This document shows, one piece after another, positions 1-63,445 of a stretch of 63,445 bases of DNA. The notes beneath the pieces are model-generated. The model worked only from the letters and a program-made list of their open reading frames with translations. It had not been told where the DNA came from and did not search any database. Each line of letters starts with the position of its first letter. Positions within the stretch are counted from its first letter, which is position 1. The stretch lies in assembly GCA_029246865.1 (NCBI GenBank), contig JAQWMI010000006.1, positions 1 through 63,445 of the forward strand, in the 5' to 3' direction. The DNA is from Alphaproteobacteria bacterium (GTDB taxonomy: Bacteria > Pseudomonadota > Alphaproteobacteria > HIMB59). Position numbers and translations under genes: made by a program.

Positions 1-703
1 ACCAATACCCGTTAAGGCTGACTCAGGGGCTATTGGTGGTAATTTATCACATGAATTTCAAATTCTTGCTAACACAGGCGAAAGTGAAATTGCCTATGAT
101 CCTAATTTAACATCAGACAATTTACTTGATCTATCATATGAAGATATCAATAATCTTTATTCAGCTTCAGATACTCTCATAGATAAATCTAAAGATAACA
201 TTACAGTCGGTAGGGGAATTGAAGTAGGGCATATCTTTTATTTTGGCACTAAGTATTCTAACCCTTTAGGAGCCAAAATTTCTAATAAAGAGGGTAAAAC
301 TGAAGATCTTCACATGGGATCATATGGTATTGGAGTATCTAGGCTTGTTGGAGCAATCATAGAAGCTCATCATGATGAAAAGGGCATAGCATGGCCATTT
401 CAAGTAGCACCTTTTAAAATTAATATTATCGTCTCAGATGAACTCTTAAATGACGATAATATTTCTAAGCTCTATAGTTTTTTAATCCAAAAATATAAAG
501 ATGTTATTTTAGATGATAGAGGAATTACATTTGGAAAAAAAATTAAAGACTCGGAATTAATTGGGATTCCTTGGACAATTATTGCAGGTAAAAATTATAT
601 TGAATCCGGAAAATTTGAATTAGTGAATCGATTAACAAATAGTAACAAAAAAAAATCTTTAGAAGATTTGGAGAAATTTGATTTTGAGAAAAATTTTTCT
701 TAA
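1..703 (+). CDS. proS: proline--tRNA ligase (5'-truncated by window edge)
   Basis: Charges tRNA-Pro with proline in the cytoplasm. The open frame (codons begin at base 2) has no start inside the window, so only the C-terminal ~233 residues are present. Visible class II features are GGNLSHEF and then GRGIEVGHIFYFGTKYS, followed by GSYGIGVSRLVGAIIE, the motif 3 region that ends in the ATP-binding arginine. The anticodon-binding domain follows (VAPFKINIIVSDE to the end). The frame runs into an insertion-free short form, as in alphaproteobacterial ProS. The last 26 bases overlap lolC, a neighbour also seen in other alphaproteobacteria. The identification is secure; the true start lies upstream of the window. 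Confidence 0.95.
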   Translation, partial: PIPVKADSGAIGGNLSHEFQILANTGESEIAYDPNLTSDNLLDLSYEDINNLYSASDTLIDKSKDNITVGRGIEVGHIFYFGTKYSNPLGAKISNKEGKTEDLHMGSYGIGVSRLVGAIIEAHHDEKGIAWPFQVAPFKINIIVSDELLNDDNISKLYSFLIQKYKDVILDDRGITFGKKIKDSELIGIPWTIIAGKNYIESGKFELVNRLTNSNKKKSLEDLEKFDFEKNFS

Positions 704-1862
704 ACTTGCAGTCGCTTATATTTTTAATTCAAAAAAAGATAAAGCTTTTTCAACTTCAACAATCTTATCATCACTTGCTTTAATTCTAGGTATATCAATT
801 CTCATAACAGTTATGTCGGTTATGAATGGATTTAGAGAAGAATTAGTATCTTCACTTGTTGGTGTTAAAGGAGATTTAACTCTTATTGAAACAAACGACA
901 ACGATCTTGAGAGTTTGAAAAATAAATATCCTAATAACACTTACATTAAAAACAGTGAAAATAGAGTTATCATTTCTTCAGATGATCATATAGAGGGAGT
1001 TTTAATGAAAAGTCTTTCTTATAATGACTTTAAGTTAATGCCTAAATTCAATACAAATCTTTTTGAAATTGAATACTTCGATGAAGATTGGGTTTTCATT
1101 GGAGTAGAATTAGCTAAAATTTTAAATCTTAAAGTAGGAGATCAAGTTACTTTAAATACCTCAAGTAATGATATGACTATTTTAGGTCCGGTTTTAAATT
1201 CTGAAATTCTTACTATTAGAGGTATTTTTAATTTAGGAATGTACGAGTTTGATAGGTACTACATTTATTCTAATATGAGTTATTTTGAAGAGTTATCTAA
1301 AGAGACAATCATCGATGTTTATCTAAATGGTGGTGATAATCTTTTGTTCCTAGAGGATTTAAATGATTTTAATTTTCTGTCATGGGCAGATCAAAATGCT
1401 TCTCTATCTCAAGCCTTGATGACGGAAAAAAATGTGATGTTTATAATTCTTTTTTTTATAATTATCATTTCTTGCTTTACAATTATTTCAAATCAGATTT
1501 TCTTTATCAAAGAAAAATATAAAGATATTGTACTTCTTAAATCTATTGGTGTTAGCACCTCTACAATAAATCTTATCTTTTTTATTAATTCTTTTATTGT
1601 CAGTTTCATATCGGTAATTTTTGGAACTTTGCTTGGAATTTTACTTTCCTTTAATATAGCTAAAATTGAAAAAATCTTTTCATATTTTCTTGATTACAGT
1701 TTATTTAATAATGAAATTTATTATCTATCAAATCTTCCCCATTCAATTAAATTTAATGATATTGCTTTGATCATTATCATAGCTTTATCATCAATTTTAG
1801 TTGCTTCTATTATTCCACTTTTCCGCATTTATAAAATTACGCCTAATTTAGTTTTAAGATGA
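678..1862 (+). CDS. lolC: LolC/LolE-family lipoprotein-releasing permease
   Basis: Inner-membrane permease that, with the ATPase LolD, releases outer-membrane lipoproteins to the periplasmic carrier. It has the MacB/FtsX layout: one N-terminal membrane helix (about residues 24-48, ending in the conserved MNGFREEL), a periplasmic domain, and three C-terminal helices (about 255-280, 303-328, 360-385) with the segment VLLKSIGVSTSTI typical of the FtsX domain. The start is a TTG at 678, overlapping proS by 26 bases; a second TTG at 684 is possible. The stop overlaps the lolD ATG (ATGA). A single LolC/E protein probably forms a homodimer. It is shorter and more divergent than well-studied homologues. 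Confidence 0.9.
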   Translation: MILRKIFLKLAVAYIFNSKKDKAFSTSTILSSLALILGISILITVMSVMNGFREELVSSLVGVKGDLTLIETNDNDLESLKNKYPNNTYIKNSENRVIISSDDHIEGVLMKSLSYNDFKLMPKFNTNLFEIEYFDEDWVFIGVELAKILNLKVGDQVTLNTSSNDMTILGPVLNSEILTIRGIFNLGMYEFDRYYIYSNMSYFEELSKETIIDVYLNGGDNLLFLEDLNDFNFLSWADQNASLSQALMTEKNVMFIILFFIIIISCFTIISNQIFFIKEKYKDIVLLKSIGVSTSTINLIFFINSFIVSFISVIFGTLLGILLSFNIAKIEKIFSYFLDYSLFNNEIYYLSNLPHSIKFNDIALIIIIALSSILVASIIPLFRIYKITPNLVLR

Positions 1863-2503
1863 ACAATATTTTACAGACACAAAAAATCAATAAATCCTAT
1901 GTATCACCAGTTGAAACATTAACAGTTTTTAAAGATTTAGACTTTAATCTTCAAAAGGGTAAGAGTTTATTTCTTTTTGGTCCATCAGGTTGCGGTAAGT
2001 CAACTTTTCTTAATATGATAACTGGTTTAGATGAGCCTGATAGTGGTAAAGTTTTAATAAATAATAAAAGTTTGAATATTTCTAATTCATCAAATTTTCT
2101 TAAGAGTGATATTGGAATTATATTCCAAGATCATTACCTATTAAATGAGTTAAATATTAAAGACAACCTAATGTTAAAATCAGAAAAAGAAGAACAATTA
2201 GATTTTTTATTAAATTTCTTAGATATTAAAGATATTAAATTAAAATATCCCTTTCAAATATCTAATGGACAAAAGCAAAGAGTTTGCGTAGCGAGATCCT
2301 TGATGAACAAACCCCAATTAATTATTGCAGATGAACCAACCTCATATCTTGATAAGGTTAACTCAGATAAAGTTATAGAATTACTTATTAATTACACAAA
2401 ACAATTCAATACATCTCTTGTAGTTTCTTCTCATGATATTTCCTATAAAAACCTATTCGATTTTTCATATACTATTAAAGACATGAAGCTTATTAAATGT
2501 TGA
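1859..2503 (+). CDS. lolD: lipoprotein-releasing ABC transporter ATPase
   Basis: ATPase subunit that powers LolC in moving lipoproteins off the inner membrane. Visible motifs: Walker A GPSGCGKST (about residues 41-49), Q-loop IIFQDHYLL, a signature region ISNGQKQRVCVARSL (first residues vary from LSGGQ), Walker B LIIADEPTSYLD and the switch histidine in VVSSHD. At 214 residues it is slightly short for LolD. It is translationally coupled to lolC through a 4-base ATGA overlap and to dnaE by a 7-base overlap. Function follows from family plus neighbour; the broader MacB-type ATPase family is the alternative. Confidence 0.9.
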   Translation: MNNILQTQKINKSYVSPVETLTVFKDLDFNLQKGKSLFLFGPSGCGKSTFLNMITGLDEPDSGKVLINNKSLNISNSSNFLKSDIGIIFQDHYLLNELNIKDNLMLKSEKEEQLDFLLNFLDIKDIKLKYPFQISNGQKQRVCVARSLMNKPQLIIADEPTSYLDKVNSDKVIELLINYTKQFNTSLVVSSHDISYKNLFDFSYTIKDMKLIKC

Positions 2504-5500
2504 TACCTCTTAGAAACTATTCTCATTATTCTATTTGTGAGTCAAATATTAAAATTGACGATTTAATTCTTCATGCTGTAGAAAACAAAATCCCGGCAAT
2601 TTCATTGACAGATTATAGACTTTTATCTGGCGCTTTAGAATTCTCTATGAAGGCTTCAAAAAAAGGGATACAGCCAATTATTGGTCTTGATATTGATTAT
2701 ATCGATAACTTAAATAGAACTTCGCGCCTAACATTTTTATGTAAAAATCTAGATGGATACTCTAATTTGTGTAAGTTATCGACAGAATTTAATACCAATC
2801 CTGAATTTAAATTAAATATTTCTAACATTAATAATTATGCTAATGGTTTAATCTTAATCTGTGGCGGACTATACAGTATTTTTGATAATCTAGTTTTTGA
2901 TAATAAATATTTTAACGTACTCAAATCTGAATTAATAGAATTAAAAATGTTTTTTCAAGACGATTTATTTTTTGAGTATGACAGCAACTTAGATAACACT
3001 TATCTTGCAAAATTATCAAATGATTTAAAAATCTCATGTTTTGCTAGCTCTTTTACTTTTTATAAAAATCAAAAAGACTTTGGTGGGATTGAAATTTTAA
3101 ACTGTTTGAAAAATGGTAAATACAAACAAAATTCTATTTTTAATATAGATAATAATTATTTTTTAAGAGATCATAATTACAAAGGTATGAGTGATCATCT
3201 TGTGGTTAATTCAGTTAAAATTCAAAATAAAATAAATTTTTTTCTTGAAGCAGAAGATCCAATTTTACCTGATTACAGCGATGAGGATGATTTTGATGAA
3301 ATTAAAGAACTTATCAAGCAAGCACGGTCTGGTTTAGATTTAAGACTTTCAAAAAAATTTAGTGCACTTTCCATTGAAGAGTTTAATAAAGTTGCTCAAA
3401 TATACCGAGACAGAAATGAATATGAACTAAATGTTATCAACAATATGAAATACTCTGGTTATTTCTTAATAGTATCTGATTTTATACAGTGGGCCAAATC
3501 TAATGATATTCCTGTAGGCCCTGGAAGAGGTTCGGGAGCTGGATCTATTGTAGCATGGGCCTTAATGATAACAGATATCGATCCTATTCAGTTTGGCTTG
3601 TTGTTTGAAAGATTTTTAAATCCAGATAGAGTTTCCTTACCTGATTTTGATATTGATTTTTGTAAAAGTAGACGCGAAGAAGTTGTTAATTATGTTAAGG
3701 AAAAATATGGTAATGAGAATGTTGCTCAAATTATCACTTTTGGATCTATGATTTCTAGGGGTATTTTAAGAGATGTTGGTAGAATTGAAGGTATGCCTTA
3801 TGGAGAAGTGGATAGAATGGTAAATAAAATTCCTTATAATCCCACACAGCCATTAACAATTTCAGAATTAAAAGAAAACCATTCTGACCAATTGGGAGAT
3901 TTACTTGACTCTCCTTTGCTTTTGAAGGCTGAGTCAATGGAAGGCGCTTTAAGAAATGTTGGAACACATGCTGCAGGTGTCATTATTTCTACGAAATCTT
4001 TGTATGGAAATATTCCTTTATTTAAAGATGAGGGCTCCAATTTTATGTCAACACAATTTAGAGACAAGGATTGTGAGAAAGCAGGTTTAATTAAATTTGA
4101 TTTTTTAGGTTTAGCCAATTTGACAATTATAGACGATACAATTAAATATATAAAAAAAACTCAATCAATTGAAGTTGATTTAGAAAATATAAATTTTGCT
4201 GACGATAAATCATTTGCCTTATTAGGAACGGGGAAAACTCGTGGAGTATTTCAAGTTGAAAGCCCTGGCATGATTGACACGCTTATAAAACTGAGACCAT
4301 CAAATTTAGAGGAAGTTATTGCTGTTATTGCTCTATACAGACCTGGTCCTATGGAGTTGATTGATAGTTTTATTAAAAGAAAAAAAGGGGAAGAAGAAAT
4401 TATATACGACCATCCATTATTGGAGCCAATTTTAAAAGAAACCTTTGGTATTATTGTTTATCAAGAGCAAATTATGAAAATTGCTCAGGTAATAGCTGGA
4501 TATTCATTAGGAGAGGCTGATTTACTAAGAAGAGCAATTGGAAAAAAAATTAAGAGCGAACTTATGAGTTTGAAAGAAAGTTTTATAAAAGGAGCTTCAA
4601 AAAAATCTATTAATATAAAAGATTCTGAAAAACTTTTTTCCTTAATTGAAAAATTTGCCGATTATGGATTTAATAAAAGTCACGCCGCAGCTTACGCTGT
4701 TATAACTTTTTATACTGCTTATTTAAAAGCTCACTTCCCATTAGAGTTTTACTGTCAACTTTTGAATAACAGCTCCAACGATACAGATAAAATATTTTCA
4801 ATAATGAATGAAATATCTTTGATGAAAATTGAAATACTTCCACCAGATATAAACACTTCACACTATAAGTTTATAATAAAAGATAATAAAATTATGTATT
4901 CACTATCTGCCGTAAAAGGAGTTGGCATTGAGTCTATGAAGGAATTAGTATTAGAGAGAAATACTAATGGATTATTTAAATCTATTTCAGATTTTAATAG
5001 GAGGCTTTCTCAATCAGTATTAAATAAAAAACAAATTGAAAAATTAATTTTATCTAATGCATTTAGTTCTTTATATTCAAATAAAAATATTTTGATGGCA
5101 AATTTAGAAGAGATTCTTAAAAAAATGGATGCAAATTCTCTCTTTGAAAATGACATAAGTGACGAATATTTTTTAAATAAAAATATCTCAATTGAACTTG
5201 ACGATATTAAGTCTGAATTTGAAAGTTATGGTTTCTTGTTTTCTACAAGAAAACAAACAGATCTTCTATCTAAAATAAATAATAGTAATTTTGCTGAATT
5301 AATTTTAGCTAAAGTAGAGTTCAAAAAATCTTTTTATTTTTATGTCATCAAGGTTCAATATAAAACTACAAGAAATGGTAAAAGGTATATCTTGTTAACA
5401 GTAATAAATGAATCTGGCAAATTTGATTTGAGATTATTTGATGATGATGTTGATGCTAGTTCTTTTCAGGCAAATTTTGTCAAAATAGGTATTAAATCAT

Positions 5501-5682
5501 CAAATAAAGACGATTTTTATAATCAAAATATTACTGATATCTTAGTTTTTAGTGAAAGTGCTCTACTTGCTAAAATTACCAATTTTACATACAAAGATAT
5601 GTTAGATTTGAACTTAGAAAAAAAAGACTCAGATTACACTATTAAGGGAAATAATGGATTAATTAAGATTTCATTGCATTAA
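2497..5682 (+). CDS. dnaE: DNA polymerase III subunit alpha
   Basis: Replicative polymerase. The N-terminal PHP domain begins LRNYSHYS; the metal-binding histidines of active PHP domains are not conserved, so proofreading by PHP is unlikely. The C-family polymerase core follows: GPGRGSGAGSIVAWAL, then the catalytic aspartates D383 and D385 in PDFDIDF and D535 in KFDFLGL. Next are IALYRPGPMELIDSFI, GIIVYQEQIM and FNKSHAAAYA, a helix-hairpin-helix region and a C-terminal OB-like segment near residues 975-1020. At 1061 residues it is about 100 shorter than the E. coli protein, mainly at the C-terminus. It shares a 7-base overlap with lolD and ends the first operon. Confidence 0.97.
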   Translation: MLIPLRNYSHYSICESNIKIDDLILHAVENKIPAISLTDYRLLSGALEFSMKASKKGIQPIIGLDIDYIDNLNRTSRLTFLCKNLDGYSNLCKLSTEFNTNPEFKLNISNINNYANGLILICGGLYSIFDNLVFDNKYFNVLKSELIELKMFFQDDLFFEYDSNLDNTYLAKLSNDLKISCFASSFTFYKNQKDFGGIEILNCLKNGKYKQNSIFNIDNNYFLRDHNYKGMSDHLVVNSVKIQNKINFFLEAEDPILPDYSDEDDFDEIKELIKQARSGLDLRLSKKFSALSIEEFNKVAQIYRDRNEYELNVINNMKYSGYFLIVSDFIQWAKSNDIPVGPGRGSGAGSIVAWALMITDIDPIQFGLLFERFLNPDRVSLPDFDIDFCKSRREEVVNYVKEKYGNENVAQIITFGSMISRGILRDVGRIEGMPYGEVDRMVNKIPYNPTQPLTISELKENHSDQLGDLLDSPLLLKAESMEGALRNVGTHAAGVIISTKSLYGNIPLFKDEGSNFMSTQFRDKDCEKAGLIKFDFLGLANLTIIDDTIKYIKKTQSIEVDLENINFADDKSFALLGTGKTRGVFQVESPGMIDTLIKLRPSNLEEVIAVIALYRPGPMELIDSFIKRKKGEEEIIYDHPLLEPILKETFGIIVYQEQIMKIAQVIAGYSLGEADLLRRAIGKKIKSELMSLKESFIKGASKKSINIKDSEKLFSLIEKFADYGFNKSHAAAYAVITFYTAYLKAHFPLEFYCQLLNNSSNDTDKIFSIMNEISLMKIEILPPDINTSHYKFIIKDNKIMYSLSAVKGVGIESMKELVLERNTNGLFKSISDFNRRLSQSVLNKKQIEKLILSNAFSSLYSNKNILMANLEEILKKMDANSLFENDISDEYFLNKNISIELDDIKSEFESYGFLFSTRKQTDLLSKINNSNFAELILAKVEFKKSFYFYVIKVQYKTTRNGKRYILLTVINESGKFDLRLFDDDVDASSFQANFVKIGIKSSNKDDFYNQNITDILVFSESALLAKITNFTYKDMLDLNLEKKDSDYTIKGNNGLIKISLH

Positions 5683-5730
5683 TAGCTTGTATTTTCTTTA
5701 TATTGTATTAAAAAAATAAAAAAAAACAAA

Positions 5731-5780
5731 CTAGTGCCACTTCGGTGTTTTCGTAGCATTAGTTGAAGTAAAACCGGAGG
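5731..5780 (+). promoter_or_regulatory. structured rpsB leader: hairpin plus pseudoknot over the ribosome binding site
   Basis: In the 105-base gap before rpsB, CTAGTGC (5731-5737) pairs with GCATTAG (5756-5762) in a 7-bp stem with one G-T pair. The loop holds CTTCGGT (5740-5746), which pairs with ACCGGAG (5773-5779), covering most of the strong Shine-Dalgarno GGAGG (5776-5780). Together these form an H-type pseudoknot. A small competing CAC-TTCG-GTG hairpin (5738-5747) would free the site. The pairings are read directly from sequence. Feedback by S2 is inferred from the known S2-controlled rpsB leader of E. coli. Confidence 0.65.
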
Positions 5781-5787
5781 ACTATAA

Positions 5788-6528
5788 ATGAATATTGAAA
5801 TTACACTCGAAGACCTATTAAAAAATGGTTCACATTTTGGCCATAATAAAAAACGTTGGAACCCTAAAATGGGTAAGTTTATTTACGGAGAAAAAAATGG
5901 TACTCATATCCTTGATTTAAGGAAATCTTTACCTCTTTTAGAAAATTCTATCAAATTTGCTTTTGAAAGTGCAAAACAAAATAAAAAATTTCTTTTTGTA
6001 TCTACAAAAAAGCAGCACTCTGACATAGTTAAGACTATAGCTGAAGAAACTAATAATTTTTATGTTAACTTTAGATGGTTAGGTGGGATGCTAACTAACT
6101 GGAACACAGTTAAAAAATCTATTAACACGCTTAAAGAATATGAATCTACTCTCTCATCTGAAGAAAATCTTTTCACAAAAAAAGAATTAGGTGATATTGA
6201 GAAAAAGAAAATTCGTCTCGATAAAACGTTAGGCGGTATTTTAGAAATGAAAAATACACCTGATGTAATTTTTATAATCGATACTAATAAAGAGCATATT
6301 GCAGTTCTTGAGGCAAAAAAATTAGGCATTCCTATTATAGCCATCATTGATACTAATTGTGATCCTGATCCTATTGATTACCCAATACCCGCTAATGATG
6401 ATGGTGTAAAGTCTGTTCAGTTTATTTTAGATAATTTTTCAAAAGTTATTAAATTATCATCTGAAAAAATTGAAACACCTTCTGAAAAAGAAAGTACTGA
6501 AAATGAGAGTGTTGAAAAAAATGTCTAG
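5788..6528 (+). CDS. rpsB: 30S ribosomal protein S2
   Basis: Small-subunit ribosomal protein. The N-terminus [24 protein letters not shown] and later motifs [47 protein letters not shown] are diagnostic. The 246-residue length is normal, with a Ser/Glu-rich tail (about residues 230-246). The ATG sits 7 bases after a GGAGG, unusually strong for this AT-rich region, and after a structured leader. It overlaps tsf by 8 bases. The rpsB-tsf pairing is universal in proteobacteria and implies shared regulation of S2 and EF-Ts. Confidence 0.98.
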
Positions 6529-7396
6529 TATGGAACTTATAAAAAAATTAAGAGACTCTACAGGAAGTGGTATACTTGATTGTAAAAAGGCTTTATCTGA
6601 AAATAATGATGATCTCGAGTCCGCTGTAAAATGGTTAAGGGAGAAGGGTATTCTTAAAGCACAAAAAAAACAAGATAGAGAAACTAAAGAAGGTTTAATT
6701 GCTTTTTATTTTTGTAGCACCTCTAATGACTTCACAGTTTGTAAGATTTCATGTGAAACTGATTTTGTAGCTAAAAATGAGGATTTTCTTTCTTTTGCAA
6801 ATTTAATTACAAACACTATTCATGATAATAGTGAGCCTGATAAAATTTCCAGAGGAGCATTTGAGGACATTAAAACATTAAAACATAATTCAAAATCAAT
6901 TGAGGAAATCTTAACTGACACGATTTCAAAAATTGGTGAAAATATTCAAATCGAGAGTTTTACCTCATATAAATCAACTGAATATGTATATCTTACTTAT
7001 TTACATAACAAATATTCTGATACAGCTTCTAAGATTGGAAGCATTATTGGTGTTAAGTCCGATCATGATCTTAGTGAAGAAGTTAAATCAGAATTAAAAA
7101 TACTTCCTATGCAAGTTTCTGCTATGAAACCAATGGCGATAGATAAAGAATCCTTAGACCCTAAAGTTCTTGATGACGAAACAGATATAATTAAGAAACA
7201 ACTAGGTGAAGTGAATCCTGATAAAATAGATCAAATTATAACTGGTAAACTAAGCAAGTTTATAAAAGAAAATACCCTTTTAGATCAGTCATTAATTTCT
7301 GACCCTAAGATGACCGTTAGCAAATTACTTGAAGACCTATCTTCAAAAAATGATATTTCTTTAAAAATTATGCTTATGGACCTTTATTCTATATAG
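6521..7396 (+). CDS. tsf: translation elongation factor Ts
   Basis: Guanine-nucleotide exchange factor for EF-Tu. The N-terminal UBA-like domain [24 protein letters not shown] is typical. It is followed by the core, with [16 protein letters not shown] (the TDFV motif that contacts EF-Tu) and the C-terminal [21 protein letters not shown] use the ATG at 6521 because it puts the protein at normal family length (291 residues). A longer frame from 6470 would add 17 basic residues inside rpsB, and a second ATG at 6530 is also possible. It overlaps rpsB by 8 bases and lies 9 bases before pyrH. Confidence 0.96.
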
Positions 7397-7405
7397 TAGA
7401 TTTTT

Positions 7406-8107
7406 ATGTATAAAAATATTCTTCTCAAAATCTCTGGAGAAACCCTGGCTGGTGAGGGAAAATTTGGTTTTGATTTTGATGTTTTAAATAAACTTTGTAA
7501 AAACATAAAAAAACTTCATACAAAAAAAATTAAAATTTCAATAGTAATTGGTGGCGGTAATTTTATGAGAGGAAGTGAATTATCAAATGGAGTTTTAGAT
7601 AGAGTAACATCAGATTATATGGGAATGTTGGGAACTGTCATGAACTCTATGGCGCTTCAATCTAATTTAGAAAAATTAGGTATTCAAACTAGAGTTATGA
7701 CTGCTTTAAATATTAATCAGGTAGCAGAGCCTTATATCAAAAGAAAAGCCTCGAGACATTTGGAGAAAAATAGAGTAGTGATATTTGCTGCAGGTACAGG
7801 CAATCCTTTTTTCTCAACAGATACTGCCGCAGTTTTAAGAGCATCTGAAATGAAATGTGACGTAATTCTTAAAGCTACAAAAGTTGATGGAATTTACGAT
7901 CAAGATCCTCATAAAAATAAAGCTGCAAAAAAAATACCTAAAATTTCATATAATGATTTTTTGAACAAAGAAATTAGAGTAATGGATGCTACGGCAATTA
8001 GTCTTGCTAAAGATAGAGGTTTACCAATTGTTATATTTTCAATACTTGATAGCACAAATATAGTTAAAATAGTTGATTTAAAGGGAAATTATTCAATAAT
8101 AAATTAG
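7406..8107 (+). CDS. pyrH: UMP kinase
   Basis: Phosphorylates UMP to UDP for pyrimidine nucleotide supply. It belongs to the amino-acid kinase family: N-terminal ILLKISGETLAGE, glycine-rich VIGGGNFMRG, then RVTSDYMGMLGTVMNSMALQ, FAAGTGNPFFSTDTAAVLRA and KATKVDGIYDQDPHKN, all characteristic of bacterial PyrH. The 233-residue length is normal. It is placed between tsf and frr as in most proteobacteria, with only one base before frr, so it is very probably co-transcribed. Confidence 0.98.
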   Translation: MYKNILLKISGETLAGEGKFGFDFDVLNKLCKNIKKLHTKKIKISIVIGGGNFMRGSELSNGVLDRVTSDYMGMLGTVMNSMALQSNLEKLGIQTRVMTALNINQVAEPYIKRKASRHLEKNRVVIFAAGTGNPFFSTDTAAVLRASEMKCDVILKATKVDGIYDQDPHKNKAAKKIPKISYNDFLNKEIRVMDATAISLAKDRGLPIVIFSILDSTNIVKIVDLKGNYSIIN

Positions 8108-8108
8108 T

Positions 8109-8660
8109 ATGTTTGATTTGTCAGTTTGTAATAATGATATGAGTACTGTAGTTAAATCTTTTAAAACAGAAATTTCAAATATAAGAACGGATAGAGTATC
8201 TCCTGATGCATTAAACGGCATAGTAGTAGACAGTTATGGTTCTAAAATGAAATTAAATCAAATATCAAATATCACTAATATTGATAATAAATCTCTTAAT
8301 ATTTCTGTATGGGATGCCGGGTTAATACAAACTGTAGAAAAGGCTTTAATCGACTCAAATCTTGGAGCAACACCTCAAAGTAACGGTCCTAATATAATAC
8401 TATCTTTTCCTGATTTAACTACTGAACGAAGAAAAGAATTGGTAAAGATAATTTCAGACATATCTGAAAAATACAAAATTTCAATCAGAAATGTTAGAAG
8501 AAAGTTTATTGACGATATTAAAAATTATGAAAAAGATAAAAATATATCTCAAGACGACTCTAAGAAATTCCAAGAAGATGTCCAAAAGACTACGGATGAG
8601 CATATAAAACTTATAGAATTAGACTTTAAGGAAAAAGAAAAAGATCTTTTAAAAATTTAA
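8109..8660 (+). CDS. frr: ribosome recycling factor
   Basis: Splits post-termination ribosomes together with EF-G. At 183 residues it has normal length. Diagnostic segments: FKTEISNIRTDRVSPDALNGIVVDSYGSKMKLNQISNI in domain I/II, and LTTERRKELVKIISDISEKYKISIRNVRRKF in the long helical domain. It starts one base after the pyrH stop and is followed without a gap by the GTG of uppS. No unusual features. Confidence 0.98.
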   Translation: MFDLSVCNNDMSTVVKSFKTEISNIRTDRVSPDALNGIVVDSYGSKMKLNQISNITNIDNKSLNISVWDAGLIQTVEKALIDSNLGATPQSNGPNIILSFPDLTTERRKELVKIISDISEKYKISIRNVRRKFIDDIKNYEKDKNISQDDSKKFQEDVQKTTDEHIKLIELDFKEKEKDLLKI

Positions 8661-9329
8661 GTGAAAAATAATATCCGCCATATATCATTTATTATGGATG
8701 GTAATAACCGTTGGTCCAAATTAAATAATATTGATCTAAAAACATCTTATAAAAAAGGTGCAGAAAAACTATTTAATATAGTTGATCGTTGTTTTTTTTA
8801 TCATAATGTTGATTACGTTTCTGCTTTTGCACTCTCTTCTCATAACTTGTCTAGGCCAAAAAAACTTATATCACCTATTATCAAGTTATTAGATTTTTAC
8901 TTAGATGAATTTTTAAATGATTCTTCAAAATATAAATATAATATTAGATTTATTGGAAATCTTAACTTTTTTAAAACAGATACCAGATCTAAATTAGAAA
9001 TTATTAACAACCAAAATAAATACCCTAAAACACTTATTTTAGCATTAAATTATAGTGGCACTCAAGACATCATACAAGCTGCAGATTTATTTAAAAAAAA
9101 TAAAAATTCAAAAATTCATTTTACTGATTTAATGAGTACATCTCATTACCCAAATCCTGATTTATTAATTAGAACAGGTGGATACCAAAGATTGAGTGAT
9201 TTTTTTTTATTCCAAATGAATTTTACTGAATTATTTTTTCTAAATGTGCTTTGGCCAAATCTAAAAAATAAATCTGTTGATGCTATAGTAGATAAATATT
9301 CAAAAATTGAGAGAAAATTTGGCAAATAA
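8661..9329 (+). CDS. uppS: polyprenyl diphosphate synthase (undecaprenyl-PP synthase)
   Basis: Makes the C55 polyprenyl carrier for peptidoglycan and LPS by cis-condensation of isopentenyl units. The N-terminus HISFIMDGNNRWSK carries the catalytic Asp (D13) of the MDGN motif, with Asn replacing the usual Gly. Later segments include LALNYSGTQDIIQA, PDLLIRTGGYQRLSDFFLFQMNFTELFF and LWPNL, all typical of UppS. It is 222 residues, somewhat shorter than the usual ~250. It starts with GTG directly after frr. Product chain length cannot be told from sequence. Confidence 0.95.
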   Translation: MKNNIRHISFIMDGNNRWSKLNNIDLKTSYKKGAEKLFNIVDRCFFYHNVDYVSAFALSSHNLSRPKKLISPIIKLLDFYLDEFLNDSSKYKYNIRFIGNLNFFKTDTRSKLEIINNQNKYPKTLILALNYSGTQDIIQAADLFKKNKNSKIHFTDLMSTSHYPNPDLLIRTGGYQRLSDFFLFQMNFTELFFLNVLWPNLKNKSVDAIVDKYSKIERKFGK

Positions 9330-10059
9330 TTTCAAAGTAAGATCTTTGTCTAGTTTGATATTATTGTTTTTATTATCTTCTTTATACCTATTTAAATTAT
9401 CACATTTTATTTTTTTAATATTTTTTGCTTTAGTCTATTTTGAATTATTTAATAATAAAATCATTAATAAATATGGGATTATTTTACTTACACTGGGTTA
9501 TTATTCATTTTTAAATTTTGATTTATTTATTTATGATTTTTTTTTAAGTCACAATTTAATAATTTTATTAGTATTTCTAATTATTACTTTAGTTTCTTTT
9601 ATAAAAAAAACACTTCAATACAGTAAAATTCTATTAAATTTATATATTTATATGTGTTTTATTTTATTCACTTTATTATACATACATAATTTTAATTTAT
9701 TTTTTATAGTTATTTTATTTACATCTATTAACGATATAGTGGCATATGTTTTAGGTAGTTACTTTAAAGGTCCTAAAATCATTCCTTTTATAAGTCCTAA
9801 TAAAACTTGGTCTGGAACTATTTCTTCATATCTTATCTCTTTATTACTCCTTTTTTATTTTTTTGATTTTAATTATGTTTATAATTTTTTATTACCATTT
9901 ACTTTTTTTATCGGAGATATTTATTTTTCTAATTTTAAAAGAATTTTTGATATTAAAGATTATGGAAGTTTAATTAAAGGTCACGGTGGTTTTTTAGATA
10001 GATTTGATAGTTCTTTTTTATCTTTAAGTTTTTCTTTCATCTTTTTTTCTTTTATATGA
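9319..10059 (+). CDS. cdsA: phosphatidate cytidylyltransferase
   Basis: Inner-membrane enzyme that makes CDP-diacylglycerol, the precursor of all phospholipids. The protein is almost entirely membrane helices rich in Phe/Leu/Ile. The family signature is near the C-terminus: SNFKRIFDIKDYGSLIKGHGGFLDRFDS, with the metal-binding aspartates. Earlier is the conserved stretch SPNKTWSGTI. I prefer the TTG at 9319 because a GAGAG-like ribosome binding site precedes it; a TTG at 9307 is in frame. It overlaps uppS by 11 bases and dxr by 4. The extreme AT content drives its Phe/Leu/Ile-rich composition. Confidence 0.92.
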   Translation: MANNFKVRSLSSLILLFLLSSLYLFKLSHFIFLIFFALVYFELFNNKIINKYGIILLTLGYYSFLNFDLFIYDFFLSHNLIILLVFLIITLVSFIKKTLQYSKILLNLYIYMCFILFTLLYIHNFNLFFIVILFTSINDIVAYVLGSYFKGPKIIPFISPNKTWSGTISSYLISLLLLFYFFDFNYVYNFLLPFTFFIGDIYFSNFKRIFDIKDYGSLIKGHGGFLDRFDSSFLSLSFSFIFFSFI

Positions 10060-11192
10060 TTAATAAAATCGCAGTTATTGGATCTACGGGTGTTTTGGGA
10101 ACTAAATTATTATCATTTTTTCATAAAAATAAAAAAAAAGTTAGTTTAGTAACATGTTATTCAAACTATAAAAAACTTATTAAACAAAAGAAATCATCTG
10201 GCGCTAAACACGCAATTGTCTTAGATAGTAAGTTGAAGAATATAAGTAAAAATCTTAAATTTGGTGAAGATAGTTTGTTTACATATATTGAAAATGAAGT
10301 AATTGATTTATTTTATATTCTTAATACAGGTTTTGATTCATTAAAATATATTAATTACATAATAAAATATCAAAAAAACTGTACTATTGCTGTTGCTAAT
10401 AAAGAAGTACTTGTTGCTGGTGGAAAAATTTTAATAGATAACATTTTATTAAGCGGTAACAAATTTTTGCCTTTAGACTCGGAGCATTTCTCATTAATTG
10501 ATTTATTACCAAAAAGAGATTTAATTAAAAATCATGTTGCTAAAATTTATTTAACTGCTTCTGGTGGTCCTTTTTATTATGATAATAATTTTGAAATTAA
10601 CTCTGTTAATTTAAAGCAAGCTACTTCTCACCCAATTTGGAAAATGGGATACAAAAATTCAATAGATTCCTCTAACTTAATTAATAAAGTGCTTGAATGT
10701 TTTGAACTGTCCTCTGTTTACAATTTCCCACTTTCTAATATTGGAATTACTATTTCACCAAAAGCTTTCGCACATAGTATTGTATTTCATAATGATAAAA
10801 GAATTTCAATTAATTGCTTCTTGAATGATATGATGATTCCTCTTACCAGTCCTTTTACTAGCAGTACTTCTAATTCAAAAATTATTACAAGAGCAAATAT
10901 AAATATCTTGTCTGATAATAATTTATCATTTTCTACTTTTAATAACAAAAAATTCCAAATATTAAAATATTATAAGAGAATAATGACATTTAATCATATT
11001 CAGCAAATAAACTTTATGATTCTGAATGCTGAGGCTGTTAATAGATTTGTGTCTAAACAAATCAGTTACAAAGATATAATACCCTTTATATTTAAAAATA
11101 TTGATAAATACCCTAAGAAAAAAACGTTTAAAAACCTTTATGAAATTATTAAATATACTAATATGTTATCATCTATGGTTATTAAAATATGA
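10056..11192 (+). CDS. dxr: 1-deoxy-D-xylulose 5-phosphate reductoisomerase
   Basis: Second step of the MEP isoprenoid pathway, reducing DXP to MEP with NADPH. Visible: nucleotide-binding IGSTGVLGTKLL at the N-terminus, AVANKEVLVAGG, metal site PLDSEHFSLIDLL, flexible region LTASGGPFY, and substrate site ATSHPIWKMGYKNSIDSSNLINKVLE. The last is the diverged form of the usual KMGxKISVDSATMMNKGLE. Length 378 residues, slightly short. ATGA overlaps join it to cdsA and to bamA. The site-2 protease gene rseP, normally between dxr and bamA, is absent here. The same pathway's ispDF lies at 38.5 kb. Confidence 0.95.
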   Translation: MINKIAVIGSTGVLGTKLLSFFHKNKKKVSLVTCYSNYKKLIKQKKSSGAKHAIVLDSKLKNISKNLKFGEDSLFTYIENEVIDLFYILNTGFDSLKYINYIIKYQKNCTIAVANKEVLVAGGKILIDNILLSGNKFLPLDSEHFSLIDLLPKRDLIKNHVAKIYLTASGGPFYYDNNFEINSVNLKQATSHPIWKMGYKNSIDSSNLINKVLECFELSSVYNFPLSNIGITISPKAFAHSIVFHNDKRISINCFLNDMMIPLTSPFTSSTSNSKIITRANINILSDNNLSFSTFNNKKFQILKYYKRIMTFNHIQQINFMILNAEAVNRFVSKQISYKDIIPFIFKNIDKYPKKKTFKNLYEIIKYTNMLSSMVIKI

Positions 11193-13438
11193 ATATTAAA
11201 AAAAAATTAATATATGTGTTAATCTTGCTATTTTTTTCTAATATCTTGAGCTCCAAAACATTATTATTAGAGAATAATAATAGACTTACTTTTGACGATA
11301 TAGATAACTTAACTTCATTTGATCTAACTTCTTCTATTATCTCTGAAAATAACCTCAACTTAATTATTAAAGATCTTGTTTCTAGTGATTTAATCAATGA
11401 TGTTGAATTTACATCAGACTCAAATTACTTTTTTTTAAAAATATTTGAATCTTTATTTATAAGTAACATATACATAAATGGTAATGTTAAATTAACAAAC
11501 TCAGATATAATTCAAAATTTAACAATTAAAAATAATTCTTTTTTAGATGAAAGTAAAATTATTTTCAATTCTAACGTAATTCAAAACTTATATTCTTCTA
11601 TAGGACAAGAAAATATAATTATAGATTATTACTTGGAAGAATTTAATAAAAATTCATATAATCTGATATATGAAGTTAAAGAAAATTCTGAAAATTATGT
11701 TTCTAATATACATATTAATGGAAATACTTTTATTTCTAGTAGATTCATTAAATCCTCAATCAGTATAAAAGAAAAAAAAATTTTCAGTCCTCTTTCAGTT
11801 TCAAATTTTATAAATGAAAATAAAATTAATAATAGTCTATCCAAAATTCAGAAAATTTACATTGATCACGGTTATTTTGATTTTTCCATAAACTATGAAA
11901 TTAAAAAACATAAAAATAAAGTCTCGCTTTTTTTATTTATAAATGAAGGATTTAGATACAAAATAGATGATATTAAATTTTTATCTGATAATGAAATAGT
12001 TAAATCTTTATTTTCTAAAAACAATGAGAGGATCAATAAATCATTAAAAAATAAATTTTATGATGATAATTTTATCTCTACTACTTCGGATAAATTTAAT
12101 AAAGAATTATCTCTTAGTAATAACCCTAATTTAGTAGTAGATCATTCTTATTCTCTTAATAACAACAGTGTCGTATTAAATTTTTTTGTTGTTGAGCAAA
12201 TCCCACTTACTATTAAAAAATTATCTTTTTATGGTAACTCGGTTACAAAGGATAGTACTTTAAGAAAACAGGTTTTTATCAAACCTGGTGAAATTTATAA
12301 TAAACGATTAACTATTAAATCTCTTAATAATTTAATGAGAAAACCATATATTGATAACGCTATTGTTAGCAATGAAAAGAATACTGACAATTCTGTTGAT
12401 GTAAAAATTAACATTACTGAGAAAATAAAATCTGGTAATTTTAAATTAGGTGCTGGTTATTCTGCACAAGGTGGCGCTGCCAGTAGTGTTAGTCTATCTG
12501 ACTCAAATTTCTATGGAACTGGTAATAAAATAAAAGCAGATTTATCTCTAGCTAGTGAGTCAATATTTTATGATTTGTCATATAATCGTTTTTATATTGG
12601 TAATTACAATATTGATAACACTATGAGGATTTTTAATAGTAGTGAAGATTTAGTTAAATCTTATGGTTACAAAAGAAAATCTTCTGGTTTTGATTTTACC
12701 TTAAAAATTCCTTATAAATTTGATGTTGGCAATGATAAATACTTTCTTATGTCAACTGGCTATGAAATGAATGATATATACTCTCTTTCTTCTTTAGCTT
12801 CTAGTTCTGTTACGCAAAATAGTGGTAAAAGTAATAATATCTTTTTTCATAATTCTTATGTAGCCAATTCTACTAATGATAATTTTAATCCTACTTCTGG
12901 TGTATTTCATAAAACGACATTAAATTTTGTTCCAACTGGCATAAGTGATGATGATTATATAAAAATTTCCTCTGTAAATAATTTTTATTTTAATAATAAA
13001 TTAAATGATAATTCTTTTTTTATCCTTTCAAAAATAGGATTAGCATCGGGACTTTCAAGTAAAATAAAAACTAAAGATTCATTTTCTCTTGGAGGAGATT
13101 TTAAAGGTTTTCAATTTTCTGGCATTGGACCTCGAGATTCTTCTCTAAATTATCTTGGTGGTACTAAAATGTACCAGTTAACCCTTGGTTATTCCACTCC
13201 TTTTCTATTTGATAATTCTGACACTTTTATATTTAAATATTTTGGTACTGTTGGTTCAATTTTTGATTCTGAATTTGCTTCAACTTATAACTCTAATGCC
13301 CCTAGAGTTGCAATAGGCGCTTCATTTGATGTCATGACGCCAATTGGACCATTATCCTTTTCCTTAGCTTCTCCAATTTCTAAAAATGATAATGATAAGA
13401 CACAATCATATGATTTTAGTATTGGCAGTACCTTTTAA
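11189..13438 (+). CDS. bamA: outer membrane protein assembly factor BamA
   Basis: Outer-membrane barrel that inserts other beta-barrel proteins. A signal peptide (residues 1-22, KKKLIYVLILLFFSNILSS) is followed by about 390 residues of POTRA repeats, enough for five. The Omp85 barrel starts near residue 415 (GAGYSAQGGAASSVSLSDSNFYGTGN) and ends in a terminal Phe, as a beta-signal should. The loop-6 motif, usually (V/F)RGF, reads DFKGFQFSGIGPRD, so Lys639 replaces the conserved Arg. At 749 residues it has family length. ATGA overlap with dxr; lpxD follows after 8 bases with no skp gene between. Confidence 0.96.
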   Translation: MNIKKKLIYVLILLFFSNILSSKTLLLENNNRLTFDDIDNLTSFDLTSSIISENNLNLIIKDLVSSDLINDVEFTSDSNYFFLKIFESLFISNIYINGNVKLTNSDIIQNLTIKNNSFLDESKIIFNSNVIQNLYSSIGQENIIIDYYLEEFNKNSYNLIYEVKENSENYVSNIHINGNTFISSRFIKSSISIKEKKIFSPLSVSNFINENKINNSLSKIQKIYIDHGYFDFSINYEIKKHKNKVSLFLFINEGFRYKIDDIKFLSDNEIVKSLFSKNNERINKSLKNKFYDDNFISTTSDKFNKELSLSNNPNLVVDHSYSLNNNSVVLNFFVVEQIPLTIKKLSFYGNSVTKDSTLRKQVFIKPGEIYNKRLTIKSLNNLMRKPYIDNAIVSNEKNTDNSVDVKINITEKIKSGNFKLGAGYSAQGGAASSVSLSDSNFYGTGNKIKADLSLASESIFYDLSYNRFYIGNYNIDNTMRIFNSSEDLVKSYGYKRKSSGFDFTLKIPYKFDVGNDKYFLMSTGYEMNDIYSLSSLASSSVTQNSGKSNNIFFHNSYVANSTNDNFNPTSGVFHKTTLNFVPTGISDDDYIKISSVNNFYFNNKLNDNSFFILSKIGLASGLSSKIKTKDSFSLGGDFKGFQFSGIGPRDSSLNYLGGTKMYQLTLGYSTPFLFDNSDTFIFKYFGTVGSIFDSEFASTYNSNAPRVAIGASFDVMTPIGPLSFSLASPISKNDNDKTQSYDFSIGSTF

Positions 13439-13446
13439 TTTTTTTA

Positions 13447-14442
13447 ATGAGACATCAAGATTTTAAAAGAATTACATTTTTTGATATTTTAAAAAAAAAA
13501 TCTATAAAAAGTATTTTAACTGATAAGTCAATTATTCTAAAAAATAATATTCAAAAAAATTTTTTTGTTTTAGACGTAAGTACTCCTGATAACTTAAAAA
13601 ATAATTCTATTATATTTTTGAAATCTGATGCTATAGATTCATATTTATCAAATTTAAAATCTAATTCAAATTATTCTATTCATGCATTTATTGAATCACC
13701 TTATATTGCCAATAAGAAAATACAGTCATTTACATTGGTCAATAATCTAAAATCTGCATATAATATGATTATTAATAATTTATTTATTCATCCTGACCAC
13801 TTAAGTTATAAAGATAAATTTGTTAAATATAAAAATAGCTTTATTTCCACAAAAGCTAATATTCATAACTCATCAATAATTGGTAATAATTGTGTGATTG
13901 GTAAGGGTGTTAAAATAGGTAAAAACTGTATCATTAAAGACAATGTTGTTATTAAAAACTCCATTTTAGAAGAGAATATAATTGTCAATGAAAATTGTGT
14001 AATAGGTAGTACTGGCTTTGGTTTTAATGCGCAAAATTTATCTAATTTAAGACACGAACCGCAAATAGGCATTGTATATATATCCAGTAACTGTTCTATT
14101 GGTAGTTCATCTACAATTGATAGAGCTAAAATTGATTGCACATACTTTGGAGAATTTTGTATGCTTGATAACCAAGTTCATATTGCTCATAATGTCATTT
14201 TGGGTAACAACGTAATTATTGCTGCTCAGTCTGGTATTGCTGGTAGTACTAAAATTGGTGATAATGTCATGATCGGAGGCCAGTCTGGTATTTCTGGCCA
14301 TTTAGAAATCGGCAATAATGTTGTAATTGCTGCTAAAAGTGGTGTTACTAAAAACATTATTAGTAATTCTATTGTTGCAGGTTTTCCTGCTATCGATATA
14401 AAGAAATGGAAGAAAATGATTATTAATCAAAGGAAAGTTTAG
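13447..14442 (+). CDS. lpxD: UDP-3-O-acyl-glucosamine N-acyltransferase
   Basis: Third committed lipid A step, adding the N-linked acyl chain. An N-terminal uridine-binding domain (about residues 1-110) is followed by a left-handed beta-helix built from hexapeptide repeats (IGNNCVIGKGVKIGKNCII and onward). The catalytic His is H248 in HIAHNVILG. A GSTGFGFNAQ segment contacts substrate in the family. Length 331 is normal. It lies between bamA and fabZ, 2 bases before the latter. Confident assignment. Confidence 0.96.
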   Translation: MRHQDFKRITFFDILKKKSIKSILTDKSIILKNNIQKNFFVLDVSTPDNLKNNSIIFLKSDAIDSYLSNLKSNSNYSIHAFIESPYIANKKIQSFTLVNNLKSAYNMIINNLFIHPDHLSYKDKFVKYKNSFISTKANIHNSSIIGNNCVIGKGVKIGKNCIIKDNVVIKNSILEENIIVNENCVIGSTGFGFNAQNLSNLRHEPQIGIVYISSNCSIGSSSTIDRAKIDCTYFGEFCMLDNQVHIAHNVILGNNVIIAAQSGIAGSTKIGDNVMIGGQSGISGHLEIGNNVVIAAKSGVTKNIISNSIVAGFPAIDIKKWKKMIINQRKV

Positions 14443-14444
14443 GC

Positions 14445-14888
14445 ATGGATATAAATTATATTAAAAATCTTCTACCTCATAGATACCCTTTCTTATTAAT
14501 TGACAGGATAATTGAATGCGTTCCTGATGAGTCAGCACATACAATTAAATGTGTAACTATTAATGAGCAGTTTTTTCAAGGTCATTTTCCAGATAAACCA
14601 ATCATGCCAGGTGTTTTAATTGTTGAAGCTTTGGCTCAAACTGCTGCAGTTGCAGTGGCTAAAGCTAAAGAGCCAAATCTAGAAAATTTATCTGTTTTTT
14701 TTATGACTATAGATAAATGTAAATTTCGCAAACCCGTTACTCCTGGAGATGTATTAGATTTATATGTTAAAAGAACTAATAAGGTTAAAAACGTTTACAA
14801 ATTTGAAGGTAAATGTCTTGTTGATGGTGTTATATTCGCTCAATGCAATTTTACTGCCATGATTCAAGATGACACAATTAATTCATAA
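14445..14888 (+). CDS. fabZ: 3-hydroxyacyl-ACP dehydratase FabZ
   Basis: Hot-dog fold dehydratase of fatty acid elongation. Substrate is 3-hydroxyacyl-ACP, the same pool from which LpxA and LpxD draw. Motifs: [17 protein letters not shown], then [26 protein letters not shown] with catalytic H47 and E61. Length 147 is normal. Overlaps lpxA by 20 bases. Its place between lpxD and lpxA is the standard proteobacterial arrangement and balances membrane fatty acids against lipid A. Confidence 0.98.
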
Positions 14889-15633
14889 AACTTCTGAAAT
14901 ATCTAATTCTGTCAAAATTGGAAATAATGTTTCCATAGGACCTTATTGTTATATCGATGGAAATATTACTATAGGGGATGATACAAATATTGTCTCTCAC
15001 AGTTGTATATTTGGAAATACAACAATCGGAAATAATAATAAAATTTATCCATTTACAAATATAGGTTGTGATCCTCAAGATTTAAAATATGAAGGTGAAG
15101 ATAGTATCTTAGTAATTGGTGACAATAATACAATAAGAGAAAATGTTACTATAAGTAAAGGAACTAAAGCAGATAACTTAACAACACAAATAGGTAATTC
15201 TAATCTATTTATGAACGGAACACACATAGCTCATGATTGTCAAATTGGAAATCAGAATATTTTTGCAACTAATGCAGCTATAGCAGGCCATGCGAAAATA
15301 TTAAATAAAGTTATTATTGGCGGATTATCGGCAATTCAGCAATTTACTACAATTGGATCATATTCAATGATTGGTGGAGCATCAGCTGTTGATAAAAATA
15401 TTATGCCAGCATCTTTAGTTTTTGGAAATAGAGCAAAATTGAGAGGTTTGAACTTAGTTGGATTAAGGAGAGCTAATTTTACTAATGAAGAAATTAAAAT
15501 AATAGAAAAATTGCATAAAAATATAGAATTCATTGATACGCTCAGACAAGATAAAAAATTTGTGAATGTTATAGAAATGTTTGAAAATTATCTAAAATTA
15601 CATAACGAGAAAATTGGTACAGTTAAAGAATAA
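14869..15633 (+). CDS. lpxA: acyl-ACP--UDP-N-acetylglucosamine O-acyltransferase
   Basis: First step of lipid A synthesis, transferring 3-hydroxyacyl to UDP-GlcNAc. The protein is a left-handed beta-helix of hexapeptide repeats from residue 5 ([20 protein letters not shown]), with the catalytic His H122 in [11 protein letters not shown]. The C-terminal helical domain ([21 protein letters not shown]) follows. Length 254 residues. It starts inside fabZ (20-base overlap) and ends inside the probable lpxI start region. Confidence 0.97.
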
Positions 15634-16426
15634 AGTTTGCCTGATAGGGGGAAGGGGTCAAGTGGTCCTCGATTCAGCTAATTCCTTATTAAGTAAAAAT
15701 ATTCTATCAAAAATTATTTTAATAGAAAAAAATATCGAAGTTGTTAAAAAATTTAATAATATTACTTATCACTATTCAATTAAAAAATTTGAAAATATTT
15801 TAAAAAAATTAGAAGAATTAAATATAAACAAAGTATTAATCATAGGGTATGTGGAGCTACCAAAATTTAACCAAATTAACTTTAATATAAAATCAAAAAT
15901 TTTTTTAACAAAAAATTATTTTTTAAATAACGAATCAAATCAGACCAAAATTTTAAAAAAATTTTTATTATCAAAAAATATTCATCTTTTATCACCAACT
16001 AAATATTTAAATGAATTACTTATTAATCCATTTGATGAAATAAAAGTTAAAAATTTTGATAAATATAAAGAATCATTGTTAAGTAATATGAATAATTTAA
16101 AAAAAATATCTTCAATAAATATAGGTCAGAGCTTAATTATGAATGGTGACAGAATTTTAGCTTTAGAAAGTTATCAAGGAACTAATAAATTGTTAGAATT
16201 ATTTAATAATAATAAATCTTTTAGTGAATTAATTTTTGTAAAATTTAAAAAAATTAATCAAATTAATGAATTAGATTTTCCAGTTATTGGCCCAGAAACT
16301 ATCAAAAAATTAATTAAAATTAAAATTAAAGCAATGGTTCTATTTAAAAATAAAACCCTTATTGTCGACAAAATTAATTGCATAAAATTATTAAAAAAAA
16401 ATAATATTAATTTAATAGTTTTATAG
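15614..16426 (+). CDS. lpxI: UDP-2,3-diacylglucosamine pyrophosphatase LpxI
   Basis: Hydrolyses UDP-2,3-diacylglucosamine to lipid X; LpxI is the alphaproteobacterial replacement for LpxH. It has the DUF1009 layout. The N-terminal glycine-rich strand [16 protein letters not shown] leads a Rossmann-like domain. The C-terminal domain contains [24 protein letters not shown] and [30 protein letters not shown], matching the conserved IGPxT region. The start chosen is a TTG at 15614 inside lpxA; this is uncertain by a few codons. It is very Lys/Asn/Ile rich. Stop and lpxB start share one base (TAGTG). Confidence 0.88.
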
Positions 16427-17499
16427 TGAATATTTTATTTGTTGCATTAGAGGAATCTGGAAAAAAGATATCTGATAAAATTTTAAAAGATTTAGATAAT
16501 CAAAATTTAAAACATACTTACTATTCGTTTGGATTAGACCAACAAGCTACATCTAATATTAAAGAGGTGAATGAGATGAAAATAAAACCAATAATGGGTT
16601 TCTTTCAGGTTGTTGGAAATTTAAGATACATACTTAATCTTAGAAAATATATGATCTCTTTAGTAGAAAAATTTAATATTGATCATATATTTTTTATTGA
16701 CTCATTTGATTATTCAAGATTTTTTTACAAAAAATTTAATAAGATTAAGTTTTCTCAAATTGTTGGTCCTTCAGTATTTATCTGGAAAAAGAATAAGGCT
16801 AAATTTATAAATGATAATTTTGAAAATATTTTTTCAATATTTTTAGCTGACCGCAAATATTATAATCCAAATATTTATTCTTATATCGGGCATCCTTTAA
16901 GTAGTAATGTTGTTCCTAAAAATACCAACACTAAAATTATTAAAAATCTGGGAATTTTTCTTGGCAGTAGAGATCAAGAGGTCTTTAATAATCTTAAAAC
17001 TATTTCCAATTTTATTAATAACTCTTCAAATTATAATTATTTTTTTTTCACACTTCCTAAGTATGAATCTCTTATTAGTAATCATTTTATTGGTAATTCA
17101 AAAATTCACATATATCTTAATCATGATGATTATTATTTAAATATTTCTAAATTAGATTTTGCAATTGCATGTTCTGGAACCGTTCATTTAGAGCTTTCAT
17201 TATCTTATATTCCTCATTTAATTTTTTATAATACTAATTTTTTAAATATTCTTTTTTTTAAATTTTTTATTAAAGCTAAATTTATTTCACTGTTAAATAT
17301 TTTCGCTGAAAAAGAAGTAGTTAAAGAGTTTCTTCAAAATAGTTTTAATTCAAATTCCCTAAAAATATATATTGATTCTATTAATAATAAAAAAGATCTA
17401 GATAAGATCACTAATGATTTAAAGATAAGTATTAGAAAATTTAATATAAATCATTTTAACTTAACTCCCGTTATTGATTATTTAAAAAGGTTTTCTTGA
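16426..17499 (+). CDS. lpxB: lipid-A-disaccharide synthase
   Basis: Condenses lipid X with UDP-diacylglucosamine to the lipid A disaccharide at the inner membrane (GT-B fold). Conserved marks: [10 protein letters not shown] (the ID..D active-site region), [30 protein letters not shown] with the phosphate-binding Arg, and [21 protein letters not shown]. The N-terminal motif normally GEASGD reads EESGKK, so the Asp is lost. It starts with GTG and is 357 residues. Its last 29 bases overlap the 3' end of gltA on the other strand. Identification rests on motifs and position, since overall divergence is high. Confidence 0.88.
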
Positions 17500-18823
17500 G
17501 CCATAGTAGGTTGAACATAGATTTTTTCTCTCTCTCCATAACTTTCTTATAATTTTTATCAATTTCACCAGAATATAACTGTCTTGGTCTTGATATTTTA
17601 AATTCTTGATCTTCTATCATTTCTTTCCATTGTGATAGCCATCCTATTGTTCTACCAACTGCAAATATTGGTGTAAACATACTTGTAGGTATTCCTAATG
17701 CTTTTAATAAAATACCTGAATAAAAATCAACATTAGGATACAGATTTTTTTCTTTAAAATATTCATCGTTTAATGCAAGTTCTTCTATTTCTTTTGCTAT
17801 TTCTAATTCTTTTGATTTAATCTTAAGTTCTTTAAACAATTCTTCTGTGCTTTTTTTAAGTACTTTGGCTCTAGGATCATAATTTTTATACACTCTATGC
17901 CCAAAGCCCATAAGTCTTATTTTGTTTTTTTTATTTTTAACCTCTTCAATAAATTTTTTTGGGTTCAAATCATTATTTTTTATTTCCTGTATCATATCAA
18001 TTACAGCCTCATTTGCCCCTCCATGAGATTTTCCCCACAACGAAGATATCCCCGCAGATATACAAGCGTAAGGATTTGCAAGAGAGGATCCTGCTGTTCT
18101 CACTGTCGAAGTTGAAGCATTTTGTTCATGATCTGCATGTAATATAAATATTTGATCCATAATTTTTGAAAATAGTGGATTAATCTCATATTCTTTTGTT
18201 GGAGTTGCAAAACTCATGTGCAAAAAATTATCTGTATAATCATACTTATTAAGAGGATACATAAAAGGCTCTCCTAAATGGTATTTAAAGGCCATAGCAG
18301 CTATTGTTGGCATTTTAGCTAATATTCTATGAGTAGAAATCATTCTGTGATTAGCATCTTCAATATTTAATGAATCATGATAAAACGCTGATAAAGCTCC
18401 AACAACTCCGATCATCATAGCCATAGGGTGGGCATCTCTTCTAAATCCCCTAAAGAAGTGTGTTATTTGTTCATTGAGTAATGTGTGATTTTTAATTGTA
18501 TTCTCAAATTCAACTTTATCTGATTGTGATGGTAATTCTCCATGCATTAGTAAATAGCTAACTTCTAAAAAAGAACTATTATTTGCTAATTGTTCTATTG
18601 GATAACCCCTATAAAGCAAAACACCTTTTTCACCATCGATGTATGTGATTTTAGAATTACAAGCAGCAGTTGACGTAAAGCCAGGGTCATATGTAAATAA
18701 TCCTGTATCCTTATAGAGACTTGAAATATTAATTACATCAGGACCGATAGATCCTTCCATACCATCTAACTGATATTCTTTTTTGTTATCGTTATCTATT
18801 AATGTAAATCTTTTTTTATTCAT
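17471..18823 (-). CDS. gltA: citrate synthase
   Basis: Joins acetyl-CoA and oxaloacetate, the entry to the TCA cycle. The hexameric bacterial type is indicated by the N-terminal beta domain and KVSGSIGP-like region ([12 protein letters not shown]). Catalytic residues align as H267 ([10 protein letters not shown]), H309 (GFGHRVYKN) and D366 (PNVDFYSG). After the normal end ([17 protein letters not shown]) there is an extension of about 20 residues, [22 protein letters not shown] in part, that overlaps the lpxB 3' end. Total 450 residues. It is the last gene of the reverse operon, overlapping gltX by 8 bases. Confidence 0.97.
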
Positions 18824-20051
18824 TATTTATTGTATGAGATATCATATCAATGACTTTTTGAATACCAAAAAATTTTATTATAGAATCAATTGGTAATTTA
18901 CTATGAAAATTAACTATTATATTTCTAAAAATCTTACCAGTTTTTTTAAATGATAATTCTTTTTCCTCCAAAGATTTAATAAATTCATCAAAAGTTAAAA
19001 CACCTTTCACACACTCATAAATATTTTTCAAAATCATCAATTCATTTTCATTAAGTGTAGTATTATTATCATGATAATTTTTAATAAGATTTTCAATTTC
19101 TAAATTAATATCTTCGTAGTTATTAGATCTTTTTAATATATCTGCATAAATTTCTTTCAAATTAAAAGGTTCTAATTTTTTTTTTATTTTTTCATTTATA
19201 CAATTGATAAAACTATCATAAGATATTTTTTGTAAATAATAGTTATTATAAAATTTTAACTTGTCTAAATTAAACTTTGCAGGAGATAGTACAGTTTTTT
19301 CTATTTCAAAATTATTTATACTTTCTGAGTTATTCAAATACTCAATTTCATTAAAACTATTACCTAATTTAATTATAAAGTTAAATAATGCTTCTTTTTG
19401 ATAACCCTTTTCTAAATAAGTTAAAACATTTGTAATATTATCGCGCTTAGACAGTTTTTTACCTGATATGTCATGTATTAAAGGAATGTGTGCATATGTT
19501 ATTGGTTTAAACGATAATGCTTGTGACAACATTATTTGTTTAATTGTATTGATAGAATGGTCATTACCTCTAATCACATTTGTTATATTTTGTGTATGAT
19601 CATCTATAATATTGGACAATATAAATGTTGGAGTCTTGTCAGATCTTGCGACTGAAAAATTTTCTATGTTTTCATTTGGTATTTTAATATTTCCAAGTAT
19701 TACATCACTATATTCAAAGTGATCAAGTTCTCTTTTAACTAGAAACTTATATGGACCTTCATCGGATTTATAAACTAAACCCATTGTTATTAATCTTTCT
19801 AAATATCTTATATGTTCATCTTTATTTGCTGATTGGTAATTTAAATCATCATATTGAAGTCCAAATAAGTTAAAAACTTTAATAATTTCATCTTCATATT
19901 CTTTCTTTGATCTTTCTTTATCAGTATCTTCAATTCTTAATATAAATTTTCCATGTTTTTTCTTGGCATATAGATAATTATAAATAGCAGTCCTGAGACT
20001 ACCAATATGGAAGTTTCCCGTAGGAGAAGGGGCAAACCTAGTAATTATCAT
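18816..20051 (-). CDS. gltX: glutamate--tRNA ligase (short form)
   Basis: Charges tRNA-Glu (and possibly tRNA-Gln for later amidation). Class I motifs: [19 protein letters not shown] (HIGH-type signature reading HIGS) and [11 protein letters not shown] (KMSKS-type). IEDTDKERS and [11 protein letters not shown] are typical of the catalytic domain. At 411 residues it is about 60 shorter than usual GltX; the loss is in the C-terminal anticodon-binding region. Alphaproteobacteria often carry two GltX copies, so this could be the one with narrowed tRNA choice. ATGA overlap with lexA. The comEC gene often found beside it is absent. Confidence 0.92.
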
Positions 20052-20644
20052 CTATAATTTCTAATTAACTTAATCATTTTACCAAGAATATTTATTCTAT
20101 CTTTATTATATGTAGTTTTTTTAAAATTTAATTCATCGCCTAAAATATCAATTGTTTCTGTATTTATTTTCAATTTCTTCAACGTGATATCACTGTTATC
20201 AATTTGAATAGCATATATGTTTTTTTCATTAATAAAGGTTGGTTTTTCTAATAATACTGTATCACCGTGATAGATACCATAAGAATGCATTGAATTACCA
20301 TTTATCTTACATGCAAAAACATCTATTGGATTTTTATCGAGTTGCAACAAATCATTAGCATCAACCTTTGAAATAGCATCTGACTCTGTTTCAATTGGTT
20401 TGCCCGCAGATATTTCATTAAAAAAATTAATAGTTGCTTCCTCAGATCGTAATTTAATTGATCTAGCTTTAAGTGAGTCTTTGTATAAGTAATTATGTGA
20501 AATTAAATATTCTATATATTGAAAAATACTAGATTTTGATTTCAGATTCATAAAATTTTTCATTTCATTGTAGGAAGGAGAGTATTTATTTTCTGCAATA
20601 TAAGACTTGATATAATCAAGTAGGAGTAATGCTTTTTTAGTCAT
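20048..20644 (-). CDS. lexA: LexA repressor
   Basis: SOS repressor that self-cleaves when RecA is activated. The N-terminal winged helix (residues 1-65) begins KALLLLDYIKSYIAENKYSPSYNEM. The cleavage bond is A80-G81 in ISAGKPI. The S24 peptidase dyad is S118 (NGNSMHS) and K156 (DITLKKLK). Length 198 is close to the family norm. The gene is buried between moeA (8-base overlap) and gltX (4-base overlap) with no room for its own promoter. I saw no GTTC-N7-GTTC-type box next to it, so autoregulation would need a site further upstream. Confidence 0.93.
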   Translation of the reverse strand: MTKKALLLLDYIKSYIAENKYSPSYNEMKNFMNLKSKSSIFQYIEYLISHNYLYKDSLKARSIKLRSEEATINFFNEISAGKPIETESDAISKVDANDLLQLDKNPIDVFACKINGNSMHSYGIYHGDTVLLEKPTFINEKNIYAIQIDNSDITLKKLKINTETIDILGDELNFKKTTYNKDRINILGKMIKLIRNYR

Positions 20645-21785
20645 TGATGTTTATGTATTTTATATATTCTGAATGATCGTAATACACTAAGATATTACTT
20701 TTAATAATATTTAATATATTAGAACTTTCTTGATCGTCAAATATTTTAACCTTATTATTATTTAAATTTGCAAATAAAAAGGATTTTCTTTTCAATTTAT
20801 CAAAAGGAAATTTAGTAATCATTAATGTTTCAAATTTTTTAATTGTCATACTTTCAAATTGTATTGTGTCATTAGAATAATATTTACTAAATAAACCTTT
20901 TAGCAATATATTAGTTAAAACAAAACTGGAACATGGGTTTCCCGGAAAAAAAAAGACTATTTTATTTTTTATTTTCATAACTTTAAAGGGCTTACCTGGC
21001 TTAAGATTCAGACCGTTAATAATTAAATTTTTATTTTTAAAATAAAAATCATCATCACTCTTACCGGTACCGCCAATTACTATAACTATATTAGATTTTG
21101 ATTGTTTAATTAATTTTTCTAATTTTTTTTGGTTATCTTTTATAATTTTTATTTTATCTAAAGTCTGATTATTTTTTTTTAAAAAATTTTGCAAATAAAC
21201 TATATTTGTCGGTTTGATTTCTTTTTTTTCAAAAAATTCATTACCTGTACCTATCAAAGTAAATGAAAGAGGTTTTATAATTTTTATTTTATAATTATAA
21301 AAACTTTCTACAAATTGAATATCTTTATTATGTAATTCATAACCTTTTTTAAAAACTATAGAGTTTTTTTTAATAACATGACCTTTCGCTCTTATAAAAT
21401 CATCTTTACTATTATCTTTTTGATAAAAAATATCATTTTCTTTTACTAGATCTTCAATAGGAACAATTTTTTTTATACTACTATTAATAAAAGATCCTGT
21501 TTTAACTATTAGACATTCATTATTTCTAATAATTTTTTTATTTAATCTAGTAAGAGATGTTTTGCCGACAATTTTATAGTTCTTAGATATTTTTGATATT
21601 CCTATACCGTCCATTGCAGATTGATTAAATTTTGGCACATCAATCTTACATATAAAATTATCTCCCACAAAATCACCAGAATTTGTTAGGCTTGTCTTCT
21701 TATAAAGATATTTTTTTTTTGGAAGAATTGCGCTAATAAAATCAATAGCTTCAAAAATATCTTTTTTATAATTTTTTTGATCCAC
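20637..21785 (-). CDS. moeA: molybdopterin molybdenumtransferase
   Basis: Inserts molybdate into adenylylated molybdopterin in the last Moco step. Family landmarks: VPKFNQSAMDGIGIS (usual FDNSAMDGYA), CLIVKTGSFI, LIGTGNEFFE, VIVIGGTGKSDDDFYFKN (usual ASGGVSVGDYD) and LKPGKPFKVMKI...FFPGNPCSSFV. The 382 residues are slightly shorter than usual. The start is GTG, overlapping moaC by 20 bases. Motifs are diverged but in correct order. The moaC-moeA-lexA order after trpC is standard in alphaproteobacteria. Confidence 0.93.
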   Translation of the reverse strand: MDQKNYKKDIFEAIDFISAILPKKKYLYKKTSLTNSGDFVGDNFICKIDVPKFNQSAMDGIGISKISKNYKIVGKTSLTRLNKKIIRNNECLIVKTGSFINSSIKKIVPIEDLVKENDIFYQKDNSKDDFIRAKGHVIKKNSIVFKKGYELHNKDIQFVESFYNYKIKIIKPLSFTLIGTGNEFFEKKEIKPTNIVYLQNFLKKNNQTLDKIKIIKDNQKKLEKLIKQSKSNIVIVIGGTGKSDDDFYFKNKNLIINGLNLKPGKPFKVMKIKNKIVFFFPGNPCSSFVLTNILLKGLFSKYYSNDTIQFESMTIKKFETLMITKFPFDKLKRKSFLFANLNNNKVKIFDDQESSNILNIIKSNILVYYDHSEYIKYININD

Positions 21786-22227
21786 CTGTTTTCTTAACCA
21801 ATTGAATATTTTTAATAATTATTGTTTTTTTATATGATTTCAACATATCGTATAATGTTGTTGCTGTAACAGCTACAGCATGGATAACTTCAATTTCAAT
21901 TCCAGTTGAATAGTGTGATTTGGCCTCAGCTATTATATCAATTTTAGTATTATTTTTTAATTCAATTTTTATATCTACGTAATCAATAGGTATATTATGA
22001 GTTAATGGAATTACGTTGGAAGTATTTTTAGCTGCTAACACACCACTAATTTTTGATGTGTTAAATAGATTATTTGTAATTTTCTTATTTTTTAACAAAT
22101 AGTCGTATAGTGATTTGTCAATAATCATTTCTCCTTTAGCAATGGCAATTCGTTGTGATTTATTTTTATTCGAAATATCAACCATCTCGGTATTTTTATT
22201 TTTTTTATTAAAATGTGTTAAACTCAT
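21766..22227 (-). CDS. moaC: cyclic pyranopterin monophosphate synthase
   Basis: Completes conversion of the GTP-derived intermediate to cyclic pyranopterin in Moco synthesis. Recognised by MVDISNKNKSQRIAIAKGEM, the segment GVLAAKNTSNVIPLTHNIPIDYVDI (usual IMAAKxTSxLIPLCHPL, with the active His kept and Cys changed to Thr), and GIEIEVIHAVAVTATTLYDM. The GG near the end is also kept. Length 153, normal. It shares one base with trpC. MoaA, the partner enzyme, is not in the window. Confidence 0.95.
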   Translation of the reverse strand: MSLTHFNKKNKNTEMVDISNKNKSQRIAIAKGEMIIDKSLYDYLLKNKKITNNLFNTSKISGVLAAKNTSNVIPLTHNIPIDYVDIKIELKNNTKIDIIAEAKSHYSTGIEIEVIHAVAVTATTLYDMLKSYKKTIIIKNIQLVKKTGGSKKL

Positions 22228-22985
22228 TATTTTGATATTTCAGATATATATTTTTTTATATCTTTATTATTGAGGATACTACCACCAATTAGGAATGTAT
22301 TAATTTTATTTTTCTTTATTACACTGATATTTCTAAGTGTTAATCCACTCTCACTTACTATAATTCTATTTTTAATCTTTGATGATAATTCTAATGTTTT
22401 TTTAATATCAATTTTTTGAAGAGCTAGGTTTCTATTGTTTATTCCAATAAGATTTGTTTTAGTCTTTTTAATTTTTAAAAGATCTTTTTCTGATTCAATT
22501 TCAATTAATACATCAAGTCCATATGAATGAGCACAATTTTCTAATTCTAACAATTTTTTTTCAGTTAATATTCTTGCTATTAATAAAATTGCATCAACTT
22601 CATAAAATGCACTTTCATAAATTTGAATTGGGTCTATGATAAAATCTTTTCTAATAATAGGCTTATTTGTATATTTTTTCGCTATAACTATATCATTTAT
22701 ACTCCCACCAAAATTTTTATCAGTTAGAATCGATATGCATGTCACGTTAGCTTTGTCATAACTTTTAATTACTTCTCTTATACTTTGTATTTTTTTAAAT
22801 TCTTTAACTGATGGACTAAATCTTTTAAATTCCGCTATTAAGCTAGTTTTATTTTGTGAATTATTTTTTTCAATTTCTTTAATAAAACGTGATTTACACT
22901 TGATCTTATTACGAATTTTATATTTGTGGTTAAGGTAGCTTAATTTACTATTCTGTTCATTAACAATTTTTTCTAAGACATTCAT
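22227..22985 (-). CDS. trpC: indole-3-glycerol phosphate synthase
   Basis: Closes the indole ring in tryptophan synthesis. TIM-barrel motifs: LIAEFKRFSPSVKEF (usual IAEIKKASPSKG), ISILTDKNFGGSINDI, IIRKDFIIDPIQIYES, AILLIARILTE, LIGINNRNLALQKIDI and IIVSESGL, all in order with the catalytic Lys and Glu residues. I start at the ATG at 22985, which forms an ATGA overlap with trpD; an in-frame TTG six bases upstream is less likely. 252 residues. Confidence 0.96.
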   Translation of the reverse strand: MNVLEKIVNEQNSKLSYLNHKYKIRNKIKCKSRFIKEIEKNNSQNKTSLIAEFKRFSPSVKEFKKIQSIREVIKSYDKANVTCISILTDKNFGGSINDIVIAKKYTNKPIIRKDFIIDPIQIYESAFYEVDAILLIARILTEKKLLELENCAHSYGLDVLIEIESEKDLLKIKKTKTNLIGINNRNLALQKIDIKKTLELSSKIKNRIIVSESGLTLRNISVIKKNKINTFLIGGSILNNKDIKKYISEISK

Positions 22986-23968
22986 GAGCAAATCTTATTA
23001 AGATGATCTAAGGATTGTTTACTATCAATTGATGACACAAGTATTTCGTAAGCTTCATCAAATTTTTTATTTTGATCTATTGTTAAGACTCCGTAAACGG
23101 CATTTATAATTACCATATCTCTATAATTATTTTTCTTACCTTCAAATAAATTAATTAATTTCTTGGCATTATATTTCGGTTCTTTTCCTTTAATGTCCTC
23201 AAATGATAAGTTTTTTTGGGATAAATATCTTCTAAATTTATGATGATCTATTTTTTTCCTTTTAATCTGATTGCTTGTTGTTTTTTCCCACATAGTAGTA
23301 TTTGAAAAAATACTTATTTCATCTAAACCATCATCTGAAGTAAAGACTTTGAAATTTCTTAATTTATTTTTTAATAAGATTTCTGCTATAGCCTTACAGG
23401 ATTTCTTATCAAAAGTTCCAACAATTTGATATTTAGTTTGAAGAGGATTAAGAGTAGGGCCTATCATGTTAAAAAAAGTTTTGAATCCTAATAATTTTCT
23501 TGTTTCGGCAACATTTTTCAAAATAGGATAAAAATTAGGCGCGTTTAGATATGTGAAATTATTTTTCTTAAGATTTCCAATAATTTTATTTTCTCTAAAC
23601 TCCATTTTTATACCTAATTCATTTAATATATCAGATGACCCTGATAATGAACTAGCTGCTCTATTTCCATGTTTGCTTATTTTGATGCCAATACTTGCAA
23701 GCAATAAAGCAACTGTCGTTGATATATTTAAAGTTTTTTTTCCATCTCCTCCAGTACCACAAGTATCTAAAGAGTTATAAAAAGGTTTTATTTTCTTTGA
23801 TTTTTTTTTGATATATTTTCTAAATTCATCTATTAGTTCTGGGTCATACATATTTTCATTTAATTTAGATATGATTAAACCTTGATGAACTGGATTGTCT
23901 GATGAAAAAACAAAGTCAATTGCCTCATTTAAATCAAAATTTTTATTATAATATAAGTTTTCAATCAT
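22982..23968 (-). CDS. trpD: anthranilate phosphoribosyltransferase
   Basis: Transfers phosphoribose from PRPP to anthranilate. The PRPP-binding loop is plain in DTCGTGGDGKKTLNISTTVALLLAS, followed by KHGNRAASSLSGSSDILNELGI. The later FKTFFNMIGPTLNPL and VFTSDDGLDEISIF (metal-binding DE) complete the fold. 328 residues, normal. Starts with ATG directly after the trpG stop and overlaps trpC by 4 bases. Part of trpE-G-D-C; trpF, trpB and trpA are not in the window. Confidence 0.97.
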   Translation of the reverse strand: MIENLYYNKNFDLNEAIDFVFSSDNPVHQGLIISKLNENMYDPELIDEFRKYIKKKSKKIKPFYNSLDTCGTGGDGKKTLNISTTVALLLASIGIKISKHGNRAASSLSGSSDILNELGIKMEFRENKIIGNLKKNNFTYLNAPNFYPILKNVAETRKLLGFKTFFNMIGPTLNPLQTKYQIVGTFDKKSCKAIAEILLKNKLRNFKVFTSDDGLDEISIFSNTTMWEKTTSNQIKRKKIDHHKFRRYLSQKNLSFEDIKGKEPKYNAKKLINLFEGKKNNYRDMVIINAVYGVLTIDQNKKFDEAYEILVSSIDSKQSLDHLNKICS

Positions 23969-24541
23969 TTAAATTGTTTTAATAAAGTTACTTATTATCC
24001 TATCTCCAATTAATGTTTCTATGCTTTCTGGGTGAAATTGCACTCCATGAATATTATATAATTTATGTTTAAGTCCCATTATAACTTTGTCATCTTCTGA
24101 TATGCACGTAATTTCTAATTCTTCAGGTTTATTCATTTTATCTACGTATAATGAATGGTATCTAGTTGCCTGAAATTCATTTTTAATATTAGAAAAAATT
24201 TTATTTTTTTTTTGAATTTTAATATTTGATATTTTTCCATGATAAGGGTGTTTTAATGTTTTAATCTTACCTTTAAAAAAAGCGCCAATGATTTGATGAC
24301 CTAGGCAAATTCCAAAAATGGGCATAAAGCTGTATATTTTGTCAATTAAATCTAAACACTCTCCTGCATTAAAAGGATTGCTTGGCCCTGGTGATATGAT
24401 TACAGCTTCAGAGTTTATGATTTTATGATAATTAGATAATAATTCATCATTTTTTAGTATTTGAACTTTTTTATTATTTTTACATACAGAGTGGTAAATG
24501 TTGTAAGTAAAACTATCGTAATTATCAATTAGAGTTATCAT
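23969..24541 (-). CDS. trpG: anthranilate synthase glutaminase component
   Basis: Class I glutamine amidotransferase that feeds ammonia to TrpE. Motifs: LIDNYDSFTYNI, ISPGPSNPFNAG (oxyanion region), the nucleophile Cys in FGICLGHQIIG, and the His/Glu pair in IHGVQFHPESI. 190 residues, normal. In many rhizobia it is fused to TrpE; here it is separate, overlapping trpE by 4 bases (ATGA). It could also serve PabB (folate), as TrpG often does when no separate PabA exists; this cannot be decided here. Confidence 0.96.
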   Translation of the reverse strand: MITLIDNYDSFTYNIYHSVCKNNKKVQILKNDELLSNYHKIINSEAVIISPGPSNPFNAGECLDLIDKIYSFMPIFGICLGHQIIGAFFKGKIKTLKHPYHGKISNIKIQKKNKIFSNIKNEFQATRYHSLYVDKMNKPEELEITCISEDDKVIMGLKHKLYNIHGVQFHPESIETLIGDRIISNFIKTI

Positions 24542-25935
24542 TGAATTTCGTGTGCTATGGAATACGCATTAAAAAGTGCTTGAGCCTTATTTATGCACTC
24601 ATCATATTCACTTTTATCTTTACTATCGTAGACAATACCGGCTCCACTTTGGGCATAAATCTTTTTGTCTTTAATTAAAGCTGTTCTCAAGTTTATACAA
24701 CTATCCATATTGCCATTAGCATCTAAGTAGCAAACAGAACCCGCATAAAATTCCCTATTATTGTTTTCTAATTCTTCCAATATTTGTAATGCTCTAATCT
24801 TAGGTGCTCCTGAAACAGTACCGGCCGGTAGTCCTGCAAATAATACATCAATAGGACTTAGTTTCTTCCTAATTTTGCCTGTCACATTACTTACGATATG
24901 CATTACATGAGAATAATATTCTACAATATTTTTTTCAGTAACCTTTACGCTGTCTATTTGAGATATTGTCCCAACATCATTTCTTCCTAAATCCACCAGC
25001 ATTAAATGTTCTGCTAATTCTTTCTTATCATTTAATAGTTCGTTTTTATTGAATTCATCCTCTTCATTCGTTTTTCCTCTTTTTCTTGTGCCTGCAATAG
25101 GTCTTAGTGTGACAAGGTCGTCATTAACCTTAATCATCGTTTCAGGACTAGAACAAATAATTTGGTATTCACTAAAATTTAAATAAACAAGATAAGGAGA
25201 TGGATTGATCGATCTTAAGGCTCGATAGAAATTAAAAGGATCAATTTTATAATCATTTTCAAATCTTTGTGATAAAACAGCTTGGAATATTTCACCTTTC
25301 GTAATTTCTTTTTTTATTAAATTAACTTTTTTAAGAAAGGAATTTTTAGACATCAATGGTTTGAATTTCTTATTAAAAATTTTAACTTTTACTTTTTTAA
25401 AATTAGTTTTTTCATTATTTATAATATTATTTAGTTTTTCAATATACTTGATAGATTTATTTCTATTATTTGAAATATCAATTAAGTGAACTTGATTTAA
25501 AATATTATCAATAATAATTAAATTTTTTGGTTTAACAAAATGGGCTAGGGGAATTCCAATCGTATTTTTATTTTCATCATAGTTCAACTTTGGAAGTGTG
25601 AATTTACAGAGATCAAAAGATAAATTACCTATAATAATTGGAAGAGGTATGGCTTCTTTATAAAAAATATTAACTTGATAATTACTATATATACTTTCTA
25701 TGTAATCTTTATGAGAATGAAATTTTTTTTCTACTCCATTTTCTATTGCATGACTTTTATATATTTTAATTTCTTCTAAAGAATTAAAAAAAATAATTGT
25801 AAAACGTCCTTTATTATCTCCTCCGATAACTGACTCTAACATAGAAACGTCTTTATAATTTTTTTTGAGTTTTTCTACAAGAGATATGGAGTTTTGATTA
25901 TCTAGGAATATTTTTTTTCCATAAAGATTATTCAT
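24538..25935 (-). CDS. trpE: anthranilate synthase component I
   Basis: Converts chorismate to anthranilate with ammonia from TrpG. Chorismate-binding domain motifs: KGEIFQAVLSQRF, PSPYLVYLNF, ICSSPETMIKV, RPIAGTRKRG, LMLVDLGRNDVGTIS, YSHVMHIVSNVTG and FAGLPAGTVSGAPKIRALQI, then QSGAGIVYDSK near the end. The N-terminal regulatory domain, which holds the feedback tryptophan site, is degraded but present (LESVIGGDNKGRFTIIF). 465 residues. Starts with ATG 3 bases after the upstream gene's stop. Confidence 0.97.
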   Translation of the reverse strand: MNNLYGKKIFLDNQNSISLVEKLKKNYKDVSMLESVIGGDNKGRFTIIFFNSLEEIKIYKSHAIENGVEKKFHSHKDYIESIYSNYQVNIFYKEAIPLPIIIGNLSFDLCKFTLPKLNYDENKNTIGIPLAHFVKPKNLIIIDNILNQVHLIDISNNRNKSIKYIEKLNNIINNEKTNFKKVKVKIFNKKFKPLMSKNSFLKKVNLIKKEITKGEIFQAVLSQRFENDYKIDPFNFYRALRSINPSPYLVYLNFSEYQIICSSPETMIKVNDDLVTLRPIAGTRKRGKTNEEDEFNKNELLNDKKELAEHLMLVDLGRNDVGTISQIDSVKVTEKNIVEYYSHVMHIVSNVTGKIRKKLSPIDVLFAGLPAGTVSGAPKIRALQILEELENNNREFYAGSVCYLDANGNMDSCINLRTALIKDKKIYAQSGAGIVYDSKDKSEYDECINKAQALFNAYSIAHEIQ

Positions 25936-25938
25936 GAA

Positions 25939-27486
25939 TTATTGAAGGATTTTTTCGTTATTAATTTCAATTTCATATAAAGATTTAACTGCATTTAAAA
26001 GTTCATTATAAAATATATTTACAACGGTATTCTTTATTGATTCTGGATCAATTGAGCCATCATCAGTGTATTCTAAAATATAGACCTCATTATCAAGTGC
26101 TATTTTTGTTGGTTGATTCTTTTTCATCAAAATAACTTTTCTCATTTGATCCTCTGTTAATACCTGACCTTCTAAATCAATTGATCTTGAAAAATAATTA
26201 GCCTTAATAGTTTTTAACTCTAAGAGTTCATCAGGTGTAAATTGATCGATATTTGTGTCTTTTTTAAAATTAAAATTAAGAAATTTATTAACAAAAATGT
26301 CCCTTTCAGCGACTGGGATACTATCTACTGATATTTTTGTAATTGTGTAATCATAGTAATAGTTTGCATCTTTAAAATTTCCTTTTTCTTGATTTTCAAA
26401 TATTGGATAATTATCTTTCATTAGATTTTCTTTAAATAAAAAGTTATCTGTAAAGTATAGTTCTTTATCAATGTAGCGACTATTAACTTCATTTAAATTT
26501 ATACTATTAATATTATTTATTTCATTTTGAATAATTTGCTCTTTAATTTCATTTCTCTTTTCTGAAATTGAATAAGTTTTTTCTTCATTTTTTTCTATGA
26601 GCTTTAAGATGTAGTTCAAATCCCCTATATTAAAGATATCTGAAGCTTGATTTTCCTTTAGATTTTTTAATACCTCTAGTATTTTTGGTATTATTTTTTT
26701 TTCTTCAACACTAGTAAATGATGAAAATAAATTTATTTCATTTTTATAATCGATAAATTGATTTGATGTTAAATCTTTATCTTTAATTATAATTTGCTCA
26801 TAGCTGTAATTTTCTGCTTGAGTAAAATCAATTATATTTTCATCATAGTAATTTTTAATTATTTCTTCATTAACAATAGTTTCTTCTAAGTATTTAACCA
26901 AATCTACTTTCTGTATATTGATTTGATAATTGATTATAGCATTTTGATATTTGGATATTGCTGCACTATTGATATCTAATTTTCTATTTTTAATTTTAAA
27001 TACTTTAAATGTCTTTTCTTTTAAAAGTTTCTCATCAATATCTATATCTCTAAATAAATTAGCTTCTAAATTATTGATAAATATCTCCTTACTAATCTCG
27101 TCTTTCAAGTTATCTAATACTTCTTGAAGTTGAGTAGATGAGATAGCATTAATATCTTCATTTTCTGCTAGTGATTTCTTAAGTATTACCATTACAGATT
27201 CTTCATTTAATTGAATTTTTTCGCTTAAATACTTTTTAAGAGATTTGTCATTAATCAATTGATTTATATAATTGATTTTAGCAACTATTTCTTCTTGAGG
27301 ACTTAGCTGTTGTAGTCCTAAACTAGACTTGTAATTAGAAAATAACTGATTGAATTCGTCAACAGTAACAGCATCATTATCTATTTTTAGTATATAATCA
27401 GGGCTAATAAATCTATTAAAGCCCATAAAAAGGAAGCTTGCTGCTAATAAGCAACTAAAAAAGATTGTTATAAATTTTGTTTTCAT
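25939..27486 (-). CDS. PpiD/SurA-like periplasmic chaperone, divergent
   Basis: Probably a membrane-anchored periplasmic folding factor. One N-terminal membrane helix (residues 5-23) is followed by a SurA_N-like segment (ILKIDNDAVTVDEFNQLFSNYKSS). A long helical region follows, with a weak parvulin-like stretch around residues 215-330 (YSYEQIIIKD...LKENQASDIFNIGDLNYILKLIEKN). Catalytic-domain motifs are poor, so isomerase activity is doubtful. 515 residues, shorter than PpiD (~620). Position between trpE and tpiA matches the PpiD-like gene of many alphaproteobacteria. It heads the reverse operon, with only 35 bases before divergent tpiA. Confidence 0.75.
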   Translation of the reverse strand: MKTKFITIFFSCLLAASFLFMGFNRFISPDYILKIDNDAVTVDEFNQLFSNYKSSLGLQQLSPQEEIVAKINYINQLINDKSLKKYLSEKIQLNEESVMVILKKSLAENEDINAISSTQLQEVLDNLKDEISKEIFINNLEANLFRDIDIDEKLLKEKTFKVFKIKNRKLDINSAAISKYQNAIINYQINIQKVDLVKYLEETIVNEEIIKNYYDENIIDFTQAENYSYEQIIIKDKDLTSNQFIDYKNEINLFSSFTSVEEKKIIPKILEVLKNLKENQASDIFNIGDLNYILKLIEKNEEKTYSISEKRNEIKEQIIQNEINNINSINLNEVNSRYIDKELYFTDNFLFKENLMKDNYPIFENQEKGNFKDANYYYDYTITKISVDSIPVAERDIFVNKFLNFNFKKDTNIDQFTPDELLELKTIKANYFSRSIDLEGQVLTEDQMRKVILMKKNQPTKIALDNEVYILEYTDDGSIDPESIKNTVVNIFYNELLNAVKSLYEIEINNEKILQ

Positions 27487-27521
27487 AGTTAGAGATAAAG
27501 TGTTATTTCTATCAGATATTT

Positions 27522-28235
27522 ATGAAATTTATAATTTTTAATTGGAAATCTTATCTTAACTTCAAAGAGTCAACTTCCTTAGCAAAGTTTCTCGCCAAGA
27601 TGAAATTTGACAAAAGATTTAAACCTATAGTGGCACCAAGTAACATATCATTAGGCCATCTTAATAAGACCTTTAAAAATTTGTTATTTTCTGCCCAAAA
27701 TTTTGATTTATATGGAAAAGGGGGCTTTACTTCATATACCTCCATTAATGATATAAAAGATCAAAATATAAAATTTGCCATTATAGGTCATTCAGAAGTG
27801 AGGCAATATTCTGGTGAAAATGATTATATTGTAAGCCAAAAGCTTAAAATTGCTCTAAGTTCAAAAATTACACCAATTATTTGCGTAGGTGAAGACCTGT
27901 TAACTTACAAAAAAAATAAAACTAAAAGCCATATCAAAAAACAATTAAATATTATATTTGATAAAAAGCTCAAATATGATGAGGTTTTAATTGCATATGA
28001 ACCATTATGGGCAATTGGTTCAGGATTAGTGCCCACTAACGATGAAGTATTAAAAATTGCTGATTTTATTAAATTATTTCTAAAAGATTATACTTTTAAA
28101 AAACTTAAAATTTTATATGGTGGTTCCGTTAATTCTGATAATTTAGAAATGCTTTCTAAAATAAAGAATTTAGATGGCTTTTTAGTTGGATCGGCTTCAA
28201 TAAAGAAATCATTTATTAACAATTTTAAATTATGA
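27522..28235 (+). CDS. tpiA: triose-phosphate isomerase
   Basis: Interconverts dihydroxyacetone phosphate and glyceraldehyde 3-phosphate. Active-site residues are all visible: Asn/Lys in FNWKSY, His in FAIIGHSEVRQY, Glu in LIAYEPLWAIG and the phosphate-binding ILYGGSVNSDN. 237 residues, a little shorter than average. It is the first gene of the forward tpiA-secG-pyrG-kdsA-eno run. The 35-base gap to the divergent chaperone gene must hold both promoters. An ATGA overlap joins it to secG. Confidence 0.97.
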   Translation: MKFIIFNWKSYLNFKESTSLAKFLAKMKFDKRFKPIVAPSNISLGHLNKTFKNLLFSAQNFDLYGKGGFTSYTSINDIKDQNIKFAIIGHSEVRQYSGENDYIVSQKLKIALSSKITPIICVGEDLLTYKKNKTKSHIKKQLNIIFDKKLKYDEVLIAYEPLWAIGSGLVPTNDEVLKIADFIKLFLKDYTFKKLKILYGGSVNSDNLEMLSKIKNLDGFLVGSASIKKSFINNFKL

Positions 28236-28555
28236 TTAATATTTTTCTTATAGTCAGTGCCATAATCGGGGTTGTTCTCGTATTGATCATATTGTTTCAA
28301 AAAACCGAAGGAGGAAGTCTGGGTCTTGGTACTCAAACTACAATCGGGACTGGTGGAATGACCACACCAAAAAAATCTGGTGGAATTACAAGAGTAACTT
28401 ACATAATTGCTTTTGGATTTTTACTTTGGTGTCTTGGAAGTGCAGCTTATATGAATAGAACTTTTGCTCCTGAAATTGATTTACAAAAAATAGCTAACGA
28501 AATTGAAATAGACGACGACTTATCTGAAAAAATTCCTGAAGTCCCTCTGAAGTGA
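28232..28555 (+). CDS. secG: protein translocase subunit SecG
   Basis: Small inner-membrane component of the SecYEG channel. Two membrane helices (residues 2-20 and 52-70) flank the diagnostic cytoplasmic loop QKTEGGSLGLG...GMTTPKKSGGITRVTYI. 107 residues; the acidic tail EIDDDLSEKIPEVP is variable in the family. It sits between tpiA and pyrG as in other alphaproteobacteria, with 4-base overlaps on both sides (ATGA, GTGA). Confidence 0.95.
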   Translation: MINIFLIVSAIIGVVLVLIILFQKTEGGSLGLGTQTTIGTGGMTTPKKSGGITRVTYIIAFGFLLWCLGSAAYMNRTFAPEIDLQKIANEIEIDDDLSEKIPEVPLK

Positions 28556-30180
28556 AATTCATTTTTGTTACCGGAGGTGTAGTATCATCATTGGGTAAGG
28601 GCATAGTGACTGCATCGCTTGCAGCATTATTGAGGTCAAGAGGAGTTAATCTTAAAATTAGAAAATTAGATCCCTATTTAAATGTAGATCCAGGAACCAT
28701 GAGTCCGTATCAGCATGGCGAAGTTTTTGTAACTGATGATGGTTCAGAAACAGATTTAGATCTTGGACATTACGAAAGATTTACTGACATTAATTGTACT
28801 AAAAATGACTCTATTTCATCTGGAAAAATTTACTCTTCCGTAATTGAAAAAGAACGAAAAGGACTCTACTTAGGTTCTACTGTTCAGGTAATACCTCACG
28901 TTACAGAAGAAATTAAATCATTTGTTAAACTAGGCATTAAAGATAATGAAGTTGTTATTTGTGAAATAGGAGGAACTGTTGGAGATATTGAAAGTTTACC
29001 TTTTCTTGAAGCTATTAGGCAATTTAAAAATGAAAAGCCAAATGACACTCTATTAATTCATCTGACTTTACTTCCTTATTTGGAGTCATCTGGAGAATTA
29101 AAAACTAAACCAACTCAACATTCAGTTAAAGATCTTCTTAACTCCGGAATTCAACCTGATGTAATTGTTTGTAGAAGTAGTAAGAAGATATCTGATAATG
29201 AACTTTCTAAAATAAGTTTATTTTGTAATGTATCTAAGCAGTCAGTAATTCCTTCTTACGATGTAACTAGTATATACAAAGTGCCAACATTACTTAGTAA
29301 ATCTAAATTAGATGAAATAATTATTAAGAAATTAAAAATTAAAACTCCTAAAAAATTAAATTTAAAAATATGGCAAAATTTTGAACTACTTGAATCTTTA
29401 GCTAAAAAGGAAATGGAGATATTAATTATTGGTAAATATATTGATCTTAAAGACAGTTATAAGTCATTGTACGAAGCTATATATCATGCCGGTGTCCATA
29501 ACAAACTTGATGTAAAAATTAAATGGTTAGACTCTGAAACAATCAACTCTAAAACAGTGAAATCTCTTTTAAAAAATGCAAATGGCATACTAATTCCTGG
29601 GGGATTTGGTAATAGGGGTATTTCAGGTAAAATCGAGGCAATCAAATTCGCAAGAGAAAATAATATTCCCTTTTTGGGTATTTGTCTCGGCATGCAATTA
29701 GCTATTATTGAATACTGTAGAAATGTTTTAAAAATGAAAAATGTTGGTAGTTCAGAATTTGGAAAATTTAATAATAATGTTGTTTCTCTAATGAAGGAAT
29801 GGACTAATAAAAAATTGATTATAAAAAGAAATGAAAAAGTAGATTTAGGTGGTTCGATGAGACTAGGATCCTATCCTTGTTTTATTACTAAACAAACACT
29901 AGCTCATAACATTTATAAAAAAAATCAAATTAATGAGAGACATAGACATAGGTATGAAATTAATCCAAAATTTAAAAATAAAATTGAAAAAAACGGATTA
30001 GTTTTTTCAGGTATTTCAAAAGATAAAAACTTATTAGAGATAATTGAAAATAAAAACCATCCATGGTTTTTAGCTGTTCAATTTCACCCTGAACTTAAAT
30101 CAAAACCTTTTAAACCTCATCCGATATTTCTTTCATTTATAAAATCATGTAATAAAAAAAATAATGAACAAAAAAATTAA
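28552..30180 (+). CDS. pyrG: CTP synthase
   Basis: Aminates UTP to CTP using glutamine. The synthase domain starts FIFVTGGVVSSLGKGIVTASL and contains KLDPYLNVDPGTMSPYQHGEVFVTDDG and EIGGTVGDIESLPFLEA. The C-terminal glutamine amidotransferase domain has the nucleophile Cys in FLGICLGMQLA and the His/Glu pair in VQFHPE. 542 residues, normal. It starts with GTG (GTGA overlap with secG) and overlaps kdsA by 17 bases. Confidence 0.98.
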   Translation: MKFIFVTGGVVSSLGKGIVTASLAALLRSRGVNLKIRKLDPYLNVDPGTMSPYQHGEVFVTDDGSETDLDLGHYERFTDINCTKNDSISSGKIYSSVIEKERKGLYLGSTVQVIPHVTEEIKSFVKLGIKDNEVVICEIGGTVGDIESLPFLEAIRQFKNEKPNDTLLIHLTLLPYLESSGELKTKPTQHSVKDLLNSGIQPDVIVCRSSKKISDNELSKISLFCNVSKQSVIPSYDVTSIYKVPTLLSKSKLDEIIIKKLKIKTPKKLNLKIWQNFELLESLAKKEMEILIIGKYIDLKDSYKSLYEAIYHAGVHNKLDVKIKWLDSETINSKTVKSLLKNANGILIPGGFGNRGISGKIEAIKFARENNIPFLGICLGMQLAIIEYCRNVLKMKNVGSSEFGKFNNNVVSLMKEWTNKKLIIKRNEKVDLGGSMRLGSYPCFITKQTLAHNIYKKNQINERHRHRYEINPKFKNKIEKNGLVFSGISKDKNLLEIIENKNHPWFLAVQFHPELKSKPFKPHPIFLSFIKSCNKKNNEQKN

Positions 30181-30991
30181 ATTATCTAATTTCACAATTA
30201 AAAATGACTCTGATATATTGACGCTCATATCTGGCCCATGTCTTTTAGAAAATGACAAAATGGTCTATAAGGTTGCTTCTAAACTTTCCTCCTTATCAAA
30301 AAAATATAAATTTAATTTAATCTTCAAATGCAGCTTTGATAAAGCAAATAGAAGTTCCCATACATCCAAACGCTCTCAAATGTCCTTTAATTCAGCAATG
30401 GATATTTTGAAAACTATCAAAAAAGATTTTAAGCTATCCGTCACAACTGATGTTCATGAAACTTCTCAAATATCAAAATTAGTGGAATACATAGACGTGA
30501 TTCAAATTCCAGCATTTCTGTCAAGGCAAACAGATTTGATTATTGCTGCAGCAGATACTCAAAAAATCATAAATGTCAAAAAAGGTCAATTTTTATCTCA
30601 TTCTGAAGTAATAAATATAATTAAAAAAATTGAGTCTAGAAAAAATAAATCAATTTTTATTACAGAGAGAGGAAATACTTTCGGTTATAACTATTTAGTT
30701 AATGATTTTAAAGGTATCCAGTTAATGAAAAAATTTGGTTATCCGATAATTTTTGACTCTACTCATAGTGTCCAAATTCCAGGTGGTCTTGGTGTAAAAA
30801 GTGGAGGTGCTAGAGAGTATGTTCTTCCATTATCTAAAGCAGCTTCAGCTTTAAGAATAGCTGGGTTTTTTATAGAAACTCATCCAAATCCAAACGTGGC
30901 ATTAAGTGACGGTCCAAATATGGTTTACTTGGATAAAATGGAATATCTGATTAACTCAATAAACAAAATTAATAAAGCTGCAAAGGAGTAA
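30164..30991 (+). CDS. kdsA: 3-deoxy-8-phosphooctulonate (Kdo-8-P) synthase
   Basis: Makes Kdo-8-phosphate from arabinose-5-phosphate and PEP for the LPS inner core. Motifs: LISGPCLLEN, IFKCSFDKANRSS, TTDVHETSQ, DVIQIPAFLSRQTDL, VKKGQFLSHSEV, ITERGNTFGYNYLVNDF, FDSTHSVQIPGG and FIETHPNPNVALSDGPN. 275 residues, normal. It agrees with the lipid A genes at 13-17 kb. Four bases separate its stop from the eno start, and an AAGGAG ribosome binding site for eno lies in its last codons. Confidence 0.97.
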   Translation: MNKKIKLSNFTIKNDSDILTLISGPCLLENDKMVYKVASKLSSLSKKYKFNLIFKCSFDKANRSSHTSKRSQMSFNSAMDILKTIKKDFKLSVTTDVHETSQISKLVEYIDVIQIPAFLSRQTDLIIAAADTQKIINVKKGQFLSHSEVINIIKKIESRKNKSIFITERGNTFGYNYLVNDFKGIQLMKKFGYPIIFDSTHSVQIPGGLGVKSGGAREYVLPLSKAASALRIAGFFIETHPNPNVALSDGPNMVYLDKMEYLINSINKINKAAKE

Positions 30992-30995
30992 GTGA

Positions 30996-32267
30996 ATGAT
31001 TAAAATTATAGATATTAAGGCAAGAGAAATTTTTGATAGTAGAGGTAATCCAACTGTAGAATGCGAAATGTTAGTTGAAGGTCATTCTGATCCTTTTTTT
31101 GGATTAGTTCCCTCTGGTGCTTCAACTGGAAAATTCGAAGCTCTCGAACTTAGAGATAATGATAATCAGAGAATGAGTGGTAAAGGCGTTCTAAAAGCAG
31201 TTGATAATATAAATACATTTATGAAACCACATTTAATAAATACCAGCTTCACCGATTATAAGGATTTTGATAACTCAATATTATCCTTAGATGGAACTAA
31301 TAATAAATCTAAGTATGGTGCAAACGCTATTTTGTCTTTGAGTTTAGCTTTCTACAAAGCTTGGTCTTACATTAACTATAATAAAATATATTTATCACAA
31401 GGCAGTAATGATCTTAGTATTCCTGTACCTATGCTAAATATTATCAATGGTGGTCAGCATGCAGACAATGATGTGGACTTCCAAGAATTTATGATTTTAC
31501 CCATAAATTTTGGAAATCTAAAAGAAGCTTTATCTGCTAGTCATGATGTTATAAGTAAAATAAAAAAAAATCTTAAGTCAAAAAATCATAATACTAATGT
31601 TGGTGACGAAGGTGGTTTTGCTCCAAATTTAAAATCACATATTGAAGTTTTGGATATTATTTGTGACTCAATTGAAAGCGCTGGTTATCAAATTAACAAT
31701 CATTTCAAAATTTCACTAGACTCTGCTTCTAGTGAATTCTTTGACTCTGGTAAATATAACTTTGAAGGTAAAAACCTATCTACAGACGAAATGATTAAAG
31801 TCTATGAAAATATCTGTAAAAATTATCCAATTTTTTCAATTGAAGATGCGCTTGATGAAGAAGATTATGATGGATGGACGAATATTACTAGCTCCTTAGG
31901 TCAAACAATCAAACTCGTTGGCGATGATCTATTTGTAACAAATATTCAAAAATTACAAACTGGTATCGAAAATAAACAAGCGAATAGTATACTAATTAAG
32001 TTAAATCAAATTGGCACAGTCTCTGAAACTCTGCAAGCAATTGATCTAGCAAAAAAAAATAACTTCGTATCAATTATGTCTCATAGGTCTGGTGAAACTG
32101 AGGATAGTTTCATTGCAGACTTGGCTGTAGCATCACATTGTCCATTAATTAAAACTGGATCTCTTGCAAGGTCTGATAGGGTAGCGAAATATAACCAACT
32201 ATTAAGAATTGAAGAATCAGATTTGGTTAACTCATACAGCGGTAAATCCAATAAAATCTTTAAATAA
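30996..32267 (+). CDS. eno: enolase
   Basis: Glycolytic dehydration of 2-phosphoglycerate. Visible: IIDIKAREIFDSRGNPTVECE, PSGASTGKFEA, NINGGQHADNDVDFQEFMILP (metal-binding region), NVGDEGGFAPNL with the catalytic Glu, SIEDALDEEDYDGW, ILIKLNQIGTVSET with the catalytic Lys, and MSHRSGETEDSFIADL. 423 residues, normal. Its product feeds kdsA (PEP) and, through pyruvate, the pdh genes downstream. A 68-base gap with no clear hairpin follows. Confidence 0.98.
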   Translation: MIKIIDIKAREIFDSRGNPTVECEMLVEGHSDPFFGLVPSGASTGKFEALELRDNDNQRMSGKGVLKAVDNINTFMKPHLINTSFTDYKDFDNSILSLDGTNNKSKYGANAILSLSLAFYKAWSYINYNKIYLSQGSNDLSIPVPMLNIINGGQHADNDVDFQEFMILPINFGNLKEALSASHDVISKIKKNLKSKNHNTNVGDEGGFAPNLKSHIEVLDIICDSIESAGYQINNHFKISLDSASSEFFDSGKYNFEGKNLSTDEMIKVYENICKNYPIFSIEDALDEEDYDGWTNITSSLGQTIKLVGDDLFVTNIQKLQTGIENKQANSILIKLNQIGTVSETLQAIDLAKKNNFVSIMSHRSGETEDSFIADLAVASHCPLIKTGSLARSDRVAKYNQLLRIEESDLVNSYSGKSNKIFK

Positions 32268-32335
32268 ATAAAAGTTAATTTTACTTGATTTAGTTTATCA
32301 GTTGTTCTTTTAGCTAATTTGACAATAATAAACAA

Positions 32336-32632
32336 ATGAATTTCAAAAATATATTTAATTTAAATACTTTTTTTAGTTTTATAATTGTATTTGTATTGAT
32401 GTATCTATGTTACCACCTTTTATATGGTAAATATAATATTGGTAATTATTTGATTAATGATTTCAATGAAAAATTATTAATAAATGAATATAATAATCTA
32501 ACTATAAAAATTTCTAGTATAGATAAAGATCTAAATGCGTTATATACTAATAAAGATGATTTTATTGATGAAATTACAAAAAAAAAATATGGAAATACTT
32601 CCTCTGGCGAAGTTCTTATAAAAATTAACTAA
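32336..32632 (+). CDS. FtsB/DivIC-like septum formation initiator
   Basis: Small bitopic membrane protein: one helix at about residues 11-29 (FFSFIIVFVLMYLCYHLLYG) followed by a short coiled-coil region rich in Asn/Lys/Leu. The family (FtsB, DivIC) links the division complex FtsQLB. Sequence identity is weak, but the size (98 residues), topology and position between eno and pdhA are those of alphaproteobacterial ftsB. Its stop overlaps the pdhA start by one base (TAATG). Confidence 0.75.
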   Translation: MNFKNIFNLNTFFSFIIVFVLMYLCYHLLYGKYNIGNYLINDFNEKLLINEYNNLTIKISSIDKDLNALYTNKDDFIDEITKKKYGNTSSGEVLIKIN

Positions 32633-33594
32633 TGACATCTTTTACTAAAAAACAATTATTGGGATTTTATGAGAAAATGTTTCTCATTAGAAAATTTGAG
32701 GAAAAAGCAGGTCAACTTTATGGTTCTGGAGCAATTGGTGGTTTTTGCCATTTGTATATTGGTCAAGAAGCTGTTGTAGTTGGAATACTGTCATCTATTA
32801 ATTCTGAAGACACAGTAGTCACCTCTTACAGAGATCATGGGCATATCATTGCGAGAGGCGTCGATCCTAAGTTAGTAATGTCAGAACTAACTGGAAGATC
32901 AGGTGGTATCTCAAAAGGTAAGGGCGGATCAATGCATATGTTTTCGAAAAAAAATAGATTTTTCGGTGGTCACGGTATTGTAGGAGCTCAAGTTCCAATA
33001 GGTATAGGGCTTGCCTTTGCCCATAATTATAGAAATGAAAAAAAAATATCAAGAATTTACATGGGTGATGGAGCTATGAACAATGGACAAGTATTTGAAG
33101 CTTTTAATTTAGCTTCCCTGTGGAGTCTTCCTGCACTCTTCATAATCGAAAATAATCAGTATGGTATGGGTACTTCAACTAAACGATCTGCAGCTGGAAA
33201 TGATTTATATGAAAGAGCTAAAGTATTTGGAATTGAAGGCGTAAAAATTGATGGCATGAATTTTTTTGATGTAAGCAAAGCAGCAATTGTAGCAAGGGAT
33301 TATATTATCAAAGAGAATAAACCTTATGTTATAGAAATGGATACTTATCGTTTTAGAGGTCATTCGATGTCTGACCCCGCACTATATAGATCTAAAGAGG
33401 AAGTTTTGCAAAAAAAAGAAATTGATCCCGTCCTCACCATGAAAGAAACTTTAATTAAAGATCACCAAATTTCAGAAAGTGAAATCAAAACTCTCGAAAC
33501 TGAAATTAAAAAAATCATTAAAAATGCTGAAGACTTTGCATTATCTAGCCCTTTACCTGATTTAGAAGAGCTTTATACAGAGGTTTACTTATGA
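32632..33594 (+). CDS. pdhA: pyruvate dehydrogenase E1 component, alpha subunit
   Basis: Thiamine-diphosphate subunit of E1, decarboxylating pyruvate. Conserved: FEEKAGQLYGSGAIGGFCHLYIGQEAV, TVVTSYRDHGH, GRSGGISKGKGGSMHMFS, the ThDP motif GDGAMNNGQVFEAFNLASLW...NNQYGMG, and the phosphorylation-loop-like TYRFRGHSMSDPALYRSKEE. 320 residues, normal for the heterotetrameric E1. First enzyme of pdhABC-lpdA-lipA. Overlaps pdhB by 4 bases. Confidence 0.97.
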   Translation: MTSFTKKQLLGFYEKMFLIRKFEEKAGQLYGSGAIGGFCHLYIGQEAVVVGILSSINSEDTVVTSYRDHGHIIARGVDPKLVMSELTGRSGGISKGKGGSMHMFSKKNRFFGGHGIVGAQVPIGIGLAFAHNYRNEKKISRIYMGDGAMNNGQVFEAFNLASLWSLPALFIIENNQYGMGTSTKRSAAGNDLYERAKVFGIEGVKIDGMNFFDVSKAAIVARDYIIKENKPYVIEMDTYRFRGHSMSDPALYRSKEEVLQKKEIDPVLTMKETLIKDHQISESEIKTLETEIKKIIKNAEDFALSSPLPDLEELYTEVYL

Positions 33595-34967
33595 AAATAA
33601 CACTACCCGCTCTATCTCCTACTATGGAAACTGGTAATTTAGTAAAATGGCTGGTCAAAGAAAATGATTCTGTTATATCAGGACAAGTTTTAGCAGAAAT
33701 TGAAACTGATAAAGCTACTATGGAGTTAGAATCTCCTGATGATGGTATAATCTCAAAAATAATTATTCCAGAAAATACTGAAAATATTAAAGTTAATTCA
33801 GAGATTGCTATATTAAAAATTGAAGGTGAAGAGGAGGGTGACCAAAATATCACTGAGACCAATAATAAAATTATTGAAACAGAAGCTGTAAGTGTAGAGT
33901 CTAAATTAGAAGTTAAGCCAGTTTTGAATGAAATTAAAATCAATTTCTCAGATGGTACTGATAGTGACTCATCAAAAAAATGGACTGAAAAAGAAATGAC
34001 TATGAGAGAAGCCTTGAACATGGCTATAAGTGAAGAAATGTCATTAGATAAAGATGTTTTCTTATTAGGTGAAGAAGTAGCAGAGTACGAAGGTGCTTAT
34101 AAAATTACTCAGGGTCTTTTGGATAAATTTGGCAAGGAAAGAGTTTTAGATACTCCAATTTCAGAACATGGTTTTACAGGTCTTGCAATTGGTGCTGCTA
34201 TGTCTGGATTAAAACCAATCTGTGAGTTCATGACATTTAATTTTTCTATGCAAGCCATTGATCAAGTTATTAATTCAGCTGCAAAATCTCTCTATATGTC
34301 TGGTGGAGAAATTAATGTACCAATTGTTTTTAGAGGACCTAATGGTGCCGCTGCTAGAGTTGGTGCTCAGCATAGTCAGTGTTTTATCTCTTGGTATTCT
34401 CATATTCCTGGACTGATTGTAGTGGCTCCATCTAATGCGAGAGACGCAAAAGGGCTACTAAAATCATCAATTAGAAATCCTAATCCAATTGTTTTTTTAG
34501 AACATGAAATTCTTTATAATCAAAAAACTTTAGTTCCTGAAGAGGAAGATTTTACAATTCCTCTTGGCAAGGCTAACATCATAAGTGAAGGTAAAGATGT
34601 TACCATTATTGGCTTTAGCATGAGTATCAATCGTATACTGTCAGCCATGCCTGAAATTAATAAACTTGGACTAAATCCAGAAATTATTGACTTAAGAACT
34701 ATCAAGCCTTTAGATGAAGAAGCTATATATAAATCTGTTAAAAAAACTAATAGGGTTGTTATTGTCGAAGATGGGTGGGGCAATACAAGCTTTGGCTCTC
34801 ACTTATCTTATCTAATACAGTCAAGTTGTTTTGATTATCTTGATTGTGAAATCATTAAAGTTAGCGGTAAGGACGTACCTATGCCTTATGCTGAAAATTT
34901 AGAAAAACTAGCTTTACCATCAAGTGATGAAATTATAGAAGCAGTAAAAAAAGCTACGTATAAATAA
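33591..34967 (+). CDS. pdhB: pyruvate dehydrogenase E1 component, beta subunit with N-terminal lipoyl domain
   Basis: E1 beta subunit. Residues 1-80 are a lipoyl domain (LPALSPTMETGNLVKWL, lipoyl Lys41 in ETDKATMELESPD). A linker of about 45 residues rich in Glu/Asn follows. The transketolase-like domain starts near residue 130 (MTMREALNMAISEEMSLD), with EGAYKITQGLLDKFG, DTPISEHGFTGLAIGAAMSGLKPI and RGPNGAAARVGAQHSQC. A lipoyl domain on E1 beta is known in many alphaproteobacteria. It would be modified by the LipA pathway encoded four genes downstream. Confidence 0.97.
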   Translation: MKITLPALSPTMETGNLVKWLVKENDSVISGQVLAEIETDKATMELESPDDGIISKIIIPENTENIKVNSEIAILKIEGEEEGDQNITETNNKIIETEAVSVESKLEVKPVLNEIKINFSDGTDSDSSKKWTEKEMTMREALNMAISEEMSLDKDVFLLGEEVAEYEGAYKITQGLLDKFGKERVLDTPISEHGFTGLAIGAAMSGLKPICEFMTFNFSMQAIDQVINSAAKSLYMSGGEINVPIVFRGPNGAAARVGAQHSQCFISWYSHIPGLIVVAPSNARDAKGLLKSSIRNPNPIVFLEHEILYNQKTLVPEEEDFTIPLGKANIISEGKDVTIIGFSMSINRILSAMPEINKLGLNPEIIDLRTIKPLDEEAIYKSVKKTNRVVIVEDGWGNTSFGSHLSYLIQSSCFDYLDCEIIKVSGKDVPMPYAENLEKLALPSSDEIIEAVKKATYK

Positions 34968-36244
34968 TGTTTACTAAAATTTCTATGCCTTCTTTATCTC
35001 CCACGATGGAGGAGGGTAAAATTGTTAGCTGGATAAAAAAATTAAATGATGAGATTGAGTCAGGTGAAGTTTTATTTGAAGTAGAAACAGATAAAGCAAC
35101 GATGGAGTATGAAGCTCCAGATGATGGTTATTTAGTTAAAATAATTTGTGAAGTTGGTCAAACTGTTAGTGTTAATTCCTTGGTAGCTGTCATTTCAGAA
35201 AGTAAAAGCTTTGATGATGAGGACTTAAAAGTTTTTTTATTAGATCCAAAAATAATTGAAGATAAGCATATTGAGACTAATAATATATCACAAACTAATA
35301 TTGACCAAAATAAAATATCTCAAGTGTCAAATAGTGCTAAGTTAACTTCACTGGCTAGAAGAGTTTCAGAACAAAATGATATAAATGTTTCATCGATTTC
35401 TCCCGCTGGTAGAAAAATTAGAGTTAATGATTTATTTCAAAAGGAAAATGTAAGCAAAAATAATTCTAGAACATTTATAAGTCCTGCAGCAAAAATTATA
35501 TCTATTAATAATAATATAAATTTTAAAGATATTATTGGCTCAGGTCCTGATAATAGAATAATATTAAGAGATCTTAAAATGACGCCTGAAACAAATGAAA
35601 ATAAACTAAGAAAAGCAATTGCTAAAGCTACATTATATTCAAAACAAAATATCCCGCATTTTTATCTTAATTCTAAAGTTAGGATGGATAATTTATTAGA
35701 ATTTAGAAAAAAACATAAATTAAGTGGAAATCGATACTCTTTAAATGGTCTTTTGATGTTCGCAATATCTGAGTCTTTTAAAGCATTCCCTCAAGCTAAT
35801 TGTACTTATTCTAAAAATGATGAATTTATTGTTAATAACAATATTGATATTGGTCTTGCTGTAGACTCAGATGCTGGATTAAAAATGCCTGTATTAAAAA
35901 ATATTGAAACTATGGATATGAATAAACTTTCTTCTTCTCTAAATAATCTCATAGACTCAGCTAGATTAAACTCACTAACTCCTGATGATTTAAAAGGTGG
36001 AGTAATTAGTATTTCAAATCTTGGTTCCTTTAATATTCGAAGCTTCGATGCGATTATATTTCCTGGTCAAACTTATATACTTTCTGTTGGTCAAATATTT
36101 GAAGATGTTGTAGTTTCTAAAGGTGATATATCAACTGGTAACTTTATGAATTTAACTTTAGCTTGTGATCATAGAGCTGTTGACGGTGTTCTTGCAGCAA
36201 AATTTTTCTCAAATATAGCTAATACCATGGAGAAAATTAAATAA
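34967..36244 (+). CDS. pdhC: dihydrolipoamide acetyltransferase (E2)
   Basis: E2 core, passing acetyl from lipoate to CoA. One lipoyl domain (residues 1-78, Lys43). Two peripheral-subunit-binding-like segments in tandem follow: about 122-157 (LARRVSEQNDINVSSISPAGRKIRVNDL) and 169-203 (ISPAAKIISINNNINFKDIIGSGPDNRIILRDL). The acetyltransferase domain has the catalytic DHRAVDG (H402, D406). One such binding segment is usual, so the second is notable. 425 residues. Overlaps pdhB and lpdA by single bases. Confidence 0.96.
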   Translation: MFTKISMPSLSPTMEEGKIVSWIKKLNDEIESGEVLFEVETDKATMEYEAPDDGYLVKIICEVGQTVSVNSLVAVISESKSFDDEDLKVFLLDPKIIEDKHIETNNISQTNIDQNKISQVSNSAKLTSLARRVSEQNDINVSSISPAGRKIRVNDLFQKENVSKNNSRTFISPAAKIISINNNINFKDIIGSGPDNRIILRDLKMTPETNENKLRKAIAKATLYSKQNIPHFYLNSKVRMDNLLEFRKKHKLSGNRYSLNGLLMFAISESFKAFPQANCTYSKNDEFIVNNNIDIGLAVDSDAGLKMPVLKNIETMDMNKLSSSLNNLIDSARLNSLTPDDLKGGVISISNLGSFNIRSFDAIIFPGQTYILSVGQIFEDVVVSKGDISTGNFMNLTLACDHRAVDGVLAAKFFSNIANTMEKIK

Positions 36245-37617
36245 TGGATAACTTCGATATTGCTATTGTTGGTGGCGGTCCTGGTGGTTATGTGGCTGCA
36301 ATAAAAGCATCTCAATTAGGTTACTCAGTATGCTTATTTGAAGAAGATAAATTGGGTGGTGTTTGTTTAAATTGGGGATGTATACCCACTAAATCTTTAT
36401 TGCACTCTGCTGAATTTATAGAAAAATCTAAAAATTATGGATTATCCGAGGTATCTTTAAAAAAAATGACCCTCGACATGATTGTTCAAAAATCACGACA
36501 AGCTTCTGAAAACTTATCTAAAGGTGTTACCTCTTTGATGAAAAAAAACAAAATCGAAGTCTTTAATGTTCGTGCTGTTCCAAAAAAATCAAATGATAAT
36601 TTTATCTTTGATATAGGTGACAGTAAAAATATTTCTTCTAAATACTGTATTTTAGCAACTGGATGCAGCCCAAGAAAACTTATGGATATAGATTTTGATG
36701 AAAATATATGGAGTTCAAAAGAAGCCATGATTCCAAAATTTCTTCCTAAAGATTTAATTATTGTTGGGTCAGGCGCGATAGGTATTGAGTATGCTAGTAT
36801 TTATAATGCATTGGGTTCCAATGTTACTGTATTTGAAACTCAGGATCGAATTTTACCGCAATTTGATAAGGATATTTCCACTGAAGCAAAAAAAATTTTT
36901 GAGAAAAAGGGAATTAAATTTGAATTAAATGCTACTATTGAAAAAATTAATAAAAAAAATAAATCTATTACTGTCAATTATAATAATAAAGAAATAACTT
37001 CGGAAGCATTAATTGTATCAATTGGTGTTGTACCTAATATTAGTAAAGACATTACTGATGAGTTTAGTTTAAATTTTGATAAAAGCGGTTACCTTGAAAC
37101 AACTAATGAGAGCATGACTAACTATAATAATTTATTTGCCATTGGTGACATAAGTGGTGGACCATGGTTAGCACATAAAGCTTCACATGAGGCTATAAAT
37201 TGTATTAATTTTATAAAAACAAAAAAAAATACTCATAAGATATTAGAAAATAATATTCCTGGATGCATATATAGCATTCCACAAATAGCCTCAATTGGTT
37301 TTACAGAGGAGCAGTTAATATCTAAAAAGATTAAATTTAAAAAAGGTAATTTTCCTTTTATGGCAAACGGTAAATCTCAAACAATTAATAATATTCATGG
37401 TTTTGTAAAAACATTATTTGATGCAAAAACTGGTGAGTTATTAGGTGCCCATCTTATAGGTCCAGACGTAACAGAACTATTATCTACTTTCGGAATTGCT
37501 ATGACCGCTGAAGCAACAGAAGAAGATTTTATCAATACAATTTTTGCTCATCCAACCTTATCTGAAGCAATCCATGAAAGTGTTTTGTCTGCTTTTGATA
37601 AACCAATACATTTTTAA
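36244..37617 (+). CDS. lpdA: dihydrolipoyl dehydrogenase (E3)
   Basis: FAD enzyme that reoxidises dihydrolipoamide. FAD site IAIVGGGPGGYVAAIKASQLG, the redox disulfide in GGVCLNWGCIPTKSLL, NAD site DLIIVGSGAIGIEYASIYNALG, AIGDISGGPWLAHKASHE, and the C-terminal His-Glu in FAHPTLSEAIHESVL. 457 residues, normal. Likely serves PDH; it may also serve 2-oxoglutarate dehydrogenase and glycine cleavage, whose genes are not in the window. Confidence 0.98.
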   Translation: MDNFDIAIVGGGPGGYVAAIKASQLGYSVCLFEEDKLGGVCLNWGCIPTKSLLHSAEFIEKSKNYGLSEVSLKKMTLDMIVQKSRQASENLSKGVTSLMKKNKIEVFNVRAVPKKSNDNFIFDIGDSKNISSKYCILATGCSPRKLMDIDFDENIWSSKEAMIPKFLPKDLIIVGSGAIGIEYASIYNALGSNVTVFETQDRILPQFDKDISTEAKKIFEKKGIKFELNATIEKINKKNKSITVNYNNKEITSEALIVSIGVVPNISKDITDEFSLNFDKSGYLETTNESMTNYNNLFAIGDISGGPWLAHKASHEAINCINFIKTKKNTHKILENNIPGCIYSIPQIASIGFTEEQLISKKIKFKKGNFPFMANGKSQTINNIHGFVKTLFDAKTGELLGAHLIGPDVTELLSTFGIAMTAEATEEDFINTIFAHPTLSEAIHESVLSAFDKPIHF

Positions 37618-37620
37618 ATT

Positions 37621-38529
37621 GTGATCAGACATCCAGAAAAAATTAAAAAATATAATCCAACGGTTTTAAAAAAACCAAATTGGTTAAAAGTAAAAGCACC
37701 CACAAGTAAAACCTATTTCGAGACTTTAGATATTGTTAAGGAGCATAATTTAGTTACAGTTTGTCAAGAAGCTGCATGTCCTAATATTGGAGAATGCTGG
37801 AGTAAAAAACATGCTACCTTTATGATATTGGGCGACACTTGCACTAGGGCTTGTGCTTTTTGTAATGTAAAAACTGGTAAACCGTCCAGTCCGCCCGATC
37901 CCCTAGAGCCATTAAATGTTGCTAAATCTGTACACAAACTTGGTCTTAAGCACGTTGTTGTGACAAGTGTTGATAGGGATGATTTAAAAGATGGAGGTGC
38001 ACAACATTTTATTGATACTATAAAATATATAAGAGAATTATCTCCATTGACTACAATTGAAATCCTAACACCTGATTTTTTAAGAAAGAATAAAAATTAT
38101 ATTGATATTGCAAATGTTAAACCGGATGTTTTTAATCATAACGTAGAGACTGTTCCTAGACTATATAAACAAATAAGACCAGGTTCTAATTATAATGAGA
38201 GTTTGAAATTACTGTTCGAAGTTAAAAAACATGATCCTTCTATCTTTACTAAGTCAGGAATTATGGTAGGTCTTGGTGAGGATTTAGATGAAATTAAGTC
38301 GGTATTAAAGGATATCAAAAAATCTGAAATTGATTTCATAACTATAGGTCAATATTTACAGCCATCCATTCATCATGAAAAAGTGCACAAGTTCTATTCG
38401 CCTAATGAATTTTCCTACTTGTATGACTTTTGTGTTTCTTTAGGTTTTAAAATGATCTCATCTTCCGCGATGACCAGATCTAGTTATCATGCTGATGAAG
38501 ACTTTATTAGACTGAAAGAACTAGCCTAA
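37621..38529 (+). CDS. lipA: lipoyl synthase
   Basis: Radical SAM enzyme that inserts two sulfurs into octanoyl groups on lipoyl domains. The auxiliary-cluster cysteines lie in [13 protein letters not shown] and the radical SAM triad in [38 protein letters not shown] and [16 protein letters not shown] are family landmarks, and the C-terminal RSSYHADE carries the essential Ser. 302 residues. Starts with GTG after lpdA and overlaps the convergent ispDF end by 4 bases. Confidence 0.98.
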
Positions 38530-39653
38530 AATTCTTTTAATAAGACGCTGGACCAAACAGCAATAAATTTCTCATTACCTATTAGCCCAGATTTTTCATT
38601 TGTTGTCGCTTTAAGTGTTATATGTTTATTATTGACATCAAGTAAATCAACAAGATTAAGGATTATTTTATTATAAATAATATTTATTTTGGGTTTTTCT
38701 GATACGACCATAATATCTATGTTTCCGATATAAAGATTTTCTTTTCTTAATTTATTCATAGCAAATTCTAAAAAATATTCTGAATTTCTATTTTTATTTA
38801 CTTTATTATTTGGAAAATAAACACCTATATCTCTCTTTGATAGTGCACCTAATATACTATCAGTAATAGAATGAAGAATTACATCTCCATCTGAATGTGA
38901 AATGATCTTATAAAGAGACTGAATCTCTACTCCGCCTAATTTAATTTTACACAAACTTTTTTGTTTTTCTAATCTATGGATGTCATACCCAATACCAAAT
39001 TTTATATTTTTAAATTCAAGATATTTTAATTTAATAGAGTCTTCTTTGACTGTAAGTTTAAAATTTTCATTTTTTTCTTTAATATATTTAATTTTATATT
39101 TTTTATTTGATTTTCTTATCAATTCACTGTCATCAGTAATGTTTGTATCCTTATTTTTAGAATGAAGTTCTTTCAGAGTCTTAGTTACAAAACCTTGTGG
39201 TGTCTTAATTAATTTAACTTTTTTTCTATCGATATTTTTATTATTTAATAGAACTGTATCCGTCGCATCAGAATACGGAATTACACATGAGTAACCAACT
39301 TTTAAATTTTTTATAATTTCCAAAATTGTATTTTCATTTATTAGTGGTCTCGCAACGTCGTGCACAATAGTAAATTTACTATTACTATTTTTAATTGCAT
39401 TTTTAACACTTAAGCTTCTTGTTACTCCACCTTCAATTAACTTGCATTTTTGTGCATATTTTTTGAAATGAACTTTATTTGTTTTATTATGTACAACTGT
39501 AATATTGGTTAAACCTATTAACATTAAATTATCAATAATATTAACAATTAATGGCTTATCTCTAAATTTAATCGTTGTTTTATTTACATTCTTGCCAAAT
39601 CTTGTACTTTTACCACCAGCAAGTAATATAAAATTATAATTTTTAAATGACAT
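38526..39653 (-). CDS. ispDF: bifunctional MEP cytidylyltransferase / MECDP synthase
   Basis: Two MEP-pathway activities in one chain. IspD: residues 1-215 ([32 protein letters not shown]). IspF: from about 220 ([11 protein letters not shown] with metal ligands, [44 protein letters not shown]). The fusion is typical of alphaproteobacteria. 375 residues. It is head-to-head with ntrY, the two ATG codons lying within seven bases, and tail-to-tail with lipA. No cinA or dus gene intervenes as in many relatives. Confidence 0.96.
39635..39640 (+). promoter_or_regulatory. candidate -10 element for ntrY
   Basis: A perfect TATAAT lies six bases before the ntrY ATG, inside the 5' end of ispDF. It would place the transcription start at or next to the A of the ATG, giving a leaderless message. 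There is no clear -35 hexamer at the usual spacing and no Shine-Dalgarno. In AT-rich DNA such hexamers arise by chance, so this is tentative. Confidence 0.3.
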
Positions 39654-41386
39654 TTTTTAGTAATAGAACTTTAATTTCTTTTTTTCTATTTATATTTTTT
39701 ATTCTTTTAAGTCTAACAGTATATTCATTAATTTCATCAAATGAAATAGTTAGAAATGCCGAATTAATTCAGTACGTTGTGATTTTAGATTTAAGTTATC
39801 TTATTTTTTTAAGTTGTTTTCTCTTTATAAGCCTTTTTAAAATATACAAAACAAGAAAAAGAGAAATTATTGGACTCAGGTTATTTTATAAATTTTTTTT
39901 ATTTTTCAGTATTTTTTCAATTATACCAAGTACTATTATTCTAATTTCTTCTCTAATATTTTTTAATATTGAAGTGAGTACATGGTTAGGGCCTGCATTC
40001 AAAAGCACAGTTAATAATTCATATTTAATCGCTAATAAATATATAAAAGAAAGAGAAGATAACCTTATTACAGATACAAATTTTATAAAAAATTATATCT
40101 TAGCTCAAAGGGATCTAGATCCGTCCATTATAGAAAGATTTGATATAGAAACCGTTTATTTATCAAGTCAAGATCAGCTTAATAAGGTTTATTCTTCAGA
40201 TAATCAGATTGAAATTAAGGATATAAATAGAGATTTAATATTCAAAGAACATTTAAATGATCTAAACGTTTTCTTTAATGAAGGGCAATTTTTTTCAAAA
40301 GCTAAAATCACTAATGATACAAATCTAATTTTAATAAAAAAAATAGATTTAGATCTTCTAAAATTTTATCAAAATATCATTAAATCCTATAATGCTTATC
40401 AAGATATTGATAATAATAAAAAAAATTTACAAATCACTTTTTTTACTATTTTCTTTATTATATCTAGCTCCATAATATTAATTTTTTTAATTATTGGTTA
40501 TAAATTTAGTGTGAATTTAGCAAATCCTATTAGGGATTTAAGTATTAATATTCATAATTTAAAAAGGGGTAAAATAAGTAGCACAACCTCAAAAACTTTA
40601 GATAAAAAAGATGACATTTCTATATTGTCAAAATCTTTTGACTCAATGAGCAAAACAATACTTTCTCAAAAAAATTCTTTAATTTCCAAAAATAAAGAAA
40701 TTCTTGATAATATGCCTAAACTTATTAATTCTGAAAAAAATAAGGCTTTAGCTGATTTAGCTAAAAAAATCTCGCATGAAATTAAAAATCCTCTAACTCC
40801 TATGTTATTGTCTACAGAATATATTGAAAAAAAAATTAAAAGTCATGAATTAGAGAGTGATATTTTAAATTCAACGAATTCCATTAAGAGACAAATTTTT
40901 TTAATTCAAAACTTAATTAATGAATTTTCGTCCTTTGCAAGAATGCCCAAGCCTCAATTGACAAAGCTTAATATTTCAGAAATTCTTAATATCTATTATG
41001 ATGAGTACACTAAAAATTATAATTTAATCATTTTTAATAAAGATATTGATAATGATATTCACCTAAATTTTGATCAATCTTATTTTGATCTTGTATTAAA
41101 TAATCTTTTTAAAAATGCAATAGAGGCTGGTAAAAATATAAAAAACTTTAAAATTAGTATTTCTTTGAAAAAAATTGATAACAAAATTGAATTATATTTT
41201 ATTGACAACGGCCCTGGCTATGATGGTGATGTTGAAAAGTTGATGGAACCATATTTTTCAACAAAAAATTCAACAGGTCTTGGTTTATCGTTGGTCAATA
41301 AAATTATTAGTGACAACGAGGCACATTTCCAAATTACTACTTCTAAGGATAATGGCTTTAAGGTGAAAATTATATTTAATGCCTAA
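39647..41386 (+). CDS. ntrY: NtrY-like sensor histidine kinase, PAS-less
   Basis: Membrane sensor kinase partner of NtrX. Three N-terminal helices (about 10-30, 42-66, 82-107), a roughly 150-residue extracytoplasmic region, a fourth helix (262-284) and a HAMP domain (285-340). The dimerisation domain has phosphoacceptor H377 in SHEIKNPLTPMLLS, and the ATPase domain has NNLFKNAIEAG, DNGPGYDGD and STGLGLSLVNKI. Only about 35 residues separate HAMP from the H box, so the PAS domain usual in NtrY is missing; 579 residues against ~730. Overlaps ntrX by 8 bases. Confidence 0.9.
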   Translation: MTFFSNRTLISFFLFIFFILLSLTVYSLISSNEIVRNAELIQYVVILDLSYLIFLSCFLFISLFKIYKTRKREIIGLRLFYKFFLFFSIFSIIPSTIILISSLIFFNIEVSTWLGPAFKSTVNNSYLIANKYIKEREDNLITDTNFIKNYILAQRDLDPSIIERFDIETVYLSSQDQLNKVYSSDNQIEIKDINRDLIFKEHLNDLNVFFNEGQFFSKAKITNDTNLILIKKIDLDLLKFYQNIIKSYNAYQDIDNNKKNLQITFFTIFFIISSSIILIFLIIGYKFSVNLANPIRDLSINIHNLKRGKISSTTSKTLDKKDDISILSKSFDSMSKTILSQKNSLISKNKEILDNMPKLINSEKNKALADLAKKISHEIKNPLTPMLLSTEYIEKKIKSHELESDILNSTNSIKRQIFLIQNLINEFSSFARMPKPQLTKLNISEILNIYYDEYTKNYNLIIFNKDIDNDIHLNFDQSYFDLVLNNLFKNAIEAGKNIKNFKISISLKKIDNKIELYFIDNGPGYDGDVEKLMEPYFSTKNSTGLGLSLVNKIISDNEAHFQITTSKDNGFKVKIIFNA

Positions 41387-42623
41387 TATACTAATTGTTG
41401 ATGATGAGATTGATATTTGCAAGCAAGTTGCAATAACTCTAAATGATGAAGGTCATAACGCTTCGTATGTATTAAATTCAGATGATTGTTTGAATGAAAT
41501 TTTGAATAATAGTTATGATTTGGTCTTAGTCGATTTATGGCTAAAAAATAGTAGTTTACAAGGTAATGATTTAATTTCTAAGATTTCATCTAATTATAAT
41601 GATTTAGTTATTATTTCCTTCAGTGGTCACGCCAATATTGATAACGCTATTGACTCATTAAAATCAGGTGCAGATGATTTTATTGAAAAACCTTTTGAGA
41701 CAAAAAAACTTTTACATGTAATATCAAAAAACTTAGAACACTTAAAAAATAAGATTACAATTAATAACTATAGAAATAAAATATCCTTTCATACTAAAAT
41801 TAATTATATTGGCTCTTCAAATGAAATAAATCTACAATTAGAAAAAATTAAAAAACTTAAAACTAAAGAAAATATCTTTATTTCTGGTCCTAACGGTATA
41901 GGTAAATTTTTTTTAGCAAATCTTATTCATAATCAAATATCAAATAATAATTTTGATACTTTCATAAATCTTAATGAAGTAATTCTAAGTTTTAATGATA
42001 TCTTAAAGTTAAGTTCTATCCATAAATATTTCTCGTTATATGTTAATGATCTACACGTCTTTAATAGTATGAATCTTTTGGATTTAAATCAGTATATTAT
42101 TGATCATAATATTAATGCCTCAATAATTTCTGACTCTTTTAATGATGACATATTAAGAGAATATAATTTTTTTAAGACAAAAATTAAATTGAAATCTTTA
42201 AATTTTAGAACTGATGAAATTTTTAACATTTTTAGTCATTATTTAAATTTATTTTCAACAAAACTACTCAATAAGAAACTAATTATTCACGATGCCGTTA
42301 AAGAGAAAATCATGAGTTATGATTGGCCTGGCAATGTTTTTCAGATAATGAACATCACAGAAAATATTGTTAAAAATATTGATGTCACAAAAGATATCAT
42401 TTCTTCCTCAGATGTAGATCTTTATATTAATGATACTCAAAATGATAATAACCTATACAATTTAAATTATAAAGATGCTAAGGACTCCTTTGAGCGTGAA
42501 TATTTGATGAATAAATTAAAATTAAATAGCTGGAATGTTACAAAAACTGCATTATCTTTAAATTTAGATCGTGTATCTCTTTATAGAAAAATCAAAAGTT
42601 TGAAAATTAATTTAACTGAATGA
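41379..42623 (+). CDS. ntrX: NtrX-like response regulator with decayed AAA+ domain
   Basis: Receiver domain (1-120) is intact: D9/D10, phosphoacceptor D52 in VDLWLKN, K104 in EKPF. The central AAA+ region has only a remnant Walker A (GPNGIGKFF, 170-178) and a poor Walker B (SLYVNDLHVF). The stretch that should carry ESELFGHxKGAFTGA is absent, and the sensor-2 arginine is lost (WPGNVFQIMN). A Fis-type helix-turn-helix ends the protein (FEREYLMNKLKLNSWNVTKTALSLNLDRVSLYRKI). It probably binds DNA but cannot activate sigma-54. 414 residues. Overlaps trkA by 4 bases. Confidence 0.9.
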   Translation: MPNILIVDDEIDICKQVAITLNDEGHNASYVLNSDDCLNEILNNSYDLVLVDLWLKNSSLQGNDLISKISSNYNDLVIISFSGHANIDNAIDSLKSGADDFIEKPFETKKLLHVISKNLEHLKNKITINNYRNKISFHTKINYIGSSNEINLQLEKIKKLKTKENIFISGPNGIGKFFLANLIHNQISNNNFDTFINLNEVILSFNDILKLSSIHKYFSLYVNDLHVFNSMNLLDLNQYIIDHNINASIISDSFNDDILREYNFFKTKIKLKSLNFRTDEIFNIFSHYLNLFSTKLLNKKLIIHDAVKEKIMSYDWPGNVFQIMNITENIVKNIDVTKDIISSSDVDLYINDTQNDNNLYNLNYKDAKDSFEREYLMNKLKLNSWNVTKTALSLNLDRVSLYRKIKSLKINLTE

Positions 42624-43948
42624 ATATATTAATTTTAGGTTCAGGTGTAGTTGGTGCTAATTTAGCTAAAAAATTATCTGAACAAGGTAAGAATGTATAC
42701 CTTATTGATGATAATACAGATGAACTGAATACATTGTCTGAAAATTTTGATATTAAAACAATATCTGATGACCCATTAGATCCACAATTTTATAAAAATT
42801 TTAAGCAAGACATTAACTATTTTATCGCTGTTACTAAAAGTGATGAAAAAAATATTTTATCTTGTAAATTTGCTAAAGATTATCTTGGTGTTGATAAAAC
42901 TATAGCTCGTATAAGAAATCAAAATTTAATTAACGAGGCTAGTCATAGCGAATTTAAAACTAGTAATAAATTTCTAGATTATGTTATTTCACCTGAACAA
43001 GAAGTCTCTTCAAATATTTTTGAAAAAATTCATATGCCTGGTGCTTTTTTTAGCGAAAAATTAATTTCCAACCAACTTTCATTAATTGGTTTAAAATCTT
43101 CTGATCTCTTTAAAAATCATTCTTATGATGAAATTAAAAATTTCTTTAATAGTAATAATATAATTTATGTTGGTCACTCTATTGAAGAAGAAATTTCATT
43201 AGACTTCCACGGCATTAAAGACTCAGATCATCTCTATATAATATTGAAGCTGAATAGCATTCAGCCTTTAATTAAATTTTTTGGTTTTGTAGATGATGCT
43301 CTAAATATATTAATAATCGGTGGAGGAACAATAGGTTATAATCTTGCTAAACTTATCGAAAATGACGATCAGAAAATTAACTTAAAAATTCTTGAAAATA
43401 GTACTTCTAGATGTGAATTTTTGGTTAAGGAGTTAAATGATACAAATATATTTAATGGTAATGCCCTTGATCAGTCGCTATATGACGAAATGGACCTCTC
43501 TAATATGGATTTAGTCATAAGTGTTACTGATAATGATCAAATTAATATTATTTTATCTATTATTGCAAAAAAAAGAGGTTCTGACTCTGTGATTTCAATT
43601 ATTAATAACGAAACTTTCTCATCTTTTGCTAATGATCTTGGTATTGATATATTTATAAATCCAAGAGAATTAACAACATCTAGAATTATTGAAAAGATAA
43701 GCCAAGGTAATTTATTATCATATCATTCAATATTGAGAGACTCTCATACAATTTATGAAGTAAAATACCATAATGACTTATTTGAAATCATAAAAGATAA
43801 TAAGATTTATAATCATATATGTACTTTTTCTGAAGAAAAACTGCATTTAAGTTCAAGTGATCATCTACCTACTACAAATGATATTCTATTCATATCCCTA
43901 GAAAATAAATATTTAGCAAAATTTGAGAAAATACTTGATGATTATTGA
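42620..43948 (+). CDS. trkA: Trk potassium uptake protein TrkA
   Basis: Cytoplasmic regulatory subunit of the Trk K+ channel. Two Rossmann/RCK halves: NILILGSGVVGANLAKKLSE at residue 2 and NILIIGGGTIGYNLAKLIE near 230. Each is followed by a TrkA_C-like region. DPLDPQFYKNF and NGNALDQSLYDEMDL correspond to the conserved GDat/GDgtd parts. 442 residues, normal. Position after ntrX is typical. No trkH is present in the window, so the membrane channel must be encoded elsewhere. Confidence 0.92.
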   Translation: MNILILGSGVVGANLAKKLSEQGKNVYLIDDNTDELNTLSENFDIKTISDDPLDPQFYKNFKQDINYFIAVTKSDEKNILSCKFAKDYLGVDKTIARIRNQNLINEASHSEFKTSNKFLDYVISPEQEVSSNIFEKIHMPGAFFSEKLISNQLSLIGLKSSDLFKNHSYDEIKNFFNSNNIIYVGHSIEEEISLDFHGIKDSDHLYIILKLNSIQPLIKFFGFVDDALNILIIGGGTIGYNLAKLIENDDQKINLKILENSTSRCEFLVKELNDTNIFNGNALDQSLYDEMDLSNMDLVISVTDNDQINIILSIIAKKRGSDSVISIINNETFSSFANDLGIDIFINPRELTTSRIIEKISQGNLLSYHSILRDSHTIYEVKYHNDLFEIIKDNKIYNHICTFSEEKLHLSSSDHLPTTNDILFISLENKYLAKFEKILDDY

Positions 43949-44660
43949 TAATAATTTTTTTATTGATCTAAAGGTTTTTTTAAATGATATTTCAAAAAAT
44001 CATATTCTTCCTAACTTAGGTAAAGTTAGTAGTAGTGATATTAAAATTAAAGTTGACTCATCTAAGGCAACTATTCATGATGAAAATATTGAAAGTCTTT
44101 TAATTAGCTATTTTACATCCAAAGGTTTTACATCTTTTATAGCAGAAGAAACATATCCATCTAATTTCAATAACAAAAATAAATATTTAACATTAGATCC
44201 TATAGACGGTACTAGGAATTTTATAAATGGTGTTAATAAAATAGCTATCATGATCAGTTATATTGAAAATAAAAAAAATATATTTTCTGTTATTCATAAT
44301 CCGATAAACAATGATTTTTATCATATAGTTGATAATAAGATTTTTAAAAATTTTCAATTACATAATATTAGAAATTTAAACGGTCATATTGGATACCTTA
44401 GCAATATAGGCATTAATAAATTTTCATCTATTATTGGTGATTATAAGATAAAAGACAGATCAAGTTCTATTGGCTATGATATGATTCAAATATTAGAGGG
44501 TGATAGAAGTTTTTTGCCATTACATAAAGGTAAAATCTGGGATATTTTTCCAGTATTAGGTTTTCTAGAAAATATCAATTTTTATTCTTTAAATTCAAAA
44601 CAGATTAAATTTGATTTAGATCTTGCCAATGAAAGTTTTTTTTATTATGCCAAAATCTAA
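43938..44660 (+). CDS. inositol monophosphatase family protein
   Basis: Mg-dependent sugar/nucleotide phosphatase family. The metal-binding motifs are FIAEE (Glu), LDPIDGTRNFINGV (Asp, Asp) and KIWDIFPVLG near the C-terminus (the WDxxP motif). Substrate is open: inositol phosphate, histidinol phosphate (HisN) and PAP (CysQ) are all possible, and no neighbour decides. The ATG at 43938 is preferred over an upstream in-frame TTG at 43923. 240 residues. Overlaps trkA by 11 bases and the next gene by 14. Confidence 0.85.
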   Translation: MIIDNNFFIDLKVFLNDISKNHILPNLGKVSSSDIKIKVDSSKATIHDENIESLLISYFTSKGFTSFIAEETYPSNFNNKNKYLTLDPIDGTRNFINGVNKIAIMISYIENKKNIFSVIHNPINNDFYHIVDNKIFKNFQLHNIRNLNGHIGYLSNIGINKFSSIIGDYKIKDRSSSIGYDMIQILEGDRSFLPLHKGKIWDIFPVLGFLENINFYSLNSKQIKFDLDLANESFFYYAKI

Positions 44661-45507
44661 TGTGCTCTTTTTTGGACTTGGCAGACTTGGCTATCAAATG
44701 TCTTCTCACTTATCAAAAGTCAAAAATATAAATTTATTTATTCATAATCGAACAAAAAATAAATTTATATCATGGTCTATAAACAATAAAGCAACTTACT
44801 TTGATTATGATAGTCTACTAAAAATTGATTATGTAATTACATGTGTAAAAGATGACAAGGCAGTTAATGATGTTTTGACTAATAAAAAGCTAGTTAAAAA
44901 TTTACATAAGAAAACAATAATCATTGATCATTCTACAATCTCAATTATTCAAGTTAAAAAATTAAATAATTATTTCTTAAAAAGAAACATCTCTTTTTAT
45001 GATGCGCCTGTTACTGGAGGAGAAGAGGGTGCTAAAAATGCTTGCCTTTCCTCAATGATTGGTGGTCCTTCTAATCATTTTGGTTTAATTAAAAAATTAA
45101 TATCAGTTTATTGTAAAAATATTATTTATATGGGAAAATCAGGTTCCGGACAGCTAAGTAAATTTTCAAATCAAATACTTATTTGCGGTATTTTAATATC
45201 AATTTCTGAAGCTATAAAATTTAATAAAATTAATAAATTAGATCAAAATAAATTCTATCACGCAGTTATAAATGGAGCTGCTGGCTCATGGCAACTAAAG
45301 AATAGATTCCCTACAATGATCAAAGGTGAATTTAATTTTGGTTTTTCATCCGAACTGATGGCAAAGGACCTAAAATATGTTATTGCTCATGCAAAAAAAA
45401 TGAATATTGATTTATCTTTAACCAAAAAATCTCTTAAACTTTATAATAAATTAGCTAAATCTAAATTTAAAAATGACGATACATCCTCAATATTAAAATT
45501 AATATGA
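44647..45507 (+). CDS. 3-hydroxyisobutyrate dehydrogenase family oxidoreductase
   Basis: NAD(P)-dependent beta-hydroxyacid dehydrogenase. Rossmann motif VLFFGLGRLGYQMSSHL at the N-terminus, substrate motif DAPVTGGEEGAKNACLSSMIGG, and catalytic Lys in GKSGSGQLSKFSNQIL; the C-terminal helical domain includes FSSELMAKDLKYVIAHA. 286 residues from the ATG at 44647, the start that puts the Rossmann strand at the N-terminus. Substrate could be 3-hydroxyisobutyrate, tartronate semialdehyde, sulfolactaldehyde or succinic semialdehyde; sequence alone does not decide. Confidence 0.85.
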   Translation: MPKSNVLFFGLGRLGYQMSSHLSKVKNINLFIHNRTKNKFISWSINNKATYFDYDSLLKIDYVITCVKDDKAVNDVLTNKKLVKNLHKKTIIIDHSTISIIQVKKLNNYFLKRNISFYDAPVTGGEEGAKNACLSSMIGGPSNHFGLIKKLISVYCKNIIYMGKSGSGQLSKFSNQILICGILISISEAIKFNKINKLDQNKFYHAVINGAAGSWQLKNRFPTMIKGEFNFGFSSELMAKDLKYVIAHAKKMNIDLSLTKKSLKLYNKLAKSKFKNDDTSSILKLI

Positions 45508-46091
45508 ACTACTGGTCTGATGGAATTAGACATATAAAAAAAATTGATCCTATATTTCAAAATTATGGATCAAAAAAAAATATTTTAAATATCAATAAAT
45601 CCGCATTTGAAGTTTTATTTAACTCTATATGTTCTCAGCAAATTTCAACATCAGCTGCGCAATCTATACAAACAAAGTCTAAACTAATCTTTAAAAAAAT
45701 TTCTATGACTAATTTTAACTCTAATTTAAATAAGATTGACAAACTACCTATTACCAGCAATAAAAAAAAATGTTTAATAAGTTTAGTTAATTATTTAAAC
45801 AAAAATAAATCAATCAAATGGAGATCTCTAAGCGATCAAGAGGTTCATAATCTTTTAATTAACATCTTTGGAATTGGTCCTTGGACAATACAAATGTTTA
45901 ATATTTTTTATAGAGGAAGTAGTGATATTATTCCTTTAAAAGACATTGGTTTTATGAATTCATATAAAAAATATTATAATGATCCTTCTCTAGAGTATTT
46001 GAACTCTTATATGAATAAATGGTCTCCGTATGGTACAATTATTACAATGAATTTATGGTTAGCTTATGATGGAAAGTCAGTAGATTTATAA
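45504..46091 (+). CDS. DNA-3-methyladenine glycosylase II-like (HhH-GPD)
   Basis: Base-excision repair glycosylase of the AlkA type. The hairpin and catalytic region is clear: NIFGIGPWTIQMFNIFYRGSSDIIPLKDIGF, with the catalytic Asp in KDIGF. FEVLFNSICSQQISTSAAQSI is the usual N-terminal entry of the fold. WSPYGTIITMNLWLAYD near the end matches the conserved PWRSxAxxYLW region. 195 residues, typical of the short bacterial form. Overlaps its upstream neighbour by 4 bases and the convergent next gene by 6. Confidence 0.88.
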   Translation: MNYWSDGIRHIKKIDPIFQNYGSKKNILNINKSAFEVLFNSICSQQISTSAAQSIQTKSKLIFKKISMTNFNSNLNKIDKLPITSNKKKCLISLVNYLNKNKSIKWRSLSDQEVHNLLINIFGIGPWTIQMFNIFYRGSSDIIPLKDIGFMNSYKKYYNDPSLEYLNSYMNKWSPYGTIITMNLWLAYDGKSVDL

Positions 46092-46490
46092 TGACTCATT
46101 TTCCCAAGGAAAAATTATAAGTTCATTCTTATTGAAATCATATAACGATAAATCAACTTTATTTTTATTAATAGTCTTAACATAGAGACTTACAATTTTT
46201 GAATTAGGTTCATTTTTTTTTATTGAAGTAGCTATTTTCCCATCACTATACAAACTATCTACGATAACTAATTTTTTATTTGATTTATTTTTTTCTAAAA
46301 TATCCTTTTTTAAATGACTCACATATTCTATTTCTTTTATATTTAAATAATTGGCTATTATGTTACCCGGTATTAATCCTGCTTGTGATGTAATAATTAT
46401 TTTTTTTGGTTTAATTTTTTTTTCAATTATTTTTGCTAATTTAACACTATCTGTATGAATATCATGGTAACTTAAATGTACTTTTTTCAT
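46086..46490 (-). CDS. Gpt-like purine phosphoribosyltransferase
   Basis: Resembles xanthine-guanine phosphoribosyltransferase: VHLSYHDIHTDSVKLAKII at the N-terminus, IITSQAGLIPGNIIANYLNI in the centre and ELIIFPWE at the end. The PRPP loop, normally VIDDLVDTGGTA, reads VIVDSLYSDGKIA, so one acidic residue and the TGG turn have changed. 134 residues, slightly short of 152. Salvage activity is likely but unproven because of the altered loop. It lies alone on the reverse strand, 23 bases from the divergent next gene. Confidence 0.75.
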   Translation of the reverse strand: MKKVHLSYHDIHTDSVKLAKIIEKKIKPKKIIITSQAGLIPGNIIANYLNIKEIEYVSHLKKDILEKNKSNKKLVIVDSLYSDGKIATSIKKNEPNSKIVSLYVKTINKNKVDLSLYDFNKNELIIFPWENESL

Positions 46491-46513
46491 TTAATCATTA
46501 TATTACAATTCTA

Positions 46514-47356
46514 ATGAAAAGCAATTTAGGTATATTAAGTTCTAATATAAATTCTTTAGAATTTTTAACTCTAAACGGACTAAATGATTATTTCAATTAC
46601 TATGCAGTCGCGTCTAGAAATATTGAAGACTCTCAAGCTATTTCATCTAATTTTAATATTAAAAAATATTATGGATCTTATGAGGAGTTAGTTAAAGATC
46701 CTAATATAGACTTTGTTATTAATTTTTTGCCAAACTCTATTAAATTTGAATATTCTTATTTGCTCCTAAAAGCCCAAAAAAAAGTTATTACAAATTATCC
46801 TGTTTTTAATTCTACAAAAGATATTATTTATGTTGAAGAAATTATATCTTCATCTTTAGATCAAAATATTTTTTTAATACAAGAATATAATTATTCTAAA
46901 TTACTAGATGATATTCCAAATCATATTTTCTATTCTAAATTTTCTAGTAATAACTATAAAAGTAATCTTTCTATGATGAAAGATTTATTAGTTGAGGAGT
47001 CTCCAGATCTATTTTTCTTGTTAAACCACTATAAAAATAGCAAAATTAATATTGATATCTTGAAAAAGAAATACGATTCATTGCATTTTCGTTTGTCTTA
47101 TCTGAATGCCTTAATTACTATTGATGGCGATAAATCTATTAACGTTTTAATAGATAATATTAATAAAATTCATGAGAATTCAATAATTGTAAATTCAAAT
47201 AGCTACAAAGATAATTTTGAGATTAGAAAAAACGTTATTAAAGCCTATAATCATGATGATTTACTGCTATTTATAAAAAATAATAAAACCTTTGATAATT
47301 CTACTTTTTTTCAATACTATCCCTTCAAATTATTCAATGAGGTTTTAAATGTCTGA
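46514..47356 (+). CDS. Gfo/Idh/MocA-like protein, divergent
   Basis: The N-terminal 120 residues follow the NAD-binding half of Gfo/Idh/MocA oxidoreductases: AVASRNIEDSQAISSNFNI, YYGSYEELVKDPNIDFVINFLPNS and LLLKAQKKVITNYPVF. The glycine-rich GxGxxG entry reads GILSSNINS, so cofactor binding may be lost. The EKP lysine region reads TNYP, without the usual Lys. The C-terminal half is only 160 residues and unlike the standard domain. 280 residues. Function unknown. Overlaps the next small gene by 8 bases. Confidence 0.6.
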   Translation: MKSNLGILSSNINSLEFLTLNGLNDYFNYYAVASRNIEDSQAISSNFNIKKYYGSYEELVKDPNIDFVINFLPNSIKFEYSYLLLKAQKKVITNYPVFNSTKDIIYVEEIISSSLDQNIFLIQEYNYSKLLDDIPNHIFYSKFSSNNYKSNLSMMKDLLVEESPDLFFLLNHYKNSKINIDILKKKYDSLHFRLSYLNALITIDGDKSINVLIDNINKIHENSIIVNSNSYKDNFEIRKNVIKAYNHDDLLLFIKNNKTFDNSTFFQYYPFKLFNEVLNV

Positions 47357-47645
47357 AAATATTGCTTTTTTTGTTTCTGGTTCAGAAACTTACTATCACA
47401 AAGATTGGTTAAAATCTAAGGGTTTTAAATGGGTTTCTTCTGGAAAGAAATGGGAGAGAAATAATATTCTTGAAATAGAAGCTGATGCTCTAGGAGAATA
47501 TTGTAGAGAATTTGGTCTTTATTATGAGAGATCAGATAAAGGAATGCCAAAGTTTAATTATGAAAGTTATTTGTGGGATGGGAATATTCCTGACAAGAAT
47601 GTCTGGTTTGAGGAAAAAAAATTGCCTGAAGTTTCAAAAAAATAA
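47349..47645 (+). CDS. conserved-looking small protein of unknown function
   Basis: 98 residues, soluble, rich in aromatic and charged residues, with no signal or membrane segment. The N-terminal part (AFFVSGSETYYHKDWLKSKGFKWVSSGKKWER) has the form of a small K..LKxxGFxWxxxxKxW module like those in DUF5710-type proteins; I cannot assign it further. It starts 8 bases inside the Gfo/Idh-like gene and is therefore likely co-translated with it. Codon use is that of the neighbourhood, which supports a real gene. Confidence 0.65.
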   Translation: MSENIAFFVSGSETYYHKDWLKSKGFKWVSSGKKWERNNILEIEADALGEYCREFGLYYERSDKGMPKFNYESYLWDGNIPDKNVWFEEKKLPEVSKK

Positions 47646-47646
47646 A

Positions 47647-47736
47647 TTAGTGAATTAAAGCTGAAAATACAGCGTACATAAAAAATAGGATAGCTATAAC
47701 AAAAGCAATATAATAGGGAATCTTATCTTTCTTCAT
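47647..47736 (-). CDS. 29-residue single-helix membrane protein (small ORF)
   Basis: The gap between 47645 and 47738 is filled on the reverse strand by an ATG-to-TAA frame of 30 codons. The peptide begins MKKDKIPYYIAFVIAI and ends FSALIH: a basic N-terminus, then about 20 hydrophobic residues (8-27). By the positive-inside rule the N-terminus would be cytoplasmic. Its stop lies one base after the preceding gene's stop and its ATG one base from the divergent ATG of the next gene. No family recognised; no clear ribosome binding site. Real gene status is inferred from the exact fit and protein-like composition. Confidence 0.5.
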   Translation of the reverse strand: MKKDKIPYYIAFVIAILFFMYAVFSALIH

Positions 47737-47737
47737 T

Positions 47738-48880
47738 ATGATGAAACCATTAATAACAAATACTTTTATAATAAACAACAAACATTTATCATCAGTTTTA
47801 TCACCCAGTACAGATATTGTTGATTATAATTATGATATTGACGGTGTTCATAAGTTAAATTTACTTCAAATCCTAAGACCAGATATTTATTTTGGTAAAA
47901 ATTTATCAGACAAAAAATTTTTTGAACATTCAAAAAAATATTACCAAAATCTTATTGATAAGAAAATAATCTCAAAGAAAAATAAAAATTTTAATCTCTA
48001 TAAAATACACTCTGAAAACCATTCTCAAGTAGGCTTAGTTACTTTGTTAGATATTAATGATTATCAAAATAATAATATTAAGCCCCATGAAAAAATACTT
48101 GTGAGCAAAGGGAAAGAAAGAGCAGCTCAACTAAAAAAAGTAAGGTACCAAATCTGTCCTATCTATCTTTTTTTTGATGATAAGAAGTTAAAACTGGATT
48201 TCCATAAAGAAACAAAAGGTAATCCAATGATTTATTTTAAATCAGGAAATTATTCTCACTCTATCTTTCAGTCAAAAACTAATTATATGGACAAAATCAA
48301 TTTTAATGAACTTTTTATTGCTGACGGGCATCATAGGGTAGAGGGTTTTTCACAATTAAATAAAACTGAAACAAAAACTTTATTTCTTGCTGTAATATTT
48401 CCAAAATCTCAATGTAATAATTTAACCTATAATCGCTCAGTTAAATTCCCAAATAATTATAAAAGAAAAAATTTCTTAAATGATCTTAACAAGTTTTTTG
48501 ATATTAATGTAGCAAGTAAGCCTATTAAAAATAAATTTCAAATATATTTTGATGGTCAGATGCAAAATTTAAAATTAAAACCACAATTTGAATCTTTAGG
48601 TGCTGATTGCTTGGATTTCGGAGAGTTTATATTAAAAAGAATTCTAAGCATTAAAGACGAAACAAATGACGAAAGAGTTGAATTTGTCCCACCTTCTCTT
48701 GGAGATGGGTATTTGAAGAATCAAGTCGATAATGATATCAATAACTTATCTACTTTTATGAGACCAGTTAAAATAGATTTAGTGATGGATTATGCTAAAA
48801 AAGGTAAATTTATGCCTCCAAAAGCCACTTGGTTTGAGCCAAAACCACTTGATGGTATTTTTTTTCATCACATTAAATAA
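47738..48880 (+). CDS. DUF1015 family protein
   Basis: Recognised by the DUF1015 hallmark FIADGHHRVEGF near residue 200, preceded by HEKILVSKGKERAAQLKKV and followed by AVIFPKSQCNNLTYNRSV. These proteins are conserved next to serine biosynthesis genes in alphaproteobacteria; biochemical role unknown. 380 residues, close to the family's ~410. Two in-frame ATGs (47738, 47741) are equivalent. The N-terminal part is shorter and more divergent than usual. Twenty-five bases separate it from serC. Confidence 0.88.
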   Translation: MMKPLITNTFIINNKHLSSVLSPSTDIVDYNYDIDGVHKLNLLQILRPDIYFGKNLSDKKFFEHSKKYYQNLIDKKIISKKNKNFNLYKIHSENHSQVGLVTLLDINDYQNNNIKPHEKILVSKGKERAAQLKKVRYQICPIYLFFDDKKLKLDFHKETKGNPMIYFKSGNYSHSIFQSKTNYMDKINFNELFIADGHHRVEGFSQLNKTETKTLFLAVIFPKSQCNNLTYNRSVKFPNNYKRKNFLNDLNKFFDINVASKPIKNKFQIYFDGQMQNLKLKPQFESLGADCLDFGEFILKRILSIKDETNDERVEFVPPSLGDGYLKNQVDNDINNLSTFMRPVKIDLVMDYAKKGKFMPPKATWFEPKPLDGIFFHHIK

Positions 48881-48905
48881 TTTATAAAGAATAGGAATAA
48901 AAAAA

Positions 48906-50066
48906 ATGAACAAACCTAATATTAAGCCTAATCACCCTTACTTCTCATCAGGACCATGCTCAAAAAGGCCAGGATGGTCTTTAAATGCTTTATCTGACGC
49001 CTTTCTAGGTAGATCTCATAGAGCTAAAACTGGTAAAGCCAAATTGAACGAAGTTATTATTAAATCCAAGCAGGTACTTGAACTTCCAGATGATTATTTT
49101 GTAGGTATTGTTCCTGGTTCAGATACGGGAGCTATAGAATTAGCAATGTGGAGTTTGTTGGGTGAAAGACCTGTAGAGGTCTGCGGTTGGGAGACTTTCG
49201 GTCTAACTTGGGTAAAGGATATTACAAAACAATTAAAACTTCCAAATGTAACAACTCATCAAACAAGTACTTATGGTGAAATTCCCGATCTAAGTAAAGT
49301 TAACTTTGATAATGATGTTGTCTTTACGTGGAATGGTACGACTTCAGGAGCATGCGTTCCTGACGCTGAATGGATACCTAATGATAGAAAGGGACTTTCT
49401 ATTTGTGATGCTACCTCTGCTGTTTTTGCGATGGATATGGATTTTACAAAATTAGATGTAATCACTTGGTCTTGGCAAAAAGTTTTAGGGGGCGAGGGCG
49501 CACACGGAATGATTGCTCTATCACCAAGAGCAGTTGAGAGACTTGAAAATTATGAGCCTACATGGCCTATGCCCAAAATTTTTCAAATTGCTAAAAATAA
49601 AAAATTTACTAAAGATATTTTTGAGGGTGCAACTATTAATACCCCTTCTTTACTTGCTACTGAGGATGCAATTGATGCTCTTAACTGGTGTATTGAAGTT
49701 GGAGGTCAAAAAGAGCTCATAAAAAGATCTAAAAATAATTTAGAAGTAATTAAAAATTGGATTGAAAAAAATGATTGGGTGGAATTTTTAGCCACTGATC
49801 CAAAAACATACTCTTCGACTAGCATTTGTTTTAAATTCACTCATCCTGACTTCACTAAATTAGATAATGATAATCAAAAAAAATTAGTTAAGGAACTTTG
49901 TTCTTTGATAGAAAAGGAAGATGCAGGGTACGATATAAATGCTTATAAAGATGCACCTGCGGGTATAAGAATATGGGGTGGCGCTACTGTTGAGTCGTCT
50001 GATATAGAAAAAGTATTGCCTTGGATTGAATGGGCATTTTTTGAAACATTAGAAGGGTATAAATAA
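48906..50066 (+). CDS. serC: phosphoserine aminotransferase
   Basis: PLP enzyme making 3-phosphoserine (second step of serine synthesis), also able to act in B6 synthesis. This is the alphaproteobacterial type: [72 protein letters not shown], and the PLP lysine K192 in [25 protein letters not shown] closes the protein. 386 residues, normal. An AGGAA-like ribosome binding site precedes the ATG; serA follows after one base. Confidence 0.97.
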
Positions 50067-50067
50067 A

Positions 50068-51012
50068 ATGAAAATATTAATTTCTGACAAAATGAGCGAT
50101 AAAGTTGAGAACGTATTAAATGAGAACAAGATACCATATGATATTAAAACAGATCTTTCTCCTGAACAATTAACTGAAATAATTGATGATTATGACGGTA
50201 TATTAATTAGATCTGCTACAAAACTTAAGGCTGAGATTATAGGTCACTGTAAAAATTTAAAAGTTATTGGAAGAGCTGGAGTTGGTGTTGATAATGTCGA
50301 TATAGACACTGCTACTAAAAATAAGATTTTAGTTATGAATACTCCTCTTGGAAATTTAGAAGCTACTGCAGAATTAACCATAGGTTTAATGTTCTCATTA
50401 ATGCGTCATATACATCTTGCAAGCCCTAGCACGCACGAAGGTAAATGGGAGAAGTCAAAATTTTTAGGCAGTGAACTTAAAGGTAAAACTTTAGGTATTG
50501 TTGGTTTTGGCAATATTGGTCAGCGTGTTGCAGAAATTGCTTCTGTAATTGGTATGAAAATTATAACAAATAGCGCTTCTGCATCTGATGATATTTTATC
50601 TAGATTTAATGCATCAAAAGTTTCGACTGATGAACTTATAAGCACTTCAGATGTCATTTCATTGCATACTAAGTTAAATGATGAAACTAAAAATATGTTT
50701 AACGCAACATCATTAAAATCCATGAAACCTAGCTCTGTTTTAATTAATTGTGCAAGAGGTGGTTTAATTAATGAGGCTGATTTAAAAGTAGCATTAGATA
50801 ATGATGTTATCGCAGCCGCCGCTGTTGATGTGTATGAAACAGAACCAGCTACGAATAGCCCTTTATTCAATGCAAAAAATTTATTATTAACACCACATTT
50901 AGGTGCTTCAAGTAAAGAGGCTCAATCTAATGTTGCAATTGATGTTGCAGAACAAGTTGCTGATTACTTGTTAAATGGAAATATAATCAATAATATAAAC
51001 ATTATTGAATAA
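50068..51012 (+). CDS. serA: D-3-phosphoglycerate dehydrogenase, short form without ACT domain
   Basis: First step of serine synthesis. NAD site [18 protein letters not shown], catalytic Arg in [14 protein letters not shown], Glu in DVYETEPA, and His in [29 protein letters not shown] is typical of SerA. It ends at 314 residues after [13 protein letters not shown], the point where the usual ~525-residue protein continues into the ASB and ACT regulatory domains. The next gene overlaps the stop by 8 bases, so no remnant of those domains remains. Serine feedback through ACT is therefore not expected. Confidence 0.93.
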
Positions 51013-52426
51013 AGCAAAAATATATCTTCGACCATCTTTTACTGAAAATGTTAATATGATGGTCGGAAGAGCTGTTCAGTCGTCTAGGTTTAATAAAAAC
51101 TTCTTAAAAATTCTATCCGCTAATCATTCAACAATAAAATTAAATTTTCCTGTTTTAATAAAAAATAAAACTGAAATTTTTACAGGCTGGAGATCTGTTC
51201 ACACTCTCCATAAGCTCCCTTCTAAGGGAGGGATAAGATATTCAACTCAAGTAGATCCTAACAAGATAGAAGCCCTTGCTTCATTAATGACATATAAATG
51301 TGCAATCGTTGAAGTTCCTTTTGGAGGATCTAAAGGTGGTTTAAAAATCGATAAAACAAAATATTCTAATAATGATTTAGAAAGAATTACTAGACGGTTT
51401 GCTATTGAGTTATCTAAAACTGGATTTCTTTCGCCTTCCACTAATGTTCCCGCTCCAGATATAGGAACTTCTTCAAAAGAAATGTCTTGGATAGTTGAGG
51501 GTTATAAATCAATTCATCCTAATGATATTAATCATATTGGTTGTGTAACAGGTAAACCAATTGAGCTAGGTGGTATAAATGGTAGAAATGAAGCTACAGG
51601 AAGAGGAGTTGCTGAAGCCTTATTAGAATTTTTTAGACACCAAGACGAAGTAAAAAAATCAAAATTAAATAAATCTTTATCTGAAAATTCTATTGTAGTT
51701 CAGGGATTGGGAAATGTAGGTTTTAATTTTATTAAATCTGTATATCAAATGTGCCCTTCAGTTAAGATTATTGGCATAATTGAAAAAAATGGATCGATTT
51801 ATGACTCTTCAGGAATTGACCTCAATAAATTTATCAAAAAATATGAAAAATATAAAAATATTGAAAAAATTAACTCTAAGAATTTTTCAAAAAAAAATTC
51901 AATAGAGAGTTTTCCTTCAGATATTTTAATTCCCTCTGCTATAGAGAATGTAATAAACAAAAAAAATGTTAATAAGATTAAAGTAAAATTAATATTAGAA
52001 GCTGCAAATGGACCTATTACTTATAATGCTGATGAAATTTTAACTAAAAAGGGAATTACAATTATTCCCGATATTTACGTAAACGCTGGTGGTGTTGTTG
52101 TTTCTTATTTTGAATGGGTAAAAAATATTTCACAAATTAGATTCGGTAGACTTCGTAAAAGATTTGAAGAAGAGAGAGATGCGAATATTGTTGATTCAAT
52201 TGAAAAACTTACAAATAAAAAGATCTCAAATCATCTTAAAAATAAAATCATTAATGGTGCGAGTGAATTAGATTATGTTAATTCAGGATTGCAAGATGCT
52301 ATGAGGAATGCATTCCAAGATATTTTAAAAATTAAAAATAAATTAAAATTAAGATCATTTAGAGATGCGGCATACACTCTTTCATTGAAAAGACTTGAAA
52401 AAACGCATTTGGATTTGGGCTTATAA
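51005..52426 (+). CDS. Glu/Leu/Phe/Val dehydrogenase
   Basis: Amino-acid dehydrogenase linking glutamate (or a branched-chain amino acid) and its 2-oxoacid. Active-site stretch KGGIRYSTQVDPNKIEALASLMTYKCAIVEVPFGGSKGGL, VPAPDIGTSSKEM, cofactor site VVQGLGNVGFNF and ILEAANGPITYNADEIL. The start is a TTG overlapping serA by 8 bases; no ATG occurs before the conserved core. 473 residues, about 40-50 longer than typical hexameric enzymes. Glutamate made here could donate nitrogen to SerC. Substrate is not settled by sequence. Confidence 0.92.
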   Translation: MNKAKIYLRPSFTENVNMMVGRAVQSSRFNKNFLKILSANHSTIKLNFPVLIKNKTEIFTGWRSVHTLHKLPSKGGIRYSTQVDPNKIEALASLMTYKCAIVEVPFGGSKGGLKIDKTKYSNNDLERITRRFAIELSKTGFLSPSTNVPAPDIGTSSKEMSWIVEGYKSIHPNDINHIGCVTGKPIELGGINGRNEATGRGVAEALLEFFRHQDEVKKSKLNKSLSENSIVVQGLGNVGFNFIKSVYQMCPSVKIIGIIEKNGSIYDSSGIDLNKFIKKYEKYKNIEKINSKNFSKKNSIESFPSDILIPSAIENVINKKNVNKIKVKLILEAANGPITYNADEILTKKGITIIPDIYVNAGGVVVSYFEWVKNISQIRFGRLRKRFEEERDANIVDSIEKLTNKKISNHLKNKIINGASELDYVNSGLQDAMRNAFQDILKIKNKLKLRSFRDAAYTLSLKRLEKTHLDLGL

Positions 52427-52448
52427 TAAAGTATATATATTCCTATTT

Positions 52449-52526
<78 letters not shown>

Positions 52527-52541
52527 AATCAGATTTAAATA

Positions 52542-52878
52542 TTATTTATAATTATAATCTGGATTAGTTCCTGTAGCATATTCTTTTCTGTCAATTATAA
52601 CTTTTGTCTTAATTCCAATTCCTACTAGCTGCGATGTATTATCTAGATATTTTTTTATTTCATTTTGAGATTAAAAATCACTCATAAACTAATTAAGTTT
52701 TGGATAGTTATTTAAATTCATAAATGCTCTAGGCAAAATATCTTCAATTAAATTTTTTTTATTATTAATATGCTTATCTCCTGTATAGATATTTATTGAA
52801 GGATTTAAAGGTAAAAATAAATCATGGGCAGATTCATAAAGCCCTAAGTTTAAAATAAATTAGTTGTAATTTTTTCAT
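52542..52878 (-). pseudogene. decayed small gene of unknown family
   Basis: This fills most of the 396-base gap between tRNA-Pro and the NDUFS4-like gene. On the reverse strand one frame (52859 down to 52542) reads as protein: NLGLYESAHDLFLPLNPSIN, YTGDKHINNKKNLIEDILPRAFMN and VGIGIKTKVIIDRKEYATG. It is broken by two in-frame stops (TAG at 52689-52691, TAA at 52671-52673). An ATG at 52876-52878 starts MKKLQLIYF in another frame, so a frameshift near 52852 would restore a start and give about 111 codons. I do not recognise the family. Loss by mutation is inferred from the protein-like composition on both sides of the stops. Confidence 0.6.
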
Positions 52879-52921
52879 GTTTAATTAATAGTCTATGTAC
52901 TATTAAATTTAAATTAATTAA

Positions 52922-53230
52922 ATGACCAAAATACTTATAAAAAAACCTTGTAAAACTAATATGCAGTCTGGTCTTCATAAGACAAAACAATGGGTTATTG
53001 AATTTCCTTTTGATCCAACTATAAAAAAAGATGTTTTAATGGGGTGGAATAGTTCTAAAGATACTTCTAAGCAATTGTCACTCAGTTTTTCATCATTAGA
53101 AGATGCAAAAAAATGGTGTATTAAAAATAAATATGATTTTTCTATTGTAGATGAAACTAAACGCACCTTAAAACCCAAAAGTTATGCAAGTAATTTCGCT
53201 AATAATAGACGTTCCTCGTGGACTCATTAA
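52922..53230 (+). CDS. NADH dehydrogenase accessory subunit, NDUFS4/ETC complex I-like
   Basis: Alphaproteobacterial homologue of the mitochondrial complex I subunit NDUFS4 (18 kDa). Seen: WVIEFPFDP, LMGWNSSKDTSKQLSLSFSSLEDAKKWCIKN, the aromatic YDF strand, and the C-terminal signature KPKSYASNFANNRRSSWTH, which ends in the conserved W-T-H. 102 residues, normal for the bacterial form. It is a single gene, away from any nuo cluster in the window. It starts with ATG at 52922. Role in complex I assembly follows from the family. Confidence 0.9.
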   Translation: MTKILIKKPCKTNMQSGLHKTKQWVIEFPFDPTIKKDVLMGWNSSKDTSKQLSLSFSSLEDAKKWCIKNKYDFSIVDETKRTLKPKSYASNFANNRRSSWTH

Positions 53231-53285
53231 AAACTAGTAATTAAAGATTTTTAATTTGAGCATTTTTCATTTATACCTTTATTAA

Positions 53286-53307
53286 TATAATATTACGTAA
53301 AGAGGAG
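53286..53307 (+). promoter_or_regulatory. livJ ribosome binding site and candidate -10
   Basis: AGAGGAG (53301-53307) is a strong Shine-Dalgarno six bases before the livJ ATG, rare in this window and consistent with high expression of a binding protein. TATAAT (53286-53291) just upstream could be a -10 element, but its distance to the ribosome binding site is short and no good -35 is seen. The ribosome binding site is firm; the promoter is tentative. Confidence 0.5.
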
Positions 53308-53313
53308 ATATTT

Positions 53314-54522
53314 ATGAATAATAGAACTATTACTATTGGTGCTGTTGCAATTGTTGCTCTTGCAGCAATTTTTTATTTTGCATCATCACAAAAAAAAGTC
53401 TCTGAAGACATTAAAGTTGGAATTCTTTTAGGTTTTACTGGACCAATTGAATCTTTAACTCCAGATATGGCTTCAGGTGCGGAACTTGCTTTTAATGAAG
53501 CTTCAAATTCTGGAGAATTACTAGGTGGTTCAAAAATTACGATTCTAAGAGCTGACTCAACTTGTGTTGACTCTGCTGCTGCAACTGCTGCAGCTGAAGA
53601 CCTGTTAAGTCAAGGTATGACAGCGATGATGGGTGCTGATTGCTCAGGTGTTACCGGTGCAGTTGCAACAAACGTTGCAGTGCCTAATGGCTTTGTAATG
53701 ATCTCACCTTCAGCAACTTCACCTGGTCTTACTGATTTAGAAGATAAAGGTATGTTTTTTAGAACAGCACCTTCTGATGCTAGAGGTGGTCAAGTTCTTG
53801 CTGATATAACCAATGATAAAGGAATTAAAAGTGTAGCTATAACTTACGTTAATAGTGATTATGGTCTTGGTCTAGCAGATGTATACAAAGCTGCTGTTGA
53901 AGCTTATGGAATAACTGTTACCACAATGGCTTCTCATGAGTCTGATAAAGCAGACTACAGTGCTGATGTTGGAGTTTTATCTTCTGCAGGCGGAGATGCT
54001 TTAGCAGTATTAGGTTATCTTGACAATGCAGGTGGACATATAATTGAAGGATCTCTTGACTCTGGTGCTTTTGATACCTTTGTTTTATCTGATGGTATGA
54101 TCGGGGACTCATTAACTGATCGTTTTGGATCTGATCTAAACAACTCTTTTGGTTCTATGCCTGGTTCATTAGGCGAGGGAGCTCAATTATTTAAGTCTGT
54201 AGCAGAAGCTGGTGGAATTAATGCCTCTGTTTATGTAGGTGAGTCTTATGATGCTGCAGCTTTAATTGTTTTAGCTATGCAGGCGGGTGAATCATCTGAT
54301 AAAGGATCAATTGCTGAGAATATAATGTCTGTAGCTAATGCTCCTGGTGAAAAAATTATGGCTGGTGAAATTGCTAAAGGATTAAAGTTATTGGCTAGTG
54401 GTAAAGAAATTGATTACCAAGGTGCAACCGATGTAACATTTACTGATGTTGGTGAAGCTGAAGGTGCTTTTATTGAAAAAGGTATCTCAGGCGGTAAATT
54501 TACAGACGTAGCACAAAGATAA
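53314..54522 (+). CDS. livJ: branched-chain amino-acid ABC transporter substrate-binding protein
   Basis: Periplasmic binding protein of the LivJ/Leu-Ile-Val family. N-terminal helix (residues 8-24, GAVAIVALAAIFYFA) acts as signal or anchor; no lipobox Cys. The mature part begins IKVGILLGFTGPIESLTPDM, then SGAELAFNEAS, MMGADCSGVTGAVATNVA, VMISPSATSPGLTDL, FFRTAPSDARGGQ and GESYDAAALIVLAMQAG. 402 residues, normal. It is Ala/Gly rich with GC near 40%, higher than most core genes, as often seen in abundant binding proteins. It converges on livM across a hairpin. Ligand (amino acid, amide, urea) is not decided by sequence. Confidence 0.92.
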   Translation: MNNRTITIGAVAIVALAAIFYFASSQKKVSEDIKVGILLGFTGPIESLTPDMASGAELAFNEASNSGELLGGSKITILRADSTCVDSAAATAAAEDLLSQGMTAMMGADCSGVTGAVATNVAVPNGFVMISPSATSPGLTDLEDKGMFFRTAPSDARGGQVLADITNDKGIKSVAITYVNSDYGLGLADVYKAAVEAYGITVTTMASHESDKADYSADVGVLSSAGGDALAVLGYLDNAGGHIIEGSLDSGAFDTFVLSDGMIGDSLTDRFGSDLNNSFGSMPGSLGEGAQLFKSVAEAGGINASVYVGESYDAAALIVLAMQAGESSDKGSIAENIMSVANAPGEKIMAGEIAKGLKLLASGKEIDYQGATDVTFTDVGEAEGAFIEKGISGGKFTDVAQR

Positions 54523-54536
54523 GCTTTTAAATTTTT

Positions 54537-54564
54537 AACCTCAGCAGCTTAGACTGCTGAGGTT
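54537..54564. terminator. bidirectional intrinsic terminator between livJ and livM
   Basis: Perfect 11-bp inverted repeat AACCTCAGCAG / CTGCTGAGGTT around a 6-base loop (CTTAGA). It stands 14 bases after the livJ stop and 12 bases after the end of livM on the other strand. T-rich tails on both sides are short. It is the clearest hairpin terminator I found in the window. Confidence 0.85.
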
Positions 54565-54576
54565 TCTGTAACAAAT

Positions 54577-55953
54577 CTAAATTTTCTGTATTTTAATTTT
54601 TTCAGGTAACAGTCCTTTAGGTCTGTACCTCATAATAAATAAAAGTCCTATACCCATAATTATGAATCTAAAGTAGGGGACACTATTAATTAGGTGTTTT
54701 TTAAATTCATTAGAATGATCAAAATTAGATGTTAAAATATTTATTAAAAATAAAGATATAGGTGCAGCCTCAATCCATAAAAACCATACTATAAAGGCAC
54801 CAAGTACTGATCCGTAGTTGTTACCTGTTCCACCAATTATAACCATAATCCAAATTAAAAAAGTATATCGAAGAGGTTGATAGCTCACAGGTGTAAACAA
54901 ACCATCATATGTAACTAACATTGCTCCTGCCATTCCAATTATTGATGAGCCTATTATAAAAATATTTAAATGTTGTTTAACTACATTTTTTCCCATTGCT
55001 TTTGCTGCTTCTTCATTATCTCTAATTGCCCTCATCATTCTTCCCCATGGAGAATAAAGAGCTTTTTGTGTTAAGATTAATAAAATAATTACAACAGTGG
55101 AAAATAAGCCTGCAAAACATAATTTTACAAAAATTGTTGAGGCATCCATTACCAGTTGATTTAAAAATTTTTCTTTTTTTATAACATCATTAATTAAATT
55201 TAATTTACTACTATTTAAAAATGTAACTAAATTAATAAACCATTCGGCTTGTTGTAAATCGATTTCATAGGGAGCAGGTCTTTTCATGCCAATAACATTC
55301 TTAACTCCTCTTGATAGCCAATCTTCATGTTTAACAATAGAAACAATAATCCCGGAAATTAAGAGAGTTGCTATTGCGAGATAATCAGATCTGAGGCCTA
55401 ATGCTACTTTGCCAATTACAAAAGCAACTAAAGCTGCAAATAATCCTCCAACTATCCATGAGAAAATTATCGGTAATCCTAAACCACCCAAAAATCCTTG
55501 AGTAGCAGGGTTTACTGATTCAATAGCTTCAATTGCAGGCCCACTTATGGTTCTAATTAGAATAATAAAAAGACCAATAATTATACCGATTAAGATATTT
55601 CTTTTCTTTGATTGCTCAATTTTTTTAGAGATAACTTTAATTGTAAAAACTAATAATAGTACTAGTCCAATTGAAACTAATATTTCAATTCCACCAACAC
55701 TCCAAGCTTCTCTCACTGGATTTACTGAAACTAATACTGCAGCTAAACCTCCTAAGGCTGTAAAACCCATAACACCAAAATTTATAAGTCCCGCATATCC
55801 CCATTGAATATTAACGCCAATGCTCATTACTGCAGAAATCAAACATAAATTTAATATTGATAGCGCAACTCCCCAAGATTGAAGCACACCAACAAATACA
55901 ATTAAGACTGCCATTATTGCAAATGAAAGAATTACATTTTCATTTTCTCTCAT
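54577..55953 (-). CDS. livM: branched-chain amino-acid ABC transporter permease LivM
   Basis: Inner-membrane permease subunit with about ten hydrophobic segments. Family landmarks are ISAVMSIGVNIQWGYAGLINFGVMGFTALGG, LRSDYLAIATLLISGIIVSI, SPWGRMMRAIRDNEEAAKAMGKNVVKQHLNIFIIGSSIIGMAGAM and the ATPase-contact loop there. It includes an extra hydrophilic stretch near residues 215-270. 458 residues, longer than the usual ~330-420. It is the last gene of livG-F-H-M and overlaps livH by 4 bases. Confidence 0.93.
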   Translation of the reverse strand: MRENENVILSFAIMAVLIVFVGVLQSWGVALSILNLCLISAVMSIGVNIQWGYAGLINFGVMGFTALGGLAAVLVSVNPVREAWSVGGIEILVSIGLVLLLVFTIKVISKKIEQSKKRNILIGIIIGLFIILIRTISGPAIEAIESVNPATQGFLGGLGLPIIFSWIVGGLFAALVAFVIGKVALGLRSDYLAIATLLISGIIVSIVKHEDWLSRGVKNVIGMKRPAPYEIDLQQAEWFINLVTFLNSSKLNLINDVIKKEKFLNQLVMDASTIFVKLCFAGLFSTVVIILLILTQKALYSPWGRMMRAIRDNEEAAKAMGKNVVKQHLNIFIIGSSIIGMAGAMLVTYDGLFTPVSYQPLRYTFLIWIMVIIGGTGNNYGSVLGAFIVWFLWIEAAPISLFLINILTSNFDHSNEFKKHLINSVPYFRFIIMGIGLLFIMRYRPKGLLPEKIKIQKI

Positions 55954-56960
55954 AAAACCTTACCTTTAAATATTCCATTTGGTCTAAATAATAGAACTAT
56001 TACAAGAATAGAAAATGAAACTGCAAATTTATAATCAGTTGATAATAACTGCATCAGACTTGTAGGCTCTAAGCTCTCTGGTAAAAGATAAATCAATACT
56101 TTTTTATATGCATAGGTAATCATGATTTCAGAAAAAGCCACCAAGAAACCACCAAAAAATGCGCCTATAGGATTTCCTATTCCTCCAACAATTGCCGCAG
56201 CAAAAATAGGTAATAAATTATTAAAATAAGTGAAAGGTTTAAAGCTTTTATCTAATCCGTATAGAGTTCCAGCCACTGTTGCTAATATTGAAGCTATTAT
56301 CCATGTAATCATTACAACTCGACTAGGGTCTATTCCTGATAACAAAGCCAGGTCTTCATTATTTGAATACGCCCTCATGCTTTTTCCAGTTTTTGTTTTT
56401 TCTAAAAACCAAAAAAGCATTAAAGCTATAATAACTGTTGTTATCAAAGTTATTAATTGAGTTGATTTTATAGCTAATCCTTCATTTAATCCTGTTAATT
56501 CTTTAAACTCATTAGCCTTAATTAAAAATTTTTGACCGTCAAAAAATTGTTTATCACCAGTACCTATTACAATTCTTACTATACCATTTAATACAAACAT
56601 CAATCCAAGGCTTACAACAATTAAAGTCACTCCAGGACTTTTTTTTATTCGGTAATATTCAAAAATAAATTTATCAAAGATTAGACTTACAATAATTGTA
56701 ACTACAACAGCAAAAGGTAGTGCCAGTAAGGCTGTTGGAAGAAATCCAAAAGTAATACCCATAGATTGAAATTTCCAAGTTATTAAAATGCTTATCATAG
56801 TTCCAAAAGCCATTAAGTCTCCATATGCAAAATTGGCAAATCTTAAAACACCATAAATGAGGGTCACACCAATCGCCCCTAATGCCAATTGTGATCCATA
56901 AGTTAAGGCGGGAACTATTACAAAATTAGCAATAAGAACTATTGCATTTAAAAAATCCAT
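55950..56960 (-). CDS. livH: branched-chain amino-acid ABC transporter permease LivH
   Basis: Second permease subunit. Typical start GSQLALGAIGVTLIYGVLRFANFAYGDLMAFG, then IVSLGLMFVLNGIVRIVIG, GKSMRAYSNNEDLALLSGIDPSRVVMITWIIASILATVAGTLYG (the EAA-like cytoplasmic loop) and FAAAIVGGIGNPIGAFFGGFLVAFSEI. 336 residues with 8 or so membrane helices. No gap to livF and a 4-base overlap with livM show one operon. Confidence 0.95.
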   Translation of the reverse strand: MDFLNAIVLIANFVIVPALTYGSQLALGAIGVTLIYGVLRFANFAYGDLMAFGTMISILITWKFQSMGITFGFLPTALLALPFAVVVTIIVSLIFDKFIFEYYRIKKSPGVTLIVVSLGLMFVLNGIVRIVIGTGDKQFFDGQKFLIKANEFKELTGLNEGLAIKSTQLITLITTVIIALMLFWFLEKTKTGKSMRAYSNNEDLALLSGIDPSRVVMITWIIASILATVAGTLYGLDKSFKPFTYFNNLLPIFAAAIVGGIGNPIGAFFGGFLVAFSEIMITYAYKKVLIYLLPESLEPTSLMQLLSTDYKFAVSFSILVIVLLFRPNGIFKGKVL

Positions 56961-57662
56961 TTAACCTCCAAGAAAAGACCTTCTTACTTCAGAATCATTT
57001 AGCAAGTCGCTACCTGTTCCAGTATATTTATTTTCTCCCATTACTAAAACATACCCTCTATCTGAAATATTTAGAGCTTGTCTTGCATTTTGCTCTACCA
57101 TTAGTATTGCTACATTTTTTTCTTTAATCCTTTGAATATGATCAAATAACTCATCCATCACTATTGGTGAAACACCTGCCGTAGGCTCGTCTAACATGAG
57201 AACTGAAGGTTTAATCATTAAAGCTCTTCCAATAGCAACTTGTTGTCTTTGTCCACCCGAAAGCTCGCCAACAATTTGATTTCTTTTTTCGAAAAGAACT
57301 GGAAATAATTCATATATTTCATCAATTGTTTCTTTATAGGAAGCATCTCTTAAGAAGCCGCCCATCTCTAAATTTTCTTGTACAGACATTTCAGTAAAAA
57401 CATTTTTTGTCTGAGGGACAAATGAAACACCCAATTTTACCCTAGTTTGTGTATTGAGATTAGATAAATCTTTCCCATCGATAGTCACTTCTCCTGAGGA
57501 AAGCTCTAACATTCCAAGCATTGCTTTCATCGCAGTTGATTTACCTGCACCATTAGGTCCAAGAATAGAAACAATTTCTCCTTTATTTACCTCAAAAGAA
57601 CAAGAATGAATAATATCTACACCACCGTAACCGCCAGATAAATTTTTAGCAGAGAAAAACAT
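56961..57662 (-). CDS. livF: branched-chain amino-acid ABC transporter ATPase LivF
   Basis: ATPase subunit. Walker A ILGPNGAGKST (about 34-44), Q-loop FVPQTKNVF, signature LSGGQRQQVAIGRAL, Walker B VLMLDEPTAGVSP, and the switch His region replaced by MVEQNA as usual in LivF. GGYGGVDIIHSCSFEVNKGE at the N-terminus is typical of LivF rather than LivG. 233 residues. Starts with ATG directly after livG and is followed directly by livH. Confidence 0.96.
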   Translation of the reverse strand: MFFSAKNLSGGYGGVDIIHSCSFEVNKGEIVSILGPNGAGKSTAMKAMLGMLELSSGEVTIDGKDLSNLNTQTRVKLGVSFVPQTKNVFTEMSVQENLEMGGFLRDASYKETIDEIYELFPVLFEKRNQIVGELSGGQRQQVAIGRALMIKPSVLMLDEPTAGVSPIVMDELFDHIQRIKEKNVAILMVEQNARQALNISDRGYVLVMGENKYTGTGSDLLNDSEVRRSFLGG

Positions 57663-58436
57663 TCAGTTAACACCTTTTCCGAGATAAGACTCAATTACTT
57701 TTTCATTTTTTTTTACTTCGTCAGCATTTCCTTCAAATAATACGGAACCTTCTGCTAAAACAATTACTGGTTCACAGAGTCTACTGATAAAATCCATATC
57801 ATGTTCAATCATACAAAAAGTATAACCTCGTTCCTTATTTAGTTTTAAGATAGAAGTTCCTATATCTTTTAGTAATGTTCTGTTAACTCCAGCTCCAACT
57901 TCATCTAAAAAAACAATTTTAGCATCAGCCATCATGGTTCTTCCTAGTTCTAGTAGTTTTTTTTGACCACCAGATAAATTTCCCGCAATTTCATTTGTCA
58001 AATGATTTAAATTTAAAAAGTCTAAGACTTCAAGAGCCTTATTTTGAATTTTTTTATCTTCTTGCTGAATTAATTTTGGGTTAAGCCAAGTATATAATAA
58101 ATTTTCACCTTTCTGGTTACCTGGAACCATCATTAAATTTTCCAATACTGTTAAATTTGTAAATTCATGAGCAATTTGAAAAGTTCTTAAAATTCCCATT
58201 GAAAATAATTCATAGGAAGGAATCCCAGTTATATCATTTTCTTCAAAGTAAACCTCTCCTTTTGATAAAGGTAGATTTCCAGTAATAACATTAAATAATG
58301 TACTTTTTCCTGATCCATTAGGTCCTATAATTCCAGTTATCGAGCCTTCTTGAATGGAAAGAGAGCAATTATTTAAGGCCTTTAAACCACCAAAATTTTT
58401 GGTTAAATTTTTTACCTCTATTATTTTTTTACTCAT
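57663..58436 (-). CDS. livG: branched-chain amino-acid ABC transporter ATPase LivG
   Basis: ATPase subunit and first gene of the reverse liv operon. Walker A IIGPNGSGKSTLFNVITG, LivG-specific insertion between Q-loop and signature (FQIAHEFTNLTVLENLMMVPGNQ), signature LSGGQKKLLELGRTM, Walker B KIVFLDEVGAGVN, and His-switch MIEHDMDFI. The usual LDEPxAG reads LDEVGAG. 257 residues. It faces mscS across a 118-base gap that must carry the liv promoter; an AT-rich TATAAT-like sequence lies in that gap. Confidence 0.96.
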   Translation of the reverse strand: MSKKIIEVKNLTKNFGGLKALNNCSLSIQEGSITGIIGPNGSGKSTLFNVITGNLPLSKGEVYFEENDITGIPSYELFSMGILRTFQIAHEFTNLTVLENLMMVPGNQKGENLLYTWLNPKLIQQEDKKIQNKALEVLDFLNLNHLTNEIAGNLSGGQKKLLELGRTMMADAKIVFLDEVGAGVNRTLLKDIGTSILKLNKERGYTFCMIEHDMDFISRLCEPVIVLAEGSVLFEGNADEVKKNEKVIESYLGKGVN

Positions 58437-58554
58437 TCTTAAACAATTCTTATATGAATTTACGATCTTTTTTCTAGAAATCTAGTATTTGTAATTCAAA
58501 TTTATTAATTTATAGATATACAGGTATTATATAGCTTATAATCAAATAAAATCT

Positions 58555-59646
58555 ATGAACATATTTAATGATATAATGGAGCAAATTCAATTTGTCTTTT
58601 CTCAAGGAGTTCTTGGAATAGGTCTTATTGATTTAGCCTTTATAATACTAGCTAGCATTTTTGCCATCATAGTAAGAAGTTTATTTGCAAAAATAGTTAT
58701 CAAAAGAATTAAAGTAATAATTGTTAAAACAGGTAATAATATTGATGACGCGTTATACGATGCCTTAATACCACCCCTTAAGCTTGTTCCCATAGTACTA
58801 GTATTTTTATTTATAACTTTGTTTACTCAAATTGATTCAACTCTAGGAATATACCTTCAAAAAATTAACAATACTCTTTCTACGATATTTATTTTTTGGC
58901 TTATACATCAGTCTTTAATTCCCCTTTCAAGTCTATTTAAAAGTTTGGAGAAAGTTTTTTCTAAAGGTCAGGTTCAGTGGCTAACCACATCAATCAAGTA
59001 TTTAGTTGTGTTTCTTGGTATAGTTGCAGTGCTAGAAGTTTGGGGGATTAAAATTGGACCAGTAATTGCTGGTCTGGGTTTATTTGGTGTAGCTGTTGCT
59101 CTAGGTGCGCAAGATTTATTTAAAAATTTAATTTCAGGTATAATGATATTATTAGAAAAACGTTTTGAGATAGGGGATATCATTGATGTGACAGGACATA
59201 CAGAAGGTACGGTTGAACATATTGGTTTTAGATCTACTGTTATTAGAAAATTTGACAGCACTCCCATATCAATTCCAAATCATATATTTGCAGAAGTTCC
59301 TGTTATAAATCTTACTGACAGAAAATACAGAAGGATTAATTGGACGATTGGCTTGGAGTATTCATCAACTTCTAAGCAATTAAAAGATATTACAGCTTTA
59401 ATTAGATCTTATATTGAAGAAAGTCCAGATTTTGTTGTTAATGAAAATTATTCATTAATGGTAAGACTAGATAAATTTAATGATAGCTCTATTGATATTA
59501 TTATTTACGGATTTACAAATACAAATAATTGGAAAGAATTTTTAAAAATTAAAGAAAGTTTGGCTATAAAAATAAAAGAAATTGTTGAAGACAATGAGTG
59601 TAGTTTTGCTTTTCCTTCAAGAACAATTTATACAGATAAGTCATAA
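58555..59646 (+). CDS. MscS-family mechanosensitive channel
   Basis: Tension-gated channel protecting against osmotic downshock. Four to five membrane helices in residues 15-195. The pore-lining helix and beta domain read AGLGLFGVAVALGAQDLFKNLISGIMILLEKRFEIGDIIDV, followed by TEGTVEHIGFRSTVIRKFDSTPISIPN and a C-terminal alpha/beta domain. 363 residues, larger than MscS (286) and closer to YnaI-type members. It is the first forward gene after the liv operon and is followed by tRNA-Arg. Confidence 0.92.
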   Translation: MNIFNDIMEQIQFVFSQGVLGIGLIDLAFIILASIFAIIVRSLFAKIVIKRIKVIIVKTGNNIDDALYDALIPPLKLVPIVLVFLFITLFTQIDSTLGIYLQKINNTLSTIFIFWLIHQSLIPLSSLFKSLEKVFSKGQVQWLTTSIKYLVVFLGIVAVLEVWGIKIGPVIAGLGLFGVAVALGAQDLFKNLISGIMILLEKRFEIGDIIDVTGHTEGTVEHIGFRSTVIRKFDSTPISIPNHIFAEVPVINLTDRKYRRINWTIGLEYSSTSKQLKDITALIRSYIEESPDFVVNENYSLMVRLDKFNDSSIDIIIYGFTNTNNWKEFLKIKESLAIKIKEIVEDNECSFAFPSRTIYTDKS

Positions 59647-59707
59647 AACCTTCAATTCTCAGACTTTACTTATACATAATAAACCTGTAAAAAATATTTA
59701 CCTTATT

Positions 59708-59784
<77 letters not shown>

Positions 59785-59942
59785 CAGTAGAAAACATTTC
59801 AGTTTAAAAAAGATAAGTACTTACCTATTCTGAATCAATCGACCTAATCTAGTAATTGAATACTACTCTAGATAACATCATTTAAATTTTTTAAATATTT
59901 AAATATCAAAGGCCAATTTCTGCGACAAACAATTAAAAAAAT

Positions 59943-61610
59943 CTATCGTTGGGAGATCTTCCAGTTGGTGTGATAGTAGGGTTGAATCGAAGAGGGACTT
60001 AAAATATTTTTTCCTAATATATGATCTGAGGCTTTTTCGCCAGTCATAATACTAGGAGCATTAAGGTTCCCATTACAAATTCTTGGAAAAACTGAAGAGT
60101 CGGCTACATATAAATGCGAAGTCCCTTTAACTTTGCAATGAGTGTCTACTACAGTAGTAGGATCATCCTTCTTACCCATTTTACATGTCCCGCAAGGATG
60201 GTAGGCGGATTCACAATGTTCTTGTACGAATTGATCTAAGGCTTGATCAGAGATCACATGGTCGCCAGGTTGTATTTCAGATCCTTTGTAAGGTAGGAGA
60301 GCTTTTTGGTTAAGTATTTCTCGGCTAAGACGTAGGGCTTTTCTAAATGTGATAAAATCCTCTTCGTGAGACATATAATTAAATTTAATCTTAGGTGCAA
60401 TTTCTGGTCGTGAAGTATGAATACGAACAAATCCTCGAGAGGGAGATCGCATGGGCCCTACATGAAGTTGAAACCCGTGTCCCTCACTAGGAGCAGTACC
60501 ATCATAGCGAATTGCAACGGGCAGAAAATGGAATTGTATATCAGGATAGGGTATATTTTTATCAGATCGAATAAATCCTAGTGTTTCAAATTGGTTGCTG
60601 GCCCCTAAGCCATTTTTAAATAACATCCATTGCAAACCAATACGTAGTTTCGATAATGGATTAAGATACTTAGATAGAGTAATAGGTTGAAGACATTTGA
60701 CTTGAAAATAGACCTCTAGATGATCTTGAAGATTTTGACCGACAGAAGGTAGATGATGAACAACGGGTATTCCTAAGGATTGCAAATCCTTCCCGTTGCC
60801 TATGCCGGAACGCTGTAGGATTGTTGGACTATTAATAGCACCGGCTGCTATCACCACATCTTTTTTAACTTTAATGATCTTGGTTTGGCCTTGATGGCTG
60901 AATTGAACTCCAACGGCTTGTTGATTATTAAAAATGATTTTATCTACCAATACTCTTGTGAGGAGCTGAACATTTTTTTTAGCTAGGGCTGGACGAAGAT
61001 AGGCTTTCGCTGCTGAAAAACGTGATCCCTGCCAAACCGTCATATCGGCAGCACCAAATCCTTCTTGTCGAAATCCATTGTAGTCCTCTAAGGAACTATA
61101 GCCAGCTTGCAGTGTTGCTTGAGTAAAAGCCTGATGTAATGGATTGGTTTGTTGCCCTCGAATTACATGTAGTGGTCCAGAGGTACCCCTAAACTCCGAT
61201 TGATGACCATGACTATTTTCCATCCGTTGAAAATACGGGAGAACATCTTGATAATCCCAACCTACTGCACCACTTTGAGCCCAATCATGATAATCACCGG
61301 CATTTCCTCTAACATAAATCATGCCGTTGATAGAGGACGACCCGCCAATTACTTTACCTCTTGGACAAACCAGTGATCTTCCTTTCAGACTTGTTTCGGG
61401 TTCTGCTTTATATCCCCAATCATATTGAGACATATTCATCGGATAAGAAAGCGCTGCGGGCATTTGAATCAATGGTCCCCAATCACTTCCTCCATACTCT
61501 AAAACTAAAACTTGATGGGAGGGGTTTTCTCCTAAACGATATGCCAGAGCTGATCCCGCTGAACCTGAACCGATTACAATATAATCTGGATGATCAAAAT
61601 AAGTATCCAT
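59943..61610 (-). CDS. betA: choline dehydrogenase (GMC oxidoreductase)
   Basis: FAD enzyme oxidising choline toward glycine betaine. FAD site IVIGSGSAGSALAYRLGE, then QMPAALSYPMNMSQYDWGYKAEPE, GRGK-like PRGKVIGGSSSINGMIYVRGNA, NLQDHLEVYFQ, SPSRGFVRI, the catalytic His in SAYHPCGTCKMG, and NGNLNAPSIMTGEKASD. The match to BetA is close throughout; 555 residues, normal. GC is about 40% and arginine is often CGN, unlike the neighbours. betB and betI are not adjacent. A few family members act on other alcohols, but BetA is the best call. Confidence 0.9.
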   Translation of the reverse strand: MDTYFDHPDYIVIGSGSAGSALAYRLGENPSHQVLVLEYGGSDWGPLIQMPAALSYPMNMSQYDWGYKAEPETSLKGRSLVCPRGKVIGGSSSINGMIYVRGNAGDYHDWAQSGAVGWDYQDVLPYFQRMENSHGHQSEFRGTSGPLHVIRGQQTNPLHQAFTQATLQAGYSSLEDYNGFRQEGFGAADMTVWQGSRFSAAKAYLRPALAKKNVQLLTRVLVDKIIFNNQQAVGVQFSHQGQTKIIKVKKDVVIAAGAINSPTILQRSGIGNGKDLQSLGIPVVHHLPSVGQNLQDHLEVYFQVKCLQPITLSKYLNPLSKLRIGLQWMLFKNGLGASNQFETLGFIRSDKNIPYPDIQFHFLPVAIRYDGTAPSEGHGFQLHVGPMRSPSRGFVRIHTSRPEIAPKIKFNYMSHEEDFITFRKALRLSREILNQKALLPYKGSEIQPGDHVISDQALDQFVQEHCESAYHPCGTCKMGKKDDPTTVVDTHCKVKGTSHLYVADSSVFPRICNGNLNAPSIMTGEKASDHILGKNILSPSSIQPYYHTNWKISQR

Positions 61611-62050
61611 AAAGAAGTATAACTATAATCAACTAATTTTAAAATTATATGAAAAATATTAAAAATTTATCAAAGTGTAAGGTAATTTTAAACCCATTAC
61701 TGAAAGGGAAATCTTATAAAAGAAAACTAAAGTTTAAAAAGAATATAAATCTGAACTAATAAAATAAAAAAGAGAACTATGGTTCGAATTAATTCCATTG
61801 TGTGATTATACTCATTACATTTTCTTTCAAACCAATTTCGTTAATACTTATTTGGTTCAGACAAAAAGAAATAATTTGCAAAATTTATTAATTTTGTAAA
61901 GTGAAATAATGAGCGAAAAAACATTAAAAAAAAATAGATCCCCACGAAACGAGTTAGAACGTCAATTAAACAAATACAATCATATTAAACTTATAGAATT
62001 TTTTTAATAAAATGTCATAATATTATGTTGAGAATTAGGTTAAGTTAAAA
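61611..62050. other. 440-base AT-rich intergenic region
   Basis: This lies between the divergent starts of betA and the DUF47 gene and should hold both promoters. It is much more AT-rich than its flanking genes. It contains two short forward frames: a Lys-rich 36-codon frame at 61649-61759, which I do not accept, and a 32-codon frame at 61909-62007, listed separately. I see no tRNA, terminator or clear operator. GGTTCGAAT at 61781-61789 repeats nine bases of the tRNA-Arg T arm. Confidence 0.6.
61909..62007 (+). CDS. possible 32-residue small protein
   Basis: ATG-to-TAA frame of 33 codons whose middle (RSPRNELERQLNKYNHIKLI) is charged and could be helical. Base composition in this stretch is less AT-rich than the surrounding gap and uses CGN codons like the downstream DUF47 gene. 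No ribosome binding site is obvious and no family is recognised. It ends 43 bases before the DUF47 start, so it could be a leader peptide or chance. Confidence 0.25.
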   Translation: MSEKTLKKNRSPRNELERQLNKYNHIKLIEFF

Positions 62051-62719
62051 ATGTTTAATTTTAAAAATAGTAAATTGTCTTTATTTGGAAATAGTAAAAA
62101 CTTAGAAAAAGATATGGATGAGTTTGTGAGCATTCTTTCAGAAGTGGGAATATCCTTTAAGTTAATTGTGAAAGATTTTTTATCCCATGCTACGGGTGAA
62201 AATTTTGAACAACGCATTGAAAAAATTACTGCAAAGGAAAGTCGAGCTGATACAGTAGTCAAACAAATCGAATACGCTCTCTATGAAGAGACTTTAATTC
62301 CTGATGCAAGAAGTGATGTCCTTCGACTTTTAGAGCACTTAGATGAAATCATTGGTATGTACCAGGGGAATTGCTATCGTTTCTCCATTCAACGACCGGA
62401 TTTTCCGCAGGAGCTTCATGCTGATTTACTTAGTCTGACGGACACCGCAGTCGATTGTGTGGAAACCCTATGTTTAACAGTTCGATCTTTTTTTAGAGAT
62501 GTTCGATCCGTCCGAGATAATGCCCATAAAGTTACCTTCTACGAGAAGGAGTCTGATATTAAGTCAAGTGATCTCGCTAGAAGGATTTTTAGTTCGAATT
62601 TAAACTTAGATCAAAAAATGCATTTAAGATATTTTGTTGAAAAAATAGACAGTATCTGTGATCGAGCAGAAGATATAGCGGATGAATTGATCATCTATGC
62701 AATTAAGCGATCTGTTTAA
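62051..62719 (+). CDS. DUF47/PhoU-like phosphate transport accessory protein
   Basis: PhoU-like all-helical protein of the DUF47 (TIGR00153) family, which pairs with PiT phosphate permeases. Typical pieces: EKITAKESRADTVVKQIEYALYEETLIPDARSDVLRLLEHLDEI and FYEKESDIKSSDLARRIF, with acidic metal-binding repeats E/D-xx-D. FVEKIDSICDRAEDIADEL closes it. 222 residues, normal. It is ten bases before pit. High GC (about 40-48% in places) and CGA/CGT arginines set it apart from the bulk of the window. Confidence 0.92.
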   Translation: MFNFKNSKLSLFGNSKNLEKDMDEFVSILSEVGISFKLIVKDFLSHATGENFEQRIEKITAKESRADTVVKQIEYALYEETLIPDARSDVLRLLEHLDEIIGMYQGNCYRFSIQRPDFPQELHADLLSLTDTAVDCVETLCLTVRSFFRDVRSVRDNAHKVTFYEKESDIKSSDLARRIFSSNLNLDQKMHLRYFVEKIDSICDRAEDIADELIIYAIKRSV

Positions 62720-62729
62720 TTCCTAGTCC

Positions 62730-63445
62730 ATGGAACTAACAATTATACTTTTCTTATTTGGCGGGCTATTTCTAGGCTGGTCCTTAGGGGCTAATGATGC
62801 AGCAAATGTCTTTGGGACGGCTGTAGGCACCCGAATGATCAGCTTTAAAACCGCCGCTCTTGTTTGTAGTATTTTTGTAGTTTTAGGATCGGTGATCAGC
62901 GGCGCTGGTACGACAGAGACGATTGCCAAACTGGGGGCTATTAATGCTTTGCCTGGTGCTTTTGCTTGTTGTTTGGCTGCTGGCTCTTCTGTTTATCTAA
63001 TGACTAAGGCTGGGTTACCTGTCTCTACTACACAGGCCATCGTTGGGGCTATTATTGGGTGGAACTTTTTCACATCCTCTAAGATAGACTACAATGTTTT
63101 AACAACAATATTGGCAACATGGGTTTTGTGTCCAATTTTAGCAGGAGTTATTGCTATTGGGATTTTTACCTTGGTCAAGAAAATTGTCTTCAACTCCAAA
63201 ATTCATATTTTAAGATTAGATGCCTATACTCGCTTAGCACTATTGCTGGCAGGGGCCTTTGGATCTTACAGTCTCGGAGCTAATAATATTGCAAACGTGA
63301 TGGGGGTCTTTGTTAATATATCTCCGTTTACAGATATTGAAATTACTAGTTTTTTTACTTTTACTTCCACAGAGCAACTATTTTTACTAGGCGGACTCGC
63401 CATTGCTGTAGGGGTGTTTACTTATTCAAAAAAAGTTATGTTCAC
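62730..63445 (+). CDS. pit: inorganic phosphate transporter, PiT family (3'-truncated by window edge)
   Basis: Membrane permease for inorganic phosphate coupled to cations. Begins MELTIILFLFGGLFLGWSLG, with the family signature GANDAANVFGTAVGTR and the second repeat entry GANNIANVMGVF at about residue 188. The 238 codons present are nearly all membrane helices; the rest lies beyond the window. Starts with ATG ten bases after the DUF47 gene, so the two are one operon. GC is about 45%, well above the window average. Substrate could include other phosphate-like anions. Confidence 0.93.
   Translation, partial: MELTIILFLFGGLFLGWSLGANDAANVFGTAVGTRMISFKTAALVCSIFVVLGSVISGAGTTETIAKLGAINALPGAFACCLAAGSSVYLMTKAGLPVSTTQAIVGAIIGWNFFTSSKIDYNVLTTILATWVLCPILAGVIAIGIFTLVKKIVFNSKIHILRLDAYTRLALLLAGAFGSYSLGANNIANVMGVFVNISPFTDIEITSFFTFTSTEQLFLLGGLAIAVGVFTYSKKVMF

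Follow-up and report, generated by a model that had tools for sequence, protein, structure and literature searches.

A compact pseudoknot overlapping the Shine-Dalgarno sequence of rpsB in a divergent alphaproteobacterial member of the published rpsB motif

Results

The DNA analysed here (the window) is a stretch of 63,445 nucleotides from an alphaproteobacterium of the HIMB59 lineage (assembly GCA_029246865.1, contig JAQWMI010000006.1). It carries, in this order, dnaE, rpsB, tsf, an amino-acid-kinase-family gene that from its context we take to be pyrH, and frr, and the gap between dnaE and rpsB holds the leader that is the subject of this work. The features of the locus and the basis on which each was assigned are as follows.

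2497..5682, forward strand: dnaE (DNA polymerase III alpha), the gene 5' of the leader; Pfam DNA_pol3_alpha 1.5e-87 and PHP 1.2e-25
5683..5787, forward strand: dnaE-rpsB gap with the leader, 105 nt; sequence
5729..5737, forward strand: 5' arm of P1; base pairing and covariation in 36 leaders
5756..5764, forward strand: 3' arm of P1; base pairing and covariation in 36 leaders
5740..5746, forward strand: 5' strand of the pseudoknot, CUUCGGU (J2-3 of the published motif); pairing and alignment
5773..5779, forward strand: 3' strand of the pseudoknot, ACCGGAG, overlapping the Shine-Dalgarno sequence; pairing, alignment and overlap count
5765..5772, forward strand: loop GAAG-UAA-A connecting P1 to the pseudoknot 3' strand; alignment (GAGG-N3-A at this place in other bacteria)
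5776..5780, forward strand: Shine-Dalgarno sequence (SD) GGAGG, 7 nt 5' of the ATG; sequence
5738..5747, forward strand: weak TTCG-capped hairpin of 3 bp, found in 3 of 36 genomes; energy and alignment
5732..5784, forward strand: alternative non-knotted fold (minimum-energy fold without pseudoknots), in which the SD is also hidden; folding
5788..6528, forward strand: rpsB (ribosomal protein uS2), ATG at 5788-5790; PF00318, E 2.4e-83
6530..7396, forward strand: tsf (elongation factor Ts), directly 3' of the rpsB stop, with a putative start codon; PF00889, 1e-43

The core of P1 pairs CTAGTGC (5731-5737) with GCATTAG (5756-5762) over 7 bp, one of them G-U (5734/5759), and two further pairs, A5730-U5763 and A5729-U5764, bring the full stem to 9 bp. 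From the P1 loop, CTTCGGT (5740-5746) pairs with ACCGGAG (5773-5779) over 7 bp, with one U-G (5742/5777), in an H-type pseudoknot whose 3' strand holds most of the SD. Both nested pairings lie where the first-pass annotation had drawn them, 5' of an rpsB gene that Pfam confirms. A consensus sigma-70 promoter or terminator was looked for between 5560 and 5800, and none was found.

Taken singly, the leader sequence does not prove this fold, because dinucleotide shuffling of the 105-nt leader yields an H-type pseudoknot of equal or better quality 57 times in 1000, and the forward strand of the window, cut into 604 tiles, has one in 44 of them. Single-sequence significance was accordingly ruled out as proof of the pseudoknot, and the folding energy of the leader is ordinary (z of -0.92 and -0.16 in two computations). 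At the level of sequence comparison, it is the comparative data that establish the fold.

These data begin with 36 leaders, the window included, from the family of the window (f1, a single genus by database labels); a further record, L073, was taken to be the same as that of L064, and f1 counts therefore use 36 rather than 37. When P1, the pseudoknot and a 2-bp P3 are imposed on the alignment of these leaders, 97.7% of cells pair. The covariation score of the whole structure is 0.235, compared to 0.132 +/- 0.009 after shuffling, with none of 500 shuffles reaching 0.235, and to 0.025-0.090 when the structure is slid along the alignment. Loss of either stem in close relatives, which would have spoken against the annotated fold, was looked for in the same leaders: P1 is paired in 96.9% of cells, and every one of the 36 leaders has the pseudoknot, in the same register and with 100% of cells paired. 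Compensatory changes had been anticipated for both stems. Within the genus they occur in P1, where 8 of 10 pairs change on both sides, but not in the pseudoknot, in which four of six pairs are invariant and two change on one side. Being nearly invariant in the genus, the pseudoknot owes its covariation to more distant relatives, as described below.

The 5' strand of the pseudoknot reads UCCGGU in 33 of the 36 leaders, and is replaced by UUCGGU in a subtype that consists of the window, L048 and L065 and that has no P3. P3 amounts to 2 bp in most congeners, and neither P2 nor P3 is evident in the window. GAAG or AAAG stands in place of the GAGG block, and loop nucleotides are conserved beyond the needs of pairing, namely a G after CGGU and a purine block before AACCGG.

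Because the 36 leaders were retrieved as upstream regions of rpsB, their position before this gene is true by construction, and genome-wide scanning with R1, a covariance model built from them, serves as the independent test of that position. R1 gives a single clear match in the genome of the window, which is the leader (63 bits). A second match in the same genome (20.6 bits, E 0.1) was dismissed as chance; it sits inside a coding frame, a 333-codon ORF that runs off either end of the stretch examined. Across the order sample of 150 genomes, R1 yields one match per genome (E<=0.001) in 37 of the 52 f1 genomes; the other 15 are exactly the 15 in which S2 was not matched either, as incomplete assemblies would lead one to expect. 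R1 also matches seven of the 98 other genomes of the order (1e-5 to 6e-4), and the four of these that were checked are all at rpsB. In one genome, the S2 frame (G038:C3:10446-11171) is broken by many stops, likely draft-genome errors, yet its leader scores 79 bits with R1.

Relatives beyond the genus were collected with a simple finder (P1, a purine block, 2-4 bases, an A and the pseudoknot; threshold 15). Scores of at least 15 were obtained for all 35 leaders of the sister family (f2), for 117 of the 130 loci of a class sample, for 35 of 71 named loci (those giving a start, Actinobacteria among them; 8 of 282 loci overall have no usable start) and for 14 of 274 shuffled controls. Within f1 the finder missed L045, which pairs by alignment. 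S2 was matched in 191 genomes, three of which belong to the window's own order (G000, G029 and G052); the 130 loci of the class sample were drawn from these, largely from among the best S2 scores. The near-complete pairing seen in 101 of the 130 class loci is circular, since the loci were chosen by a pairing-based finder.

We therefore relied on a test free of this circularity, in which the pseudoknot 3' strand is taken by position alone and whose anchor was passed by 216 of 274 loci. Where the strand is ACCGG, an exact complement turns up within that locus's P1 loop in 181 of 184 cases. Among loci with another strand it is present in 18 of 32, or in 26 of 32 with G-U allowed, a count that retains some evidently misplaced anchors (actinobacterial loci among them). 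In the control, a complement is found in the loops of loci with a different strand in 284 of 6830 cases (4.2%), and the usual CCGGU is present in five of the 32 variant loops. Natural swaps of the two strands include CUGGU/ACCAG, CCAGU/ACUGG, GUUAGUU/AACUAAC (Rickettsia), CUGUU/AACAG (Clostridia) and GGGGU/ACCCC (E. coli). The pseudoknot thus covaries across Alphaproteobacteria, E. coli, Clostridia and Rickettsia, which supplies over wider taxa the compensatory changes that it lacks within the genus, and on these alignments and swaps we take it as real across the rpsB-leader family.

Six Rickettsia rpsB leaders (L089, L090, L094, L095, L096 and L098) share a P1 of CGUAAGAU / AUCUUACG (AUUUUACG in L090), a GAGG block and the rewritten pseudoknot GUUAGUU/AACUAAC. 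Two of them carry extra sequence. In L089 (1300-1490) it is placed inside the P1 loop, and in L094 (1260-1490) it separates the pseudoknot 3' strand from the GAGG block and is flanked by a palindrome-like repeat; we presume that these insertions are possibly rickettsial palindromic elements. A scan of 184 class genomes, a sample that may contain no Rickettsia, found no leader of the Rickettsia type. As the rpsB motif is stated to be missing from most Rickettsiaceae (PMC2704228), the six leaders look like overlooked members.

The overlap of pseudoknot and SD was counted with an SD called by its match and by a spacing of 4-12 nt to the start, a definition under which 12 of 119 class leaders have no SD. 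The five-base core of the pseudoknot 3' strand overlaps the SD in 35 of 36 f1 leaders, in 34 of 35 f2 leaders and in 13 of 119 other leaders of the class, 11 of the 130 class loci being excluded because they had no pseudoknot strand or a strand too far from the start. As these rows are kin, a Fisher test on them gives no fair estimate of probability. The median distance from the end of the core to the start is 7 nt in f1, 8 nt in f2 and 18 nt elsewhere in the class. A call without the spacing limit, now superseded, picks in f2 the GGAGG block after P1 and thereby reduces the overlap to 2 of 35. The words 'Shine' and 'sequest' are absent from the main text of PMC2704228, and the titles and abstract openings among the matches listed for the literature on rpsB leaders contain no report of SD overlap in the window's order. 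In Clostridia (L117, L122 and L139), the pseudoknot CUUCCUGUU/AACAGGAGG extends over the entire SD; this being a distant phylum, the clostridial overlap probably arose separately.

The leader corresponds to an element already in the literature. Meyer et al. 2009 described an 'rpsB motif' in 'Cand. Pelagibacter ubique', located in a dnaE-rpsB gap, the same gene order as in the window (PMC2704228). The motif is reported there to consist of P1, of P2 and P3 stems that vary, and of an extension after P1 that forms a pseudoknot with J2-3, to occur in most Alphaproteobacteria and beyond, and to have very short P2 and P3 in streamlined Pelagibacter; its cis-regulation with S2 is discussed (PMC2704228). 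The 2009 paper already contained the motif with its pseudoknot and linked it to S2, and the discovery made here is modest.

We take Rfam RF01815 ('rpsB') to be the motif of Meyer et al. In the comparison with Rfam suggested by the first-pass annotation, RF01815 gives no match around the window's leader at E<=10. At E<=0.1 this model matches 17 of 20 class leaders, eight of which exceed the 40-bit cut-off, and 129 of 192 class genomes, 52 of them over the cut-off (positions checked in part); the only match in G166 lies off the contig bearing its S2, and G000, G029 and G052 have no match at this threshold. None of six f1 leaders is matched, whereas three of six f2 leaders are, in the right place and with 18-20 bits (E 1.5-4). 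In sets of eight f1 and three f2 loci that partly overlap these sixes, no match was found at E<=1. Among 14 control genomes, RF01815 matches Caulobacter only; as E. coli gives no match, the link between the window and the E. coli leader rests on anatomy. RF00127 (t44) scores the E. coli leader at 83.5 bits, and matches neither the window nor any of 11 relatives. By their anatomy RF01815 and RF00127, both typed as sRNA genes, look like one rpsB leader.

By anatomy and position, the window's leader is a divergent, stripped member of the rpsB motif, although it fails the RF01815 score and the possible intermediates, the f2 leaders and the R1 matches elsewhere in the order, tie it but weakly to recognised members. 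The missing P2 and P3 are no bar to membership, since the authors of the motif are reported to allow for their absence (PMC2704228). These scores suggest that RF01815 misses the window's order, which would make the rpsB family wider than annotated.

The first-pass annotation had also described a TTCG-capped hairpin competing with the pseudoknot in a bistable leader. The hairpin is indeed present (5738-5740 with 5745-5747, 3 bp), but its energy is -0.6 kcal/mol alone, and in the modelled fold it weakens P1, which reaches -5.6 kcal/mol with the hairpin versus -7.4 without it. It occurs in three of 36 f1 leaders, those of the window, L048 and L065 (one pair being G-U in L065). As a bistable switch it was rejected on its energy and on its absence from the other 33 leaders.

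Without pseudoknots, the window's leader folds best into a structure that retains UUCGGU:ACCGGA and has 5732-5735/5781-5784 and 5737-5738/5779-5780 in place of P1; among four structures compared (L001, L048, L065 and L036), this exact fold is found in L001 only. Without the knot, too, the window's SD is for the most part base-paired, its probability of being unpaired across the non-knotted ensemble being 0.09 at 37 C. For 12 leaders, a rough energy balance drawn up without a pseudoknot energy model puts the break-even pseudoknot penalty at 37 C at 6.9 kcal/mol for the window, 4.5 for L048 and 7.4 for L065, and 8.2-11.9 kcal/mol for nine congeners without the TTCG sequence. At 20 C the values are 8.3, 6.9 and 8.1 kcal/mol, respectively, and 7.8-14.2 for the nine others, and the gap that sets off the TTCG subtype is no longer clean, L055 falling below the window. 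By this rough balance, the window's knot would beat the non-knotted ensemble at 37 C only if the pseudoknot penalty were below 6.9 kcal/mol.

Discussion

The RNA fold, its conservation, its position and its overlap with the SD are all supported by the analyses above. We consider it probable that the leader is the 5' operator of rpsB-tsf, a minimal and divergent rpsB motif in which S2, probably together with S1, would stabilise the knot over the SD. We infer that the leader RNA is made in this form, and take S2 as its likely ligand, and repression as the likely direction of the effect, by analogy with the family. In such an operator, P1 would form first, and its loop would then pair with the segment just 3' of P1 (UUCGGU/ACCGGA), which is here also part of the SD. 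If S2 outnumbers the 30S subunits, the protein (in E. coli, with S1) would bind and stabilise the knot, the SD would be occluded and less product would be made from rpsB and the downstream tsf. Once S2 is consumed by assembly, a 30S subunit could open the short knot and translation would go on.

S2, together with S1, reportedly represses the rpsB-tsf operon of E. coli (PMC10931766). The earlier suggestion that the fold senses S2 is a fair one by analogy, because in anatomy and position it matches the rpsB motif already described, and the leader of E. coli is reported to respond to S2. The proposal is tempered, however, by the report that the RBS lies outside the S2 operator of E. coli, for which reason the mechanism of that operator is called unclear (PMC10931766). 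A small deletion removing a conserved bulge far 5' of the RBS is also reported to be able to abolish control in E. coli (PMC10931766), and no counterpart of this bulge is seen in P1 of the window. The description of the compact fold as alphaproteobacterial does not stand, for it is not specific to that class, being found also in E. coli and Clostridia, and the motif had been published.

The same RNA might instead work in another mode, with its core as the S2/S1 site and the knot trapping or stalling the 30S subunit, the SD overlap being a by-product of shortened leaders. The core lies off any recognised SD in 106 of 119 other alphaproteobacterial leaders (12 of 119 being without an SD), at a median of 18 nt before the start, which makes SD occlusion unlikely as a general mechanism, in agreement with the E. 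coli report (PMC10931766). In the window's order, however, nearly every leader has the overlap (69 of 71), so that occlusion would follow whenever the knot forms, and we regard trapping or stalling as unlikely there, while giving it some weight. We tentatively raise the possibility, short of favouring it, that the operator of this streamlined, marine order moved onto the SD, so that one strand would be both operator and RBS and S2 would act by direct occlusion, unlike in E. coli, with Clostridia having merged the two separately.

A constitutive element, whose knot would not sense S2 and would serve only to adjust rpsB translation or to shield the 5' end of the mRNA, would accord with a short knot of ordinary fold energy, but appears distinctly improbable given the likeness to leaders with reported S2 control and the loop nucleotides kept beyond pairing need. 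A thermodynamic bistable switch, with the TTCG hairpin and the pseudoknot as its two states, deserves hardly any credence: the hairpin letters are present and kept in three genomes, against a stability of -0.6 kcal/mol, a destabilising effect inside P1 and absence from 33 of 36 leaders. Least probable of all is a small-metabolite riboswitch of the SAM-II/SAM-V type. The overall architecture speaks for it, these riboswitches being reported as pseudoknots near start codons too (PMC2704228), but no Rfam riboswitch matches the window at the gathering cut-off or the surroundings of the leader at E<=10, and the element sits on rpsB rather than on methionine genes. With the S2-responsive operator as the preferred reading, a minimal natural leader whose pseudoknot and SD share nucleotides offers a simple construct for asking whether the knot is a switch.

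Pseudoknots at the RBS occur in other ribosomal protein leaders, those of S4 on the E. coli alpha operon and of S15 on rpsO; these involve other proteins and other folds, and no homology is claimed. The Pelagibacter rpsB motif shares with the window its place before rpsB in the dnaE-rpsB gap, a long P1 and a J2-3 knotted with the 3' extension, as far as it is described in PMC2704228. Compared by its published description, the motif (RF01815) differs from the window's leader, in which P2 and P3 are not evident, GAAG or AAAG replaces GAGG, the pseudoknot contains a U-G pair and its 3' strand is merged with the SD. The E. coli leader (RF00127 t44, L072) presents the same elements in the same order, with a P1 of CACGUAUC/GAUACGUG, GAGG-CAU-A and the pseudoknot GGGGU/ACCCC, but has larger stem-loops and a pseudoknot 5' of a separate SD. 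In the clostridial leaders (L117, L122 and L139), P1, GAGG-N3-A and a pseudoknot that includes the SD recur as in the window, although in different letters and in a distant phylum.
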